Shown here: in pieces, positions 1 through 64,000 of the stretch
Numbering within the stretch: the stretch's first letter is position 1
Layout of the letters: each line of letters begins with the position of its first letter
Source: an uncultured Elusimicrobia bacterium
Lineage (GTDB): Bacteria; Elusimicrobiota; Elusimicrobia; Elusimicrobiales; Elusimicrobiaceae
DNA: 64,000 bases
Direction: 5' to 3'
Assembly (NCBI GenBank): GCA_945913025.1
Contig: CAMECJ010000001.1
Coordinates: 62,001 to 126,000 of the forward strand
The notes under the pieces: generated by a model
The model's database searches: none
Seen by the model: the letters and a program-made list of their open reading frames with translations, nothing else
Told to the model about the DNA's origin: nothing
Position numbers and translations under genes: made by a program

Positions 1-356
1 GATGAGTAACGGCTGTACTTAACTGTCGGTATACGCACGAAACGCAAAGAAAAATTCTTTGCGTTTCGTTGCTTATTAGGGCCAACAATTTGCCAAATTA
101 GAATCCTTACTTTTTGTCGATACAAAAAGTACTGCATAACCTTGCGATATGTCCTAAACAGTGTGGCTCAGTGAATCATGAGAGTGCGGAGAAGAGGGGA
201 GCCCAGACTTTGGGCCTTGACCCGTTTTTTTTTTTGATAACATAGGGAAAATTCAAGTTGTCATCCCGTAAAGTTGTTATACGGGTTCTGTTGTTATAAA
301 CGGAAGATTCCGTGTCGCGTCCTCACGGAATGACGGCTTATAGGAGATATGGTCCC

Positions 357-836
357 ATGTGTCAAAAACGCGGTTTTACGTTAATAGAATTGTTAGTTGT
401 CGTATTAATTATCGGTATTTTGTCAGCCGTTGCCTTGCCGCAGTATAAGAAAGCGGTATATAAGGCACGGTACGTTCAGTTAATGACGCTGGCCGACGCA
501 GTATACCGCGCCCAACAGGTGTATTATATGGCCAACGGTTCTTATGCTCCGCGTTTAGACGAATTGGATATTGATCTTCCCGCCGGAGGAACGTGGAGTG
601 TGGACGGGTTGAATGTATCTTATAACAAGTTTTATCTGAATCAACTAAATGAAGGACATTGGGTAGTTTCCGGCCGTATGGCAAATACGAGCCTTAGTTA
701 TTACCATTATTACAATGACAGACGGGAATGCCGTACGGCGCCAAATAATGCCGACGGAACCGGTTCTATTTGTAAATCTTTAGGAGCTGTATATGTCCGT
801 ACCTATCCGGATTATGACCGATATGTGTTTAAATAA
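357..836 (+). CDS. Type IV pilin-like protein (prepilin, class III signal)
   Basis: N-terminus [31 protein letters not shown] is a canonical prepilin cleavage/hydrophobic segment; AGGAG ~10 nt upstream of ATG 357 (ORF track starts at 312). Confidence 0.9.
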
Positions 837-963
837 CCGTTAAATCTGCGGCGGGGCTGCTTTTTCCTTCTTTTCTTCCTTCCCCCTGAAAATATCTTAT
901 TGTCATTTTCCGTTTTTTACCCCCCCCAGGCGTTTTTAGGGTTAGAAATTGTACAATAAAACT

Positions 964-1692
964 ATGCAAAACATTAAAAAGGCGGCAGAATTAATTAAAA
1001 ACGCGCGTTACGGCGTGGCGTTTACCGGGGCGGGCATCAGCGTGGAAAGCGGTATCGCCCCGTTTACGGGCGCAGGCGGTTTGTGGAACCAGTACGACCC
1101 TAAATTTATTGAAATCAATTTTTTTCATCAGCACCCGAAAGAATCTTGGCGGGAAATGAAGAAAATCTTTTTTACCGATATGGAAGAATCTCAGCCCAAC
1201 AAGGCACACGAAGTCCTTGCTACACTGGAACAAAAAGGTTTTTTAAAGGGCGTTATTACGCAGAATATAGACGGACTGCACCAAAAGGCCGGCAGTAAAA
1301 ACGTGCAGGAATTCCATGGCACCATTCATACGCTTTCCTGCCTTGGCTGCGGCAAAAAATACAGTTTGGACGATATCGATTTGGCCGAAGAGCCGCCTTA
1401 TTGTATTTGCGGCGGCGTACTAAAACCGGATTTTGTGTTTTACGGGGAAGGCATCCCGTATCTGCCGTACCAGAAATCGGCGGAAATGGCGCAAAATGCC
1501 GACGTAATGATTATTGTAGGTACGGCAGGGCAGGTAATGCCGGCGTGTTCGCTGCCGCTGACGGCCAAAGAACACGGGGCCAAAATTATTGAGGTCAACC
1601 CGCAGCCGTCCGCGTTTACGGGTGTGATTACGGATTTATATTTTCCCATCAACGCGGGCGCGTTTTTCGCTGAGTTGGAAAAAGAAATTTAA
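964..1692 (+). CDS. cobB: SIR2-family NAD-dependent protein deacylase
   Basis: GAGISVESGIAPFTG, TQNIDGLHQKAGS, CxxC zinc motifs, VGTAGQVMPA; ATG at 964 preferred over TTG at 949. Confidence 0.9.
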   Translation: MQNIKKAAELIKNARYGVAFTGAGISVESGIAPFTGAGGLWNQYDPKFIEINFFHQHPKESWREMKKIFFTDMEESQPNKAHEVLATLEQKGFLKGVITQNIDGLHQKAGSKNVQEFHGTIHTLSCLGCGKKYSLDDIDLAEEPPYCICGGVLKPDFVFYGEGIPYLPYQKSAEMAQNADVMIIVGTAGQVMPACSLPLTAKEHGAKIIEVNPQPSAFTGVITDLYFPINAGAFFAELEKEI

Positions 1693-1705
1693 AATGAGTG
1701 GTATT

Positions 1706-1738
1706 AAAAAATCCGGGGCCTTTGGGCCCGGATTTTTT
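1706..1738. terminator. Bidirectional Rho-independent terminator
   Basis: AAAAAATCCGGGGCCTTTGGGCCCGGATTTTTT between convergent genes. Confidence 0.8.
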
Positions 1739-1749
1739 GTCTGCTTAAA

Positions 1750-2154
1750 TTACGCGTTGGGCGGCAGGCCGAAGCGGTTTTCCCCTTGGGTACCGGGCAG
1801 TGCCATTAAGACGGCCAAAACAAGTACCCCAATTGGCGGAATCAAAAGCAACAGCTGCCACCAGCCGCTTTTGTTGCTGTCGTGCAGGCGGCGCGCTCCG
1901 GCGCTTATTAGTAAGAGCGGCAGTCCAATCCAGCCCAAAATCATACAAATAAATACGCCAATCCAGCCGCATCCTTGCTGGGCCCCCATATCATTGAAAA
2001 CAACCGAGCAAGATGAGACGGTAAGTGCCATAATGGCAAAACAGGCCGCCCCAAACGCCACAAGCACACACAGAAAATACAGCCAAAATTCCTGTCGGGA
2101 AGCGCGGCCTTTAAAATCAAACGCACATTTTAATTGTTTTGTAAAAAAGTGCAT
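1750..2154 (-). CDS. DUF805 family membrane protein
   Basis: FKGRASRQEFWLYFL ... GARRLHDSNKSGWWQLLLLIPPIG ... GENRFG motifs typical of DUF805. Confidence 0.85.
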   Translation of the reverse strand: MHFFTKQLKCAFDFKGRASRQEFWLYFLCVLVAFGAACFAIMALTVSSCSVVFNDMGAQQGCGWIGVFICMILGWIGLPLLLISAGARRLHDSNKSGWWQLLLLIPPIGVLVLAVLMALPGTQGENRFGLPPNA

Positions 2155-2169
2155 GAGTGTTTCCCTTTG

Positions 2170-2745
2170 TTAAGCCATTTGCGAGGCTTTCTGCCGTACT
2201 TCTTCTTCCGTTTCGCGCATTACGTTTAACGTGCGTTCCAAGAGGGTGTCCAGTTCCCACCCCAACATTTCCGCGCCTTGTTTGATGACGTCGCGCGAAC
2301 AGCCGGCGGCAAATTTTTTGTCTTTAAATTTCTTCTTCAGGCTGGAAAGCTCCATATCCTGCGTGCTTTTGGAAGGCCGCATCCGCGCCGCCGCCTGAAT
2401 AAGGCCCGTCAGTTCATCTACGGCAAAGAGGACTTTTTCCATTTCGTGTTCGGGTTTTACGTCGCTTACAAGGCCGTAGCCGTGCGCGCACACGGCGTGC
2501 ACCAGTTCGGCGGGCGCGTTGATTTCGGCTAGCAGCCCGGGCGCTTTTTTGCAGTGTTCGTTCGGGAACATTTCAAAATCCACGTCGTGCAGGAGGCCGC
2601 ACAAAGCCCAAAAGTCGGCCTTGTCCGCGTAGCCCAACTCTTGGGCGAAGCGGCGCATAACGGCTTCCAGCGTCAGCGCGTGCAGCAGATGAAAAGGTTC
2701 TTTATTGTATTTTTTTAAAAGGGATAAAGCTTGGTCGCGGTCCAT
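2170..2745 (-). CDS. HD-domain (predicted phosphohydrolase) protein
   Basis: HLLHALTLEAVMRRFA ... LCGLLHDVDFE ... VHAVCAHGYG HD-superfamily pattern. Confidence 0.75.
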   Translation of the reverse strand: MDRDQALSLLKKYNKEPFHLLHALTLEAVMRRFAQELGYADKADFWALCGLLHDVDFEMFPNEHCKKAPGLLAEINAPAELVHAVCAHGYGLVSDVKPEHEMEKVLFAVDELTGLIQAAARMRPSKSTQDMELSSLKKKFKDKKFAAGCSRDVIKQGAEMLGWELDTLLERTLNVMRETEEEVRQKASQMA

Positions 2746-2768
2746 ATATTTTCTCCTTAAATAAAAAT

Positions 2769-2793
2769 ACCGCTCCCAAAACGGGAGCGGTAA
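2769..2793 (-). terminator. Rho-independent terminator
   Basis: Minus strand TACCGCTCCCGTTTTGGGAGCGGTATTTTTAT downstream of the DUF805 gene at 2808. Confidence 0.75.
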
Positions 2794-2807
2794 GCGTCAC
2801 ACGGAAA

Positions 2808-3161
2808 TTATTGGTTGAAGCGGTTTTCGCCTTCCGTAGAGGGCAAGCAGAAGAATACAAGAAGCACAATAGAGCCAATGAAAGGAAGCAAAGCGATTAA
2901 ATACCACCAGCCGCTGCGGTCGGTGTCGTGCAAGCGGCGTACGCCGATAGCCAACGAAGGCAGCAAAAGGCCTAAATTGAAAAGAGCTAACAAAATAGTG
3001 CGCACGGTGTCGCCCAAAATGGCACCGAGGATGCTGATAACGACATATAAGATGAAATAGAACAGGGTGTACATCCAGTATTGCTGTCTGGTGGCGCGGC
3101 CTTTAAAGTTAAAATACTGATTTTTAATGACGTCAATAAAATACGTTGTTACAGCGTTCAT
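2808..3161 (-). CDS. DUF805 family membrane protein
   Basis: FKGRATRQQYWMYTLFYF ... VRRLHDTDRSGWWYLIALLPFIG ... GENRFNQ. Confidence 0.88.
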   Translation of the reverse strand: MNAVTTYFIDVIKNQYFNFKGRATRQQYWMYTLFYFILYVVISILGAILGDTVRTILLALFNLGLLLPSLAIGVRRLHDTDRSGWWYLIALLPFIGSIVLLVFFCLPSTEGENRFNQ

Positions 3162-3234
3162 AATTCCTCCGGTAATAAGTTATTGCTTATAATTCTATAT
3201 CATACCAGAAAAATCAGCGGGGGTACAAGAAATT

Positions 3235-5325
3235 TTAATCATTTTTTGGGGCCTGTTTTATGCTGGCGAGTTCCGCTTGGCTTAGCCCGAACAAGCGTGC
3301 GGTGATTGCATCAATACGATATTGTTTTTCATTGGTATTTGCCGTTTGGCTGCACTTTTTCGCCTCGTATATTTCCTGCGCTAATCTTTCCAGTTCGGCT
3401 TGAGTTTCCCCATCCGCCCGCACGATGGGGAGGGCCAAAAGCGGCTGGGCATACAGCTCCAGTAATTTGCCTTTGCGCTTGCCGTTGTAAAACAGCCACG
3501 CGTAATACGGGGCGGAGTTGAGTAACGCCAACAGGTACCATAAAGTTATGCCTTTTTGCGGCTGGGAGATAAAATAAACGTCGGAACTGGCGTACCACGG
3601 CTCCGGAGCGTAGGCGAACGTATTGGTGCGGGAACGCTGCGGTGCAACCAGTTTCGGAGCGTCAAAATCAAACTTCCGCCGGACGGACGCAAACCAATAA
3701 ATCCCTTTTTTAAGCAGGTTGTCTATACCGTTGTTGTTTTGTTTGCGCGCCAAGAGAACGGATTTAAAACGGGACAAATGCGCCATTAAACGGGGATATC
3801 GGGACATATCGGTATGGCGGTCGTTCGGGTAGAAAAAATCAATCAGCCAGTATTTGGCAGTAGTATTAGCAGTATAAGACGAAATATCCGAATTTTTGAA
3901 AAAAGGTTTTAACTTTGCTTCTTCCGCGCGGGATAGGCCGAGCGCGTCTTTCTGCGCTTGCGAAAGAACAAACACGCCCTCCCCTTTTTGTACGCCGAAT
4001 AGCGGGTGGTTAGACAAATGGGCGGCGGAGATTTTGTCGCACCCTGTCATTAACCCGTTGCTCACGCGGGCAACATCTTTTAGGCGCAGGGGAGCGGCGG
4101 CCATTTTGCGCAGCGCGGCGGAGATTTCTCCGTTCTGTTCGCGCGTATTTAAAAAATCGGCGGGGGCTGAATAGAGGTCCTGCTGTGCGACGGGTTGGAG
4201 GGTTTCCCCCCGCAGGCAGAGCGGGGTTTTGTCATCGGTTTTTTGAAATACGGTAATCAAATTGTGCTGGCCGGCGGCGCGGGGAAATAACTGCTCATCG
4301 TCAAAATCAATCAGGCGCAAAAGAGCGGTTTCTTGTTTCAGACGCGCGCGCAGTCCGGCGGCAGAAGCCGCCTGGGCAAAATAAGCGGTTGTTAAGAAAC
4401 CGCCGATTCCCTCCGGTTTTAATATTTCCAGCGCAAGGTGAAAAAATAAATACAGTAAGTCGCTTTTTGGCGTCAGATATGGCTGCCAACGCGGATTTTT
4501 TCTCAGCGGTGTAAACAGTTCTTTGTGACCTTTTTGGCCGATGTAAGGCGGATTGCAAAGGACAGCCTCAAACCCGCCTCCCGAAAAAACGGACGGGAAT
4601 TTCTCTTGCCAGACGGAGTTTTTTCCCCCCGCCAAGGCGTCGCCTGCCAGTAAGTGGGCAAACAAGTCAGCCGGCGGTGTTTGGCCTAATGCGTAAACCG
4701 TTAGGGCTGCGCGCAGACGCAGAATTTGCAGGGCGGACGCGTCCGTATCCGCCGCGTAAAGCCGTTGGGAAATTTCCATCAGCCGTTCGGCTTTATGTGC
4801 GCCGTTTTCCGGCGTCAATTTTTCCATTTCCAACCAAAGCGGCAGCAGTAATCCCCCCGCTCCCGCCGCCGGATCGCAGGCGGTAAAACGGGAGAAGGCC
4901 TGCGAAAACGCGCGGCTGTGCGATTTTTCAAATCTGTGGGCGCGTTTCCAAGTGTTTAATGTTTCCCGTGCCAGTTGCGCGGCAAGGGGCCAAGGAGTAT
5001 AAAAAACGCCTTGTTTTTTTACAGACGTTTCGTGCAGCAGGGATAAAATTTCGGGCGTGAAAGCGTTTTCTGCGCCTTCCGCTCCCGCTTTTACGGGATC
5101 GAAAAGCGCGTGTAACCGTTGGGTTGTATCTTCGGATAGGTTAGGCGGATTTTCCGGCAGAAACGGTTTTAGGTCCTGTTCCACCGCCGCGAGCGGGTTG
5201 CCCGTCATTTTATGGGCCCAAATTAGTGCGAAAAAATGCATCAAAAATAGATATTCTTGTCGTCGGGGCAATTCTTCTGCCGCCAGGAGCCGGCGCGCCT
5301 GCTGCAGGAGCGTATGATTTTTCAT
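3235..5325 (-). CDS. N6-adenine DNA methyltransferase, TaqI/Eco57I-like with C-terminal specificity region
   Basis: GVFYTPWPLA motif, TACDPAAGAGGLLLPL (SAM binding), LCNPPYIGQKGHKELF (NPPY catalytic motif); C-terminal TaqI-like target-recognition region. Start placed at internal ATG 5325. Confidence 0.85.
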   Translation of the reverse strand: MKNHTLLQQARRLLAAEELPRRQEYLFLMHFFALIWAHKMTGNPLAAVEQDLKPFLPENPPNLSEDTTQRLHALFDPVKAGAEGAENAFTPEILSLLHETSVKKQGVFYTPWPLAAQLARETLNTWKRAHRFEKSHSRAFSQAFSRFTACDPAAGAGGLLLPLWLEMEKLTPENGAHKAERLMEISQRLYAADTDASALQILRLRAALTVYALGQTPPADLFAHLLAGDALAGGKNSVWQEKFPSVFSGGGFEAVLCNPPYIGQKGHKELFTPLRKNPRWQPYLTPKSDLLYLFFHLALEILKPEGIGGFLTTAYFAQAASAAGLRARLKQETALLRLIDFDDEQLFPRAAGQHNLITVFQKTDDKTPLCLRGETLQPVAQQDLYSAPADFLNTREQNGEISAALRKMAAAPLRLKDVARVSNGLMTGCDKISAAHLSNHPLFGVQKGEGVFVLSQAQKDALGLSRAEEAKLKPFFKNSDISSYTANTTAKYWLIDFFYPNDRHTDMSRYPRLMAHLSRFKSVLLARKQNNNGIDNLLKKGIYWFASVRRKFDFDAPKLVAPQRSRTNTFAYAPEPWYASSDVYFISQPQKGITLWYLLALLNSAPYYAWLFYNGKRKGKLLELYAQPLLALPIVRADGETQAELERLAQEIYEAKKCSQTANTNEKQYRIDAITARLFGLSQAELASIKQAPKND

Positions 5326-5497
5326 AAGGATCCCGTGCATAAAAAGAGAAAGCAACCGTGCAACCGGAAAAATAAATAATTTGTATTTATACGCATAACG
5401 ATATTTGGGCTTCCTGCTTTAATTATAAAAGAATTCTGTTCGTTGCACAATAAGCCAAAAGGTCCAGACAAGCGGATTGTTTGGACCTAGCGTATTA

Positions 5498-6454
5498 TTA
5501 AGGTTTTTTGCTTAATATTCTAATTTTATAACCGGCAATTTCTAAAATTTTGAGTTTTCTCCTCGGGGTATTTAGTTTATAGAAATGAAGGAGGTTAAAA
5601 ATTTTAAAGATTGAAATTTTTTTGCAGCATATCTCTCTAAATTCTTTTGCCCACCGCGACTTTTTTTGCTTTGACACGCATTTCCATTCGTACTGCAGGG
5701 TTTTTAGAGACAGCTGGTGCATTTTTTTTGCTTGTTTGATTGTATTGGCAGCGTGCCACCGGTAGGAAAAAGTTTCCTCCGGTATTTCCGAAATCCGGGC
5801 GACTTTGGATATTTGCAGCATAAACCACCAGTCTTCCATAGGGGCTTTGGGCGTAAAAGGAGGTATTTGGGACAATAAGTTTTTACGGAACATCCAACCG
5901 TTGGTGATATGGTTTGCTTTAAGCAGTTCCGAATACGTGCCGAATTGGGTGCGATTGGTATGCTCAGTAAGCGATTCTGTAAATGAACGGTAGACGGCTT
6001 GATTTTTATCGTATACGTTATTCCTTTGAGCGTCCCAGTAACAGCGGACGCTGTTTTCGTCCATAATTAAGTTTTTACCCACCACCAGGCCGGTTTGCGG
6101 GTGGGATGATAAAAAGTTCGATAAATTTATAAAAGCATGAGGCAAAAAAGCGTCATCGGACGCGGTAATTGCAATATATTCTCCTTGGGCTAGAGAAAAA
6201 AGTCTATTGAGTGTGATGCAGGTGCCTTGATTTTCCTGGTGAAGCATTACCACCCGCCGGCAGCGTTTTTCGCACGCGGGCCGCAGTTCTTGCAAGACGG
6301 ACCAGGTAGAATCTTTGGAGCCGTCGTCAATAACAATCAGCTCTATATTGGGATAATCCTGGGTTAAAACCGCCTCCAGACATTTGCGTATATAACGTTC
6401 GTGGTTATATGCGGGAATACAGACCGAAATAAGCGGATAGGTGTTTGGGTTCAT
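5498..6454 (-). CDS. Glycosyltransferase family 2
   Basis: [54 protein letters not shown]. Confidence 0.9.
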
Positions 6455-7548
6455 TTGCTGGCCTTAAAACCGTTAATAACTTGCGTTACCCGTGTTACTT
6501 CTTCGTCCGTCATGACGGGAGAAATGGGCAGGCTGAGTTCTTCGCGGTGAATCCGATCGCTGATGGGGTAAGACCGCTCTTGCCATTCAGCGTATGCGCC
6601 TTGTTTATGCGGCGGCGTAGGGTAATGGATATTGGTTTCAATACCGTTATCCGCCATATATTTTTGCAGAGCGGTGCGGTCCGGCGTGCGGACGGCGAAA
6701 ATGTGCCATACGTGGGCGTTTTCATCATACGGTTGCGGCAGCGTGATGAGCGGGTTTTTGATGTTGTTTCTGTAATAGCGGGCGATTTCGCGGCGGCGGT
6801 TGTTGTCCGTGTCCAAGTACGGGAGTTTTACGTCCAACACGGTAGCTTGCAGTTCGTCCAGGCGGGAGTTAATCCCTTTGTACAAGTGGACGTACTTTTT
6901 TAGTGATCCGTAATTGCGGAGCGCACGGATTCTTTCGGCCAGCGCGTCGTCATTCGTGGTAACGGCGCCGCCGTCGCCCATACAGCCTAAATTTTTGCCC
7001 GGATAGAAGGAAAATCCCGCCGCATCGCCCAAATTGCCCGTTTTGCGGCCTTGGTATTCGGCCCCGTGGGCTTGGGCAGCGTCCTCAATGATTTTCAGAT
7101 TGTATTTTTGGGCAAGTTCCCAAATTTTTTCCATTTGCACGGCTTGGCCGTATAAATGGACGGGTATAATCGCTTTGGTGCGCGGCGTGATTTTTTCTTC
7201 AATTAAATCAGGGTTGATATTATAGGTGTTCAGGTCCGGCTCCACCAAAACGGGGGTAGCGCCGTTTTCGCTGACGGCCAAAATGGTAGCAATGTACGTG
7301 TTGGCGGGCACGATGATTTCGTCCCCAGGGCCGAAGCCGTAGGCTTTGATAATCAGGTTCAGCGCGTCTAGCCCGTTGGCCACGCCGATAGCGTATTTTA
7401 CGCCCAGATAGGCGGCGAAATCTTTTTCAAACCTTTCGTTTTGGCGGCCGAGGATATACCAGCCGTCGTCTAAAATTGATTTAAAACGCACATCAATTTG
7501 CGCGCGGAAGCGTTCGTTTATTTTGTGTAAGTCTAAGAATTTAATCAT
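6451..7548 (-). CDS. fdtB: DegT/DnrJ/EryC1/StrS aminotransferase, FdtB/QdtB-like (dTDP-3-amino-3,6-dideoxyhexose)
   Basis: [81 protein letters not shown] (PLP Lys). Confidence 0.82.
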
Positions 7549-8678
7549 TTATTTCGTTCCATATATTGTTTTACGGCTGTAAAAATTTGATTTAATTTTT
7601 CATCATTCAATGTATAAAACATCGGCAGGCGGACAAGCGTATCGGAAATGGTATTGGTCACGTCCATATTCCCAGCCGTTTTGCAGTATTTTTTGCCGGC
7701 AGGCGACGAATGTAACGGAATGTAATGGAATACCGTTAAAATATCGTTTTCTTTCATATAGTCTATGAATCTTGTCCGGGCTTGCAAATCTTTAAACAAA
7801 ATATAATACATATGGGCGTTATGCCGGCAATGAGCAGGAATTACCGGCCGTTTGATAATGTGGGCATACGAACTACAAAAATCGTTATATTGATTCCATA
7901 TTTCAAGACGTTTTTGGTTGATTTTATCCATATTTTCGAGTTGAGAATATAAAAATGCCGCCACAATATCCGAAGGCAAAAAACTGGAACCGATATCCAC
8001 CCACGTGTATTTATCAACCTGCCCTCTGAAAAATTTAGACCGGTTGGTTCCTTTTTCTCTGATTATTTCGGCCCGTTCAAGGAATTGTTCATTATTAATA
8101 ATAATCGCTCCGCCTTCTCCCGATATAACGTTTTTTGTTTCATGAAACGAAAAACAGCCCATATCTCCAATTGTTCCCAAGGGTTTCCCTTTATAAAAAC
8201 TTCCCAAAGCTTGGGCGGCGTCTTCCACCACTTTCAAGTTGTGTCTGCGCGCTATTTCCATAATTTTATCCATTTCGCAAGCAACGCCCGCATAGTGAAC
8301 GCAGCAAATGGCTTTGGTTTTGGGAGTGACGGCTTGTTCAATTAAATTTTCATTTATGTTTAGTGTATCCGGCCTGATATCCACAAAAACAGGTACGGCG
8401 CCCCGCATAACAAATGCGTTGGCGGTGGATACAAAGGTATAAGAGGGCATAATTACTTCATCCCCCGGATTTAAATCCAACAAAACCGCTGCCATCTCAA
8501 GCGCGGCCGTACAAGAATGGGTAAGCAGTGCTTTTTTACAGCCTAATTTTTCTTCCAGCAAGGCGTGGCATTTTTTTGTATACACGCCGTCCCCTCTCAA
8601 GATGCCTTTGTTATTGATGGCGTCTTCTATATATTTAAATTCATTTTCAATAATAAACGGTTTGTTAAATGGTATCAT
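7545..8678 (-). CDS. rffA: dTDP-4-amino-4,6-dideoxygalactose transaminase (RffA/WecE-like)
   Basis: [82 protein letters not shown]. Confidence 0.88.
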
Positions 8679-10432
8679 CATTGGTTTCCTTTTTTAGATA
8701 TATCAGCAATATGTCTTAAATATATTTCGGCAGAAGCTATAGATAAAATATCAGAAGCAGCATTAACCTCTCCTTTCAGATGCGAAAGCAATAATTTTTG
8801 TTTATCGCAACTAGTGTACTTTGAATATTGCGAACCTTCATAGTTTAATAAATCACACAAATATTTTGATAAAGACGGGACCTTAATCCAACTATCATAA
8901 TCGGTATAATTGGCTACTATTTCTGGAAGAATATGACATTTTTCCATCTTTTTTCTAATAATGTTTTTAATTTTATTTATTCTATATTTAAAATCTTTTC
9001 TAAAGAAAAAGAGCTTTCCTGAATTGCGGGGTATTGTTTTAAAATATTTTGGATAATATTTTAAAACTAATTTTTTATACAATAAATGCTTATCCAAATA
9101 TTCATTAGGCAGACTTGAAATCAGCTCAATCAATTTATTATCAAAAAAGGGATGAGCAATATTCATATAAGCATAACAAATAGTCAACGACATATTTATA
9201 CAATTTTTTCCGCGATTCATCCAGCGTAAGGGAAGCGGGTTTTCAATATTAAAATATTCATCCTGATAATTGGAAAGCATATAATGTTTGCCCCATTGCT
9301 GCATCGCGATTTCCTTATCAGGTCGCCTATTAAAATATTCTTTTGGGAAACTTGAAATATATCCATCGCCCAATACGGTATCACCTAAATATCCTGAAAC
9401 CATACACTGTGATTTTTTTGAAATATATTCTTGAAATTCACATCCGTGTAAATCCAGTATCTGATGGGCACATCCAAAGCCACACAATTTATCGATTCGC
9501 TTTTCAAACCAGTCATCAAAATTAAAAATTAATTCATCTAGTTCAACCCCGGCAATTTTGGCTACTTTTTTTGCAGTATGAATATCTCTGCAATTCTTTA
9601 CTCCAAATGTATAAGTATAAGGCTTATATTCTGGAATTACTTCTCTCATCGCTGCCAAAATTAATCTTGAATCATAGCCGGCACTGAGCCCTATACAAGG
9701 TTTTAAATTTATATTAACCTGTTTTTTTATCGCGTTTTTAAATAAATTATACACTCTATCAACAGCTTCATCTAAAGACAAATCGGATTTCTTTACTTCA
9801 GCAAATGTCCAATAATATTCCTGAACCATATTTTTATTTGTAGTGTCAAAAGTTAAAATAGTCGCAGGTTTAATGCTTTTTACATTTTTTAGCCAGGTGT
9901 TATTTCCTAATAAGTGACCGAATTTTAAAAAGCAGCCAAACGATTGCTCGTCAACCTCTTTATCAATAGATTCAAGTTTTAAAAAATAATCAATAACAGG
10001 CGAAAATGCAAACTCACCATTTTTGCAATAATAATATAAAGGATTCATTCCATATCTGTCAGAGAATAAGATAATTCGCTTTGTTCCTTTATCATACAAA
10101 ACACCATGGAAACAACCATCCATTTTATTTAAAAAATTTTTTAATTGATTATTTTTATATGCCCATAATATAAATTCCGGAAATTGAGATATATTTGTAC
10201 TAAAAAGTTGTTTTAATTCATCTGGATTATAGCAACATCCTTCAACCATAATCAAAAAATTTTCATTATCAATACACTCATTGTTGAATAAATTTAGACT
10301 ATAGTGTTCAGCTTGAAGACAAGAATCTGCGTATTTATAAATTTTTTTAACATCTGGATTAATTTGTTTAATATTTGGAACATTGTCTAAGTGAAATTTA
10401 TCACTTATTATGAAACCTGATATTCCTAGCAT
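8678..10432 (-). CDS. Asparagine synthase-like protein (class II GATase-like N-terminus lacking nucleophile Cys; ATP-PPase C-terminus)
   Basis: N-terminus MLGISGFI in place of MCGI; ATP-PPase motif LSAGYDSRLILAAM; AsnB-like architecture. Confidence 0.8.
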   Translation of the reverse strand: MLGISGFIISDKFHLDNVPNIKQINPDVKKIYKYADSCLQAEHYSLNLFNNECIDNENFLIMVEGCCYNPDELKQLFSTNISQFPEFILWAYKNNQLKNFLNKMDGCFHGVLYDKGTKRIILFSDRYGMNPLYYYCKNGEFAFSPVIDYFLKLESIDKEVDEQSFGCFLKFGHLLGNNTWLKNVKSIKPATILTFDTTNKNMVQEYYWTFAEVKKSDLSLDEAVDRVYNLFKNAIKKQVNINLKPCIGLSAGYDSRLILAAMREVIPEYKPYTYTFGVKNCRDIHTAKKVAKIAGVELDELIFNFDDWFEKRIDKLCGFGCAHQILDLHGCEFQEYISKKSQCMVSGYLGDTVLGDGYISSFPKEYFNRRPDKEIAMQQWGKHYMLSNYQDEYFNIENPLPLRWMNRGKNCINMSLTICYAYMNIAHPFFDNKLIELISSLPNEYLDKHLLYKKLVLKYYPKYFKTIPRNSGKLFFFRKDFKYRINKIKNIIRKKMEKCHILPEIVANYTDYDSWIKVPSLSKYLCDLLNYEGSQYSKYTSCDKQKLLLSHLKGEVNAASDILSIASAEIYLRHIADISKKGNQ

Positions 10433-10486
10433 AATCTTCTCCTACTACTCTATGTATTTAAATCCATTTTTATTAAAAGCGGGTTG

Positions 10487-11179
10487 TTAAAACTTATCAT
10501 CATTTTTTCCTTTTGAACTTCCAATTTTTAATCCATATGCTAAGTTTTTATAAAAATACTCGTCAAAACCGGCTTTTCGCATAAGATCTTGCGTTTTTTT
10601 ATAATCATAATTAATTCTATGAATTTCAAAATTCCCGTTGTCATTCAATGTTGCATAACTTGCTTTATAATTTCCGTCTCTGGGTTGACCCACTGCCCCC
10701 GGGTTACAATATTTAATTTTGGCACTATTCAGTACAATAGGAATATGCGTATGTCCCGAAACGATATATTTTTCTTTAAAATTTAAGCTGTCCAAAATGT
10801 CAAAATTAAAGTATTCATCAATATAATTATTCCATCCGCCGTGAACGCAATTCATGTTATAGTACACTGCTTGCATCGGTTTTTTCGAAATCCAATTTAA
10901 TAATTCCGGTTTTATAATTTTTTTTTGATATTCTAAACATTTATTTACGGCATTCGAACGGGGACATTTTTCGTTATTTATGATGTAATAATCGTGATTG
11001 CCTATAATGACATTTTCCGTTAATTCTCTGACAAGCGCTATACTTTCATTTACTTGTGTATAGTAGCCACAAATATCCCCGAGGCAAATGATCTTGGAAA
11101 TCCGTTTTCTTTCCAGATCGTTAACAACTGCCTCAAGGGCGGGCAAATTACCGTGTATGTCAGATATTATTCCTATCAT
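10487..11179 (-). CDS. Calcineurin-like metallophosphoesterase (YfcE-like)
   Basis: GIISDIHGNLPALEAV, CLGDICGYY, IGNHDYY, VSGHTHIP. Confidence 0.9.
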   Translation of the reverse strand: MIGIISDIHGNLPALEAVVNDLERKRISKIICLGDICGYYTQVNESIALVRELTENVIIGNHDYYIINNEKCPRSNAVNKCLEYQKKIIKPELLNWISKKPMQAVYYNMNCVHGGWNNYIDEYFNFDILDSLNFKEKYIVSGHTHIPIVLNSAKIKYCNPGAVGQPRDGNYKASYATLNDNGNFEIHRINYDYKKTQDLMRKAGFDEYFYKNLAYGLKIGSSKGKNDDKF

Positions 11180-12137
11180 CATTATATGTTATACAGTCCG
11201 CAATATAGCGAACCGCGTATCCTTTCTTGATTGCTTTGTTTAGCGGGCGTATTTTATTTATAAAAAATTCAATACACATTTCTGCTTCGTTATATCCGAA
11301 GCCTTCTCTTAGTGAGGTGGAAGATGAAATCCTCGGATTGATTTCTAAAAGATAAAAAGTATCGTTGTCTTTTCTAAACTGAAAATTTGTCGGGCCAATT
11401 GGTTTTAAAATACTACAGTATTGTCTAATGAGCTGATTTATTTCATTCACATTTACCACTTCCGCTTTTGCAGTTGCCCCCTCTGCGCTTAATTTTCGTT
11501 TGAAAGTGATGGGGCCCGCATAATCACCATCTCCAAAACCAAATACGGCTGTCGTATATTCATGATTGTTATCCCCAATTATTTTTTGAACCATAAATTG
11601 ATCGGGATTTTTCTTTTTATAAAATTCAAACTCTTCCTCCGTATAAATTTTTTTAATTCCTTTTGACGCGTATGACCGGCGGGGCTTTAATAAGAATGGC
11701 AAGCCGAGTTCTATGGCATTTTCTTTAAAATTTCCATTTGTTTTTGTAGGAATGGGTAAAAAGTTATTCTTTAACAAAAAATTATAAGTCAGCCATTTAT
11801 CTTGAGATAATTTAACTATTTCTTCTTTATTTATAACTAGTTTTGAGTAGTATTCCCCCATTTCTTTTCTTGCTTCCACAAGGCGAATAATCTCTTGCTC
11901 GGTTCCAAACATAACCAAATCGATGTGATAAGTATCTATAATATCTTTTATAAAATCAAGGTATTTTTCATCACTAGCCAGTATCGCAGGGATAAATTGA
12001 TTGCACAGATGTCGCCCGTAAGCGTCGGGATAAATATCCATCCCTATAATATTTACATTAAACTTGGATTTTTTTAAGTTGTTAATTATACCATAGCCAA
12101 TAATAGCTCCAACGCCGGTAACTAAAATATTATACAT
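11160..12137 (-). CDS. ATP-grasp protein (carbamoyl-phosphate synthase large-subunit-like)
   Basis: LVTGVGAIIGYGIINNLK; LPFLLKPRRSYASKGIKKIYTEEEF; FYLLEINPRISSSTSLREGFGYN. Confidence 0.85.
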   Translation of the reverse strand: MYNILVTGVGAIIGYGIINNLKKSKFNVNIIGMDIYPDAYGRHLCNQFIPAILASDEKYLDFIKDIIDTYHIDLVMFGTEQEIIRLVEARKEMGEYYSKLVINKEEIVKLSQDKWLTYNFLLKNNFLPIPTKTNGNFKENAIELGLPFLLKPRRSYASKGIKKIYTEEEFEFYKKKNPDQFMVQKIIGDNNHEYTTAVFGFGDGDYAGPITFKRKLSAEGATAKAEVVNVNEINQLIRQYCSILKPIGPTNFQFRKDNDTFYLLEINPRISSSTSLREGFGYNEAEMCIEFFINKIRPLNKAIKKGYAVRYIADCITYNDDRNNI

Positions 12138-12987
12138 GTGTCATATTCTCCAATATAAATTTAATCATATCTTCTATGGGGCATTTGGGCATACAGGCAA
12201 TTTTAGAATAAATCTGCGGATATGTGTTTTGGGGTAAATCCAAAACATTATTTTTGGATTTATCGAAAATCAATTTACTTGAGCTGTTAGTCAATTGTTT
12301 TGTAATGCTGAAAATTTCACTTACCGCAGTGTCTTTAACAGCACATATATTATATTCGCCAGTAGTTTTTTGTTTGATTATTTCCTCAATCGCTTGGGAT
12401 ACGTCATCTATAAATATATAATTTCTTTTAAAGTCATTTTCGCCATATATGGTAACATTTTCATTATTTTTTACTTTTTCAATGATAGTATATAAAAATT
12501 CTTGATGTTTTCTGCATTTCGCCTCTATATCAAAAATTTGCGAGGGCATAAGTATGGTATAAGGAATATTTTCTTTATTACAATAAAGTTTTAAAAGTTC
12601 ATCTCCGTGCTTTTTTGAAATAGAATATATCCCATAATATAAGTCTTTTTCGGCATAACTTTTAGAAAGAGATGATAGATGAATTAAATGTTTGCCATGC
12701 GTCAATTTAGCCAGCTTGCAAACCATTAGTGTCCCTAAAGCGTTTATTTTTTCCGTTTCATAAAACGAGCTGGTATCGTTGTTGCCAAAAGCCGCCATCG
12801 TATTTATAATAACATCGAAAGTATTATTTACGAGGGCTTCATCCAAAGTTTCGTTTAAAGCATTAAAGTAAAAATCGGCATTTCTTCTTCCCGCGAAATA
12901 AATATTATAGCCTTTTAAGGTTTTGTTTAAAGAGCAGGCCAGATTGGCACTTGAACCAATAATTAGAACTTTTGTTTTTTTATTCAT
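12130..12987 (-). CDS. NAD-dependent epimerase/dehydratase (extended SDR)
   Basis: VLIIGSSANLACSLNKTL; YYGIYSISKKHGDELLK (YxxxK); NYIFIDDVSQAI. Confidence 0.82.
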   Translation of the reverse strand: MNKKTKVLIIGSSANLACSLNKTLKGYNIYFAGRRNADFYFNALNETLDEALVNNTFDVIINTMAAFGNNDTSSFYETEKINALGTLMVCKLAKLTHGKHLIHLSSLSKSYAEKDLYYGIYSISKKHGDELLKLYCNKENIPYTILMPSQIFDIEAKCRKHQEFLYTIIEKVKNNENVTIYGENDFKRNYIFIDDVSQAIEEIIKQKTTGEYNICAVKDTAVSEIFSITKQLTNSSSKLIFDKSKNNVLDLPQNTYPQIYSKIACMPKCPIEDMIKFILENMTHV

Positions 12988-13690
12988 ATTTATCTCTTAT
13001 ATATTTGATGGCATCTTTGCCGGTATTAAAGATTAAGTCTAAGATGGTAACGCCGTGTTCAAAAGGCGGATATAACTGCGGATATTCCTTGTATTTCGAA
13101 TAATCCATCCACGTTAGTTTGATGCCGGCATCTTTAAAATGCGCCTCATCAATATAATCTTTGGCCGCGGGGCCGGAAAGATATTCGGTTCCGCCTGCTT
13201 TTTTTACTAAATCAACCAATCGCTCTGTTTTGCCTTCAATCAAACCATAATCTTGCGAAAATGATAATTTGGTTTTTATCCCTAAATAATCACAAATTTC
13301 ATAAATAAATTTATAATTTACCTTGCATAAATAATCTTCATTTTCTAGTGATTTATAGATATCTTCAAGCCACCCTTTATTTTCTTTAAAATAAGGTGCT
13401 TTTGCGTAGACATTTTTTATAGTATTGCAGTGTTTTTTAGTCCATCTTTTATCTGTTATTTTGGTGTCGCAAATTCTTTGTGAATTAGAAATTAACCCCT
13501 TGGTTGCACAAGGTATTGTTATCCATTGTAAGCCAGTTTGGGTTTTAATTTTATTTCTGTTACGCCAATCGTTTTTGGTATATTGCATTTCATCATAAAA
13601 TATAAATTCATCGACGGAATCTATAATATCGAAATATCCTTTCCAAGGAATATAATTAGACTGCAAAATTGCCACTTTTTTATTCTGCAT
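12980..13690 (-). CDS. WbqC-like family protein
   Basis: KVAILQSNYIPWKGYFDIIDSVDEFIFYDEMQYTKNDWRNRNKIKTQTGLQWITIPC typical of WbqC family. Confidence 0.9.
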   Translation of the reverse strand: MQNKKVAILQSNYIPWKGYFDIIDSVDEFIFYDEMQYTKNDWRNRNKIKTQTGLQWITIPCATKGLISNSQRICDTKITDKRWTKKHCNTIKNVYAKAPYFKENKGWLEDIYKSLENEDYLCKVNYKFIYEICDYLGIKTKLSFSQDYGLIEGKTERLVDLVKKAGGTEYLSGPAAKDYIDEAHFKDAGIKLTWMDYSKYKEYPQLYPPFEHGVTILDLIFNTGKDAIKYIRDKYE

Positions 13691-14738
13691 TAAATACCGT
13701 CCTCCATAGTGAAGCTTTATACTCGTCGTCAAAAAACATCATGGCGCGCTCTTGATTGCTCTTTGCGCAAGGATTTGTTATAAAACAATCAAAATTTAAT
13801 TTAGCAATTTCATTGGTGTCAAAAACGGTCAAGCCAAAATTTTTTAATTTACTGTAGGTTGAAATTTCCGATTTAATAAACACTTTGTTTCCCAACGCCA
13901 AAGAGGCTACCGTATTTCCGACGCCCTGTTGGCGATTTTGATTTAAAATCAACAGGTCGTTTTGGGCTAAATGCAGGGCGTATTCTTGCGGGGCAAGGCG
14001 GGTGTCAAGATATTCAAATTTGTCTTTAAAAATGTTCCGGCCTTTCTGTATAATTTCGTCTTTAAATTCTAATTTCCCATAAGATAAAATGGTGGTAATT
14101 TTTATATTTTCTTCTTTAAACTTGGCCAAAACGTCCAACATTTGAAGGGTGGATTCATCGCACGAGTTGTTGATTTGAATTTGAGTAAAATCCTTTCTTT
14201 TTTTCGTTATGTTTTGAATCGCATTTTTTGATATCGGGAAAATGGCGTGAATACAATAGAACGGCTTTTCAGCCAAATTATATTGTTTTTTTGCCACTTC
14301 GGTATCAACATCAGTTAAATATCCTTTAAAATGACTCCTTACAAAATCATTCTTCTCATCTCTTTTGGCTTGATACAAATCGCCTCCCCAGATTGCCCAG
14401 TAGGCCTTTTCCGTTAAAATATTGGGGTGCTTATACAGATAATCTACCAGTTCCGCGTCAAACAGAGAATGACAGATGAGTTTTTGATTCGTTTCAAACC
14501 GTAACCCTTTTAAAGAGGAAATCTCAATCACATTATCTCCCTGCGGAAACGGAGTCTCGCTAAAGAATCTTTTACATAAAACGAGGTGTTCGGTTGAATT
14601 AAAATGGTTGTTTAAGAAGTCAACAAAAGGCTTGTTGAACTTATCGTTAAACATAATATGAACAAATTTATATTTTAAAATAAGTTTGTTTATTCTTATA
14701 TTGCGAAAGTAATTTTTAATTCTTTTGACAACTTTCAT
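13680..14738 (-). CDS. wecF: TDP-Fuc4NAc transferase-like glycosyltransferase (WecF/GT56)
   Basis: FVHIMFNDKFNKPFVDFLNNHFN; AYWAIWGGDLYQA; NQNRQQGVGNTVASLALGNKVFI. Confidence 0.82.
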   Translation of the reverse strand: MKVVKRIKNYFRNIRINKLILKYKFVHIMFNDKFNKPFVDFLNNHFNSTEHLVLCKRFFSETPFPQGDNVIEISSLKGLRFETNQKLICHSLFDAELVDYLYKHPNILTEKAYWAIWGGDLYQAKRDEKNDFVRSHFKGYLTDVDTEVAKKQYNLAEKPFYCIHAIFPISKNAIQNITKKRKDFTQIQINNSCDESTLQMLDVLAKFKEENIKITTILSYGKLEFKDEIIQKGRNIFKDKFEYLDTRLAPQEYALHLAQNDLLILNQNRQQGVGNTVASLALGNKVFIKSEISTYSKLKNFGLTVFDTNEIAKLNFDCFITNPCAKSNQERAMMFFDDEYKASLWRTVFNAE

Positions 14739-15755
14739 TTAAATTAAGCCTTTTCTCATCAATTTGTTATACAGATTTTTATATAGGAGAAAAATCATCT
14801 TGTACTTTAAGTTTATACTTTTGAAAAACGTTTTATTTATGATGTCTTGGTTTTTTGTAAATATAAGCTGTAAATTTATCAATTTTTCTGTAATATCTTT
14901 TAATTTGCCGGAATCTTTTATTTCCGATAGTTTAATCAACAAATCGATGTTTATTTTATTTGATATCTTATAGGACTTGACCAATAATTCCGGATATTTT
15001 TTATCAAAATATAACCATAAATCTTTGAAAATGTTGGCATTTAATATATCTTGTTCCAGTTCGCTTATTCCCTGCCATATACCTTCTTCCGTGATACGGT
15101 ATACTGCATCGGTTTCCGGTACACAGTGAGCCTTGCCGCTATGTAAGTGTAGTATGTTTCTAAAGGTGTCCCCCCGAAAGGAGCGTTCCATCGTGTCGCT
15201 TTCAAGATTTCTCATCTTGTCGGGGAGGCCATGTTTAAACACCACATTTCTAAAGGTGGAGCCAAGGGTGCAGCCTAAAGCCGCCTTATCGTTTAAAAAG
15301 TCCGCAAACGATGAATTGATTACTTTGTTATACTTGAGAAAATCTTTTTTAGTACCGTCAGGCAACAGCATTTCCGTGCCGGTTACATAAATAGTGTAGT
15401 CTGTGTGTTCTTGAAGAAAGTCCAATGCTTTTTGAATTTTGCGTTTATCTGTCCAATAGTCGTCGGGGTCAAGTACGCAAAAATAGTCCGTTTTTGTTAT
15501 TTCATAAGCTCTTAAGACATTTCTATATAATTTGTTATTTTGAGTTGAAGTTAAAAGTGTAATTTTATCGGGATATTTAGTTTGGTACTCTTTAACGATT
15601 TCAACCGTCTTATCCTGCGAACAATCATCCGCTACAATAATATGATATTTATAATTGGTTTCCTGTGCAAAAACAGAATCCAACGCCTGGACAATATATC
15701 TTTCTTTATTATAGGAGGGCATTATTATAGTAATATCAGCCGTTATCTTTTCCAT
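14739..15755 (-). CDS. Glycosyltransferase family 2
   Basis: DITIIMPSYNKERYIVQALDSVFAQ; IIVADDCSQDKTVEIVKEY; VLDPDDYW. Confidence 0.9.
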   Translation of the reverse strand: MEKITADITIIMPSYNKERYIVQALDSVFAQETNYKYHIIVADDCSQDKTVEIVKEYQTKYPDKITLLTSTQNNKLYRNVLRAYEITKTDYFCVLDPDDYWTDKRKIQKALDFLQEHTDYTIYVTGTEMLLPDGTKKDFLKYNKVINSSFADFLNDKAALGCTLGSTFRNVVFKHGLPDKMRNLESDTMERSFRGDTFRNILHLHSGKAHCVPETDAVYRITEEGIWQGISELEQDILNANIFKDLWLYFDKKYPELLVKSYKISNKINIDLLIKLSEIKDSGKLKDITEKLINLQLIFTKNQDIINKTFFKSINLKYKMIFLLYKNLYNKLMRKGLI

Positions 15756-15783
15756 ACACTTTTTTCTGACGATTTTTGTTAAT

Positions 15784-16527
15784 TTAAAGATTTCTGTATT
15801 CTTTGTTGATTTTCTCTACATCATCAAGCAATTTCCCGATTTTAGTCGTTTGGCAAAATTTTGAGAAAGCGGAAACATCTTTTGGAAAACATTTTCCGCC
15901 GTAGCCGGTTTTTCCGTCGGGGCCCGGAACAAGGGTGTGCGGTTCGTTAATATAGCCCGACAGCAGGGTTCCCTTTCTAATTTTCTCAAAATCACATCCG
16001 TACTGCTTTGCCAATTCGTAAATTCCGTTAAAATAGGTAACTTTTACCGCGCCAAATACATTATGGGAATATTTGGTGATTTCAGCTTCCAGATTACTCA
16101 TAGTGATGTAATTCTTGCCGACAAATATCCGCTTCATCAGATTTTCACAGCCTGTATAAATCATAGCTTGAATGCAAAAATCTTCATAAGCGGTTCTTTC
16201 TGTGAGAAACTCAGGCATAAAATATATTTTTTTATTTAATTCTTTAGATAAACGGTCGCAAGTTCCCGGCAGCAAAGTCGTTCTGATAAAAATGGGAATA
16301 TCGGGGCAGCCTTTGATGAGAGATTTTAATAAGGTTAAATCCTGCGTATGATTTTCTTCTGTCGGGATATGAATGCTGATAAAAATAACATCGGCTTTGG
16401 ACAAATCGTCATTATATCCTTTGGGCGGATCTGAGACCAAAATAGTGCATTCGGGGTTATGATTTTCAATCCATTTTTTCATTACCCCGCCGATCACTCC
16501 ACAGCCTATAATTCCTATTTTAATCAT
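15784..16527 (-). CDS. Short UDP-glucose/GDP-mannose dehydrogenase-family protein
   Basis: GIIGCGVIGG; FIRTTLLPGTCD; FMPEFLTERTA; catalytic-type motif GYGGKCFPKDV; only 247 aa. Confidence 0.78.
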   Translation of the reverse strand: MIKIGIIGCGVIGGVMKKWIENHNPECTILVSDPPKGYNDDLSKADVIFISIHIPTEENHTQDLTLLKSLIKGCPDIPIFIRTTLLPGTCDRLSKELNKKIYFMPEFLTERTAYEDFCIQAMIYTGCENLMKRIFVGKNYITMSNLEAEITKYSHNVFGAVKVTYFNGIYELAKQYGCDFEKIRKGTLLSGYINEPHTLVPGPDGKTGYGGKCFPKDVSAFSKFCQTTKIGKLLDDVEKINKEYRNL

Positions 16528-17296
16528 TGTTTTCTCCTAATTCGCTTGGTAATATAAACTCGCACCCGGCTTGTTTTAAAAATTTAATGATTAAGCGAAA
16601 GTGAACCCATCCCACGGATCCCCACTGATACGGGTGGGCTTGTAATATCAGTACCTTTGGAGGATTTTGCAGATTTTTTATATTTTCTAACAAATACCTA
16701 AAATCCGGATGCCCCACTCCTTTTTCGATATCCGCAGTCCTTTTCAGATTGCGTCCGTTAAAATTGTCCAACCCGTAAAACCAATATGTAATTTCCGGCA
16801 CTTTTTCCAATGCGTTTTTTGTATATTCGTCAATATGGTTGCAGGGCGCGCCAAAAGCATCTAATTTTATGCCGGTTTTTGCAAAAACGATGTTTTGGGT
16901 TTTTGTAATATATTCCAGTTGTTTTTCCGTGCTTTGCTTTTGAAATTCGTATTCCGGCCCGCACAAATGTAAATAGCCGTGGTTAAAAAAAGAGTAGTTT
17001 TTTCCGTTGTTTTCTTTTATAAATGCAATATAATCAGGGGTGGATTTTTCCATTGAACTGCCGATGATTCCCCAACAGGCTTTGATATTTTCCCGTTTAA
17101 TAAATTTATCAAGAGTTCGGACTTTTGGACTGTAATCAACCAGGTCGTCAAATTTAAGAATAATCTTGTATGCAGGTATATTCCTCGGGGATTTTAGGGC
17201 GCGTTTATAGGATAGATGAACTTTTGCAATCTTGAGTAAATTGCAATTTTTTCCTCTTAGCAAATCTATAACGTCTTGTATTAAGGTAATTGGCAT
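16520..17296 (-). CDS. Polysaccharide deacetylase-like (NodB-fold) protein
   Basis: ILKFDDLVDYSPKV; SFFNHGYLHL; FGAPCNHID; ILQAHPYQWG. Confidence 0.7.
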   Translation of the reverse strand: MPITLIQDVIDLLRGKNCNLLKIAKVHLSYKRALKSPRNIPAYKIILKFDDLVDYSPKVRTLDKFIKRENIKACWGIIGSSMEKSTPDYIAFIKENNGKNYSFFNHGYLHLCGPEYEFQKQSTEKQLEYITKTQNIVFAKTGIKLDAFGAPCNHIDEYTKNALEKVPEITYWFYGLDNFNGRNLKRTADIEKGVGHPDFRYLLENIKNLQNPPKVLILQAHPYQWGSVGWVHFRLIIKFLKQAGCEFILPSELGENND

Positions 17297-17727
17297 TAAA
17301 ATTTCCCTTTTACGGTTGTACGGGCCGGCACATTTTTTGTAACCACGGCTCCTGCCGCCACCAAGGCGTTTTCCCCTATGGTTACGCCGGGTAAAATGGT
17401 GGCGTTTGCCCCGATGCTTGCGCCTTTTTTAATAACAATCGGTTCCAGTTTGAAATTTTTATTTTTGGATTTGGGATAGCGGTCGTTGCAGAAGGACGCG
17501 TTGGGGCCGATAAAAACGCCGTCTTCAATAACGATGCCGTCATACAGGCTGACTCCGTTCTTGACGGTAACGTTATTGCCTATTTTCACGTTATTTTCAA
17601 TAAACACGTGCGAACAAATGTTGCACCCTGCTCCGATGTGCGCTCCGGCAAGTACGACGCAGAACTGCCAGATGTTCGTATCCGTGCCGATGTCTTTGGT
17701 TTGTACGTCCGCCAAAGGATGAATCAT
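17296..17727 (-). CDS. Hexapeptide-repeat acyltransferase (FdtC/QdtC/WlbB-like)
   Basis: Left-handed beta-helix hexapeptide repeats [52 protein letters not shown]. Confidence 0.85.
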
Positions 17728-18143
17728 CGGGAAGCCTCCGTTAAAAAGCGTTGGTAATCGCGCACATAGTCGGCTTCGTCATAATGTTGGCTGGCAAGCA
17801 CCAACAGTACGCAATCGGGCGAGAAGTTGCTCATCTCCCGCCAAATAAATCCGTCGATAAACAGGCCCTTTGCGGGGCTGTCCAGCCGGACGGTTGTGCG
17901 CTCCTTTCCATCGTCTAACAGAATATTGCACGCGCCTGATACGCAGGTTAATACCTGTTTGAGCGCATAATGCGCGTGTTTACCCCGCGCAATGTCCGCC
18001 TGTGTGCCGTAAATATAATAGACGCGTTGTACTTCAAACGGAATTGCGCCCGATCCGCTTTCCAGGGCGACCAACGAACCCCGCTCATCTCCGCGGACGG
18101 TAAAATCAATCATTCGGATGGCTTGATTAAGGGGAGTGTGCAT
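17724..18143 (-). CDS. fdtA: dTDP-6-deoxy-3,4-keto-hexulose isomerase (FdtA/QdtA, WxcM-like cupin)
   Basis: [53 protein letters not shown]; start at internal ATG 18143. Confidence 0.87.
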
Positions 18144-18144
18144 A

Positions 18145-19173
18145 TTAAGCCTTGTTTTTTCCCAAATACCATTCCACGGTTTTGACGATGCCCGTGTCGA
18201 AATTCTCGTCCGCCTTCCAACCAAGCTCTGTTTCCAGTTTGGTGGCGTCAATGGCGTAGCGGCGGTCGTGTCCGGCGCGGTCTTTTACAAACGTAATCAG
18301 TCGTTTGTAGGATTTACCGTCCGCTGCGGGGCGTTTTTTATCCAAAATCGTGCAAATCGTATCCACAATTTGCAAATTGTGGCGTTCGTTGCATCCGCCG
18401 ATGTTATACGTTTCCCCCGCGCGGCCTTTCTGCCACACGAGCGCGATGCCTTTGCAGTGGTCCAGCACGTACAGCCAGTCGCGCACGTTTTTGCCGTCGC
18501 CGTATACCGGAATAGCTTGGCCGGATAACGCTTTGCGGATAATCGTTGGGATTAGTTTCTCGTCGTGTTGTTTGGGGCCGTAGTTGTTGGAGCAGTTGCT
18601 GGTGGTGACGTTCATCCCGTACGTGTGGTGGTAGGCGCGTACGATTAAATCGCTGGACGCCTTGCTGGCCGAGTAGGGCGAATTGGGTGCGTAGGGGGTG
18701 GTTTCGGTAAAGAAGCCCGTTTCGCCCAAGGTACCGTAAACCTCGTCGGTGGAAATGTGGTGGAACCGGCAGTTCTCGTAGCCTTCTTTTACCTGATTCG
18801 GCCCTGTCATCCAATGCTTGCGCGCGGCTTCCAACAGCGTAAATGTGCCTTCGATATTGGTTTTGATAAACGGCAGCGGGCCGGTAATGGAATTATCCAC
18901 GTGTGATTCGGCCGCAAAGTGGAATACGCCGCGAATATCGTACTTGGCAAACAGGTTGTTTACCAGTTCAGCGTCGCAAATATCGCCCTTTACAAACGTA
19001 TGGCGCGGGTTGTTCTCGCACTCTTTTAAGTTATCCAAATTGCCCGCGTAGGTCAGTTTATCCAAATTGATAACGTTATACTGCGGGAACGCTTCCAAAA
19101 AATAGGGCACAAAGTTGGAGCCGATAAACCCCGCCCCGCCCGTAATTAAAACTGTGGTGGTAGGTGTGTTCAT
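18145..19173 (-). CDS. rfbB/rmlB: dTDP-glucose 4,6-dehydratase
   Basis: LITGGAGFIGSNFV; FAAESHVDNSI; HISTDEVYGTLGE; SPYSASKASSDLIVRAYHHTYG. Confidence 0.96.
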   Translation of the reverse strand: MNTPTTTVLITGGAGFIGSNFVPYFLEAFPQYNVINLDKLTYAGNLDNLKECENNPRHTFVKGDICDAELVNNLFAKYDIRGVFHFAAESHVDNSITGPLPFIKTNIEGTFTLLEAARKHWMTGPNQVKEGYENCRFHHISTDEVYGTLGETGFFTETTPYAPNSPYSASKASSDLIVRAYHHTYGMNVTTSNCSNNYGPKQHDEKLIPTIIRKALSGQAIPVYGDGKNVRDWLYVLDHCKGIALVWQKGRAGETYNIGGCNERHNLQIVDTICTILDKKRPAADGKSYKRLITFVKDRAGHDRRYAIDATKLETELGWKADENFDTGIVKTVEWYLGKNKA

Positions 19174-19177
19174 AGCG

Positions 19178-20062
19178 TTAAAAAAATCCGTTTTTAAGGT
19201 CTTGCGGAATCCCCAACAAATACTGGCCGTATTCCGTGTTTTTCATGGAGTTGCCTCTAGCGGTTAAATCCTGTATCGTCAGCCACCCGTTGCGGAACGA
19301 AATCGCTTCCAAGCAGGCGATTTTGAGCCCCTGGCGGCTTTCGATGGCTTCAATAAACATAGAGGCTTTAATTAAATCCGCATGCGTGCCGGTATCCAGC
19401 CACGCCATGCCGCGGCCCATCAGTTCCACGCGTAATTCCCCCCGTTCCAAATACCATTGGTTGATAGCCGTGATTTCCAATTCTCCCCTGGGGGAAGGTT
19501 TTATGTGCTTGGCGGCGTCTACTACGCGGTTGTCGTAAAAATATAATCCCGTTACGGCCCAGTTGGATTTGGGATTTTTGGGCTTTTCTTCAATGGAAAC
19601 GGCGCGTTGGTTTGCGTCCACTTCCACCACGCCGAACTGGCTCGGATTTTTGACCGGGTACGCAAAAACGGACGCGCCCTGTGTGCGTTTGGCGGCGTTT
19701 TGCACCAGGTTTGTTAAATCCCGCCCGTAGAAAATGTTGTCGCCCAAAATCAGGCAGACGCCGTCCGACCCGATAAATTCTTCACCCAAAATAAACGCTT
19801 GGGCGAGGCCTTCTGGACGGGGCTGTTCTGTGTAAGATAAGTGGATTCCATATGCGGCCCCGTCCCCAAACAGTTTTTGGTAAAGAGGTAGATCCGCAGG
19901 GGTAGAAATAATAAGGATATCCCGGATTCCGGCAAGCATCAAGACGGACAAAGGGTAGAAAATCATCGGTTTATCATAAACCGGGATGAGTTGTTTGGAT
20001 ACGGCAAACGTCGCCGGATACAGACGGCTGCCCGTCCCTCCGGCCAAAATAATGCCTTTCAT
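19178..20062 (-). CDS. rfbA/rmlA: Glucose-1-phosphate thymidylyltransferase
   Basis: [65 protein letters not shown]. Confidence 0.96.
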
Positions 20063-20218
20063 ATTTCCTCCGCCAAGAGTAATACTGTTCATTACATTAT
20101 ACTAGATTTTTATTATTTTAGTTAGGAAGGCCCCCCTCTTTCGCTCGCCAATTTTACATTTAAGTTTTAAACTTGTACCATATTAAAACTGTGGGATTTC
20201 TTGGGGAGGAGAAAATTT

Positions 20219-22159
20219 ATGTTTATTGAGAAAGCAAAGCAACTTATTGATTCGCACGATGTTGTTTCGTTTGATATTTTTGACACGCTTCTTATCCGTC
20301 CGTATTTACGTCCGGCGGATTTGTTTGTTCATTTGGAAAAACTTTTCAAAATTCCGTCTTTTGCCAAACACCGCGCGGCGGCCGAAACGCGCGCCCGCCA
20401 AAAATACGCCCATTTGGAAGATATTACCCTGGATGAAATTTATGACGAACTTTCCGGCGCGGAAGCATCATTAAAAGCGGAGGAATTGGCCCTGGAACGC
20501 CAAACCCTGCAGGCCAACCCTGATATGCTGGAAGTATTTAATTATGCCAAAGCGCAAGGCAAGCGGATTTTTGTAATTTCCGATATGTATTTGCCGGAAA
20601 AATTCTTGGCGGACGTACTGGCCGAAAAAGGCTTTGCCGGGATAGAAAAAGTATACGTTTCCAACGGGCCGCGTAAACTAAAAGCCACCGGCAAGTTATA
20701 CGCCCACGTATTGCAGGACGCCCAATTATCCCCCTCCCGCGTGCTGCATATCGGCGATAACGAAAAGTCGGACGTCCGCCGCGCGCGCGAAGCGGGTATG
20801 GATGCTTTGTTGTATACTCCGCTTAAGGAACAGTTCTTTAAGGCTTTTCCGTCGGAACGTAAATTTTGGCGCGCAAATCCGTCTTTTGAAGCGTCCGTCG
20901 TGCTGGGCGTACTGGCGTTGGCGTGGCAGAAGGAAATGCGTTCGTCCGCGCGGCCCGGTTATTTTTTCCGTCTGGGCTACCGCATCGGCGGAGCGACATC
21001 GTACGGTTTCGCCCGCTGGATTGAAAAACAGGCGAAAGAAAACCATACGCCTAATTTGCTTTTCGCCGCGCGGGACGGATATACGCTGGCGCGCGTATTT
21101 GAAACCTTCAAAAACCCCGATATTTCTTCCGGCTATATTTACGCGCTGCGTTTTTTAAACCGCATTTGCCGCTTGGATTACCATAAAGGTTCGCAGGACC
21201 AGACGCAGGCGGTTATCAATCATTTTAAGAATAAATCGCCAGAATTGGCAGCCGTAACGCCGGAAAAGCCGTTATCCGCGCAGGAGGGACACGCGTTTAT
21301 CCAAAAATATATACACCTCATTCGCCCATTGGCGGAAGAGGAGTTTGCAAATTATAAAAAATACCTCGCGGGCTACATCAAACACGCGGGAGATGTGGGA
21401 ATTGTGGATAGTATTACGTTTTCGTTTTCGGCCCAAAAATTGATTGAAGCTGTGCTGGGGAAAGAGAGTGTCGTGGGATATTACTGGTCGGTCATACCTT
21501 CGTCTGCCAGTACCGCGTACCGTTATGAGCATTTTCTGCCGGAAACAGACCGCATAGAGGACAGCCGCGTTTTCACCCACCGTTGGGATTTTATGGAATT
21601 TCTGTTTACTGCGCCGGAACCGCCTGTTAAAAACATTACGGCAAAAGGAGAGGCGGTGCATGCGCCGCACGTGCCGCCGGAAGAAGAACGCCGGATTGCC
21701 GCCTACCGGGTACTCTCTGACGGAATGACCGCGTTCGCAGAGGATGTTTACCGTATTTTTGGCAGGAAGGACATCTTTTTGACAGCCCCCTTCTTAATCA
21801 ACTGGCTGAACTGGTTTTTCCTGCACCCGACGAAAGAAGACACACGGCAGATGGCCGCTATTTTTCACGCGAGCGACACCAACCACCAAACCTATGTGCC
21901 GCTGCTCAGCTACCGCCCGACTGCGCGGGAAGCGTGGGGCAATTTAAAAGAGTTCATTCACTTTGCGCGCCGTGCGTATTGGAAAACGCCCGTACAGTTT
22001 TTGCTGACGCACGTATTTTCGCCGCTTGCGGTACGCAAACGCGGGTGGAGAAATGTGGAAGTGATTTTCTTCCCCCGCCTGCGCAAACGCTATGCCTGCC
22101 TGGGCGTGGAAACAGAACGCGTGTCCTGGAAGATATCCTGGGGCCGGCGCGGCGATTAA
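20219..22159 (+). CDS. Large HAD-superfamily hydrolase-like protein (COG5610-type)
   Basis: VVSFDIFDTLLIRPYLRPADLF; IFVISDMYLP; VLHIGDNEKSDVRRAREAGM. Confidence 0.8.
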   Translation: MFIEKAKQLIDSHDVVSFDIFDTLLIRPYLRPADLFVHLEKLFKIPSFAKHRAAAETRARQKYAHLEDITLDEIYDELSGAEASLKAEELALERQTLQANPDMLEVFNYAKAQGKRIFVISDMYLPEKFLADVLAEKGFAGIEKVYVSNGPRKLKATGKLYAHVLQDAQLSPSRVLHIGDNEKSDVRRAREAGMDALLYTPLKEQFFKAFPSERKFWRANPSFEASVVLGVLALAWQKEMRSSARPGYFFRLGYRIGGATSYGFARWIEKQAKENHTPNLLFAARDGYTLARVFETFKNPDISSGYIYALRFLNRICRLDYHKGSQDQTQAVINHFKNKSPELAAVTPEKPLSAQEGHAFIQKYIHLIRPLAEEEFANYKKYLAGYIKHAGDVGIVDSITFSFSAQKLIEAVLGKESVVGYYWSVIPSSASTAYRYEHFLPETDRIEDSRVFTHRWDFMEFLFTAPEPPVKNITAKGEAVHAPHVPPEEERRIAAYRVLSDGMTAFAEDVYRIFGRKDIFLTAPFLINWLNWFFLHPTKEDTRQMAAIFHASDTNHQTYVPLLSYRPTAREAWGNLKEFIHFARRAYWKTPVQFLLTHVFSPLAVRKRGWRNVEVIFFPRLRKRYACLGVETERVSWKISWGRRGD

Positions 22160-22218
22160 GCGGCTGTTGTAGACGGCACAATTTCCGAAGCGTGTTTTCG
22201 TAGAGGACTGTTTATGTG

Positions 22219-23409
22219 CTATAAACGCTGTTTGACGTGTTCAAACACCGTTTGCGGCGTAATGGCCGCCAGGCATTGTTCGGTGGGCGGAAGCCCGAGC
22301 AGGCAGGTGGTCATCCAATTTTTGCTGATGTTCATGCACCCGCCGCAAACGGGTGCGGAAATGTTTACGTTGCGCGCATAGCCAAAGTAGCTTTCTAGGG
22401 TCGGCCCGAACAGAACCACGCTTTTGGTGGATGTTAAGTTGGCAAGCTGCACCATACCGCTTTCCCCGTCTACGTGTAAAAGGGCGTTATCCAAAATATA
22501 CGGCAAATCGGCTACGGCGGTTTTGCCCACCAAGCTGATGTCGGCAAAGTCAAAAATTTGGCTTTTGTTTCCTCCCAGCTGAACTACTTTTATATTTGGG
22601 AACGCGGCTTTAAATAAGCGTACAAATTCCCGCCAGTTTTCCCGCGGCCAGCAGCGGGTGGGGTGGCCGAGCGACGTGTCCGTATTCGTGTTAATTCCGT
22701 CGTGAATGGTGATGTATTTTAGGCCGGAAAGACCCAGTTTTTCCAGCGTTTCCCGGGCTTTTTCGGCGGAAAGATTGATTTCCGCGCGGTCGTTTTGGCC
22801 CACTTCCAGGCCCGTAAACCAGCCTAAATTTTGCACGCGCGAACCGCCGTGGGCTACGGCGATTTGCGCCAGGGTTCCGTCCAAATACGGCGTGTAAAGC
22901 GCAAAATCCTTAAAACAGTTTTGCACCTCAAGGCCGCGTTCCAAAGCGGGGATAAAATCGGGTACCAGTTTTTCAAGGCGGGCGCGGTCGACATAATCAA
23001 ACATCAACAGGTGGCAGCCGGAGATGACAAGGTCGTAATCTTCGGGGCGGTAGCGGCGGTCCTGAAAACGGCTGATAAGTCCGTCCGAAAAAATCATGTC
23101 CGCCACGGCTTTGCTGTCGAAACAAAACGAAATTTCCGCCTGGGGCAGGGTTTCGCGCAGTTTTTTGATAAAAACGCGCGTCATCGCCACATCCCCAATT
23201 CCCCCTTTAATGTGTACGAGTATGCGCAGAACGTCCGTTTTGGGTTCCCGGTGCGGGTAAAACAGACGTTTGACGGCCGTTTTAAAATGTTTGCGCCGCT
23301 GTGTAAACGCCATCGCCCAGCGCACGGGCGCGCTGTCGTGCGCGGCGGCGCGGACCAGTTCCCCTGCCCGAAGGCCCGCTAATTTAAAAGAAGAAAGGTT
23401 TTTTATCAT
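22219..23409 (-). CDS. Glycosyltransferase family 9 (heptosyltransferase-like)
   Basis: ILVHIKGGIGDVAMTRVFIKKLRETLPQAEISF; HVDGESGMVQLANLTSTKSVVLFGPT. Confidence 0.82.
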   Translation of the reverse strand: MIKNLSSFKLAGLRAGELVRAAAHDSAPVRWAMAFTQRRKHFKTAVKRLFYPHREPKTDVLRILVHIKGGIGDVAMTRVFIKKLRETLPQAEISFCFDSKAVADMIFSDGLISRFQDRRYRPEDYDLVISGCHLLMFDYVDRARLEKLVPDFIPALERGLEVQNCFKDFALYTPYLDGTLAQIAVAHGGSRVQNLGWFTGLEVGQNDRAEINLSAEKARETLEKLGLSGLKYITIHDGINTNTDTSLGHPTRCWPRENWREFVRLFKAAFPNIKVVQLGGNKSQIFDFADISLVGKTAVADLPYILDNALLHVDGESGMVQLANLTSTKSVVLFGPTLESYFGYARNVNISAPVCGGCMNISKNWMTTCLLGLPPTEQCLAAITPQTVFEHVKQRL

Positions 23410-23467
23410 CGGAATTTTCCCCTCAATTATGTTATAATTCTAGCATATTACTCTTGGCGGAGGATAT

Positions 23468-24430
23468 ATGCATAAGGATTATGCCATCTTTTTTGCGACA
23501 AACCGGCGTTTCTTTTTTTCTTTGGCCGTTTGCTTGCTCAGTTTAAAGAAAAACTCTCCCAAAATCTGTCAAAAAGCGGATATTTTGGTTTATCATCAAG
23601 GGCTGACTGCTGATGACCAGACGTTTTTAAACAAAATTCTCCCCTGCAAATTTACGGAATATCGTTTTGCCGTGGATACGGATTTTGAAAACGTCAATTT
23701 CAAAAAATTTACCCAACTTACTTTTGCCCGCTACGAAATTTTTGATCTCTTGGCCCATTATAAAAAAGTGCTGTACGTTGACGTGGACGTTATGATTGGC
23801 GGCGAACTGGATTATATTTTTGAAAACTACGGTAACAAGAGCGGCATCGCCATGTGCAAAGATACGCAGAAAGGCCTGACGCTGATTACCAAAAATTTTG
23901 TGAACCCTCTCCCCCAGTACGATATGACCGTCCCCTGCTACAATGCGGGCGTAACGCTGTTTTGCAATAATTTGAAAGACCGCGAAAAACTGCGTATGTG
24001 GTGTTACCGCAAAACGGCTGAGTGGCTGGAAAATTTGGTCTGTCCGGACCAGGGCGTCGTAAACGTGATGATTCAGGAGTTTGGGATTCCCATGGAAGTG
24101 CTGCCGGACATTTGCAACTGCCTTCCTTCCAACCCCAAATACTTGGATAAAAACCGCAAAGACGTGCTGATTTACCACTGTGCTGGCGGCGGCGTGCGGT
24201 TTTGGACGTACACCTGGAACGCTCCCTGGCAGGAATTATATGCCGAGTATTTAAAAATGGGCGGCGAACCGCATACGGATACGGAACACGGGTGGCTAAA
24301 GCTGATTAAAAAGTATAACTTGGGCGGCCTGGACTTTTTTGACCGATCGCCGGACCCGAAAATGCACCCCGTGCGCTTTTTAAAATACCTGGTGTTGTGG
24401 CCGTATAAGTATTTGACGCGCAGCAAATAA
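23468..24430 (+). CDS. Glycosyltransferase family 8-like
   Basis: IFFATNRRFFFSLAVCLLSL; YKKVLYVDVDVMIGGELDYIF; YNAGVTLF; CPDQGVVNV. Confidence 0.85.
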   Translation: MHKDYAIFFATNRRFFFSLAVCLLSLKKNSPKICQKADILVYHQGLTADDQTFLNKILPCKFTEYRFAVDTDFENVNFKKFTQLTFARYEIFDLLAHYKKVLYVDVDVMIGGELDYIFENYGNKSGIAMCKDTQKGLTLITKNFVNPLPQYDMTVPCYNAGVTLFCNNLKDREKLRMWCYRKTAEWLENLVCPDQGVVNVMIQEFGIPMEVLPDICNCLPSNPKYLDKNRKDVLIYHCAGGGVRFWTYTWNAPWQELYAEYLKMGGEPHTDTEHGWLKLIKKYNLGGLDFFDRSPDPKMHPVRFLKYLVLWPYKYLTRSK

Positions 24431-24571
24431 AAAGAGTTTTTCAAAAAGTGCCCCGGGCGGATTATTCCTCTCGGGGGGCACTCGTATAAAAAATAAAAAG
24501 TCAGCCTGTAAAGTCTTTATACGGGATCTCATCCCATTTAATAACAGCCGATTCCGGATTACAGCCTTCCG

Positions 24572-24632
24572 GAATGACGTAAGAAGGTGCCGCTCGGAAA
24601 TGACGTAAGAAGCCTCCGCTCGGAAATGACGC
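24572..24632. repeat. Short tandem repeat, 26-bp period, ~2.3 copies
   Basis: GAATGACGTAAGAAGGTGCCGCTCGG / AAATGACGTAAGAAGCCTCCGCTCGG / AAATGACG. Confidence 0.8.
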
Positions 24633-24690
24633 GGGGAGAAAGAACCCCATAATGACAACTCAACCCAATAATCAACTGCCAAATGCTAAC

Positions 24691-25174
24691 TTAAAATCCC
24701 ATACTTTTGCATAACCCTGAAATTTTACTGCTACACTCCGTTTTGCCCGGATTTGCGGAATTGTCCAACCAAACAATATATTTGGAAATTGCCTGCTGAT
24801 CTAGTGGGGTGGTATTCATATTTTTGCCGTTGTCGGGAATACCGTGCGTATCCCAAAATACTAAATCGGCGTGTACATCAGCAAACATATCTACAGCAAA
24901 TTTATCGCACCATAACATATAACGCCCCCCCCCCGTCTGTACAGCCAGGATATTCAATATCCAATTCGCTCCAGTAGTTGGGATAATTCCCGTTAGCCAT
25001 ATAATACACTTCCATAGCGTCTTTGAGTGATTTTGCGGCAGTTTGCAACTGCGTAAACCGGCTTTTGGCTACGGCTTTTTGATATTGCGGTAATGCGACG
25101 GCGGATAATATGCCGATAATCAGTACAACAACCAATAATTCGATAAGGGTAAAGCCCTGTTTTGTGTATTGCAT
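24691..25174 (-). pseudogene. Type IV pilin-like gene interrupted by frameshift at a G10 tract (possible phase-variable gene)
   Basis: N-terminal part [35 protein letters not shown]...DIEYPGCTDGGG in one frame (ORF to 24902); continuation RYMLWCDKFAVDMFADVH...TECSSKISGLCKSMGF in the next frame (ORF 24691..24957). Break at plus-strand C10, 24925-24934. Confidence 0.85.
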
Positions 25175-25199
25175 AGTGTTCTCCTGTATATCTGTTTTG

Positions 25200-25420
25200 G
25201 GAAAACACGATGCAAAAAACGGCCGTCCAGTGCCAAGGCTTATCAGGGCTTGACAAAAAACAGCCGTAGTTCCTTGCCATATAAAATGGCAAGGAACATT
25301 CGGCACAACGCAATCGGGTAATTAGTCCGTTTGCGTTGTGCCTAAAACGACCGTTTTTGGACCTGATAAGCTCTTTAGTTTCCTAAAGACCTCCTATTCT
25401 GCATAGGATTCCAAAAACAG
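25200..25420 (-). ncRNA. Structured pilin 5' leader RNA, copy 1 (unclassified)
   Basis: Upstream of pilin start 25174; pseudoknot-forming helices and hairpins conserved with compensatory changes relative to 37682-37883. Confidence 0.75.
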
Positions 25421-25497
25421 ATTAAATTGTAGTGTGCCTACGACTTAAACCTTTCTATAAAGGCTTCTTATTATATCATATTTGTATATAAAAAATA

Positions 25498-25531
25498 ACC
25501 ACGGCGGACTTGTAAAAGTCTGCCGTGGTTG
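25498..25531. terminator. Rho-independent-type hairpin downstream of pfp
   Basis: AACCACGGCGGACTTGTAAAAGTCTGCCGTGGTT. Confidence 0.6.
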
Positions 25532-25546
25532 GGTATTAAAAACAAC

Positions 25547-27241
25547 TTATTTTACTTTTTTGCCTTGTTCAAGCATTAAGGTATACGTTGTCATATCCGT
25601 TACTTCCGCAGGGCCGAAGAACTGAATCGGGCCAGGGAATACATACAAGTCCAGCTCCGCCCAAGCGGCGCGGTTCTTGGCGAGGTGCTTAAACGGTTCG
25701 CCTTTGAGTTCCACCAACGCTTTTTTGATGACCGGTTTTTCTTTGCCTTTGCGGCGTTCAATGTTCATCATCATCGTCAGCGGAATACCTCCGCATTCCC
25801 AGTCTTGCGCCTTTTTGGTCAGTTTGCGCACGGACGAGAGATAACCGCTGCATTTGTTGAGCGCCAGTACGGCGGCGTTGTAACCGAGCGCGTAGGTGTA
25901 GTTGGCGTCAAAGGTGGAAGGTACGCCGCAGCGGCCTTCGTAACCGAAGAAGTGCGTAATAGCGGAGAATTTACCGTCGTATTTTCCGGCTTTCTTCATT
26001 TCGGCAAGCTGCGTGCGGAGCATTTCCACCAACAGTTTTTCGGTTTCAATGAGCGAAACCTGTACGTTGCCGTGCGGATCGCGGTCGAGCATCAGCTGGG
26101 CGGCAATGCCTTCCGGCAGCGATTTCATTAGCGCAGCCAGTTTGGCGGGCAGAATGGAAAGGATAAATTCTTTCTTTTCCGCCACGGTGTTCATTTGGGA
26201 AAGTTTTTCTTCGTTGTCGGCCAAAGAATCGTTGAGCGCGCTGATGAGTTCTTTCATTTCCGGGATAAATTCAATCAATCCTTCCGGCACCAGCACCACG
26301 CCGAAGTTTTTGCCGGCTTTGGCGCGTTTGGCGATAAGCTGCGCAAGACCGTCGACCACTTGGGCCAAGGTCATCTTTTTGGCAAGGACTTCTTCGCCGA
26401 TGAGTACGGCGTTGGGGTGCGTTTTAAAGGCCACTTCCAACGTGATGTGGGACGCGCTTCTGCCCATCAAGCGCACGAAGTGCCAGTATTTGCGGGCGGA
26501 GTTGACGTCGCGCAGAATGTTGCCCACGAGTTCGGAATAAATTTTGGTGGCGGTATCAAAACCGAAAGAGGTTTCAATTTGTTTATTTTTCAGGTCGCCG
26601 TCGATGGTTTTCGGTACGCCGATGACGCTGATTTCCACGCCCTGTTGTTTTAAGTATTCCGCGATGACGCACGCGTTGGTGTTGGAGTCGTCCCCCCCCA
26701 CTACTACGAGCGCATCCATTTTGTTGGCGATTAAATTGTTTTTGGCCGCGGCAAGCTGTTCGTCCGTTTCGATTTTGGTGCGGCCGGATTGAATAAGGTC
26801 AAAACCGCCGGTATTGCGGTAGTCTTTCATCAAAGCCGGAGTAATTTCAATAAATTTATTGTCTACAATCCCGCTGGGACCGCCCAGGAAACCAAAAAGT
26901 TTATTTTTGGAATTGGCTTTTTTGAGTCCGTCCAACAGGCCGGCGATGACGTTATGCCCGCCCGGGGCTTGTCCGCCGGAGAGTACTACGCCCACGCGTA
27001 CGGCTTTTTTGCATACGGCGTTGTTGGCGCCTTTTACAAAAGTGATTTCGGGCAGTCCGTAAGTGTTGGGGAAGATTTTGCGGACGGTCGCCTGATCGGC
27101 CACGGATTTGGTGGCTTTGCCGAGTTTGGCTTTTACGGCGGCGGGACCTTTTTTTAGAATGTTGGGCAGCACGGGCTGAAATTTACCGCGGTGCTGTTGC
27201 AGCTGGGAACAAGCGCATTTTACGTTGTTTTTAGCGGGCAT
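25547..27241 (-). CDS. pfp: Diphosphate--fructose-6-phosphate 1-phosphotransferase (PPi-PFK)
   Basis: VVLSGGQAPGGHNVIAGLLDGLK; LVVVGGDDSNTNACVIAEYL; VIGVPKTIDGDLKN; MGRSASHITLEVAFKTHPN. Confidence 0.95.
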   Translation of the reverse strand: MPAKNNVKCACSQLQQHRGKFQPVLPNILKKGPAAVKAKLGKATKSVADQATVRKIFPNTYGLPEITFVKGANNAVCKKAVRVGVVLSGGQAPGGHNVIAGLLDGLKKANSKNKLFGFLGGPSGIVDNKFIEITPALMKDYRNTGGFDLIQSGRTKIETDEQLAAAKNNLIANKMDALVVVGGDDSNTNACVIAEYLKQQGVEISVIGVPKTIDGDLKNKQIETSFGFDTATKIYSELVGNILRDVNSARKYWHFVRLMGRSASHITLEVAFKTHPNAVLIGEEVLAKKMTLAQVVDGLAQLIAKRAKAGKNFGVVLVPEGLIEFIPEMKELISALNDSLADNEEKLSQMNTVAEKKEFILSILPAKLAALMKSLPEGIAAQLMLDRDPHGNVQVSLIETEKLLVEMLRTQLAEMKKAGKYDGKFSAITHFFGYEGRCGVPSTFDANYTYALGYNAAVLALNKCSGYLSSVRKLTKKAQDWECGGIPLTMMMNIERRKGKEKPVIKKALVELKGEPFKHLAKNRAAWAELDLYVFPGPIQFFGPAEVTDMTTYTLMLEQGKKVK

Positions 27242-27333
27242 AGTACCCCTCCTGTAAAGATAAAAACCTTATTTTTATTATACAAAATCCGCGCGTATAT
27301 CGTTTAGTCGTTTAAAAAAGCTATAATCAAACA

Positions 27334-29118
27334 ATGAGTATTCGAAATATCTTCTGGTTTTGCGTGTGTAATTTGCTCCTATGGTGCGCGGCTGCGCTCA
27401 TCTATTTTTATATAGGCGGATTTTGGCTTGACGTATCCGGCGTGCTTTTCGCTTTTTTCTCCATTACGGGGCAGCTGACGTTGTTTATGGCCGGTTTATT
27501 AACGCTTGTGCTTCCGTGGCGGATCATCGGTCCGCGCGCCGCTTTTTGGGCCGCGTGGGTGTGGGGTTCATTTTTTGCGTTCTTTTTTGCGTTGGATATT
27601 TTTATATATACACAATACCGTTTTCATATCAGTATGGCGATGCTGGAGTTGTTTTTCGGGCCGGCTGGGCGGGAGATTTTTGTTTTGCCCGCGTCAATGT
27701 ATGCAATGGTGGCCGCCGGCGCGCTTCTTTTGTCGGGCGTGGTGTTTGTGCTGGCGCGTTTGGCACGGAAAATTACGTGGGGAAAGAAAGCCGTCTGTGC
27801 GTCCGCCGCCGTTTTGGTGTGCTGTACGCTTGGGTATAACGGGTTGCACGCGTGGGGAAAATTTATGCAGGTGCCTTCCGTTTTGGCGCAGGTGTCTTAC
27901 TTGCCGTGGGCCAACCCGATGAGCGCCAACCGCCGCCTAAGAAAAATAGGTTTCGAGCCGAAAAACGAACCGTATTCGCTGCCTAAAGCGGGAACGCTAA
28001 ACTATCCGCTTCATCCGCTTGACTGCGCGCAGGGGAAACGCTTTAACATTCTGCTGATTTTGGTGGATTCTTGGCGCGCCGATTCCTTTTCGCCCGAGGT
28101 AATGCCTAATACGTACCGCCGCAGCCGCCGCGCGCTGCGTTTTACCGCTCATCTGGCCGGAGGAAATGCCACGGAAGCGGGTGTGTTTTCGCTGTTTTAT
28201 TCGCTGCCCCACGCCTATTGGAACGCGTTTTCCGGCGCGCGGATTGCCCCCGTATTTATCCGCCGCCTGCAGGAGGAAAATTATCAGCTGGGGATTTTTT
28301 CCAGTGCGCGGCTGAACAGTCCGGAATTTAATTCCAATATTTTTTCGTCCATACCGGATTTACGGCTAGGGTCTAAAGGCGTCACCAAAGTAGAGCGGGA
28401 TCGGGATTTACAGCAAGACTTTACCGCTTTTATCAAAACTCGGGACAAAACAAAACCTTTCTTCGGTTTTTTGTTCTATGATTCCCCGCACGGACAGATT
28501 TATCCTGAAGACGGAGAGGTGTTTAAACCGACGGCTGAAGAAATGAATTATTTGATGCTTACCAAACATACCGATCCCGCTCCGTATATGAACAATTACA
28601 AAAATTCGGTATATTTTATAGACGGTTTATTGGAACAGACTTTTGCGTTGCTTGAAAAGGAAGGGCTTGCAAAAGATACGATTGTGATTTTGACGGGCGA
28701 CCATGGGCAGGAAATTAACGATACGCGCAATAATTTCTGGGGCCACAACAGCAATTTTTCCAAGTGGCAGACGCACGTGCCTATGCTGGTGTGGTGGCCG
28801 GAAAAGGACGGCAAAGAACTGGCGTACCGTACCACACATTACGATGTGGTTCCTACGTTAATGTCCCAAGCGCTTTTTTGCACCAATCCGCCGGAGGATT
28901 ACGCCGCCGGACGGAGTTTGTTTGATGATTCTCCCCGTCCGTTTGTGATTATTTCAAGCTATAATAAAAAGGCCATACGGGAGGGCGACAAGCTTTCGGT
29001 TATCGACAATTACGGTTATTTGGAAAATTACGACGAGAATTACCAAAAAACGGAAACGGGTGTAAGTCCGCAGGCAATGGCGGAAGCGCTGAAAGTATTT
29101 TCCCGTTTTTATAAGTAG
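27334..29118 (+). CDS. Inner-membrane sulfatase-family protein, YejM/PbgA-like
   Basis: N-terminal multi-TM region, then ILLILVDSWRADSFSPEVMPNTYRRSR and VILTGDHGQEINDTRNNFWGHNSNFSKWQTHVPMLVWWP. Confidence 0.85.
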   Translation: MSIRNIFWFCVCNLLLWCAAALIYFYIGGFWLDVSGVLFAFFSITGQLTLFMAGLLTLVLPWRIIGPRAAFWAAWVWGSFFAFFFALDIFIYTQYRFHISMAMLELFFGPAGREIFVLPASMYAMVAAGALLLSGVVFVLARLARKITWGKKAVCASAAVLVCCTLGYNGLHAWGKFMQVPSVLAQVSYLPWANPMSANRRLRKIGFEPKNEPYSLPKAGTLNYPLHPLDCAQGKRFNILLILVDSWRADSFSPEVMPNTYRRSRRALRFTAHLAGGNATEAGVFSLFYSLPHAYWNAFSGARIAPVFIRRLQEENYQLGIFSSARLNSPEFNSNIFSSIPDLRLGSKGVTKVERDRDLQQDFTAFIKTRDKTKPFFGFLFYDSPHGQIYPEDGEVFKPTAEEMNYLMLTKHTDPAPYMNNYKNSVYFIDGLLEQTFALLEKEGLAKDTIVILTGDHGQEINDTRNNFWGHNSNFSKWQTHVPMLVWWPEKDGKELAYRTTHYDVVPTLMSQALFCTNPPEDYAAGRSLFDDSPRPFVIISSYNKKAIREGDKLSVIDNYGYLENYDENYQKTETGVSPQAMAEALKVFSRFYK

Positions 29119-29194
29119 TTTGGGGCGTAAGAATGCAAAATTTTTGAATGTTTGATTGTTTTTTTGTAGAATATAATATCAGATAAATGTTTTG

Positions 29195-29266
29195 GCCCCC
29201 ATAGCTCAATGGATAGAGCATCTGCCTTCTAAGCAGGGGATATAGGTTCGATTCCTATTGGGGGTA
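29195..29266 (+). tRNA. tRNA-Arg (anticodon TCT)
   Basis: Acceptor GCCCCCA/TGGGGGT; anticodon arm TCTGC-CTTCTAA-GCAGG; T arm ATAGG-TTCGATT-CCTAT. Confidence 0.93.
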
Positions 29267-29271
29267 AATAT

Positions 29272-29299
29272 AAAACCCGCTCTATCGAGCGGGTTTTTA
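29272..29299 (+). terminator. Rho-independent terminator after tRNA-Arg
   Basis: AAAACCCGCTCTATCGAGCGGGTTTTT. Confidence 0.85.
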
Positions 29300-29479
29300 T
29301 TTAGCTACAAAGAAATGCAAACTGCTTTGCGTTTCGGTAGGAATCGAAAGGAGGAGCGGTGTTTTTGTCCGCCCGTATAAATATGTTCTTCTGCTTTCTT
29401 GCAAGCCGAGGAAAATCCTGCTGGGCGTGTAAAGCCGCTAAAATGCTACAATAATTTATCTCATACAGGGAGCCGCTTT

Positions 29480-30691
29480 ATGGTGCGCAATTTATCGTTT
29501 TCTTATTCCAAAATGGGTATGTACAAAGAATGCCCGCAGAAGTACAAATTCCGTTACGTCCATATGCTGCCCGAACAGCCTAAGTATTATTTCGCTTTCG
29601 GTACTGCGTTGCACGAAGTGATGGAGTACATTTATAATCCCGAAAATCCCGCTTTCCCCTCCCTGCCCGAGGCGCTTGCGTTTTTCGACAATCACTGGAA
29701 CAAAACCTCGTTTGAACAAAAGGGCTATGCGTCCGTTGAAAAAGAGCTGGCCGGATATGCCGAAGGCCGGCGTATTATTGAAGCCTATTACGCCAAAAAC
29801 GCGGAATCGTTTTTTCATCCCTTGTCGGTGGAAATGAAAAGCACTTTGGATATTGACGGACTAAGCTTAATCAGTATTTTGGACCGTATTGACTATTTGG
29901 GCGGCGGAAAAGTTAAAATTTTGGACTATAAAACGGGTAAAACCGTCCAGCGTGAGCCGGACCAGCTGTATATGTACCAAAAAGTGGTGGAAAATTCCCC
30001 CGCCATTAAATCGCTCGTCCAACAAAAAGATCCGGGCGTAAAAGAATTGCGCGTGGAACAATTAAGTTTTTATCACCTGCCTACGCTGCACGAGATGACG
30101 TTTGAGCGCGCGCCGGACAAGGAAATTTTTGATTTTTGGCAAGGCGTTTTAAACGTGGCGGACAATATCCGCGCCGGAAAATTTGACCCCACCCCGGGGG
30201 AAAACCAATGCCGTTGGTGCGATTACCGCAACATCTGCCCCGTTTTTACGGGCAAAGAGTATAACGGCCCCACAGGGTATGCGGCGCGCGGTGCATCTTT
30301 CCCCCCTGCCGCAACGCCGGACCCGCAGCCCAAAACGGTGCAGGACGAATTGTCCGATAAAATTGACCGCTGCGGCGCGCTTTTAGACGAGGCCAAACAG
30401 CTTCAAAAAGAAATCATCGCGCTGATGCGGGAGCAGAATTTTGAGCGTCATTTCGGCAAAAATTACAAAGCAGAGCTTTCCCGCATCGAAAAATTGGAAT
30501 TTACCGACAAAAACAAAGTGGTGGAACTGTTGCGCACTTTAAACTTGCTTTCCAAAACGCTCGTTCCCACCTACAGCACTGTGGCGGGGCTGCTGACGGA
30601 TGCGTCCGTTCCGGAAGAGGCAAAAGCACGGCTTCAGGCATTTACTGTTAAAGCGCAGGACGTCAAACTGAATTTGGAAAAAACGCAGTAG
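29480..30691 (+). CDS. PD-(D/E)XK nuclease superfamily protein (RecB/AddB-like domain)
   Basis: LSFSYSKMGMYKECPQKYKFRYV; GTALHEVMEYIYN; LDRIDYLGGGKVKILDYKTGK; CRWCDYRNICP. Confidence 0.88.
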   Translation: MVRNLSFSYSKMGMYKECPQKYKFRYVHMLPEQPKYYFAFGTALHEVMEYIYNPENPAFPSLPEALAFFDNHWNKTSFEQKGYASVEKELAGYAEGRRIIEAYYAKNAESFFHPLSVEMKSTLDIDGLSLISILDRIDYLGGGKVKILDYKTGKTVQREPDQLYMYQKVVENSPAIKSLVQQKDPGVKELRVEQLSFYHLPTLHEMTFERAPDKEIFDFWQGVLNVADNIRAGKFDPTPGENQCRWCDYRNICPVFTGKEYNGPTGYAARGASFPPAATPDPQPKTVQDELSDKIDRCGALLDEAKQLQKEIIALMREQNFERHFGKNYKAELSRIEKLEFTDKNKVVELLRTLNLLSKTLVPTYSTVAGLLTDASVPEEAKARLQAFTVKAQDVKLNLEKTQ

Positions 30692-30737
30692 CGTGATGTC
30701 TTCCGGTACGCGTAAGGAGAAAATCGTGACGGACAAA

Positions 30738-32174
30738 ATGATTGTTTCGCTTGATTTGGGGACCTCCGGCTGCCGCGCTGCGGCGGTGTCGTTAGACGGC
30801 GTTATAAAAAAACGAAAAAGCATTGCGTTGGTTCCTGTGCGCCGCGGGGGTGGTTTATCCGAATACGACTCGGAAGCGTTATTTTCCGCCCAACGGGAAG
30901 TTTTAAATGCGGTGCTGGATGAAACCGGCCCGCAAAATGTAGCGGCGCTTTCTTTGTCTTCACAGCGTTCCACCGTCGTATTATGGGATAAATCTTCCGG
31001 CAAAGCTGTTGCTCCTGTATTAACATGGGAAGACGGCCGCGCCGCCAAAGAGGCGGAATCGTGCACGCTTACCCAGCCGGAAATTCACGCGCTGACGGGC
31101 CTTTATAAAACGCCGTATTTTTCCGCGCCGAAAATTGCGTGGTGTTTAAAAAATTGTCCTCAGGCCGCCGCGTCTTTACAAGGCGGAAATTTGGCTGCGG
31201 CTCCCGTCGCCTCTTATTTCATTTGGCGTCTTACCGGCGGCACGGTTTTCGCATGCGACCCGACGCTTGCCCAACGTACTTTATTGTTTGATATCAACAA
31301 GCATTCTTGGAGCGGCAAGTTATGCCGCGCTTTCGGCGTACCCGCTGAGGCGCTGCCGGCTGTATTACCTTCTGCGGCGGATTACGGCGTTTATGACTAT
31401 AAAGGGTTTAAAATTCCCATTCGCGCCTGCGCGGGCGACCAACAGGCCGCCGCGTATGCAATGGGCGTTACCGCCGGTATGTGTGCCGTTAATTACGGTA
31501 CGGGCGCGTTTCTGCTTTACAACGCCGGAGCGGAACAAAAACGCTTGGCGGGCGTGTTAAGTTCGCTTTCCGTGTCAACCGAAGAAGGCGCGGAAGATAT
31601 TTTATTGGAAGGACCCGTCAATGCGGCGGGAAGCGTATTTTTGTGGCTAAACGCGCAGGGAGTTGCGTTTGAACACTCTCAAATTGACGTGCTGTGCCAA
31701 AGTGCCAAGCGGCCCGTTTGGCTTCTGCCTGCCTTGGGCGGCTTGGGCGCGCCGTATTGGGATTTTTCCGTTTCTCCCGTCGTTGCCGGACTCTCCGCCC
31801 AGACTAAAACAGATGACTGGGTAGCCGGCGCCGTACGCAGCGTGGCTTTTTCGGTGGCGGATGTTGCCTATTATTTGAGACAAGCGGGCTGCGAACCCGT
31901 AAAAATCTTTGTTTCCGGCGGACTTTCCCGCGTGGGCGCACTGGTGCAGTTTCAAGCTGATATTTTACAGAAAGAACTAACGGTGTTAGACGAAAGCGAA
32001 AGTACTGTATTGGGCGCGGCCCGACTGGCGGCGCACTGTCTGGGGGTTGAGCGCGGTTGGAAAGAGGTTTGCGCCAGCCGTACCGTTTCCCCTAATATTT
32101 TCGGAGTGGAGGCCGATAAAGAGTACCAGAACTGGCGTAAATTTGTAGGATGGGCCAAAAAGAATCCCCTGTAA
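30738..32174 (+). CDS. FGGY-family carbohydrate kinase
   Basis: MIVSLDLGTSGCRAAAVSLDG; SLSSQRSTVVLWDKSSGKAVAPVLTWEDGRA; FVSGGLSRVGALVQFQADILQKEL. Confidence 0.9.
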   Translation: MIVSLDLGTSGCRAAAVSLDGVIKKRKSIALVPVRRGGGLSEYDSEALFSAQREVLNAVLDETGPQNVAALSLSSQRSTVVLWDKSSGKAVAPVLTWEDGRAAKEAESCTLTQPEIHALTGLYKTPYFSAPKIAWCLKNCPQAAASLQGGNLAAAPVASYFIWRLTGGTVFACDPTLAQRTLLFDINKHSWSGKLCRAFGVPAEALPAVLPSAADYGVYDYKGFKIPIRACAGDQQAAAYAMGVTAGMCAVNYGTGAFLLYNAGAEQKRLAGVLSSLSVSTEEGAEDILLEGPVNAAGSVFLWLNAQGVAFEHSQIDVLCQSAKRPVWLLPALGGLGAPYWDFSVSPVVAGLSAQTKTDDWVAGAVRSVAFSVADVAYYLRQAGCEPVKIFVSGGLSRVGALVQFQADILQKELTVLDESESTVLGAARLAAHCLGVERGWKEVCASRTVSPNIFGVEADKEYQNWRKFVGWAKKNPL

Positions 32175-32200
32175 GGCGGTATGCTTGTTTGCCTTTTTTG

Positions 32201-32237
32201 AAAAAATATTCCTCGGTGCGGTTGAGGAATATTTTTT
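32201..32237 (+). terminator. Rho-independent terminator
   Basis: AAAAAATATTCCTC...GAGGAATATTTTTT after the FGGY kinase gene. Confidence 0.8.
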
Positions 32238-32309
32238 ATTGTATAGAAAACCCCAGCAAGCAGATGGCCTTGACTGGGGTTGTGAAGTCTGATGAGCAAG
32301 CTTGCCTTA

Positions 32310-34157
32310 TTAGGGCTGTGTTGTTACGGTTTGTTTAGCTGCGGAAGTGGTGTTAGTGGATGATTTTGTTACCGCTGCCGCTTTATTGCGCACATTGGTG
32401 CGGCGTTTGACGGCAGTATTTTTTGCAGCTGCGGCTTTTTGTTTTACTTGCGTTTTTGCGGCGGAAACGGTTTTTTTTGCTTCGGCCGCTTCTTCTTCCG
32501 CTGCGGCGGAATCAGGCAACGCTTGGCCCGTTCTTAACGCAAACTCGCGGTCCATTTCTTCTTTCAAAGCGGCCTGTTTTCTCGCTTTGGCCTGTTCCAA
32601 TTCCTGCTGTAAACGCAATATTTCGGGATCTTCTTCCAACTGGGCTGTTTTCGCTTGAAATTCTTCCTCCAATTCGGCGCGCACGGAAGCGTCTTTTTCT
32701 TGCTGGAGTTGGGATACCAAGGCTTCCTGTTCAGCCAGATCTTGCTCCAGCGATTGGACCTCGGCCAGTTTTTCCGCCTGCACTTGCAGCGCTGCTTGTT
32801 GGACGGATAATTTTTTCATGTCCAATACGCGCGAGGTAGCGGACCCCGGCAGATATTTTTCCGTCAGCGTAAATGCGTTTTGCTTTGCGTCATTGACAGC
32901 GGTCAAATCAGCACCCTGCTGAATAAAAAACAAGGCAGTATGGTCGTTTTTTGCTTTAATGGCGTGCATCAGCGGCGTATTGCGCTCATTATCGCGTTGA
33001 TCCAGATCCGCTCCGGCGGCTAATAATTCTTTGGCGGTGGTGGTAGTCGGTGCGTAGGCGCTATAGGTCATCGCCGTGCGGCCTTGGCGGTCTTGGATGT
33101 GAAGATTGGTATTCTTGGATTTGAGTAAGAGTTGTATACATTCAAGACGGTCTTTGGCGGTGGCGCGCATTAAAGCGGTACCCCCTGTGTTGTCCTGTGC
33201 GTTAACGTCCGCACCCAGGTTGATAAGCGTGCGCAGGGATTCGGGGCGGTCTTGTTCAACGGCGTAAAAAATAGGCGTCCGGCCCGACAGATCGGAAATA
33301 TTTACGTCTGCTTTGGCGGTTTTGACGAGCAGGCGGATGGTGTCGCTGTGGCCTTCCGCAGCGGCCGCTGAGAGGGGCGAAAGTCCCGTGGAAGGATTGC
33401 GGTAGGATTGGTCGGCCCCAAACCCGAGCAACGTTTTAATGTTGGCGTTTTGGCCGCGCTGGGCCGCATAGATAAGAGCGGTGTTGCCTGTCTTGTCCGG
33501 CAGGTTGACGGATTTATTGTCCAGCTTAATTAAGCTGCTGATCAGCTTGGGATTATCGTAAGCCACGGCGTAGAGGAGCGGGGTTTTACCCAAATCGTCT
33601 TTGACTGTGGCATTGGCGCCGTGGGCAATTAAATACGTTACCGCTTCTTCCTTTCCGGCGGCGGCCGCCGCGATAAGCGGCGTAATGCCGAAGCTGGATT
33701 TATCGTTTACCTTGGCGTTGCCGTCCTCCACTAACATTTTAATAATTTCCATATTGCCTTTTTCGGCGGCAATGGTCAGCGGCGTGATGCCCGCATAGTT
33801 TTTTTCGTTTACGTCTACGTTGGTATACATAAGCGTGCGGACGCGGTCCGCATCGCTGATTTTAATGGCGCGCACCAAGGATGTATCGTAAACGTATTTG
33901 GTAGTGGCGCGGGGACGGTTGCCCAGCGTATCGCTGTGGTATTTTTTCTGTTCCGCGCCGAATACGGTTCCGCGGTAAATATCCCCTTGGGATTGTACAG
34001 CTTGCTGGGCGATGGAGTCCGTAGCGGAACGCGGAGTTTTTTCTCCCAACACCACGCCTTCATACCCTGTATAATACTCTGTTTCCTTTTTGTTATTTTG
34101 CGCACAAAGCGGAAGAACCAGTATTGTTAAAACAAAAACGGCACTTAATTTGTTCAT
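32310..34157 (-). CDS. Secreted/periplasmic ankyrin-repeat protein with coiled-coil C-terminus
   Basis: Signal peptide MNKLSAVFVLTILVLPLCAQ; repeated TPLxxAAxxGxxxxxxxLLxxGA ankyrin units; Ala/Glu/Lys-rich C-terminus. Confidence 0.9.
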   Translation of the reverse strand: MNKLSAVFVLTILVLPLCAQNNKKETEYYTGYEGVVLGEKTPRSATDSIAQQAVQSQGDIYRGTVFGAEQKKYHSDTLGNRPRATTKYVYDTSLVRAIKISDADRVRTLMYTNVDVNEKNYAGITPLTIAAEKGNMEIIKMLVEDGNAKVNDKSSFGITPLIAAAAAGKEEAVTYLIAHGANATVKDDLGKTPLLYAVAYDNPKLISSLIKLDNKSVNLPDKTGNTALIYAAQRGQNANIKTLLGFGADQSYRNPSTGLSPLSAAAAEGHSDTIRLLVKTAKADVNISDLSGRTPIFYAVEQDRPESLRTLINLGADVNAQDNTGGTALMRATAKDRLECIQLLLKSKNTNLHIQDRQGRTAMTYSAYAPTTTTAKELLAAGADLDQRDNERNTPLMHAIKAKNDHTALFFIQQGADLTAVNDAKQNAFTLTEKYLPGSATSRVLDMKKLSVQQAALQVQAEKLAEVQSLEQDLAEQEALVSQLQQEKDASVRAELEEEFQAKTAQLEEDPEILRLQQELEQAKARKQAALKEEMDREFALRTGQALPDSAAAEEEAAEAKKTVSAAKTQVKQKAAAAKNTAVKRRTNVRNKAAAVTKSSTNTTSAAKQTVTTQP

Positions 34158-34278
34158 AGATTTTCCTCCAATGATTATATAATAGCAAAACGGGAAAAAT
34201 TTTTTATAAAAATTTTGTAGATTTTTTTTATAATGTAGTTACAAACCAGTAAAAAAGTAAAGTTTTATTGAAAAACAC

Positions 34279-34307
34279 TTGCATTTTTTTGATTTACGAT
34301 GTATGAT
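34279..34307 (+). promoter_or_regulatory. Sigma70-type promoter for putative sRNA
   Basis: TTGCAT (34279-34284), 17-nt spacer, TATGAT (34302-34307). Confidence 0.6.
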
Positions 34308-34313
34308 AGAAAT

Positions 34314-34420
34314 ATAGCCAAATAGTTTGGTGTACCAATTTATCCCCCAGAACCTTTCGATTTACCCCCCGAACGGTTCTGAACAAAGCCCTGGGCACAT
34401 CCCCCAGGGCTTTTTCTTTG
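34314..34420 (+). ncRNA. Putative ~105-nt C-rich small RNA
   Basis: Own promoter; hairpin CAGAACC...GGTTCTG (34348-34381) and terminator AAAGCCCTGGGcacatccCCCAGGGCTTTTTC; no ORF. Confidence 0.55.
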
Positions 34421-34575
34421 TTCTTTTTTGTAAAAAAGAAACCCAAAAAACTTTCTTATTCTTTTTTATGACAGCATAAAAAGAATCAAAAACATTCTTT
34501 ACTTTTTGCGTCGGCAAAAAAGTAAACCAAACTCTTCTTCTTTCTTTTTCTGGCAGCAGAAAAAGAACCAAAAAG
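34416..34575. repeat. Array of four imperfect A/T-rich hairpins of shared design
   Basis: TTCTTTTTTGTAAAAAAGAAACCCAAAAA / TTCTTTTTTATGACAGCATAAAAAGAATCAAAAA / TACTTTTTGCGTCGGCAAAAAAGTAAACCAAA / TTCTTTTTCTGGCAGCAGAAAAAGAACCAAAAA. Confidence 0.7.
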
Positions 34576-34579
34576 ACTG

Positions 34580-34697
34580 CCCGCCCGGGTCCTATAAAAA
34601 GCAGTCTGAAACGGGGCGTTTTACAACTCGCTTCGCTCAAACAAATAAAACGCCTGCTCCGTTTCAGACGCTTGTTATAAGCAGGACTAAGGGCGGG
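34580..34697. repeat. 118-bp imperfect palindrome
   Basis: Nested arms CCCGCCC/GGGCGGG, GTCCT/AGGAC, TCTGAAACGG/CCGTTTCAGA, GGCGTTTTA/TAAAACGCC. Confidence 0.85.
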
Positions 34698-34835
34698 ATA
34701 TCATGCGGCATAAAGGCAATAAAAAACCACCCTTTGCGGGGTGGTTCCAAATCGTCGCAACTTCCAAATTACAGAGAAATCGCGCTTACAGGGCAGCTTC
34801 GCTTGAAGCTTGCATAACTGCCCTGCGCTCTTCTC

Positions 34836-35006
34836 TTACAGAGAAATCGCGCTTACAGGGCAGGTGCCGGCACAAGAGCCGCACTCAATGCATTTGGTCG
34901 CGTCAATGTTTCTTTTGCCGTCCACTTCGCTGATGGCGGCCACGGGGCAGGCGGATTCGCAAGCACCGCAGTTGATGCAAACATCCGGATTTACTTTGTA
35001 AGCCAT
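34836..35006 (-). CDS. 2x[4Fe-4S] ferredoxin, 56 aa
   Basis: Reading of minus strand: MAYKVNPDVCINCGACESACPVAAISEVDGKRNIDATKCIECGSCAGTCPVSAISL*; two CxxCxxCxxxCP motifs; below the ORF-track length cut-off. Confidence 0.95.
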   Translation of the reverse strand: MAYKVNPDVCINCGACESACPVAAISEVDGKRNIDATKCIECGSCAGTCPVSAISL

Positions 35007-35146
35007 AATTCGTCTCCTATTTTCGGTAAAATTATATTTAAATTATACAAAAAATAACGGTATTTTCGGCGCGGTCGTCGATAAACTCCCCCTTGTCAAG
35101 CACGTTCAATAGTGGTAAAATTAAAAGTAAGGAAAAACTAACTTTT

Positions 35147-37090
35147 ATGCAAAAAGAAAATCTCCGAACTTTACACCAATTAAAAGCGGGCAATACCGCC
35201 CAAATCCGCGAGATTCAAACCTCTCCCAAAATGGCCGAAAAGCTGGCGGCTATGGGCCTTGTCCGCGGACAATTTGTGACACGTAAAAAAGGTTCCACCC
35301 CCGTCGTGGTCAGCGTATCGGGTACTGAGGTAGCCATCGGACGCGAAACCGCTAAAAAAATTCTCGTTACCGCCAAGAAAAACACGTTTCTGTTGGCGGG
35401 AAACCCCAATGTCGGCAAGAGTTTGATTTTTTCGCGCCTGACGGGAATCGGCATTATCTCGTCCAATTTCCCCGGCACCACCGTTGGGCTTAACTACGGG
35501 CAGACGCAGTTTGACGGCGAGTCATACGATATTATTGATATTCCCGGTCTCTACCGCTTGGAAGAAGAATGGCTTATTGAGGGCAAAAAACGAAACTTGT
35601 TTAAAGAGCTGGAGTACGATTTTATCGTTTGCGTGTCCGACGCGTCGCACTTAGAGCGTAACCTGTATTTCGTGTTGGAAATTTTGTCGCTTAAAAAACC
35701 CGTCATTTTACTCTTGAACAAATTTGACGAAGCCCAGCGCAAAGGGATTCACATTGACGTGAAAGCGCTTTCCAAAATGTTGGGAATCCCCGTTATCCCG
35801 ACGGTGGCTTCTACGGGCGAAGGCCTCAAAGACCTGGCCGAAGCGGCCCCCAAAGTGGCCGAACGGGAGGAAACGCGCTGCCCGCTTGCAGTTCCCGCAT
35901 CGCCGGAAGAAAAATGGCATATCATCGGGAATATTATTCAAAAAGTGCAGACGGTAAAACACAAACACCCGTCTTTTTGGGAACACTTGCAGGGGTGGGC
36001 CACTACGCCCGCCACGGGGCTGCCGATTGCCTTTTTGGTGCTTATCGCATCGTTCTTTTTGGTGCGGTTTGTGGGCGAAAGTATTATTAATTTTGTAGAT
36101 CCTTTCTACGAAAATTATTACGTTCCGTTTTTGCAAAACTTGTTCGGCCCGTGGACAGACAACGTCGCCGGTATGCTGTTGTTGGGAGACGGCGGCGAAC
36201 ATTATTTCGGAGTGCTGACGGACGGCCTTAAAATTGCGCTCGTGGACGTAATGTCTTACGTGCTTGCGTTCTATGCGCTTTTAGGCTTCTTGGGCGACTT
36301 GGGATATCTCCCCCGCCTCGCCGTGCTCCTTGACGGAATTTTGCACAAAATCGGCTTGCACGGATACGGGTCGCTGCCCATTATGCTCGGCTTTGGGTGC
36401 AAAGTGCCGGCTGTGATGGGTGTGCGCGTATTGGAAACGCGGCGGGAGCGGATTATCGCGCTTGCGCTGATTTTGGTGCTTGCGCCGTGTATTTCGCAAA
36501 CGGCGATGATTATTTCCATTTTATCGCCCTACGGCCTTAAATATATGCTGATTGTATTCGGCGCGCTCTTTATCAACGGTATTCTGGCGGGAACCGTACT
36601 TAATAAACTGATGAAAGGCGATACGCCCGAACTGTTTATGGAAATTCCTTCGTGGCAAATCCCCCAATGGCGGCCTTTGCTGCGTAAATTGTGGATTCGT
36701 ATGAAAGAATACCTGTGCGACGCGCTGCCGCTGATTTTAGTCGGTATTGTGTTTGTGGACTTAATGCAGCTTTCCGGCGTGACGGATTTTGTGACGAAAA
36801 TTTCCCGCTGGCCCGTGGAAAAACTGCTCGGTTTGCCGTCCGAAACCACGCCGCTGTTGATTTTAGGATTTTTGCGTAAGGATGTATCTATCGCGCTGTT
36901 GGAGCCGTTTAACCTTGCGCCGCAGGCGCTTGTAGTGGCGTGCGTGTTTATGGCGATGTATCTGCCCTGCGTGGCGACGTTTTTTGTAATGCTGCGCGAA
37001 AGCGGCTGGAAAGATACGTTCCGTGTGGTTGCGCTGACGCTTTCTTTGGCGTTTGTCTCGGCGGGCGTACTTAGAATGATTTTGATGTAA
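35147..37090 (+). CDS. feoB: Ferrous iron transporter FeoB with fused N-terminal FeoA domain
   Basis: FeoA-like LRTLHQLKAGNTAQIREIQTSPKMAEKLAAMGLVRGQFV, then GNPNVGKSLIFSRLTG, NFPGTTVGLNYG, DIPGLYRL and multi-TM nucleoside-gate domain. Confidence 0.93.
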   Translation: MQKENLRTLHQLKAGNTAQIREIQTSPKMAEKLAAMGLVRGQFVTRKKGSTPVVVSVSGTEVAIGRETAKKILVTAKKNTFLLAGNPNVGKSLIFSRLTGIGIISSNFPGTTVGLNYGQTQFDGESYDIIDIPGLYRLEEEWLIEGKKRNLFKELEYDFIVCVSDASHLERNLYFVLEILSLKKPVILLLNKFDEAQRKGIHIDVKALSKMLGIPVIPTVASTGEGLKDLAEAAPKVAEREETRCPLAVPASPEEKWHIIGNIIQKVQTVKHKHPSFWEHLQGWATTPATGLPIAFLVLIASFFLVRFVGESIINFVDPFYENYYVPFLQNLFGPWTDNVAGMLLLGDGGEHYFGVLTDGLKIALVDVMSYVLAFYALLGFLGDLGYLPRLAVLLDGILHKIGLHGYGSLPIMLGFGCKVPAVMGVRVLETRRERIIALALILVLAPCISQTAMIISILSPYGLKYMLIVFGALFINGILAGTVLNKLMKGDTPELFMEIPSWQIPQWRPLLRKLWIRMKEYLCDALPLILVGIVFVDLMQLSGVTDFVTKISRWPVEKLLGLPSETTPLLILGFLRKDVSIALLEPFNLAPQALVVACVFMAMYLPCVATFFVMLRESGWKDTFRVVALTLSLAFVSAGVLRMILM

Positions 37091-37144
37091 ACAAAAGACC
37101 AAAAAACGCTTTCACTCTCGGAAGCGTTTTTTGGTGTACATCAA

Positions 37145-37636
37145 TCAGTAATGGGTATCCGTATAACCTTGGGAAGCCAGCGAAAGGCAAATATATTGCC
37201 AGCCTGTATTTCTCCGGCACGTGTATTTCCACTGTTCTTCTTCTAACGTATTCCATAACTGGTAGCTAAAATTATCGTTGGAGTGTAGGCGTGTAGCTAT
37301 AATATAACAGGTATTTGCAGAACAGAAAGCCTGATAGCGAAAATTTTTAGAAGAGCACCCCTCTGTTCCGGTCGGGCAGGAAAGGGCGTGTGTCAGATCT
37401 ATATCTAATTCATCCGTACTTCCGTCACCCAAAAAAGTTGTTCCGGTATAACCGTTCGCCAGTACGTAAGTTTCTACTGCCGTGCGCAAAGATGACATAA
37501 TCGTCAGGGCCTCGCTCATACGGCTTTTTTCTACCGCTTTTTCGTATTGCGGCAGCGCGACGGCCGCCAAAATGCCTATAATCAGTACCACAACTAATAA
37601 TTCGATAAGGGTAAACCCTCTCTTATTTTTTTGCAT
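37145..37636 (-). CDS. Type IV pilin-like protein
   Basis: [74 protein letters not shown] upstream of ATG. Confidence 0.92.
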   Translation of the reverse strand: MQKNKRGFTLIELLVVVLIIGILAAVALPQYEKAVEKSRMSEALTIMSSLRTAVETYVLANGYTGTTFLGDGSTDELDIDLTHALSCPTGTEGCSSKNFRYQAFCSANTCYIIATRLHSNDNFSYQLWNTLEEEQWKYTCRRNTGWQYICLSLASQGYTDTHY

Positions 37637-37681
37637 GACGTTCTCCTTGAGTCTCCGTTTTTGGAAAACACGCCGCAAAAA

Positions 37682-37883
37682 AAACGGCTGCAAAATGAGG
37701 GTCCAACCACGGTCCCGTCATCAAACAGCCGTAGTTCCTTGCCATAAATAATGGCAAGGAACATTCGGCAGAAGATACATTCGGGAGCTACCCGTTTATA
37801 TCTTCTGCCTAAACCAGCTGCTTTTGGACGTGGTTGGAATTTGGTTTCCCAAATACCCCTATTCTTCATAGGATTCCAAAAAC
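37682..37883 (-). ncRNA. Structured pilin 5' leader RNA, copy 2 (unclassified)
   Basis: Same architecture as 25200-25420 with compensatory substitutions in several stems; lies between LEA14-like gene and pilin start. Confidence 0.75.
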
Positions 37884-37933
37884 AGATAAATTTTTACCGT
37901 GTTATATACACGGGTCCTTCTTAAAAAATCCTC

Positions 37934-38407
37934 TTAGTCCGTAATCGTATAGCTGCCGTAGCGGCCGATATCCACCGGCAGGGGAATTTCCGTTCCCAGC
38001 GGGCCTTCAAAATACATCGTACCCGTCAAATGGTAGTCCAGCGTGCCGCTGCCCATACTGATAAGCCCCAAAACTTTATTGCTGAACGTGGCCATGGGCA
38101 CTTTTACTTTGGCCTTGGCGTTTTTGACGGAGTTGGGTTCAATGCGGATGTCCCTTAGCGTGATGTCGGCCATATAATCGTCGTTTACGGTCAGTTTTCC
38201 GTCAAAGCGTTTGAGCGCGGCGGTTTGCTTTTTGTTTAAATTGGTAATGGCGATCACTACGTCAAAATCAAACGAAGTTAAATTGTAATTAGTCAGCTCC
38301 ACGCTTTTAAGCGCGAATTTACAGTTGGCCAAATTTTGGGCTTCCTGCACGCCGGCGCATGCCGTAAGGAGCAGGGCGGAAAGTAAACATAAAAACAGTT
38401 TTTTCAT
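37934..38407 (-). CDS. LEA14-like lipoprotein
   Basis: Lipobox MKKLFLCLLSALLLTACAG; Leu/Asn-rich ALKSVELTNYNLTSFDFDVVIAITNLNKKQ typical of LEA_2/WHy domain. Confidence 0.7.
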   Translation of the reverse strand: MKKLFLCLLSALLLTACAGVQEAQNLANCKFALKSVELTNYNLTSFDFDVVIAITNLNKKQTAALKRFDGKLTVNDDYMADITLRDIRIEPNSVKNAKAKVKVPMATFSNKVLGLISMGSGTLDYHLTGTMYFEGPLGTEIPLPVDIGRYGSYTITD

Positions 38408-38490
38408 AAAACCTCCACAAAGTGCGTTCCGCTTCTTTCGGGCGGATATAAAATAATTGTATAATAAAATGAAACATTTATGGAGAATTT

Positions 38491-39726
38491 ATGAATCCTT
38501 TACAACAAAAAATTTATAACCGTTTTATCCGTTACGCCGCCGTAGAAACTACCAGCGATCCGGCGAGCAAATCCATCCCCAGCACGCCGTCGCAAATTTC
38601 GTTTGCGCACATGCTGGCCGCTGAAATGAAAACCGTCGGCTTTCAGGAGGTGGAAGTGGACGAGTTCGGTATCGTTACCGGCTTGCTGCCCGCCAATACG
38701 GACAAAAAATCCCCCGTCATCGGATTTTTGGCGCATATGGATACGGTGTGCGATTATAACGGAAACGGCATCCGCCCCGTGTTACACCCCAATTATGACG
38801 GCGGCACGCTGACGATTAATGCCGAAAAAAATATGTTTTTATCGCCCGAAACCGCCCCGAATTTGAAGCTTTGTATCGGGGACGATATTGTGACCGCGGA
38901 CGGCAACACGCTGTTAGGCGGAGACGATAAAATCGGTATCGCCGTCATTATGACATTGGCCGAACATCTTTTGGCGCATCCCGAAATTGAGCACGGCCCG
39001 ATTAAAGCCGCGTTTACCATTGACGAAGAAATCGGCACCGGAATCGGTTATTTTGACGTGGAACGCTTCGGTGCGGATTTTGCGTATACGATTGACGGCG
39101 CCAACTTGGGCGAGGTTGACTGCGGAAATTTTAACGCCGATGCGGTAACCATTCACATTACGGGCAAATCCTGCCACCCGGGGTCTGCCAAAGGATTTAT
39201 GGCCAATCCGGTGCGTATTGCGGCGGATATCGTATCGTCTTGGCCGGAGGACAAACTGCCGGAAACGACGGACGGCGAGGACGGATTTATTCTGTTTAAA
39301 GACATTGAAGGCGGGTTGGAAAGCGCCACCTTGCGCGGTATTGTGCGCGAACACGATTTGGCTAAATTTGAACATTTCAAAGTAATGCTGGAAAATTTGG
39401 CGGAAGAAAAACGCAAAAAATATCCGGCTGCCAAAATTGAAGTGAAATTTAAAGAACAGTACCGCAATATGCGCGAAATTTTGAAAGAACACCCCCGCGC
39501 AATGGAACTGTTGGAAGAAGCGTTAAAGGAAAATAAGGTGGAATACCGCTTGACGCAGGCCCGCGGCGGGACGGACGGATCCCAACTCTCTCTGCGCGGA
39601 CTGCCGACGCCGAATCTGTTTGCCGGATACGAAAATCCGCACGGTCCGTACGAATGGCTGAGTATGAATTGGGTGGAAAAAGCGTTCCGCGTATTGGAAA
39701 GCGTGTCCAAAAACGCGGTAAAATAG
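38491..39726 (+). CDS. pepT: Peptidase T (tripeptide aminopeptidase)
   Basis: GFLAHMDTVCDYNGNGIRPVLH; TLLGGDDKIGIAVIMTLAEHLL; FTIDEEIGTGIGYFDVERFGADFAYTIDG; ARGGTDGSQLSLRGLPTPNLFAG. Confidence 0.95.
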   Translation: MNPLQQKIYNRFIRYAAVETTSDPASKSIPSTPSQISFAHMLAAEMKTVGFQEVEVDEFGIVTGLLPANTDKKSPVIGFLAHMDTVCDYNGNGIRPVLHPNYDGGTLTINAEKNMFLSPETAPNLKLCIGDDIVTADGNTLLGGDDKIGIAVIMTLAEHLLAHPEIEHGPIKAAFTIDEEIGTGIGYFDVERFGADFAYTIDGANLGEVDCGNFNADAVTIHITGKSCHPGSAKGFMANPVRIAADIVSSWPEDKLPETTDGEDGFILFKDIEGGLESATLRGIVREHDLAKFEHFKVMLENLAEEKRKKYPAAKIEVKFKEQYRNMREILKEHPRAMELLEEALKENKVEYRLTQARGGTDGSQLSLRGLPTPNLFAGYENPHGPYEWLSMNWVEKAFRVLESVSKNAVK

Positions 39727-39781
39727 TTTTTTGTGCGTTCATATTCCCCCCGAAGCTAATGCTTCGGGGCGTTCTTTAGAC

Positions 39782-39817
39782 AAAAAAAGCTCCGTTCGTT
39801 TCGAACGGAGCTTTTTG
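39782..39817. terminator. Bidirectional terminator
   Basis: AAAAAAGCTCCGTTCGTTTCGAACGGAGCTTTTT between convergent genes. Confidence 0.85.
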
Positions 39818-39833
39818 CGTCAGATTCTTCCGT

Positions 39834-42353
39834 TTACATTGCCGGAGCCGGTTGCGGACGCTGCTGTACGCCAACGCCTTGACTGGCTTGGTCCAGCAGA
39901 TTTTTCGCGTCGGAAATCGTCGGGTCCAAGGTTTTCGTTACCGTATTATAGTTAAAACGATACGAAATTTTAAAACTCTGCGGATTCTCCGGCGGCACTT
40001 TGACCAAAACGGAGTAATTGTCCGGATCAACGGCAGTGGAGATATCCCACGTAATCAAGCTCTGCGCCGTAGGATGTTTGGCTTCAATAAACTCCTTGAG
40101 CGTCAATCCGTTGACAAGCGGATAATTTTGTACTTCCGTTAAGGCTGCATCCATCGGGCTTATTACCTCTTGTTGAGGCGCTTGCGGTTGTTGCGCCGGT
40201 TCTTCGGCAAGCATTTCTTCCATTTGGGCTTGGTAGGCAATGGCTTGCTGTTCCTGCGCTTTATTTCCCGACAAGAGGTTAAACTGGGCCGGAATCAAGT
40301 TCATAAATGCGAGCATCACGTAAATGAGCGCGGCCAGTACGAAAGCGGCCAATATGCCCAAAATCATCTTATTATTTCTGGCTGGTTTTTCATCGGCGGG
40401 TTTGATGTCGTGCTGGGCGTTGATGTCGTCATCCAAGCCGTCAATCTGCAGCCGTTCGGACTGGGCCGGTTCCGGTACCATCGGCACCGTTTTAATGTCC
40501 AACGTCGCTCCGCGTTTGGTTTTGATGGTGTTTTCCAAAATCACTTGGGATATGGTTACGTCCGAGGGCGCTTCTTTCGAGCGCAGCGCGGCAGGCTGCG
40601 GTATAGCGGCGCTGGAAAGAATTTCGGTAAACGCATCCGTATTATTCGTTTCGGCCGCTTGATCCGTCTTGTGGGAGGAGGGTGTTAAAGTGTTCAACTC
40701 TTGGGGCGGCACACCCGGAGTGGGTTGTGAGGGCGGTACGAAATCCGAAATCAAGTAGGTAGAACCTTCTTTCAATTCAATTTCTGTCAAATCGTTGGGA
40801 TTCCCTACCGGCAACGGTTGATCAGTCGTTTGCTGGGAGATGGCATCTAAAGACGGAATTTGCTGTGCTTCAACAGACGGCTGTTGGGCCTCACGGGGAA
40901 GATTGGCTTGCTTATTGACGCCAAACAACTGTTCAACTGTCTGGTCGCTGTGGGCATCACGTTCGGCAAAAGCGTCCTTTAAGTCTTGGTCGGTAATTAA
41001 TACGCCTTCTGGTTTTTCCTCCTTGGCGCCGGGAACAAGCTCTTGCACCATTTCTTCTGGTTTCTCTTGTTCGGCTTTTTGAGCAGGCGCGTTGATCTCG
41101 TCTAAAGAGGGAATATCCGGTGCGGGTGCGGTTTGAACGGGTTGAGCCGGCTGTTGTTGCGCTGCATCGGCGGGCATCTGTGACGCCGGGTGTACTTCTT
41201 CCGTCACTTCGGGTTGTTTGGCGTCGGGCGCAATCGTTAATACGGCAGCGGATTCCGGTTTGTTAAAATCAAGCGGCTGGACGGATTCTTCGTTCGTTTT
41301 AGTCGCAGACGCCGGTTCTGATTCTTGTTCGGGTTGGACAACGGGCTCAGCCGGTTTGGGGTCTTCTTCAGAAGGTAGTTCAATGGGTTCATCAGCGGAG
41401 GCGTCGGCCGCGTGAATAGTCCCGGCTTTTTCCTCTTCTCTTTCTTTGATGACCTGATCCACCACATCCTCTTTTGGTTGTACCGTGAACTGAGAAATCA
41501 GCGCATCTTTTTCTGCGTCTTCGGTGGATTTCAGGCTGGCATCGGGTTCAGCTGTTTGGGTTTTTAAAGTTTCCGCCTGTTCGGCAAGCGCTTTGGCTTG
41601 CGCGGGAGTTAACAGGTCTTGGAATGTGCTTTCGTTTATCTCTTGGTTTTGCTCAAGGGTTTGTGCATTGTATAAAGAATCCAGTGCCGAACGGAGCACT
41701 ATATCTGCGCCGTTTGTACCGAGATCGGTTTCATTGTCGGTGTCGTTCAAGTCCACCGGTTCAAGCATATCCACCACCGGATCTTTGGTTTTTTCGGCGG
41801 AGGCGACAAGGTCCTCGGCTTTTGAGACCAGACTGGCCGTATTGGTAATTAAAGCCTCATCATTTGTTTCGGGAGTTAAATCGTGACGGGTTAAGGTAAT
41901 GGTATTATGTGTTTCCTCATCTTGCGGAGGAACATAAGGAATATCGTCGGGTGTTTTTGCCGTTTGGCTCGCCGCGGTAACAGCTTCGTCAAATTTGGTT
42001 TGCATACCGTCCAACTTGGTCTGCATGGTGTCGAGTTTGGTTTGCATACCAGTAATTTGGGCGGTTAAAGCGTCCAACTTAGAGATAAGCAACGCGGCCA
42101 GCGCATCCGTTTGCGTGGAGGGTTGTTGTTCTGCAGGCTGCGTTTGGGCCGGCGCCGCAGTTACGGCGGCGGGTTCCGGCGTGACTTGGTCAAACTCAAA
42201 AATGGAGGACGCTTTCACCCATTCTTGGTTCCCGCCGGAGGCGGCGTCTTCGGAGCAGATTAACGTGTCCGGGGTAAAGCCTTGCAGCGTTACCAGTTTT
42301 TCCTCTTCAAAAGGACCCTCTACTTTGTCACTGATATAGACCCAGTATCTCAT
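39834..42353 (-). CDS. GYF_2-domain protein with long acidic/Pro-Gln-rich linker and one TM segment
   Basis: N-terminus MRYWVYISDKVEGPFEEEKLVTLQGFTPDTLICSEDAASGGNQEWVKASSI; TM MILGILAAFVLAALIYVMLAF; heptad-like TKLDTMQTKLDGMQTKFDE. Confidence 0.75.
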   Translation of the reverse strand: MRYWVYISDKVEGPFEEEKLVTLQGFTPDTLICSEDAASGGNQEWVKASSIFEFDQVTPEPAAVTAAPAQTQPAEQQPSTQTDALAALLISKLDALTAQITGMQTKLDTMQTKLDGMQTKFDEAVTAASQTAKTPDDIPYVPPQDEETHNTITLTRHDLTPETNDEALITNTASLVSKAEDLVASAEKTKDPVVDMLEPVDLNDTDNETDLGTNGADIVLRSALDSLYNAQTLEQNQEINESTFQDLLTPAQAKALAEQAETLKTQTAEPDASLKSTEDAEKDALISQFTVQPKEDVVDQVIKEREEEKAGTIHAADASADEPIELPSEEDPKPAEPVVQPEQESEPASATKTNEESVQPLDFNKPESAAVLTIAPDAKQPEVTEEVHPASQMPADAAQQQPAQPVQTAPAPDIPSLDEINAPAQKAEQEKPEEMVQELVPGAKEEKPEGVLITDQDLKDAFAERDAHSDQTVEQLFGVNKQANLPREAQQPSVEAQQIPSLDAISQQTTDQPLPVGNPNDLTEIELKEGSTYLISDFVPPSQPTPGVPPQELNTLTPSSHKTDQAAETNNTDAFTEILSSAAIPQPAALRSKEAPSDVTISQVILENTIKTKRGATLDIKTVPMVPEPAQSERLQIDGLDDDINAQHDIKPADEKPARNNKMILGILAAFVLAALIYVMLAFMNLIPAQFNLLSGNKAQEQQAIAYQAQMEEMLAEEPAQQPQAPQQEVISPMDAALTEVQNYPLVNGLTLKEFIEAKHPTAQSLITWDISTAVDPDNYSVLVKVPPENPQSFKISYRFNYNTVTKTLDPTISDAKNLLDQASQGVGVQQRPQPAPAM

Positions 42354-42441
42354 TGTTTTTTCACCCTTAAACATAAATATAAAACGGCACAATAACAGCA
42401 TAGCAAATTATGCTGTTATTTCACAACTTTTTTTCCGGCGG

Positions 42442-44001
42442 CTATTGGTTCGAATTTACCCGCGCCTGTTTGTACATTTCGAGCAGGTTGTCCAACTCTT
42501 CTTTACCGGCTTTTCTCGTCTGAATGTTGGAAAGCATATCCGTCATCAGTTCCAAAGAGGATCCGTTTTCCAGCATATCCAGTACAAATTGTGAAATCCG
42601 GCGGTTGTAGGTGCCGTTGAGTTCCCCCACCAGCGTACGCAGGGCGAAGATATGTTTTTCGCGGTCGGATTTCCAAAAGGTGTAAGGGGCAATATTTTCT
42701 TCAAAAAAATGTAAAATTTCATCCGCCGGTTTTGTGCCCAAATAACTTTTAATCAGTTCCGGCGCAAGGCCCTGTGTAAGCGTTTGGGCTTTCAATTCGC
42801 GCAAGTATTGGGCTTGTTTGGCGGCCTCTTCATAGCTCAGAGATCCTAATAGCACTTTACAGGCCAGTTCTTTGTTGTCTTTTTCATCGGTGCAGTAGGG
42901 CAGCGTTTTGAGGAGGTCTTTCATCTCCCGTTCCAGTTGGACGAATGTTTTCTTGCCGCCAAATCGTTCGGCCAAATCGTATTCGTATCCTGTATAGAGT
43001 TCTTTTTTACTTAGACTTTTGCGCAAGATTTCGCGGTCCCTTCTCAAAGCGGCTTTTTGTGTGGCGGTTTCAAAGCTTTCAGCCGTTCCATCCACCAGTA
43101 CGCGCACCGCTAAACCCAAATTTTCGTATGGATCAGAAACATGTGGCAATTTTTTAAGCACGCTTTCAAAGGTGGCTGCAATATCGGCCGGTGTTTTGGC
43201 TTTCAGATAGCGGCAGGCAATAATCATTAAATCCTCTTCCAAAATGTGCCCGTTTAACAGTTTGGACAGCACCGCCGTTTCCTGCGCGTCTTTCGGCGTA
43301 ATCTGGCAGAGCATCGCGCGCGCCGTGAGCGACGCGCAAAGCCGATTGTCCGGATTGTGCTTAAGCAGCTGTTCCATTAACCGGCGCGATTCCTGTTTAA
43401 AGGAAACCGCGGCGGGCCGCATATATAAAATTTCCAATCCCGCCGTCAGCTTGACGGACAAGCCGTATTTGTCGGCGAATTTAAAAACCTCTTTACGGTT
43501 CTGTTTGGCGTTCTTGGCCGAAGGAGCGAGGAGCATATCGGCTTTTTCCAAAAGTACATTTACGGCAAAGAGAGCTTTGTCTTTATCGGGCATATCCGCG
43601 TCCTGCACGTCTTTTAACGCGGCGGCAAATTCTTCGTCAAAGTAGTTGCGCGTGGCGAAAGAGGCGTACACGTCTAAGAGTTTTGACGTATCTTTGGCAG
43701 GAACTTCCAAAGCGGCGCAGAGTTCGGTAATGGTGGTGGAATTATTATAAATGCGCAGCTGCCGTAAAGCGGCGTTTAAGGTAATTTCGTCCAATAAAAT
43801 TTTGGCGACGATGGTATCCGTCATCGGGGAGTCGGAATTTAAACGGGCGGCGATATCGGCAATGTCCTGCTGTAACTGCGGAAGTGATTTTTTATTCTCC
43901 AACGTGTACACCAGCTTGGCGGCGTAATCGTCGTCAATTCCGGGCAGCATATTATAAATGGTGCCTAACATACCGCTTCGTTTGTTTGCTTTATCGCTCA
44001 T
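42442..44001 (-). CDS. Uncharacterised alpha-helical protein
   Basis: 519-aa ORF with no competing ORF of similar quality; no recognised motif. Confidence 0.7.
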   Translation of the reverse strand: MSDKANKRSGMLGTIYNMLPGIDDDYAAKLVYTLENKKSLPQLQQDIADIAARLNSDSPMTDTIVAKILLDEITLNAALRQLRIYNNSTTITELCAALEVPAKDTSKLLDVYASFATRNYFDEEFAAALKDVQDADMPDKDKALFAVNVLLEKADMLLAPSAKNAKQNRKEVFKFADKYGLSVKLTAGLEILYMRPAAVSFKQESRRLMEQLLKHNPDNRLCASLTARAMLCQITPKDAQETAVLSKLLNGHILEEDLMIIACRYLKAKTPADIAATFESVLKKLPHVSDPYENLGLAVRVLVDGTAESFETATQKAALRRDREILRKSLSKKELYTGYEYDLAERFGGKKTFVQLEREMKDLLKTLPYCTDEKDNKELACKVLLGSLSYEEAAKQAQYLRELKAQTLTQGLAPELIKSYLGTKPADEILHFFEENIAPYTFWKSDREKHIFALRTLVGELNGTYNRRISQFVLDMLENGSSLELMTDMLSNIQTRKAGKEELDNLLEMYKQARVNSNQ

Positions 44002-44017
44002 AATTCCCCTTATTTTG

Positions 44018-44587
44018 CTAACAAGATTTCAAAAACGTATTGATTTGTTTTTCGAGTTCTTCCGTCCGGTCCGGATTTTTCAGACAGGCTTGATTTGCGC
44101 GGATATTTTCCACCGCACACCGGACAGCCGCCTGCAACAAGTATTTGGCGCAAAGCACGTCGGAAAAAATGATAGAGGCCACTTTTTCTTTGACGGCCTC
44201 CACCTCTTTAAGCGCGCGCACGGCGGCGGTAGCCGCGTCGGCGGGTACGCAGGCGGCTTGCCAAAGCGCGTCCTGCACGGCATTTTCGCGGCCGGCGTTG
44301 TCTTTGGGAAGCTTTTGCACGGCAAGAAATGCGTCGTAGGCTTCGCCGTCTTTTTTAGTGTAGTTTTTCAGTTCATTTTTTAAGGATGCCAAACGGTTTA
44401 AGCTTTGCATCAAAAAGGGTTTGTCCTCTTCCGGCGTAGCTTTGCGTTTAAGTGTAGTGCCTACGGCCATCATCGCCAGGGCGCAGCCCATTGCCCCCGT
44501 TTGTGCGGCGGCGGCACCCCCTCCCGGGGTGGGATTAGACGAGGCCAGCGCTTCGGTAAATTTATCAGCGGCAGTATACCATTCCAT
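44018..44587 (-). CDS. Cyclodeaminase/cyclohydrolase family protein (FtcD C-terminal domain/FchA-like)
   Basis: FTEALASSNPTPGGGAAAAQTGAMGCALAMMA; KKDGEAYDAFLAV. Confidence 0.88.
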   Translation of the reverse strand: MEWYTAADKFTEALASSNPTPGGGAAAAQTGAMGCALAMMAVGTTLKRKATPEEDKPFLMQSLNRLASLKNELKNYTKKDGEAYDAFLAVQKLPKDNAGRENAVQDALWQAACVPADAATAAVRALKEVEAVKEKVASIIFSDVLCAKYLLQAAVRCAVENIRANQACLKNPDRTEELEKQINTFLKSC

Positions 44588-44597
44588 GCAGTCCTCC

Positions 44598-45449
44598 TTA
44601 CATAATGGTTCCGGATTCCAAATCTTCGTATTTTTTGATACGGAGCATTTTTAAACGGTCTTCGTCAATTCCGGTGCGGCTGAAGAACACGTGTTCTATG
44701 GCGCTTGCGGGCATAATATAGCTGCCGCGTTTGACGCCTTTGGGATCGGTTTTGATTCCGAGCCATACGCAAAAGGTTGTAATATCTTTAAAATCTTTCA
44801 TTTCCAGTTCCGCGGCCGCGCGCTGGAGCTTTTGCGGTTCCCCGAATCCCCCCGTAATGGCGGCGGAGTGAAATCCGCAATTTTTGGCGGCTACGATATC
44901 GCGGTGGGTGTCGCCGATGACGTAGACGTTTTCCGGCGCGATTTTGGTTTTAAATTTTTTCTCCGCGCGTTTGACGGCAGCTTGTAACATTTCTTCGCGG
45001 GTGTGGCCGTCCTCGCCGTAGCCGCCGACGGTAAAGAATTTGCCGAAACCGCTGGGTTCCAGTTTTAGTTTGGCGCCTTCTTCCAAATTTCCCGTGCCGA
45101 GGCCCAAAATAACGTCTTTTTCTTTGGATAAAAATGCCAGGAATTTTTCCGCTCCGGCGATTTCGTCATACCGTTTACAGCGTACGGACGCGTGTACTTC
45201 CTGCGGCAAAAGCTCCAAGTATTTGGTTTTCATTTTTTTCATTTCGGCGGCAGTGGGTTTTTTGCCCTTTTTAACGAGCGAATAGACAAGGGCAAAATTG
45301 TCCGTATCCGTGCGGCCGGAGATGAGGGAGTGGTCAAATTCGGGTTTTACGCCGTAAAGTTCTTGAATCGCTTTGGTAAGCGCGGTGCGGCCGCAGCCTC
45401 CGGCGTTGACGAGCGTTCCGTCCAAATCAAATAAAACGAGCTTCTTCAT
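44598..45449 (-). CDS. HAD-family hydrolase (phosphoglycolate phosphatase-like)
   Basis: MKKLVLFDLDGTLVNAGGCGRTAL; VIGDTHRDIVAAKNCGFHSAAITGGFG; internal ATG 45449 used. Confidence 0.85.
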   Translation of the reverse strand: MKKLVLFDLDGTLVNAGGCGRTALTKAIQELYGVKPEFDHSLISGRTDTDNFALVYSLVKKGKKPTAAEMKKMKTKYLELLPQEVHASVRCKRYDEIAGAEKFLAFLSKEKDVILGLGTGNLEEGAKLKLEPSGFGKFFTVGGYGEDGHTREEMLQAAVKRAEKKFKTKIAPENVYVIGDTHRDIVAAKNCGFHSAAITGGFGEPQKLQRAAAELEMKDFKDITTFCVWLGIKTDPKGVKRGSYIMPASAIEHVFFSRTGIDEDRLKMLRIKKYEDLESGTIM

Positions 45450-46339
45450 TTCTGTTCTCCTTGTTGTTTTACGATGCCAGTAACCATATACGCCCCGCCG
45501 ACGGCGAGGAGCATCCCCAGCACTTTCGATAGGGAAACCGTATCCTGTCCCAGGCAGACGGATAAAATAAACGTCATGACCGGATAGGATAAAATAATGG
45601 CCGTGGCTTTGCTTAAATCCATATTGCGTATGGCACGATACCAGTAGGTATTTCCTACAAAATAGCTTACAAACGCGCACAGAATAAGCATACTCCACAG
45701 CGTGGTATTTCCTTCAAACATAAGCGGTCCTTGAAATACGGCTAAATAAGCTACCAATACCGCCAGAGCCGGTACGGCAAACAGCGCGCGCGCGGCCGAT
45801 ATCAGCTGCGGCTCCAGATGGGCCGGCAGTTTTTTGGCAAAAATGTGGCTGACTTGGAACATCCACAGGCAGCCGATAATCATTAGGTCGCCTTTGAGCT
45901 GAACAGCCGTCCCCGCCTGCCACAGCAAAAGCCCCACACCCAAGATGATAAGCAGCGAGCCGCCCAGCTGCCGTAAATTTGGGCGCTCTTTTAAGATAAT
46001 ATAGGATAAGATCAGCGAATAGATAATTTCAAACTGGTTTAAAATCGCGCCGTTGACGGGGGTTGTGTAATTTAGAGCGATCATAAACACCGTCATCGGC
46101 AGAGCAGTGCCGAATGTCCCCATCGCCAGACACTGTGGCCAGACATTTTTTTGCGTTAAGATTTTCCAGTTCTTGTTTTTTAGTAAATACGGCAAAAAAA
46201 AGATGCCGGCTGTCAAACAGGCAAGTAATAAAAACAGAGCGGAAGTAATATACGGCACCGCAGCTTTTCCTATAACTAAATTAGCGGCGGTGGCAAACCA
46301 AGCAATCCAAACGGCAATAACAGGCGAAATGTTAAACAT
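45446..46339 (-). CDS. EamA/DMT-superfamily transporter
   Basis: 10-TM pattern; TPVNGAILNQFEIIYSLILSYIILKERPNLRQLGGSLLIILGVGLLL. Confidence 0.85.
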   Translation of the reverse strand: MFNISPVIAVWIAWFATAANLVIGKAAVPYITSALFLLLACLTAGIFFLPYLLKNKNWKILTQKNVWPQCLAMGTFGTALPMTVFMIALNYTTPVNGAILNQFEIIYSLILSYIILKERPNLRQLGGSLLIILGVGLLLWQAGTAVQLKGDLMIIGCLWMFQVSHIFAKKLPAHLEPQLISAARALFAVPALAVLVAYLAVFQGPLMFEGNTTLWSMLILCAFVSYFVGNTYWYRAIRNMDLSKATAIILSYPVMTFILSVCLGQDTVSLSKVLGMLLAVGGAYMVTGIVKQQGEQK

Positions 46340-46367
46340 TATTTATATTGTACTTCATTATGGGGTA

Positions 46368-47261
46368 TTAATGCCCTTCTTTTTTTACGGTTGTACTGAC
46401 CCAATATGCCCCCGCAAATGTAACCGCCAGTCCGATTAACTGGTAAACGGTGGGTATTTCCAGCCCGAGTACGGCGGAAATTAACAGAGATAATACGGGG
46501 TAAGAGAGGTAGATAGCTGTCACTTTGCTTAAATCCAGCGCGCGGATGGCCTTGTACCACACCACCATCGCCAGGCCGTATTTAAAAATCCCCGTATAAG
46601 CCAGTACGGAAAACATCTGCGCGTTCGGTACCAATGTAAAATTTTCTTTTAACAGCCACATCACTCCCAGAATAACCACGAGGGCGGGCAGCGCAAATAA
46701 GTTGCGCGCCATACTGATGACGCGATGGTCCAAATTCTTGGGGAGCTTTTTGGCAACGGTAGACCCCGCCTGCAGCATCCACGTGCTGCCGACAATAAGC
46801 AGATCGCCCGTCCAGCGCGGCGTGTATTGTTCTTTGATAAGGATAATCAATACCCCCGCCACGATAAGCGCGCTTCCGGCCAGCTGCGCTTTGCTGGGAA
46901 ATTCTTTCAAAAATACGGCGGCAAAAAGCAGGGAATAAAACAGTTCGGACTGCTGCAAAATGGCGGCGTTTCCGGCGGTGGTATAATGAAGCGCAATCAG
47001 CGAAATGGTAAACGGCAGCGCGGTGCCAAACGTACCGATGAACAGGAATTTTAAGCGCGTTTCGGGCGCTAATAATTCCCCCCATTTTTTGTTTTTGGTA
47101 ATCCACGGGGTAAAATAAAGTACGCCGATGAGCGTGCCTAAAAAAACGAGTAACGCGGGGCTGATGACGCCGACGGCATATTTGCCCGCTACGGGCGAAA
47201 GCCCGACAATGGCCCAGCAGACCCAGGCCGCGGCCAGCGGAGAAAAGAAGATGTTTTTCAT
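46368..47261 (-). CDS. EamA/DMT-superfamily transporter (paralogue of neighbour)
   Basis: TAGNAAILQQSELFYSLLFAAVFLKEFPSKAQLAGSALIVAGVLIIL. Confidence 0.85.
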   Translation of the reverse strand: MKNIFFSPLAAAWVCWAIVGLSPVAGKYAVGVISPALLVFLGTLIGVLYFTPWITKNKKWGELLAPETRLKFLFIGTFGTALPFTISLIALHYTTAGNAAILQQSELFYSLLFAAVFLKEFPSKAQLAGSALIVAGVLIILIKEQYTPRWTGDLLIVGSTWMLQAGSTVAKKLPKNLDHRVISMARNLFALPALVVILGVMWLLKENFTLVPNAQMFSVLAYTGIFKYGLAMVVWYKAIRALDLSKVTAIYLSYPVLSLLISAVLGLEIPTVYQLIGLAVTFAGAYWVSTTVKKEGH

Positions 47262-47404
47262 ATTTTACATTTTATCATTTTAATGCGTAGAAAACGGATA
47301 GTTTTCAGTCCGTAGTGCCGTAAAAATCCCCTAACTAAAAATCGCAGAGTTTTTTCCATTAAAATTTTCTACAATAAAAATATCTCAAGATAAGGGGGTT
47401 GTTT

Positions 47405-48127
47405 ATGGCAACAAATCCGATGTTAAATGAAAGAGCGTTTGAACGCGCCCGCGAAAATGCGCGTACCGCTTATGAAGTGATGACCGTACAAGGTACGATA
47501 AACAAAACTTTCGCATTGCTGTTTATCTGCGTATTGGGAGGAATGATTTCTTGGACGAATTACCAAAGCTGGGCGGGATTCGTATGGCCGATCGCTATTG
47601 GCGGCTTTGTCATGGCGCTTATTACCTCGTTTAAACCCAAAGTTGCTGCGTTTACCGCGCCTGTTTACGCGTTTTTGGAAGGATTATTTTTAGGCGCTGT
47701 TTCCGCTGTGTATAACGCGCAGTTTCAAGGCATTGTATTTAATGCCGTAGCGGCCACTGTTTTGGTATTTTTTGTCATGTTGTTTGTATACCGTACGGGT
47801 CTTATCAAAATGTCACGCGGATTAATGGTGGGGATTTTTTCCGCCACCGCGGCGATTTCGCTTTTGTACTTGGGTTCTATGGTTTTGTCGCTCTTTGGCG
47901 TCAGCACCGCGTATTTAACATCATCTTCGCCTCTTTCCATTGGAATCAGCGTAGTGGTATGCGCCGTAGCGGCGTTTAATTTCCTGATGGATTTTTATTT
48001 CATAGATGAAATGACCGGCCATTATGCCGCGCCAAAATATATGGAATGGTATGCGGGATTTGGGTTGCTTGTTACACTGGTATGGCTGTATCTTGAAATT
48101 TTGCGGCTGCTTAGCAAACGCAGATAA
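47405..48127 (+). CDS. Bax inhibitor-1/YccA-family membrane protein
   Basis: NKTFALLFICVLGGMISW; AFLEGLFLGAVSAVYNAQFQGIVFNAVAATVLVFFVMLFVYRTGLI; MEWYAGFGLLVTLVWLYLEILRLLSKRR. Confidence 0.9.
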   Translation: MATNPMLNERAFERARENARTAYEVMTVQGTINKTFALLFICVLGGMISWTNYQSWAGFVWPIAIGGFVMALITSFKPKVAAFTAPVYAFLEGLFLGAVSAVYNAQFQGIVFNAVAATVLVFFVMLFVYRTGLIKMSRGLMVGIFSATAAISLLYLGSMVLSLFGVSTAYLTSSSPLSIGISVVVCAVAAFNFLMDFYFIDEMTGHYAAPKYMEWYAGFGLLVTLVWLYLEILRLLSKRR

Positions 48128-48224
48128 ACGACGTGCTGGACGAGTCTAAATTTTGTAAAATTGAAGAAATAAAGAACCCGTATTTTTATGCGGGAAAAAG
48201 TTAAAAAAGGAGTTAAGGAAAAAT

Positions 48225-49424
48225 ATGAATTTTGACAGCATCAAAAAAATTCAGGATATGGACCTGAAAGACAAAAAAGTTTTGGTACGCGTGGACTATA
48301 ACGTACCTTTGAAAGACGGTAAAGTGGATAACAACAAACGCATTGTCGCCACCGAAAAAACCATCAAACACCTTTTGGAAAACAACTGCCGCGTAGTGCT
48401 CATTGCCCACTTGGGCCGCCCGAAAGGCAAAGTCTGCCCTGAATTTAGCTTGGCTCCCGTGGCCGCCGAAGTGGAAAAACTGTTTGGCGTGCCGGTGCAT
48501 TTTGCGTCTGACTGTGTAGGCCCCGAAGCCGACAAAGTGGTAGCCGAAACCAAAAACGGCGAAATTGCTCTCTTGGAAAATCTCCGCTTCCATCCCGAGG
48601 AAGAAAAGAACGATCCCGAATTTGCCAAACAGCTCGCCAAACACGGCGAAGTGTTCGTACAGGAAGCTTTCGGTACTGTACACCGTGCCCACGCTTCCAC
48701 CAGCGCCGTAGCGAACGATTTACCGGCCTGCGCGGGTTACCTCGTACAGAAAGAGGTGGAATTTTTGGGCAAAGCGCTTGAAAACCCTGCCCGTCCGTTT
48801 GCGGCCGTAGTCGGCGGCGCCAAAGTGTCCGACAAAATCATGCTGCTTAACAATTTGATGGATAAAGTAAATGTCCTCGTCATCGGCGGCGGTATGGCGT
48901 ACACGTTCCTGAAAGTACAGGGTTACGAAATCGGCAAATCCTTGTTTGACGCCGAAAAAGAAAACGAAGCTAAAGCCGTTTTGGCCAAAGCCCAGGAAAA
49001 AGGCGTTAAAATCTTGCTGCCTGCGGACCACATCTGCGGCAAAGAATTTGCCGAAACCACCGAACCGGTGCTCGTAGAAAACGTCAACATTCCGGCCGAT
49101 TTGATGGGATTAGATATCGGACCTAAAACGATTGAACTGTTCAGAAGCGAACTTTTGAATTGCAAAACCATCTTTTGGAACGGCCCGATGGGCGTATTTG
49201 AATTCCCGAACTTTGCCAAAGGCAGCTTTGCGGTTGCCCAGGCAATGATTGACGCCACGAAAGCCGGCGCCACGACGATTATCGGCGGCGGCGACAGCGT
49301 AAACGTGCTCAAAAAAGGCAAATTCAACCAGAAAGAATTGTCTCACGTTTCCACCGGCGGCGGTGCAAGTATGGAATTTGTGGAAGGAAAAGAGTTGCCC
49401 GGACTTGTAGCGTTAGCGAAATAG
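48225..49424 (+). CDS. pgk: Phosphoglycerate kinase
   Basis: KKVLVRVDYNVPLKDGKVDNNKRI; VLIAHLGRPKG; LLENLRFHPEEEKNDPEFAKQLA; GGGDSVNVLKK. Confidence 0.97.
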   Translation: MNFDSIKKIQDMDLKDKKVLVRVDYNVPLKDGKVDNNKRIVATEKTIKHLLENNCRVVLIAHLGRPKGKVCPEFSLAPVAAEVEKLFGVPVHFASDCVGPEADKVVAETKNGEIALLENLRFHPEEEKNDPEFAKQLAKHGEVFVQEAFGTVHRAHASTSAVANDLPACAGYLVQKEVEFLGKALENPARPFAAVVGGAKVSDKIMLLNNLMDKVNVLVIGGGMAYTFLKVQGYEIGKSLFDAEKENEAKAVLAKAQEKGVKILLPADHICGKEFAETTEPVLVENVNIPADLMGLDIGPKTIELFRSELLNCKTIFWNGPMGVFEFPNFAKGSFAVAQAMIDATKAGATTIIGGGDSVNVLKKGKFNQKELSHVSTGGGASMEFVEGKELPGLVALAK

Positions 49425-49617
49425 TCGGGCAAGATTTTCGGTTTGCTAAATAATTAACCGACACAAACCCGCCCTCTGATGTTTGGAGGGCGGGTCTATT
49501 TTATACCGAAAAGAGTTGCCCGGACTTGTAGCGTTAGCGAAATAGTCGGGCAAGATTTTCGGTGTGTTAAATAATTAACCGACACAAACCCGCCCTCTGA
49601 TGTTTGGAGGGCGGGTT
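49387..49617. repeat. Tandem duplication (~121-bp unit) of pgk 3' end plus terminator
   Basis: GAAAAGAGTTGCCCGGACTTGTAGCGTTAGCGAAATAGTCGGGCAAGATTTTCGGT...ACCGACACAAACCCGCCCTCTGATGTTTGGAGGGCGGGT present at 49387 and 49508 with few differences. Confidence 0.93.
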
Positions 49618-49624
49618 TATACAT

Positions 49625-50175
49625 TCCGCTCGCAAGAACTCCGGGCGTAAGCCCGAGAGGTGGAGCGAATATCCCCAAATCTTCTACATTTAGTACCATA
49701 AAAGAATGAGAGTAACCCGGTTAAGTCACTGCGTTTATCACTGCCGCTATCACATAGTGTTAGTGAGCAAATACCGGAAGAAGATATTTAATGACGGTAT
49801 TTTTTCCTACTTCAAGGAGCGCGCCAAAGAGATAACGGAACATCATCCGTTAATCGTGATTTTAGAAGAAAATCACGATAAAGACCACATTCATTTATTA
49901 GTGAGTATTCCACCCACAATAGCAGTAGGAGCAGCGGTACGGATAATCAAGAGTAATTTGGTGCGCGAACTGAAGAGGCGATTTTCTTTTCTAAAGCGGT
50001 GTTATTATGGGAGTGATGGTATTTGGTCAGATGGATACTTTGTATCCACGGTAGGGATAAACGAAGAGCAGATACGAAAATACATAGATATGCAGGGAAA
50101 AGAAGATTTGGGGCGAACAATGGAATTGTTCGGATGAAAAGAAACCCCGGGCGTGAGCCCGGGGAGTTTCATTTT
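49625..50175 (+). mobile_element. IS200/IS605-type insertion sequence (approximate ends)
   Basis: tnpA flanked by end hairpins CGGGCGTAAGCCCG (49642-49655) and AAACCCCGGGCGTGAGCCCGGGGAGTTT (50142-50169). Confidence 0.8.
49706..50137 (+). CDS. tnpA: IS200/IS605-family Y1 transposase TnpA
   Basis: CRYHIVLVSKYRKKIF; HDKDHIHLLVSIPP (HUH); EEQIRKYIDMQGKED (Tyr). Confidence 0.95.
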   Translation: MRVTRLSHCVYHCRYHIVLVSKYRKKIFNDGIFSYFKERAKEITEHHPLIVILEENHDKDHIHLLVSIPPTIAVGAAVRIIKSNLVRELKRRFSFLKRCYYGSDGIWSDGYFVSTVGINEEQIRKYIDMQGKEDLGRTMELFG

Positions 50176-50280
50176 ATCCTTGTACAAATGACGGTAAAAC
50201 AATTGTACGCACTATAAATACGCATCAAATGCTAAAAAAATGCTATAATAAAAATGTCATTTTTACAGGAGAATTTTTAA

Positions 50281-50577
50281 ATGTATACGTTAATTTTGAT
50301 CTTGCATTTTATCGTTTGCCTTCTGCTGATTTTGCTCGTACTGTTGCAAAGCGGAAAAGGTTCTGCTGCGGGTATTTTCGGCGCTTCCGGCGCGGATAAT
50401 TTATTCGCCAGCCCTACCGCTTTTAACGCGATCAATAAATTTACGGCCATTTTGGCGTTGATCCTTATGTGTACGTCCATCATTTTGACGATTTCTTCCA
50501 ATAAAAAATCGTCCGCTTCCGTGTTGGACAATGTAAAAATTCCGGTTTCGTCCGCTCCGGCTCAAGCTGGAAAATAA
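50281..50577 (+). CDS. secG: Preprotein translocase subunit SecG
   Basis: LILHFIVCLLLILLVLLQSGKGSAAGIFGASGADNLFASPT. Confidence 0.9.
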   Translation: MYTLILILHFIVCLLLILLVLLQSGKGSAAGIFGASGADNLFASPTAFNAINKFTAILALILMCTSIILTISSNKKSSASVLDNVKIPVSSAPAQAGK

Positions 50578-50579
50578 TT

Positions 50580-50608
50580 TTTCTCCCCGCAATCTGCGGG
50601 GAGAATTT
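50580..50608 (+). terminator. Rho-independent terminator after secG
   Basis: TTCTCCCCGCAATCTGCGGGGAGAATTTT. Confidence 0.8.
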
Positions 50609-50704
50609 TGTCCGAAAAATGCTTGCGGAACCGTTTATTTTTTGCTAAAATATAACAGTAGTAGGGAATAGTTCTTTACAAACCCTCGGAGTGAAACGAT
50701 TTTA

Positions 50705-50786
50705 GCGCAGGTGGCGGAATTGGTATACGCGTGCGTTTGAGGGGCGCATGCCGCAAGGCTTGAGGGTTCGAGTCCCTCTCTGCGCA
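50705..50786 (+). tRNA. tRNA-Leu (anticodon GAG)
   Basis: Acceptor GCGCAGG/TCTGCGC; anticodon arm TGCGT-TTGAGGG-GCGCA; long variable arm; T arm GGGTTCGAGTCCC. Confidence 0.93.
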
Positions 50787-50792
50787 TATTTA

Positions 50793-50830
50793 ATAAAAAA
50801 CCCAGGTTAAATACCTGGGTTTTTTATTAA
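50793..50830 (+). terminator. Rho-independent terminator after tRNA-Leu
   Basis: AATAAAAAACCCAGGTTAAATACCTGGGTTTTTTATT. Confidence 0.85.
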
Positions 50831-51105
50831 ATATTAAGACAGAGAGCGCACCAACTGACCCTGCGGGCCGCCTGCCTGTGTAGGGACGACGAGAAGCACG
50901 GAGCAATGTTTTGTGTGCCAGCATAAAGTCTCACGGCAGGCAAGGCAAAAACCGCGAGGCAGGGCTGCCGGCGTGTTTCGTCAGGAAAACGACGGAAAGC
51001 AGAGTTCCTCTCTGCTCAAAATAAATACCCCCAGATATGCAGGGGGATTGCCGTTATATTAAAAATCGGCCGCCTTATTCAGCGGCCGGTTTTTAAACGA
51101 TTTTT

Positions 51106-51987
51106 CTATTTATTTGAAAAGAATGGCACTTTCGTGTTGTCGAAGAATAAACGCTGTTTGATTTTGTTCCAATCGTTCGGGCGGTTGGCTTGGACGGTTA
51201 CTTTAATAAATTCCAAGTCCTTTTTGTTTAAAGAAAACCAGTCTTTAGAAGTCAGGCCGTCAAATGTCTTCAGTATATCATCCGATCTCATTTGTAATGC
51301 ATACGAAATTTCTCCATTATTGTAAGCGGCCAAAAATTCGTTTTCTTCCGGCGAAATGAGAAACAGCGGGTCCGTCGCCGTACCGGACAGGTCGCTCAAA
51401 CCTTCATTCAGCTGGAAGCGGTTCCCGTTAATGGATCCGGTTTTTAAGGTTCTGTTTCTGACAGCATCTGTTCCAAGGCGGGCCGTATTAATTTTAATCT
51501 TGTGATTGGCACTAAGCGTAAATAACTGAACAGGAGAAGAGGTCGCCAACACGTTTACAAAGGGCGCTTCATATTTATTTTCATTGGTCCAAATCAACAT
51601 TACGTTATCGTTATAGCTATACTCAATCTTATCTTTAATTACGCGGCCATACCGTTCTATAAATTCGTGGTCTCCAGGTTCGCGAATATCCCCCGAGCTG
51701 TAGCGCATACACGTACCGGACAAAATCAGCCAATGAGCGTCCAAGGCATAAGCTTTACAGGCGATATCGGCTCTGTAGGGACCGTTATTTTGATCGTATC
51801 TTTCGTCATAAAACGATTCGGCAATTTCAAAATCAATCCGCAAATTTTTTTCAATAGCACCTTTATTGGGCGTGACAGCTACTTTTACTTGCTCCTCTAC
51901 CTTCTGTTCTAATGTGGCCTTGGAAGCAGCCAATAACGGGCATGCTGTCAACAACAAGATTACGGCATATACTAAAGTTCTTTTCAT
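51106..51987 (-). CDS. Secreted protein, possibly degenerate trypsin-like fold
   Basis: Signal peptide MKRTLVYAVILLLTACPLLAASKA; weak trypsin-like positional motifs (HWLILSGTC, SGTATDPLFL). Confidence 0.6.
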   Translation of the reverse strand: MKRTLVYAVILLLTACPLLAASKATLEQKVEEQVKVAVTPNKGAIEKNLRIDFEIAESFYDERYDQNNGPYRADIACKAYALDAHWLILSGTCMRYSSGDIREPGDHEFIERYGRVIKDKIEYSYNDNVMLIWTNENKYEAPFVNVLATSSPVQLFTLSANHKIKINTARLGTDAVRNRTLKTGSINGNRFQLNEGLSDLSGTATDPLFLISPEENEFLAAYNNGEISYALQMRSDDILKTFDGLTSKDWFSLNKKDLEFIKVTVQANRPNDWNKIKQRLFFDNTKVPFFSNK

Positions 51988-52230
51988 ATGTTCTCCTTAA
52001 TTCCCTTTATTTTATTATAAATAATTAGCGGTAAATTGTCTATGGGGCAAAGGGCCTAAATGCTTAGGGCCAAAATACCTATGGAATTTCCTTTCGTAAC
52101 AGGAAAAATAATGTGCCTTCTCGTCCTAGGAAACCGGTTCGGTGGAGTTGGGCCTTTGCGGTTTTCTCAATATACAAATAAATATCCCCCAGCGGGCGGC
52201 GCGCATCGTCTGGGAGTTTTTACTACATAC

Positions 52231-52266
52231 AAAAAACCCCGCCTCTTGCGAAGCGGGGTTTTTTTA
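52231..52266. terminator. Terminator downstream of groEL
   Basis: AAAAAACCCCGCCTCTTGCGAAGCGGGGTTTTTT. Confidence 0.85.
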
Positions 52267-52280
52267 TAGCGGACATCAAA

Positions 52281-53918
52281 TTACATCATTCCGCCCATAC
52301 CGCCCATTCCGGGCATAGCCGGACCATGCGAGTGCCCTTCCTTTTCCGGAGCGTCCGCCACCAAGGTTTCGGTGAGCAGAACAGTGCCCGTAATGGAGGC
52401 CGCATTTTCCAAAGCGGTGCGGACTACTTTGGCCGGATCTACTACGCCCGCTTTCAAGAGATCGCAGTAGGTATTTGTGTCGGCGTCGTACCCGTCGGCT
52501 GCCCCTTTCATTTTGAGTACATTGTCAACCACTACCGCGCCGTCGAGGCCGGCGTTGACGGCGATTTGTTTCAAAGGAGCCGTCAGGGCTTTTTTCACAA
52601 TATTGATGCCGGTGCGGATGTCTTCATTGTCGGTTTTTAAGGCATCCAAGGCTTTTTGGCTGCGGGCAAGTGCTACGCCGCCGCCCGGAACAAGACCTTC
52701 TTCCACGCCCGCTTTAGTGGCATTTTTGGCATCTTCCACTTTGGCTTTTTTGGCTTTCAATTCGGTTTCCGTGGCAGCGCCTACGCTGATGACGGCTACG
52801 CCGCCGGAAAGTTTAGCCAAGCGTTCCTGGAGTTTTTCTTTATCGTATTCACTCTTGGAATTTTCAATCTGTTTGCGGATTTGTTCGGCGCGCGCGGAAA
52901 TAGCTTCTTTGCTGCCTTTTCCGCTGACGATGGTGGTGTTTTCTTTATCAATGACCACGCGGGCGCACTGGCCGAGCATCGCCAGTTCGGCTTTGTCGAG
53001 CTTAATGCCGCGTTCTTCGGACAGCACCTCTCCGCCCGTTAAAATAGCGATATCTTCCAGCATTTCTTTGCGTCTGTCGCCAAACCCGGGGGCTTTTACG
53101 GCGCAGCCTTTCAAAGTGCCACGCAGTTTGTTTACCACGAGCGTAGCAAGCGCTTCGCCGTCCACGTCTTCAGCGATGATGAGGAACTGTTTGCCGCTCT
53201 GTACGATTTTTTCCAAAACCGGCAAAAGGTCATTCATCGAAGAAATCTTTTTGTCCGTAATAATCAGATACGGATTTTCAAGCACACATTCCATTCTTTC
53301 AGAATCGGTCACAAAATAAGGAGAAATGTACCCGCGGTCAAACTGCATACCTTCCACAATGTCAAGCTGCGTTTCGGCGGTTTTGCCTTCTTCTACGGTA
53401 ATTACGCCTTCCGCGCCCACTTTTTCAATGGCTTCGGCAATCATATTTCCGATTTCGCGGTCGTTGGAAGAAATGGTGGCGATTTGCGCTTTTTCTTCTT
53501 TGGTTTTAACAGGCTGCTGCATTTTAGCCAAAGATTCTTTGGTGGCTTCCACGGCCATTTCGATACCTTTTTTTACCAAAGTCGGATTGGCTCCGGCGGT
53601 AATGTTTTTGATCCCTTCACTCAGCATTGCGTTAGCAAGTACGGTGGCCGTAGTGGTACCGTCTCCGGCGACATCGTTGGTTTTGGAAGCGACTTCGCGG
53701 ATGAGCTGCGCGCCCATATTTTCAAATTTATCTTCCAACTCAATGTCTTTGGCAATCGTCACGCCGTCGTCAATAATAAGCGGAGAACCGAACTTTTTTT
53801 CCAGTACAACGCTTCTGCCCTTGGGCCCTAAAGTGACTTTTACGGCATTGGCCACTTTTTCGATGCCCATTTTCATTTTGGCGCGGGCTTCATCGCCATA
53901 AATAATTTGTTTAGCCAT
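52281..53918 (-). CDS. groEL: Chaperonin GroEL
   Basis: [63 protein letters not shown]-terminal [11 protein letters not shown]. Confidence 0.98.
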
Positions 53919-53933
53919 AGTTTTTCCCCCTGA

Positions 53934-54227
53934 TTAACCTAAAATACCCAAGATTTCGTCTTGGTGAATAATTAAATACGTTTCTCCGTCCAGCTTTACT
54001 TCGGTGCCGGAGTATTTACCGTACAGCACGCGGTCGCCTTTTTTAACGTCCATCGCGCTGCGTTCGCCTTTGTCGGTCATTTTTCCTGGCCCTGCAGCCA
54101 ATATTTCGCCTTCCATCGGTTTTTCTTTAGCGGTGTCAGGAATGATGATTCCCCCTTTCATCGTTTCTCTTTCGATGGGTTTAACCAGCACGCGGTCGCC
54201 CAACGGTTTGAAGTTTACTTCTGCCAT
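53934..54227 (-). CDS. groES: Co-chaperonin GroES
   Basis: [45 protein letters not shown]. Confidence 0.97.
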
Positions 54228-54279
54228 AATTCCATTCACTCCTTTACTTTAAGTTAAAAGCACATTTTTCGGCGGGGTA

Positions 54280-54306
54280 TTAGCACTCCCGCTAGCTTAA
54301 TGCTAA
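54280..54306 (-). promoter_or_regulatory. CIRCE element (HrcA operator) upstream of groES
   Basis: TTAGCACTC-N9-TAATGCTAA (consensus TTAGCACTC-N9-GAGTGCTAA, two mismatches in one half). Confidence 0.85.
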
Positions 54307-54387
54307 TTTAGCATATATATAACATAATTGTCAACCCTTTTGTTTGAGTGCTAATAAAGGGATTGTTTTTTGAAGATATGTTGTGGA

Positions 54388-55212
54388 TTAACCGCGGTGA
54401 AAAAAACGTTTTAAACGCTGTTTAAACGTAATAGTTTTAGCCGGCAGAATTTTAATCAGCACGGCGGAGATGTTGTCTTGCCCGTCTTTATCGTTTGATT
54501 CGCGCACCAAACTGCGGCACAGCTTAACGATTGCCATATCTCTGCCCGTATGCAAGATTCGGGCCATATCGCTTTCTCTGAGTCCTTTGTAGAGTCCGTC
54601 AGAACACAACAGCAGCACATCTCCCTCTTTAATAGGGAATTTCAAGAGATCAAATTCAATATTTTTCTTAATTCCCATGGCGCGCGTAAGCACATTTTGG
54701 ATTTTAGAACGGTCCGCTTCCGCCCGTGTTAAAAGTCCGCGCCGTACGTGTTCCATGGCCAAGGAATGGTCCGTAGTAATTTGCACGATTTTATCGTTTC
54801 TGAACAGATACAAGCGGGAATCCCCCACGTGAACGGCGGTAGCAAAGTTTTTGTCAAAAATAACGCCGGTAAGGGTGGTGCCCATCATTTTATAAATTTC
54901 GGACGATTGGGCGGTGGAATAAATAGCGGCGTTAGCAAGATTTGCCGCCATTAAGATTTTGCGTTCTGTATCGTCTAATTTGGGCAGAAATGTCGGGGGA
55001 ATTTTTAATTTTCCGTTATTTACTTTGCGCACTGTTTCGGCCAGCACGGAGACGGCGATGTTACTGGCAATTTCTCCCGCACTGTGCCCCCCCATACCGT
55101 CGGCAACGACGCCTAAGCCCAAGTCGGAGGAAATCAGAACATTGTCTTCATTTTTCTCGCGAATTTTGCCGATGTCGGTTATAGCAGCAAATTCAATGTC
55201 GAAGCTGCTCAT
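54388..55212 (-). CDS. PP2C-family Ser/Thr protein phosphatase
   Basis: TDIGKIREKNEDNVLISSDLGLGVVADGMGGHSAGEIAS; VHVGDSRLYLFR; LLLCSDGLYKGL. Confidence 0.94.
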   Translation of the reverse strand: MSSFDIEFAAITDIGKIREKNEDNVLISSDLGLGVVADGMGGHSAGEIASNIAVSVLAETVRKVNNGKLKIPPTFLPKLDDTERKILMAANLANAAIYSTAQSSEIYKMMGTTLTGVIFDKNFATAVHVGDSRLYLFRNDKIVQITTDHSLAMEHVRRGLLTRAEADRSKIQNVLTRAMGIKKNIEFDLLKFPIKEGDVLLLCSDGLYKGLRESDMARILHTGRDMAIVKLCRSLVRESNDKDGQDNISAVLIKILPAKTITFKQRLKRFFHRG

Positions 55213-57545
55213 AATTCGTCTCCGAATAATAGGGTTCCCATACAACTTAGGGTGCCAAACGTATACAAAAGTGCTAACAGAAAGAAATACGCATTGTTAT
55301 TCTGTGCGTTTTTATTAAAGTTGGCAATGGGATAGCTTAACGCGTACTCCCATACAGCTAAACGCATACTGGCGTTCCCGCCCCGATAGTAACGGCGCAA
55401 GAAATTAAAATACAACGGTTTGGTTTCCGGCGTAATAAGGTTGGGCGCGATACGGCGGGTTTGCTCTTCAAAAAACGCGTTTAATTCTTCGGAGTCTTTA
55501 TTGGTCAGTTCGGTGGTGCGGTCGAAATGGGCGAAGAATTTCCGGTTCGATTTAATGCCCAGCGCGTCTTCCACGCGCGCATTGGAGGCGGCGGCACGGG
55601 AAGATTTAACGTCTATCCGATTAACAAAAATGTCCATTGTACCGCTGAGTTCTCCCGCCAAGCCGGAGGTCGTATATACCCACACGCCGGCAACGCCCAA
55701 AAGCGTTAGCAAGAACGGGGCAAAAATGGAATCTTTCGATTGGCGCGACGCCAAATAGTACGCCGCCATCAGCCCGAAAATGATTGATAGGTAGAATATC
55801 AGTTTAATAGGCAGCATTGTTATATTGGGCGCAATGGCCAAATGGGAAGCTAAGTAAGCCATTACCATACAGAATATGATGAGCGACGCCCCTAAAATGC
55901 CTTGCGCAACAGAACGATTAATCGTCCAACACAAAGAAATTGCCCACGCCAATCCGAATAGCAAGAAGCATAAATAATACTCCGGCGTGAAAATAAATTC
56001 TCCCGCATTGGCGAGTTCCATAAAAGGAACGTTCGGCGTGAACAGACCCGCCAAATACGCGACAAAAGCCATTACTAAAAGCGTAGTGGTGGAGCGGGAG
56101 AACGCTTTAATGGTGGACGAGGCGAAAATCAACGCCAACGCCGCGGCCGCGAGGCCCGTCAGCAGCATTTGGTTAGGCTCGTATTGGGATGCGATAAACG
56201 GCGCAACTAAATTGTGCAATAGGCCGTCACTTCCGGACACGTGTACCGAGGACACCTTCCCCAAGGCGTGGAATAAATACGTAATTCCTCCGGCAAAGGC
56301 CAAGAACAACGGCACAAAAATAACCAATTTTAAGAGTGTTTTCACGTCTTTAGCCATATCCGCGGCAGTTTTGGTAATGGTTCCGCGCATAATCATCGGT
56401 TTTTTATTCGGCGTATAGACGTTAACGGGTTTGACGTTTTCCGCACTGGGCAGCTGGACAGACGGCGTTTTAGTCGACTGGACGGGTTCCGGCGCGGGAG
56501 GAAGGTCCTTGCCTAACGCGTCAAGCTGTGGCATTTGCGGCAGGCGGGAAGATGAAGCTGTTACGGGTTTAGCGAAATCTTCACGGTCTTTCACGCGTTG
56601 GCGTCTGATGGATTCGGCGGTCAGTCTGTCTTCTTTGACGATTTTAAGGGAAGATTCCTCCCCTAAATCAATAGCACGGCCTGCGTTGCCGACATTGAGG
56701 CGCAGCAAATCTTCTGCGCGCATTTTTTTAAAATGATCGTAGGTTTCTTTGGCAGTCTGAAAGCGGTTGTCTGGATTTTTGCTCATCAACTTTTGGATGG
56801 CCAAAGACAGCCACCCCGGAATATCCTTGCGGATTTTAGCCGGATCCGGCACAGGATCGTTGATGTGCTTTTGGATAATTTCTATCGTATTTTTGCCGTT
56901 ATAGGGGAAATGGCCTGTTACCACGTAGTACAAACTGGCGCCTATAGAATACAAGTCCGCGCGGATATCGATCTCGCGGCCCAACGCCTGTTCGGGCGCG
57001 ATAAAATAAGCGGTTCCCGCGAGTTCAGTCGTTTTGGTGGACCCTTTTTCTTTATCGACTTTTTTGGCGATACCGAAATCCAGCAGTTTGGCTTGTCCTT
57101 GCGGCGTAATGATGATATTGGAAGGTTTGATGTCGCGGTGGATAATACCCTTTTCGTGCGCTGCGTTCAGGCCAAGCAGGACTCCCTCAAACAAATCTAG
57201 CAAAAGGCCGATAGGCAGCACTTTGTTTTTCTTGAGCATCATCGAAAGCGTCTGCCCTTCTATATAAGACATTACGATAAAATAATATCCTTTTTCTTTT
57301 CCGACGTTATATACATTGACAATATTAGGGTGGTCCAATTCGGCAATAGCGCGGGCTTCGGTCAAAAACAGTTCCACAGCTTTTTTATCATTTGCCAAGG
57401 AGGGGCTTAAAATTTTGACGCATACAATGCGGTTAAGTGCTTTGTGGCGCGCCTTATAGACGGATCCCATACCGCCTTCAGCCACTTTATTTAAAATCTC
57501 ACAACCGGAAATATTGGTTCCAACCAGAGAAGAATTTTCGCTCAT
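55209..57545 (-). CDS. Ser/Thr protein kinase with C-terminal multi-TM region
   Basis: VAEGGMGSVYKARHKALNRIVCVKIL; IIHRDIKPSNIIITPQGQAKLLDFGIAKK; GTAYFIAPEQALG. Confidence 0.95.
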   Translation of the reverse strand: MSENSSLVGTNISGCEILNKVAEGGMGSVYKARHKALNRIVCVKILSPSLANDKKAVELFLTEARAIAELDHPNIVNVYNVGKEKGYYFIVMSYIEGQTLSMMLKKNKVLPIGLLLDLFEGVLLGLNAAHEKGIIHRDIKPSNIIITPQGQAKLLDFGIAKKVDKEKGSTKTTELAGTAYFIAPEQALGREIDIRADLYSIGASLYYVVTGHFPYNGKNTIEIIQKHINDPVPDPAKIRKDIPGWLSLAIQKLMSKNPDNRFQTAKETYDHFKKMRAEDLLRLNVGNAGRAIDLGEESSLKIVKEDRLTAESIRRQRVKDREDFAKPVTASSSRLPQMPQLDALGKDLPPAPEPVQSTKTPSVQLPSAENVKPVNVYTPNKKPMIMRGTITKTAADMAKDVKTLLKLVIFVPLFLAFAGGITYLFHALGKVSSVHVSGSDGLLHNLVAPFIASQYEPNQMLLTGLAAAALALIFASSTIKAFSRSTTTLLVMAFVAYLAGLFTPNVPFMELANAGEFIFTPEYYLCFLLFGLAWAISLCWTINRSVAQGILGASLIIFCMVMAYLASHLAIAPNITMLPIKLIFYLSIIFGLMAAYYLASRQSKDSIFAPFLLTLLGVAGVWVYTTSGLAGELSGTMDIFVNRIDVKSSRAAASNARVEDALGIKSNRKFFAHFDRTTELTNKDSEELNAFFEEQTRRIAPNLITPETKPLYFNFLRRYYRGGNASMRLAVWEYALSYPIANFNKNAQNNNAYFFLLALLYTFGTLSCMGTLLFGDEL

Positions 57546-57706
57546 ATGAGTCCTTAACAAAATAATATAAAAATCTTTCTAACATTATACAAAAACTGCT
57601 TGATTTTATCCCAGTCAAACACTAAAATATAATTGTCATTTAATCATATCATATTTTGGTCATATAGAACAGGGGGCGGTTTGCGCAGAGCAGACCGGAA
57701 AATAAA

Positions 57707-58174
57707 ATGAGCGAAAGCAGCTTTACTTTGCTTCGGGATATTGGTTCTCTTTTATTGGAAAACGGCGAAGAGGTGCGTTTTAGCATTGACGCTTACCGCG
57801 GTTACCGTTATGTATCGGTCCGTCGTTATATTCAAACGGATTCTTTCGCTGGCGCCACGCGCGACGGGATTACGCTTACGCCGGAAATTGTGCAGGTGCT
57901 GGCGCCGCTGGTGGCTGCCTTGCCGGATGATCCTAAACAAATTAAAGACGGTGTGCTTGGAAAATTTGCCAAACGGCCAGGGATTTGCGTGGTGGTTTCG
58001 GTAGGAACTTTCCGCGGACGCAGAGGGGTGGATTTGCGTCAATGGCAAGAGGATACTGTGCGTACAAAAAAAGGCATTTGGATTCCGCTGGAGAAAATTA
58101 AAGATATCAAATTACTCTTTTCCGCTACAAAAGATGCGTTAAATGATGCCCCGCCGGAGTTGGACGAATTTTAA
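57707..58174 (+). CDS. PC4/p15-like protein, apparently two tandem PC4-type units
   Basis: YRGYRYVSVRRYIQTDSFAGATRDGITLTPEIVQVLAPLV and FRGRRGVDLRQWQEDTVRTKKGIWIPLEKIKDI. Confidence 0.65.
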   Translation: MSESSFTLLRDIGSLLLENGEEVRFSIDAYRGYRYVSVRRYIQTDSFAGATRDGITLTPEIVQVLAPLVAALPDDPKQIKDGVLGKFAKRPGICVVVSVGTFRGRRGVDLRQWQEDTVRTKKGIWIPLEKIKDIKLLFSATKDALNDAPPELDEF

Positions 58175-58318
58175 TGCTTTTGTATATTTTCCCCGCCGAC
58201 AGGCGGGGTTTTCATTTGCAGAAAAAGACTTGATGGAGCAGGGGCTCGCAGCAGTTTGCAGAATTTTATTTTTTATTAAAATCGGTGGATTCTGAAATCA
58301 TACGGACCGCGTACAAAT

Positions 58319-58350
58319 AAAAAAAACCCCAGCTAAAACTGGGGCTTTTG
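58319..58350 (-). terminator. Rho-independent terminator
   Basis: AAAAAAAACCCCAGCTAAAACTGGGGCTTTT. Confidence 0.7.
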
Positions 58351-58387
58351 AAAAGCGGGCCGCCGTTAGAGGCCTTCCAATCAGCGG

Positions 58388-59947
58388 CTAATTTTCTTTC
58401 CCGTCTTTTTTATTTTCAATGACGCGGTTTTCAATCAGCATTTCTTTAGCGTTTCTGAATACCTCGTCCGCGTGAATGTCCTTCATACATTTAAAGTGGC
58501 CCAGGGGGCATTTCTTCCCCCCGTGCAACGCACACGGACGGCAAGCAAGGTCTTTCACTTCTACCACCCGATGGCCTTCCCCATACGGGAAAAATCCCAA
58601 TTCGCGCGTGGTGGGGCCGAATATGGCCAACGTCGGTACGTCGAACGCGGTGGCGATGTGCATCGGGCCGGAATCGTTGGTAATGAAGAGTTTAAAATGC
58701 TGCATAAGGGCCATTAAATCGGCCAGACTCGTTTTTCCGCACAGATTGGCGGCGTGTCCTTGGGATAACTGGCAGATTTTTTCTCCTAAATCCGCGTCCT
58801 TTTTTCCCCCTCCCACCAGCACGGCCTGTACGCCCAGTTCCGTTTGCAGGCGGCTGATGAGCTGGACAAAATAGTCCATTGGCCAGCATTTGGTCGGCCA
58901 CGCGCTTCCGGCGTGAATGCCGACGAGCGTTTTGCCTTCTAGATTAAAATCTTTCATTAAGCGTGCCACATTTTCTTCAGCCGTGGTCGTATAACGCATA
59001 TTCAGTTTTTCAGCCGTAAATTTTTCTTTAACAATACCCTGTAATAAGGAAAGATTGCGCTCCGCATCGTGAATCATCCACGAGAACGGTACTGTTTTGG
59101 TATATAAAAACCACCCCTCGCTGGAGGTAAACCCAATACGCACCGGCACGCGCGAAAGCCACGCAATCAATGCGCTTCTAAAACTGCGGTGGGGTACAAG
59201 CAAGATATCCACACCTGCTTTACGGATGGCTTTGGCGGTTTTCCAAACGCCGAAGATTTTGTTCCATCCTGTTTTTTCGTTTAGAATAATTTCGGAAACT
59301 TCTTTCATCGGACGGAAAATATCTTCTGTCTGGGGGCGGGTAATCACCACGATTTTTGCGTCCGGAAATAGTTTGGCCGTTTTGCGCACCAACGGAGTAG
59401 TCAGCACGCTGTCGCCAATAAACGATGTTTGGAAAATGCCTATTTTATTTACCTTTTTTCCGCTTTCTTCCACGTTTTTGTAGGCCCAGTCGCCCAGTTT
59501 CGGCGTTTTATATTTTATTGGAATGTTCCACTCTTTTAACGCCTCAAGATATTTTTCAAGCGTATGTTTTTCAAGCACAGGAGAGGTTTTTCGAAAACGC
59601 ACGTATAAGCGTCGGGCGACGGAGTTCTTGTCATAACGGACGCGGTTGGGAATACGGCTGAAAAAACCGAACAGTATACTTTTTAGCGTGGCGTGCAAGT
59701 CCAAGAAATGTGTGAAATGCCCCGCGCGGATTTGGCGGATATTGCCCAATAAACCTTTTTTTGCCACCATAATTTCATCAATGTCCGGATGTCCGGCCAA
59801 TACATCTGCAAATTGCGGTTTGACAAGCAGGGTAATATGTGCGCCAGGCCACGCGGCTTTGATGTTTTTATAGACGGGAGAGGATAATACAATATCGCCC
59901 AGCGAGGATAAGCGTACAACTAAAATTTTAGGCTGTTTTTCGTTCAT
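58388..59947 (-). CDS. Glycosyltransferase family 9 (LPS heptosyltransferase-like)
   Basis: KILVVRLSSLGDIVLSSPVYKNIKAAWPGAHITLLVKPQF; VGIHAGSAWPTKCWPMDYFVQLI; FITNDSGPMHIATAFDVPTLAIFGPT. Confidence 0.93.
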   Translation of the reverse strand: MNEKQPKILVVRLSSLGDIVLSSPVYKNIKAAWPGAHITLLVKPQFADVLAGHPDIDEIMVAKKGLLGNIRQIRAGHFTHFLDLHATLKSILFGFFSRIPNRVRYDKNSVARRLYVRFRKTSPVLEKHTLEKYLEALKEWNIPIKYKTPKLGDWAYKNVEESGKKVNKIGIFQTSFIGDSVLTTPLVRKTAKLFPDAKIVVITRPQTEDIFRPMKEVSEIILNEKTGWNKIFGVWKTAKAIRKAGVDILLVPHRSFRSALIAWLSRVPVRIGFTSSEGWFLYTKTVPFSWMIHDAERNLSLLQGIVKEKFTAEKLNMRYTTTAEENVARLMKDFNLEGKTLVGIHAGSAWPTKCWPMDYFVQLISRLQTELGVQAVLVGGGKKDADLGEKICQLSQGHAANLCGKTSLADLMALMQHFKLFITNDSGPMHIATAFDVPTLAIFGPTTRELGFFPYGEGHRVVEVKDLACRPCALHGGKKCPLGHFKCMKDIHADEVFRNAKEMLIENRVIENKKDGKEN

Positions 59948-61208
59948 AAGTTTTCACCACTTCCATAATTTTGTCGGTAGCTCCTTTAAAGCTCAATGCG
60001 GTTTTACGCGCATTTTGGGACATATTTTCCAACTGGGCCGGATCGGCCGTAAGACGCAGAACCGTCTCTTTAAAATTGTTTTCATTCACGAGTACGCCGC
60101 CGGCCGACTCCAACAACGCCAGTGCGGTAAGCGGCGCATTGTAAAAATGTTTGCCGAATAAAACGGTTTTACTGAGAATGGCGGGTTCCAGCAGGTTATG
60201 CGCCCCCCGAGGAGCAACCGAACCGCCCACAAACGTCAGCGCGGCGCGCGCGTAGAGCGATTGCAAAAGGCCCATTACGTCGGCGCAGAGAATATCGGTT
60301 TTTTTATCAAAATTTTCTTCGCTGACAAACGCGTAATGCAGGCCACTTTGGCGCAGTGTGTCTGCAATTTCAGTGCGCCGTTCCAGATGGCGCGGCGCAA
60401 AAATGATTTTGATTCCTTTTTTGATTAAGTCCGGCGCGGCGCGCAGCAGCATTGTTTCTTCGACGGGGTGCGTGCTGCCCATTACTAAAATCGGTTTCCC
60501 GTTCCACCCCAGTGCCGTAAGCAGACGGTCAACTTCGGCGAGTTTGGCGGGGCTGTCGCTCAGGGTATCGTACTTGACGTTGCCGCAAACATAGATATTT
60601 TCTTTTTTAATTCCCAATCTTTCATATCGTTCCGCCGCCGCTTGGGTATGGAGCGCGGCAAAACGTAAAGACCCGAGCACGCGCTTAAAAAGCGGTTTGA
60701 CTAACGCGTATGCCCGCGCGGACTTGGCGGAAATACGGCCATTAATCAGGGCGGCGGGTACGCCGGCTTGGCGGGCGGTTTCCAACATATTGGGCCAAAT
60801 TTCACGTTCCACCACAAACAGGCGGTAAGGCTTGGCGATACGCAGAAAGCGTTTGCATGAAGGATAAAAATCAAGAGGAGCTAATATGGCACGGGTAATT
60901 TGCGGGTTTTTTAAGGCGGTGTCTTTACCGGCCTGGGTGGAGGTGGTAACGATGATATCTTTGCCGTAAAATTCTTTTAACTGGGAAATAATCCCTTTCA
61001 TAGACATTACTTCCCCCACACTTGCACAATGCAGCCAAACGGCGTTTTGGGGGATTTCTCCCTCTTTTTCCAGCCCGAACCGCTCTCGCAGTTCTTGGGA
61101 AAGGTGTTTTAAGAGTCCGCGCCGGCCCGAAAACAAAAAGCCGAACATTACGCCCAAGGCGGCCAAAGGAAAAAACAAATTGGTTAGAATCAGTAAAATA
61201 AGTCCCAT
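59928..61208 (-). CDS. kdtA/waaA: 3-deoxy-D-manno-octulosonic acid (Kdo) transferase
   Basis: VWLHCASVGEVMS; FVVEREIWPNMLETARQAGVPAALINGRIS; FVGGSVAPRGAHNLLEPA. Confidence 0.95.
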   Translation of the reverse strand: MGLILLILTNLFFPLAALGVMFGFLFSGRRGLLKHLSQELRERFGLEKEGEIPQNAVWLHCASVGEVMSMKGIISQLKEFYGKDIIVTTSTQAGKDTALKNPQITRAILAPLDFYPSCKRFLRIAKPYRLFVVEREIWPNMLETARQAGVPAALINGRISAKSARAYALVKPLFKRVLGSLRFAALHTQAAAERYERLGIKKENIYVCGNVKYDTLSDSPAKLAEVDRLLTALGWNGKPILVMGSTHPVEETMLLRAAPDLIKKGIKIIFAPRHLERRTEIADTLRQSGLHYAFVSEENFDKKTDILCADVMGLLQSLYARAALTFVGGSVAPRGAHNLLEPAILSKTVLFGKHFYNAPLTALALLESAGGVLVNENNFKETVLRLTADPAQLENMSQNARKTALSFKGATDKIMEVVKTYERKTA

Positions 61209-61340
61209 ATACTCATTATATGATATTTAGCGCACGGCGGGCGGCAATTTCGGGGGGCTGCACGGCGGGGAACTTCCGCTATAAATGAAACTCCCCCGCC
61301 GCGTGGAGCGTCCGGAGGAGTTAAAGCAAAAGGAAGCGTC

Positions 61341-63545
61341 TTATTTATCGGCGGAATCGTCCTTCTTTTTGAACAGGCTGCCAATTCCTTTTAACGTATC
61401 TTTAGCAGCGTTTACGGTTCCTTTTACCGCATCCACGCCCGCATCGGTTACTTTGCCGGCGGTTTTAACGGCTCCGTTGGCGACGGATCCCGCCGTTTGC
61501 GTGGTACCGGATATTACTTTTGTCGGCGTTTTATGGTTAAGGATTCCCCCCAGCACCGAACCTACGGTATTGAGCATATCCAGTTTACCGCTGGGATTAT
61601 CCATTGTTCCGCCGATTTTGATGACAATGGGAGTTTGACTCGTCAGTACAGTGGCAGAAACTTTCATATCCAGTTTATTGGTGTGGAAATTGATGTTTCC
61701 GTTACCGTTGATATTCGTCAGTTTGGATTCCAGCACCGTTTTATCCAAGTTCATCACGCCGTTGGTGAAGGTATATACTCCCTCTGCCTTAGAATAGGCG
61801 ATTTCGCCTTTTTGGGCGCTGTTTTCAGCAGGGAAGAGATCGATGTTTAACACGCCGGTTACTTTGCGGATAATAGTAATGGGCAGCAGCAGAATTTTGA
61901 CAATTTTATTTTCTTTTACGAAAGAATCAATATCCGTTACTGCGCCGGATTGTAACACAAACGACACGGAACCGTTTGTTTGGGTCATAGAAGGCGTGAC
62001 GCCGCTCAGCGAGGCTGCGGCCTCAAAGCCGTCCGCGCGGAAATACGGCACGCGGATTTCGCCCACTTTTACGTCGGCCTTTATGTTCATTTTCGTTTCG
62101 GGGCCGGAAGTGGCGGTTTGCTGCTGGGCCGGTTTATCCGTTTGCGTTTCTTCTTCCTGCGCAGCGTTCTTAGGGAAAGAGTCAAGAATTAGTTTCTCCA
62201 AATCCAGTTTGAATATAATATTCATTACGTCTTTGATGTTTTTATACGAAAAAGACGTGGTAAATTTTTCTCCGTTTAAACGGCCCGTCAGTTTATCGCA
62301 GGAAATGTCATTCACGGAGGCGACTTTAATTACGCCGTTTGTTTCCGACAGCGTAACAGGCTCGTACAAGGCACTTACATTGGAAAGCGTTACTGTACCG
62401 CTTACGTCTTGTCCATTCAGCTTGTCGGTGGCTTTGAATGAGCCGGAAATGACGCCCGCAGGATTAAATCCGTTTGCGACGTCGGTCATTTGAACGAGTT
62501 GTTTTAAGTCCGCTTTCAAGTTTGCACTTACGTTATACGCCGGCGAAGCGGAACCCCAGCCGACGGTACCTTTGGCGGTAAGTCCGCTGTCCTGCACACT
62601 TAAGGCAATGTTTTGGAGGACGGCGGAAGAATTTTCCAGATCGGCCGCGGCCTGCACGCTCATATTGATAACGGGCAGCGAAAAATTCGGCAAATCGGGT
62701 AAAAAATCCGCAAAAATAGTGTGGTTGAGGCCGCTGAGCGTGCCGGAAAAATCAGCCAGCGGAGCGGTAAAATCTTTCATTCCGCCCTTTAATTGGAACT
62801 TGACGGTTTTGTAAGAAGCGGAAAGATTATTCAGCGTTACATAAGCGTTTTTAAGTTCCAAATTCGCCAGAAATACGCGCAGGGCAAGATGTATGGGAAC
62901 GGAAACTGCGGGACCGTTTTGCTGTTGAAATTCCGTAGTAAACGTGATTTTGGCGTCAAAGGGATTATCCAAATCAAATCCGTTGATGTCCACATTTAAA
63001 TGTTCCAGGCCTGCGGTCATACCGGTTTGTAAATCTTTATAGGAGAAATTACAGTCGGTTACGGCGATTTTTTCTGCCGTCAGCACGAACGCGGACGCGG
63101 ACGCTTCGGCCGCTTCCGGTTGGGCATTTTGCGGCGCAGGTTCTGCGCTGTCTGCGGGAATCAGGCTGTCAAAATTAAATGAGCCGTCTTTTTGTTTGAT
63201 GACGTTAACGTCTAATCCGTTTACGGTAACGGCGGCGATTTCCACCCGCTTTTTTAAGAGCGGCATCAGCGCCACCTTAACGGACAGTTTATCCGCTTTT
63301 ACGAAGGTACCTGCTTGGAACGAGTGATCTTCGGACAGCGCAAAATTCTCCAGCGTTACGCCGATGATATTGAAAGATATCCCGTCGAACGCAATTTCAC
63401 GGTGCAGCGTGTTTTTTGCATAATCAAGCGCCATCGCCTTGATTTTTTCGGGCGGAAACATCATCCGCAGGGCTGCCAGTGCGGCTACCCCCAACACCGC
63501 CAATACAAGGACGGTTTTTAACAGCAGTTTAAACAATTTTTTCAT
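61341..63545 (-). CDS. AsmA-family protein
   Basis: N-terminal TM anchor LLLKTVLVLAVLGVAALAALRMMFPPEKIKAMALDYAKNTLHREIAFDGISFNIIG; long beta-rich body. Confidence 0.85.
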   Translation of the reverse strand: MKKLFKLLLKTVLVLAVLGVAALAALRMMFPPEKIKAMALDYAKNTLHREIAFDGISFNIIGVTLENFALSEDHSFQAGTFVKADKLSVKVALMPLLKKRVEIAAVTVNGLDVNVIKQKDGSFNFDSLIPADSAEPAPQNAQPEAAEASASAFVLTAEKIAVTDCNFSYKDLQTGMTAGLEHLNVDINGFDLDNPFDAKITFTTEFQQQNGPAVSVPIHLALRVFLANLELKNAYVTLNNLSASYKTVKFQLKGGMKDFTAPLADFSGTLSGLNHTIFADFLPDLPNFSLPVINMSVQAAADLENSSAVLQNIALSVQDSGLTAKGTVGWGSASPAYNVSANLKADLKQLVQMTDVANGFNPAGVISGSFKATDKLNGQDVSGTVTLSNVSALYEPVTLSETNGVIKVASVNDISCDKLTGRLNGEKFTTSFSYKNIKDVMNIIFKLDLEKLILDSFPKNAAQEEETQTDKPAQQQTATSGPETKMNIKADVKVGEIRVPYFRADGFEAAASLSGVTPSMTQTNGSVSFVLQSGAVTDIDSFVKENKIVKILLLPITIIRKVTGVLNIDLFPAENSAQKGEIAYSKAEGVYTFTNGVMNLDKTVLESKLTNINGNGNINFHTNKLDMKVSATVLTSQTPIVIKIGGTMDNPSGKLDMLNTVGSVLGGILNHKTPTKVISGTTQTAGSVANGAVKTAGKVTDAGVDAVKGTVNAAKDTLKGIGSLFKKKDDSADK

Positions 63546-63594
63546 ATTCTTACTTTATCACTGCGGTACAATTTTGTCCATCCCGCAAAAGAGG

Positions 63595-63912
63595 TTATTT
63601 TTCCTCTTCGTCTTTTGTGTGAATCACTTCCGCCTCAATAATTTCTTCCGGCGAGGCAGGTTGTCCGCGGAAACGTTGAATATCATTATGCACAAGAGAA
63701 AGTACAAACAGGATAAATGCTCCATCGTCGGCTATGCCCAACAGCGGCAATACGTCCGGCAGAAGGTCAATCGGACTAATGACGTAAACCAGGCATAAAA
63801 TAATCCAAAACAGCGTGATCCACGGCATTTTAAATTTCCCGAGCAAAACATTCCACATCATCGGGAAAAAATACGTAAAATCCGTCAACAGTTCAAGCGG
63901 ATTAAATTTCAC
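63595..63912 (-). CDS. DUF1232/YkvA-family membrane protein
   Basis: IVYVISPIDLLPDVLPLLGIADDGAFILFVLSLVHNDIQRF-type core (YVISPIDLLPDxxPxxGxxDD). Confidence 0.9.
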   Translation of the reverse strand: MKFNPLELLTDFTYFFPMMWNVLLGKFKMPWITLFWIILCLVYVISPIDLLPDVLPLLGIADDGAFILFVLSLVHNDIQRFRGQPASPEEIIEAEVIHTKDEEEK

Positions 63913-64000
63913 GTTTCACTTCTCCTTGGGGAGCGGTTTGGGTTTTCCCCGTTTCTTTTGCAACGTCCTCGGCGCGCAGGCCCAGCAGGTTTTCGTTGAC
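63902..64000 (-). CDS. C-terminal fragment of a CDS running off the window
   Basis: Open minus frame ...VNENLLGLRAEDVAKETGKTQTAPQGEVKREI* overlapping the start of the YkvA gene. Confidence 0.55.
   Translation of the reverse strand, partial: VNENLLGLRAEDVAKETGKTQTAPQGEVKREI

What the first reader, a model, noticed from the sequence alone, without database searches (positions are those of the whole stretch)
25200..25420. Pseudoknotted structured RNA leader upstream of a pilin gene (copy 1 of a two-copy motif)
Seen directly, minus strand 5'->3': GTTTTTGG (25418-25411); hairpin CCTAT-gcaga-ATAGG (25407-25393); hairpin CTTTAG-gaaa-CTAAAG (25388-25373); CTTATCAGG (25370-25362); CCAAAAAC (25360-25353); 12-bp hairpin GGCACAACGCAA...TTGCGTTGTGCC (25342-25302); hairpin GTTCCTTGCCAT...ATGGCAAGGAAC extended by GCCG/CGGC and followed by TGTTTTTTG (terminator-like); then CCTGATAAG (25247-25239). 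Pairing GTTTTTGG/CCAAAAAC with CTTATCAGG/CCTGATAAG gives order a-b-a'-b', an H-type pseudoknot with a' and b nearly abutting. The element ends ~30-60 nt before the pilin SD and contains a terminator-like hairpin, so attenuation or riboswitch-like control of pilin expression is a reasonable inference. I do not recognise it as a known class.
Basis: partly seen in the sequence, partly recalled or inferred. Interest (0 to 1): 0.9.

Follow-up and report, generated by a model that had tools for sequence, protein, structure and literature searches.

The report
Barcoded attenuator leaders of pilin genes
In front of a pilus gene of a gut bacterium sits a ~205-nt RNA switch that looks able to stop or allow transcription of the gene; the same switch recurs tens to more than a hundred times per genome in its relatives, mostly before pilus genes, and each copy carries its own 10-letter 'zipper' sequence that pairs only with its own partner.

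Summary
The structured leader is real, and larger and stranger than reported. It spans window 25420-25215 (minus), with a second copy at 37885-37680. The genome holds at least 18 copies; two relatives hold at least 93 and 128. It occurs in two families of gut Elusimicrobiota (95 of 342 phylum genomes) and matches no Rfam family. Most helices, b:b' included, covary.

The 'pseudoknot' strands b (25371-25362) and b' (25247-25238) are complementary in nearly every copy (mode 10 bp; 4 bp when copies are swapped). Their sequence is private to each copy: 80 copies of one genome carry 80 different codes.

Folding of successive lengths indicates that b:b' is the outer, nested part of an antiterminator that excludes both the 5' helix P1 and the terminator. 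Best reading: a transcription attenuator with a locus-specific antiterminator zipper, mostly before type IV pilin genes, otherwise before surface, glycosyltransferase or DNA-methylase genes. The trigger and the reason for private zippers are unknown. No expression data were available.

The parts
25470..25478 (-). extended -10 promoter-like box TGATATAAT of copy 1
   Evidence: read from the upstream sequence printed; -10-like boxes are frequent upstream of other copies; no transcript data
25215..25420 (-). copy 1, whole element as matched by covariance model R2
   Evidence: 174.2 bits, E 4e-51
25410..25420 (-). strand a (CTGTTTTTGGA), 5' strand of helix P1
25372..25409 (-). hairpins P2 and P3
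   Evidence: covariation; coordinates
25362..25371 (-). b, 5' half of the private zipper (GCTTATCAGG)
25351..25361 (-). a' (TCCAAAAACGG), 3' strand of P1
25347..25355 (-). s1 (AACGGTCGT), antiterminator strand, overlaps a'
25268..25346 (-). hairpins P5 and P6 with short linkers
   Evidence: covariation; coordinates
25259..25267 (-). s2 (ACGGCTGTT), shared by antiterminator (with s1) and terminator (with s3)
25238..25247 (-). b', 3' half of the private zipper (CCTGATAAGC), apical loop of the terminator
25215..25267 (-). intrinsic terminator s2-T5-b'-T3-s3 plus T run
   Evidence: (helices 7 and 8)
24902..25174 (-). downstream pilin gene, 90 aa as assembled, N_methyl motif; a run of 10 G lies within it
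37680..37885 (-). copy 2, whole element; zipper TCCAACCACG (37838-37829) with CGTGGTTGGA (37711-37702)
37145..37636 (-). pilin gene downstream of copy 2
   Evidence: ORF; N_methyl motif over cut-off

Best explanation
The element is a cis-acting transcription attenuator with a copy-specific antiterminator zipper. Transcription starts a little upstream of strand a (inferred from -10 boxes). The RNA first folds helix P1 (a:a') around hairpins P2, P3 and the free strand b. As s2 appears it pairs with s1, part of which lies in a', and begins to open P1. When b' appears it zips to b over about 10 bp and completes an antiterminator hairpin that encloses P5 and P6 and excludes P1 (computed, not measured). 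Once s3 is made, the intrinsic terminator s2:s3 together with P1 becomes a few kcal/mol more stable. Whether polymerase stops therefore depends on whether the zipper and s1:s2 hold long enough. Anything that keeps P1 closed or occupies b or b' would favour termination; anything that stabilises the antiterminator would favour expression. The trigger is unknown. Because each copy has its own b/b' sequence, leaders in one cell should not zip to one another, so each pilin or surface gene could be controlled independently (inferred). Shown: sequences, covariation, copy numbers, gene association. Computed: folding path. Inferred: termination in vivo, direction of control, purpose of private codes.
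For: Intrinsic terminator with T run before the start codon in nearly all copies, and covarying helices on the gene-sense strand. s2 complementary to both s1 and s3; in four distant copies s1, s2 and s3 differ together and still pair both ways (sequences, by eye). b:b' matched in nearly all of 242 copies, mode 10 bp against 4 bp when swapped. Folding of 223 copies by length: P1 100% after a'; zipper 100% and P1 0% after b'; terminator 90% and P1 91% at full length; swapping b leaves the zipper in 6% (also 66). Antiterminator only a median 5.3 kcal/mol above the best full-length fold. Fixed order of -10 box, element, gene.
Against: No transcript or termination data. Nearest-neighbour folding ignores pseudoknots and kinetics, and the terminator fold wins at full length, so the expressed state must be kinetic or assisted. 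Pairing of a' with T5, which would make the antiterminator continuous, is only slightly above shuffled. No trigger found.
Confidence: 0.68

Rival explanations
1. Kissing pseudoknot: P1, the terminator and b:b' coexist, with b' in the terminator loop pairing to b inside P1 and forming one compact RNA. b:b' would then strengthen or tune the terminator rather than oppose it.
For: b' fills the terminator's apical loop, b abuts a', and the code length is nearly constant at about 10.
Against: b:b' is nested with s1:s2 and is the minimum-energy state of RNA that ends before s3, where P1 is lost. s1 and a' share nucleotides, so P1 and s1:s2 compete.
Confidence: 0.22
2. Ligand- or protein-gated attenuator: a metabolite or RNA-binding protein recognises the P1-P3 domain or the P5/P6 junction and sets the switch. 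This is a version of the best explanation in which the trigger is a bound molecule.
For: a' is shared by P1 and the antiterminator, as in terminator-type riboswitches (own knowledge). A few unpaired positions near P5/P6 are almost invariant.
Against: The P1-P3 domain has almost no conserved unpaired nucleotides; downstream genes share no metabolic pathway; only one NusG homologue, so no LoaP/UpxY-like paralogue seen.
Confidence: 0.3
3. Trans key: a separate small RNA, or the released terminated leader itself, carries the same code and opens or blocks the zipper of its own locus only, as antisense RNA does in plasmid copy-number attenuators.
For: Codes are private within a genome yet recur by descent between genomes, as expected if the sequence is an identity mark.
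Against: No separate key RNA was found or searched for genome-wide. Codes are not farther apart than random ones, so trans interference is not shown.
Confidence: 0.15
4. The repeat is mainly a DNA feature, such as a mobile or recombination element whose palindromes mimic an RNA.
For: Dispersed, many copies, varied downstream genes; one chimera (L172) has b of one code and b' of another.
Against: Fixed order -10 box, element, gene; frequent G-U pairs on the gene-sense strand; terminator T run; no match in viral contigs.
Confidence: 0.05

Closest known systems
Leader attenuators with mutually exclusive helices (trp type and terminator-type riboswitches; own knowledge)
   Same: Promoter, leader, alternative antiterminator and intrinsic terminator, then gene; the 3' strand of the 5' helix is shared with the antiterminator.
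   Different: No leader peptide in copies whose -10 box almost abuts strand a, no conserved aptamer core, and a copy-specific 10-bp helix.
pT181-type antisense attenuators and their engineered orthogonal family (PMC3753616)
   Same: Transcription attenuation decided by RNA-RNA pairing; a family of mutually independent attenuators made by changing the pairing sequences.
   Different: Those act with a separate antisense RNA and the orthogonal set is engineered (7 x 7); here the pairing partners lie in one leader and the family is natural, with tens to more than 100 members per genome.
pil1 attenuation of Streptococcus gallolyticus (PMC3894217)
   Same: A premature stem-loop terminator in the leader controls pilus genes.
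   Different: There, repeat changes in a leader-peptide gene set translation over the terminator; the pili are of another type and there is one locus, not a coded family.
T-box leaders (own knowledge)
   Same: Several copies per genome, common backbone with a short variable specificity sequence, terminator/antiterminator output.
   Different: The T-box variable codon reads a tRNA; here the variable sequence pairs with a second sequence in the same leader. No Rfam match.

Membership tests
Intrinsic-terminator transcription attenuator | terminator hairpin plus T run between promoter and gene | tested here: met
   promoter only by -10-like sequence
Intrinsic-terminator transcription attenuator | alternative antiterminator that uses the same strand | tested here: met
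   s2 pairs with s1 and with s3; computed switch
Intrinsic-terminator transcription attenuator | regulated termination in vivo or in vitro | not testable with these tools
   no transcript data
Known Rfam riboswitch or leader classes | covariance-model score above the gathering cut-off | tested here: not met
Metabolite riboswitch | conserved unpaired aptamer core | tested here: not met
   few conserved unpaired positions, mainly around P5/P6 and s1
H-type pseudoknot | both crossing helices formed at the same time | not testable with these tools
   both helices are supported singly, but folding programs cannot score them together and the nested alternative is favourable
LoaP/UpxY (NusG-paralogue) antitermination | specialised NusG paralogue in the genome | tested here: not met
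   one NusG match in a 97% complete assembly
Leader-peptide attenuation | translated leader ORF upstream of the switch | tested here: inconclusive
   many copies have a -10-like box 10-30 nt before strand a, but others have AGGAG-like sequence further upstream
pT181-type antisense attenuation | separate antisense RNA partner | not tested
   no genome-wide key search and no transcript data

The most novel reading that the evidence does not exclude
The private zipper is a self-recognition code. Terminated leaders act in trans only on transcripts with the same code, giving each of up to more than 100 pilin and surface genes its own RNA feedback or memory, so that a cell can switch them independently without a protein regulator per gene.
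Probability: 0.15. Interest if true: 0.97.

Novelty: new variant of a known kind. Interest (0 to 1): 0.88.

Why it matters
Attenuators and riboswitches are known, but I know of no natural family of cis-acting attenuators present in tens to more than a hundred copies per genome, each with a different matched 10-bp switching helix on a common backbone. It suggests a protein-free way to control a very large pilin repertoire one gene at a time (this 1.76-Mb genome alone has about 112 N-methylation motifs over the cut-off, although only a minority carry the element here). It is also a natural library of apparently non-crossing RNA switches, and it makes directly testable how gut Elusimicrobiota choose among so many pilins.

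Tried and rejected
P6 as the terminator: rejected; it is kept in both folds and the T-run hairpin lies just downstream. Two-copy motif: rejected. Pilin-only association: rejected; 73 of 124 copies in a mixed set precede pilins, others precede glycosyltransferases, methylases, secreted proteins or lipoproteins, although one genome is 79 of 80 pilin. Code tied to the downstream gene: not supported; reciprocal best pilins mostly carry different codes, and a code found before a pilin here occurs before an EcoRI-type methylase in another genome. Codes spaced beyond chance within a genome: not supported. Long continuous a':T5 pairing: only slightly above shuffled. NusG paralogue: absent. Viral origin: no pattern match in viral contigs. 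The first energy comparison with the terminator fully forbidden gave no valid structure and was replaced. Literature searches found no description of the element; the E. minutum genome paper, which I recall as reporting many pilin genes, is not held.

Full report
WHAT IS THERE. Read 5' to 3' they are: a (CTGTTTTTGGA), hairpins P2 and P3, b (GCTTATCAGG), a' (TCCAAAAACGG), s1 (AACGGTCGT, overlapping a'), hairpins P5 and P6, s2 (ACGGCTGTT), T5, b' (CCTGATAAGC), T3, s3 (GGACGGCCG) and a T run. A pilin gene with its own Shine-Dalgarno follows (N_methyl 1.4e-8). A second copy lies at 37885-37680 before another pilin.

A LARGE FAMILY. blastn found further copies in the same genome. A covariance model from 12 of them (R1) finds 18 full-length matches here (the weakest three score 52-66 bits) and copies in most congeners. 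A pattern scan of GTDB genomes returned 104 stretches, nearly all from Elusimicrobiota MAGs of rumen and gut; of the 80 listed, the three with other names (two 'Clostridia', one Collimonas) gave no model match. Model R2 finds the element in 95 of 342 phylum genomes: most of genus g1, all of g15, 14 genomes of family f21, and one weak hit elsewhere. Ca. Ruminimicrobiellum, which carries it, belongs to Endomicrobiaceae. Searched alone, three genomes gave 93, 128 and 34 matches at E up to 1e-6, with at most 150 candidates scored; a few such matches can be reverse-strand echoes of the same palindromes (echoes seen). No viral contig matched the pattern, and no Rfam family matches.

STRUCTURE BY COVARIATION. 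On A6 (40 distinct copies), 94.4% of pair cells are paired against 75.0% shuffled and under 47% slid; 61 of 78 pairs have changes on both sides, and 0 of 500 shuffles reach any observed measure. A2 (88 copies) agrees: 92.5%, 60 pairs. These alignments are fitted to the model's nested helices, so those counts lean towards them; b:b' was not in the model. P1 and the outer terminator stem hardly vary. P2, P3, P5, P6, the inner terminator stem and b:b' all covary. G-U pairs are common in most helices on this strand, which indicates the RNA strand, but rare in b:b'.

PRIVATE ZIPPERS. In 242 copies the longest perfect b:b' run peaks at 10 bp; swapped between genomes it peaks at 4. Code positions 1-7 have 1.7-2.0 bits of entropy. 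Within a genome no two codes were equal: 0 of 1256 pairs, and 80 copies of G081 have 80 codes. Even copies of one genome with backbones 83-94% identical differ in code (28 pairs, none above 8/10). Between genomes identical codes recur far above chance (38 pairs against 0.4 expected), sometimes with only about 72-75% backbone identity. So the code is inherited but differs among paralogues. I could not show that codes within a genome are farther apart than random ones. L172 is a chimera with unmatched b and b', and a few own-genome copies (L021, L030, L032, L033) have lost the match.

HOW IT PROBABLY WORKS. s2 is complementary to s1 (mostly 7-10 bp) and to s3, and the 3' part of a' is the 5' part of s1. 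In four distant copies (L243, L244, L245, L256) s1, s2 and s3 differ together and still pair both ways (sequences, judged by eye). Minimum-energy folds of successive lengths of 223 copies give one path: P1 after a' (100%); s1:s2 joining after s2 (91%); the zipper with P1 gone after b' (100% and 0%); terminator plus P1 at full length (90% and 91%). With b replaced by another copy's b, the zipper forms in 6% and P1 persists in 28%. At full length the antiterminator lies a median 5.3 kcal/mol above the best fold. I therefore read b:b' as the distal, nested part of an antiterminator that competes with P1 and with the terminator. A true kissing state with P1 and the terminator cannot be scored by these programs and is kept as a rival.

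CONTEXT. Extended -10-like boxes lie upstream, often only about 10-30 nt before strand a, and AATTT is common just before it. In G081, 79 of 80 fetched copies precede a pilin. In the mixed set 73 of 124 do; the others precede glycosyltransferases, EcoRI-type and N6/N4 DNA methylases, RgpF-like proteins, secreted proteins or lipoproteins. Such genes are often phase-variable in other bacteria (own knowledge). The own genome has about 112 N-methylation motifs over the cut-off, so only a minority of its pilins carry the element.

TRIGGER AND PURPOSE. Unknown. A single NusG homologue argues against a LoaP/UpxY-like factor. A leader peptide is unlikely in copies whose -10 box almost abuts strand a. 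A few nearly invariant unpaired positions around P5/P6 could be a contact site. Private zippers would keep leaders from pairing with one another; whether this insulates loci or serves recognition of self in trans is open.

LIMITS. The records seen by name are metagenome assemblies. Model E-values are rough. Orthology was not established independently of the codes. Folding ignores pseudoknots, proteins and kinetics. No expression data were available.

Noticed in passing
window 24925-24934 (minus strand, inside the pilin gene of copy 1): A run of 10 G puts the pilin out of frame: as assembled it ends at 90 aa, while the rest of the coding sequence continues in another frame (ORF 24691-24957). 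It may be a phase-variable tract or an assembly error.
   Followed up: partly
G000 (whole genome): 115 matches to the N-terminal methylation motif PF07963, 112 over the cut-off, in 1.76 Mb: a very large pilin/pseudopilin repertoire.
   Followed up: partly
window 24902-25174: The window pilin has a weak, below cut-off match to ComP_DUS, the DNA uptake sequence receptor.
   Followed up: no
L107, L123, L242: EcoRI-type adenine methylase genes follow the element in genomes of two families; L107 and L123 share their codes with the two window copies, which precede pilins.
   Followed up: partly
L172 261-467: Chimeric element: b belongs to code CATTCTGAGT and b' to code CATTTTCCCT, so recombination between copies occurs.
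   Followed up: partly
G026 loci L195-L230, downstream ORFs: Several pilins of this genome have long N-terminal extensions before the prepilin motif that look like in-frame dispersed repeats (for example ...[29 protein letters not shown]).
   Followed up: no
G319 loci L261-L274: A repeated stretch with inverted arms (gataagctgagaag ... cttatcagct) follows many copies, and several of these contigs end nearby, suggesting a dispersed repeat between leader and gene.
   Followed up: no
L026 (G000:C3:168424-168608): The element is followed by a pilin that stops after about 27 aa ([27 protein letters not shown]) and is joined to another gene.
   Followed up: no
L242 1268-1687: Two elements in tandem with the same b; the second one's b' no longer matches.
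   Followed up: no

Follow-up and report, generated by a model that had tools for sequence, protein, structure and literature searches.

Two type IV pilin genes (PF07963) in the window, by which we mean the whole 64,000-nt stretch from an uncultured Elusimicrobia bacterium analysed here, are preceded by leaders with the same order of elements, which raises the question of what kind of element this is and what it does in front of these genes. An earlier note had described it as a pilin leader in two copies, whose stems had changed on both strands, and had read this as selected RNA structure rather than plain duplication. Both copies are on the minus strand, as are the pilin genes they precede, and therefore both have to be reverse-complemented, whereas the comparison suggested at the time turned only copy 1. 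The alignment of copy 1 with copy 2 spans the entire element and places the corresponding stems at homologous positions. Folded alone over 221 nt, copy 1 reached an MFE of -96.1 kcal/mol (z -9.9) and copy 2 one of -102 kcal/mol (z -9.3), and in neither case was any of 200 shuffles as good.

In copy 2, all features of which are on the minus strand, the leader opens with the 5' strand of helix P1 (CUGUUUUUGGA, 37875-37885), recognised from the sequence, the copy alignment and the covariation in A5, an alignment of 97 distinct copies. Hairpin P1a (CCUAUGAAGAAUAGG, 37858-37872) and hairpin P1b with its GAAA loop (37840-37853) follow, both supported by sequence, folding and A5 covariation, and then a copy-specific pseudoknot 5' strand (CCAACCACG, 37829-37837; sequence and pseudoknot test) and the P1 3' strand (UCCAAAAGCAG, 37818-37828). 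Next come the long hairpin P2 (37767-37809, with stem strands 37767-37777 and 37799-37809; sequence, folding and A5 covariation) and hairpin P3 (GUUCCUUGCCAU/AUGGCAAGGAAC, 37734-37762; sequence, pattern count and A5 covariation). The element ends in the terminator 5' strand (ACGGCUGUUU, 37723-37732), the pseudoknot 3' strand (CGUGGUUGG, 37703-37711; pseudoknot test) within the terminator loop, and the terminator 3' strand with its U-run (37677-37691; terminator motif scan), ahead of the pilin gene (37145-37636, PF07963 N_methyl). The strands previously drawn for the long-range helix, the P2 stem, the GAAA-capped hairpin and P3 all lie at these positions, while the terminator, its alternative pairing and the palindromic P2 loop had gone unreported. 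Two instances of the hairpin pattern TTCCTTGCCAT-N5-ATGGCAAGGAA are found in the window, with 0.00 expected.

Copy 1 (25220-25425, minus strand) carries the pseudoknot strands CUUAUCAGG/CCUGAUAAG, the P2 loop ACUAAUUAC and the terminator-like end ACGGCCGUUUUUU. Upstream of it, a -10-like TATAAT can be read at 25470-25475 on the same strand, and a promoter consensus scan found no full promoter. Its type IV pilin start (PF07963, 24902-25174, minus strand) is interrupted in frame after a run of ten G (C10 on the plus strand, 24925-24934), with coding continuing in another frame, possibly owing to slipped-strand phase variation or an assembly error; a tandem repeat (26-bp unit, 2.3 copies, 24573-24631) lies downstream of this pilin. 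As a feature of the family, G-run phase variation was rejected, a G/C run of at least 8 being found in only 1 of 97 downstream regions.

The 97 copies in A5 strongly support selection on RNA structure. Standard pairs are formed by 95.3% of 4708 helix cells, and double-sided changes occur at 45 of 50 pairs, with 785 cells changed on both sides against 198 (sd 13) in shuffled alignments and at most 175 when the partners were slid. A5 was fitted to the model and is therefore biased towards the model structure; folding that used no alignment gave z below -4 in 96 of the 97 copies (mean -8.2). Further copies that broke the proposed pairings would have refuted the claim, and overall no such pattern was found. 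In the outer half of P1, whose 3' strand is shared with a proposed antiterminator, the variation consists mostly of G-U changes, as is expected of a strand with two partners, and the inner pairs of P1 and the other helices show more double changes. Taken together, it is nearly certain that the leader is an RNA structure, and the comparison establishes, as a predicted fold, an architecture in which P1 encloses P1a and P1b and is followed by P2, P3 and a terminator-like hairpin with a U-run, with a pseudoknot of 9-11 bp.

The two copies in the window belong to a much larger set. A DNA search of the same genome returned 20 matches, or about 16 separate copies, and a covariance model (R1) built from 14 of the genome's copies found 24 matches at E<=1, representing 18 separate copies and 6 antisense shadows. 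Among 61 genomes (this one and 60 relatives, mostly gut or rumen bins of Elusimicrobiaceae or Elusimicrobiales), 33 were positive, all of the same genus, and one relative harbors at least 47 copies, so that the copy number per genome ranges from 0 to at least 47. Across the class, R1 was positive in 80 of 235 genomes, all Elusimicrobiaceae: genus g1 accounted for 62 (of 66 genomes) and genus g15 for 18 (of 18), and none of the family's 6 genomes in other genera and none of the 145 outside the family were positive. A second model (R2), built from 98 copies, identified 95 of 340 genomes in the phylum, namely 80 Elusimicrobiaceae, one genome of family f2 by a weak match (E 4.8e-4) and, with E values as low as 2e-37, 14 genomes in family f21. 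Family f21 looks like Endomicrobiaceae, as judged from 4.6-kb matches of 100% identity that link two of its genomes to named contigs of Endomicrobium sp. Kf353_bin60 and Candidatus Praeruminimicrobium purgamenti. In one Endomicrobiaceae genome (L235, 1266-1656), two diverged copies stand in tandem before an EcoRI-type methylase gene. All covariance-model searches were confined to the phylum Elusimicrobiota.

Outside these searches, one of 80 named contigs around pfp (isolate RGIG5124) has the RNA, in two copies, and the single exact pattern tried against viral contigs gave no match. With Rfam 15, only two tRNAs in the window passed the gathering threshold, permissive scans yielding matches far below gathering scores, and only tRNAs were found in 20 loci with copies. 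A literature search that lacked most subscription papers found none linking Elusimicrobiota pilins to such an RNA. This is a previously undescribed multicopy RNA family, absent from Rfam 15; with it, gut Elusimicrobiota gain a large and so far uncatalogued group of complex regulatory RNA.

Since the leader is repeated so variably, it might be asked whether it is instead an element of the DNA, such as a recombination site, the end of a mobile cassette or an invertible switch, the symmetry of which only mimics RNA structure. The range of copy numbers would suit such an element, as would the presence or absence of leader and pilin as a unit between close relatives: the unit adjoining pfp in the window is absent from one of them (L136, about 89% DNA identity). 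However, no target-site duplication was seen at this locus, the single empty site examined, and a mobile element was rejected on that ground; moreover, the orientation to the gene is fixed, and the compensatory stem changes with G-U pairs, the pseudoknot and the U-run all speak for RNA. We consider a DNA-level element very improbable.

With regard to the genes that the leader precedes, a pilin start lies within 450 nt on the same strand in 64 of 100 distinct hits. These hits comprise the top-scoring ones of each genome together with chosen regions and are not a random sample; 32 come from a single genome (G026), in which 31 copies stand before a pilin start and the remaining one ends near a contig edge. 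In the genome of the window, 12 of 18 copies precede pilins, out of 113 pilin-like matches, and with a leader at only about 12 of these, pilins as such do not need it. The name pilin leader therefore fits most of the sampled copies and is too narrow for the family, which also stands before outer-membrane proteins, glycan enzymes and DNA methylases. Among the non-pilin targets of family f1 (20 proteins scanned) were beta-barrel outer-membrane proteins, lipoproteins, glycosyltransferases, polysaccharide pyruvyl transferases, a rhamnan synthesis protein, a sulfatase and DNA methylases or a restriction gene, and several had no family. In family f21, a pilin motif was found within 900 nt in 17 of 50 copies, with two more pilin-like starts recognised by eye, and the other targets included glycosyltransferase family 8, Polysacc_synt_2, secreted proteins, EcoRI_methylase and another N6_N4_Mtase. 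The RNA thus accompanies cell-surface and DNA-modification genes in two families of the phylum.

The pilin families of these genomes are very large: pilin-start matches number 113 in the genome of the window (G000, 1.76 Mb), 145 in G026, 126 in G036 and 58 in G031. The RNA offers a way into the question of how bacteria with so many pilin-like matches (58 to 145 in these four genomes) may control them. At one locus (L007, from about 1693), the pilin start behind the leader breaks off shortly past the conserved N-terminus. In many f1 copies (L009, L010 and L015, for example), the sequence ahead of P1 takes a long form that adds an AGGAG and a further small hairpin; in place of this long form, most copies in G026 have a -10-like box immediately before P1. 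A leader peptide beginning at the AGGAG was rejected, no conserved start codon or frame being seen by eye.

Leaders in front of surface genes are known elsewhere: EAR (eps-associated RNA; Rfam epsC family) and ops/JUMPstart are structured or conserved leaders in surface polysaccharide operons. A processive antitermination site of the RfaH/LoaP type could accordingly be imagined, the targets (pili and surface polysaccharides) being like those of RfaH and the leader, structured and with a pseudoknot, being similar to EAR. Against this, nearly all of the 76 hit genomes (90 in the family) have one NusG-domain match, the exceptions being two matches in G085 and two partial ones in G101, and therefore no dedicated paralogue is seen. 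Neither the window nor the 20 loci matched any Rfam family of this kind, EAR included, and many of the targets are single short genes. We regard such a site as hardly tenable, and the candidate was rejected for want of a NusG paralogue.

The 3' part of the leader is suggestive of another mode of control. Downstream of P3, the order is ACGGCUGUU, the pseudoknot loop and AACAGCCGUUUUU; the 3' motif of the terminator is present in 96 of 97 copies, with 5-8 T among the next 9 nt, and 89 of 97 share one and the same 5' strand, CGGCUGUU. A standard terminator scan did not call this hairpin, because its loop is long (about 30 nt). The 5' strand has an alternative partner, formed by the end of the P1 3' strand and the three nucleotides that follow it (AACAG-YYG; in copy 2, 37818-37828 and the next nucleotides), with which all eight pairs are possible in 72 of 97 copies, seven in 23 and six in 2. 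In 81 of 97 copies, the three nucleotides beyond P1 are complementary to CGG, compared with 9 of 312 linker triplets, a null drawn from neighbouring linker sequence that may be conserved for other reasons. Where the terminator strand has changed from G to A (4 copies), the P1 strand has changed from C to U in 3 of the 4, against 7 of 93 otherwise (Fisher p 0.003). The covariation here is thin, resting on four variant copies, since the terminator strand is nearly invariant.

As for the energies, which omit the pseudoknot, the antiterminator is approximately isoenergetic (+0.4 kcal/mol on average) for a transcript ending at the terminator 5' strand and 5.7 kcal/mol worse once the terminator is complete, a balance expected of an attenuator, for which there are no termination data. 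As a sequence pattern, the competition of the P1 3' strand and its next three nucleotides for the terminator 5' strand is established, and it would define two mutually exclusive states. The leader meets what is asked of an attenuator, a terminator-like hairpin with a U-run before the gene and a possible antiterminator pairing, with regulated termination being inferred; that it switches is likely, in the absence of termination data. Beyond the terminator, a possible hairpin over the ribosome-binding site (in copy 2, GUUUUCC/GGAGAAC, 37640-37669, minus strand) is a feature of only a subset of copies: it reaches at least 9 bp in 18 of 75, against 5.5% of cross-copy pairings, the 22 of 97 copies without a recognised site being omitted. 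A helix between the P1 5' strand and the nucleotides ahead of the start codon (at least 11 bp in 15% of the 97, against 2% of control windows) was set aside as concerning a subset at best.

The long-range helix is a pseudoknot that joins the first (P1) domain to the loop of the terminator-like hairpin. In 92 of the 97 copies, a 15-nt segment preceding the P1 3' strand forms 9 bp or more with the terminator loop, compared with 1.35% of 9304 cross-copy pairings. Of the 93 copies reaching at least 8 bp, 88 sequences are distinct, and four copies fall short at this length; thus, the helix is kept while its sequence is free, and nearly every leader has its own pseudoknot sequence. This test replaced a first one (63 of 100 at 10 bp or more, against 280 of 9900), in which the segments were cruder and one antisense and one truncated hit were included. 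Because the segments of the second test were picked after the first result had been seen, the f21 copies, on which R2 had not been trained, carry particular weight: 42 of 48 pair over at least 9 bp, against 3.8% of 2248 cross-copy pairings, with 2 of the 50 copies left out for too little downstream sequence. In one of the four copies that fall short (L128, 256-422), the pseudoknot strands are mismatched to each other and each matches a different other copy, perhaps a recombinant or an assembly chimera.

The apical loop of P2 is the second unusual part. In copy 2 it comprises 9 nt (GGUAGCUCC, 37784-37792, minus strand) with the central palindrome AGCU. The sequence AACGG...CCCGA had been called invariant in this loop; the region is partly homologous, and the loops themselves, ACUAAUUAC in copy 1 and GGUAGCUCC in copy 2, belong to different palindrome classes. 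Across family f1, the loop has 9 nt in 92 of 97 copies, one class written with 10 nt in A5 being counted after trimming of an extra A. A 6-nt palindrome is present in 75 of 97 loops, against a shuffled mean of 8.5, in the forms UAAUUA, UCAUGA, UUAUAA, UUGCAA, UUCGAA, CUAUAG and one alternative register; the GATC and AGCT classes, with only four central pairs, do not meet the 6-nt criterion. Positions 4 and 7 are Watson-Crick complements in 89 of 92 loops (A-U 48, C-G 15, G-C 13, U-A 13; the 5 of 97 loops not of 9 nt omitted), and no other pair of positions tried behaved in this way, except the self-pairing 3:8 and 5:6. In f21, a 6-nt palindrome is found in 20 of 42 loops of 7-14 nt, against 3.4 shuffled (8 of 50 omitted), and positions 4 and 7 are Watson-Crick complements in 32 of 39 (11 of 50 omitted). 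To the contrary, seven 9-nt loops among the 50 f21 copies are non-palindromic (five GCTCGCTAC, two GCTCATTAC), and several divergent copies also count against it. As positions with only 2 nt between them cannot pair within the loop, symmetric pairing of two molecules is the simplest explanation; judged from the aligned loops, this covariation is easily explained only by intermolecular pairing, and it points to putative symmetric loop-loop (kissing) dimers, which remain unproven without binding data.

Such a loop is also what a free-standing, trans-acting homodimeric noncoding RNA would show, with its own promoter and terminator, co-duplicated with the pilins and leaving the gene to another promoter. 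This is the main rival, unlikely in our judgement and still a real possibility. The homo-oligomeric OLE and GOLLD RNAs offer a precedent for a signature of this type, apparent covariance having been reported between neighbouring nucleotides of their symmetrically kissing loops (PMC12286853), and the near-universal terminator motif and a -10-like box seen by eye about 20 nt before P1 in many copies would equally serve a separate transcript. However, in most of the 83 of 97 copies in which a ribosome-binding site was found, it and the start codon lie 26-60 nt past the terminator motif, leaving little room for another promoter, and the trans-acting RNA accounts neither for the unrelated downstream genes in two classes nor for the alternative pairing.

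We therefore favour, as the probable explanation, a lineage-specific 5' leader, multicopy and about 230 nt long, that works in cis to attenuate type IV pilin genes along with others for the cell surface or DNA modification, and can dimerise. In the inferred OFF state, P1, the pseudoknot and the terminator would form and RNA polymerase would stop before the gene; in the ON state, the P1 3' strand would pair with the terminator 5' strand as an antiterminator. Two RNAs would join by symmetric kissing of their P2 loops, possibly letting leader abundance or a bound factor bias the switch, the signal for which is unidentified. Cis attenuation by itself leaves the palindromic loop unexplained, and some loops are not palindromic; the cis attenuator and the trans-acting dimer may both be true.

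A ligand- or protein-sensing leader (a riboswitch or autoregulatory RNA), whose conserved junctions bind while the P2 loop only stabilises the fold, is a reading to which we give little credence. Besides the terminator 5' strand, the unpaired positions A141 (0.99) and A199 (1.00) are nearly invariant in A5, and the surface-gene targets would fit a second-messenger signal; nevertheless, a typical aptamer would have more conserved positions that are unpaired, no Rfam match was obtained, and sensing is compatible with the dimerising attenuator, to which it mainly adds a signal. An extension of the attenuator reading, distinctly unlikely as it stands, is that terminated leaders accumulate and use their class-specific P2 loops to pair with nascent leaders of their own class, deciding which pilin or surface genes are read through, while the pseudoknot keeps each fold private. 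If true, this network would be an RNA quorum or selector diversifying the cell surface.

Compared with known systems, the leader resembles terminator/antiterminator leaders (riboswitches and protein-controlled attenuators) in its gene-proximal terminator, the 5' strand of which has an upstream alternative partner, and in a pseudoknot to the expression platform; it differs in having no known aptamer, a copy-specific pseudoknot, a palindromic loop and, in front of a single gene family, dozens of copies in each genome. From EAR and ops/JUMPstart it is set apart by the lack of an Rfam match, its own terminator-like hairpin at the end and the absence of an RfaH-type NusG paralogue. The P2 loop is like that of the HIV-1 DIS, with 9 nt, 2 nt before and 1 nt after the palindrome. 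A 6-nt palindrome in a hairpin loop is common to both (PMC7357161, which also terms functional RNA oligomers rarely observed in nature); unlike the DIS, the present element is a bacterial leader with several 6-nt palindromes and 4-nt classes instead of one, flanks that are often pyrimidines and a dimer yet to be demonstrated. With the homo-oligomeric OLE, ROOL and GOLLD RNAs it would share symmetric pairing between loops whose adjacent nucleotides covary, as reported for OLE and GOLLD (PMC12286853), but it is a leader of about 230 nt tied to pilins, not a large noncoding RNA, and Rfam showed no relation to them in sequence. The RNA family is thus new, and its regulatory logic is of a type already known; two of its traits are unusual, namely the pseudoknot private to each leader and the palindromic loop with its covariation.
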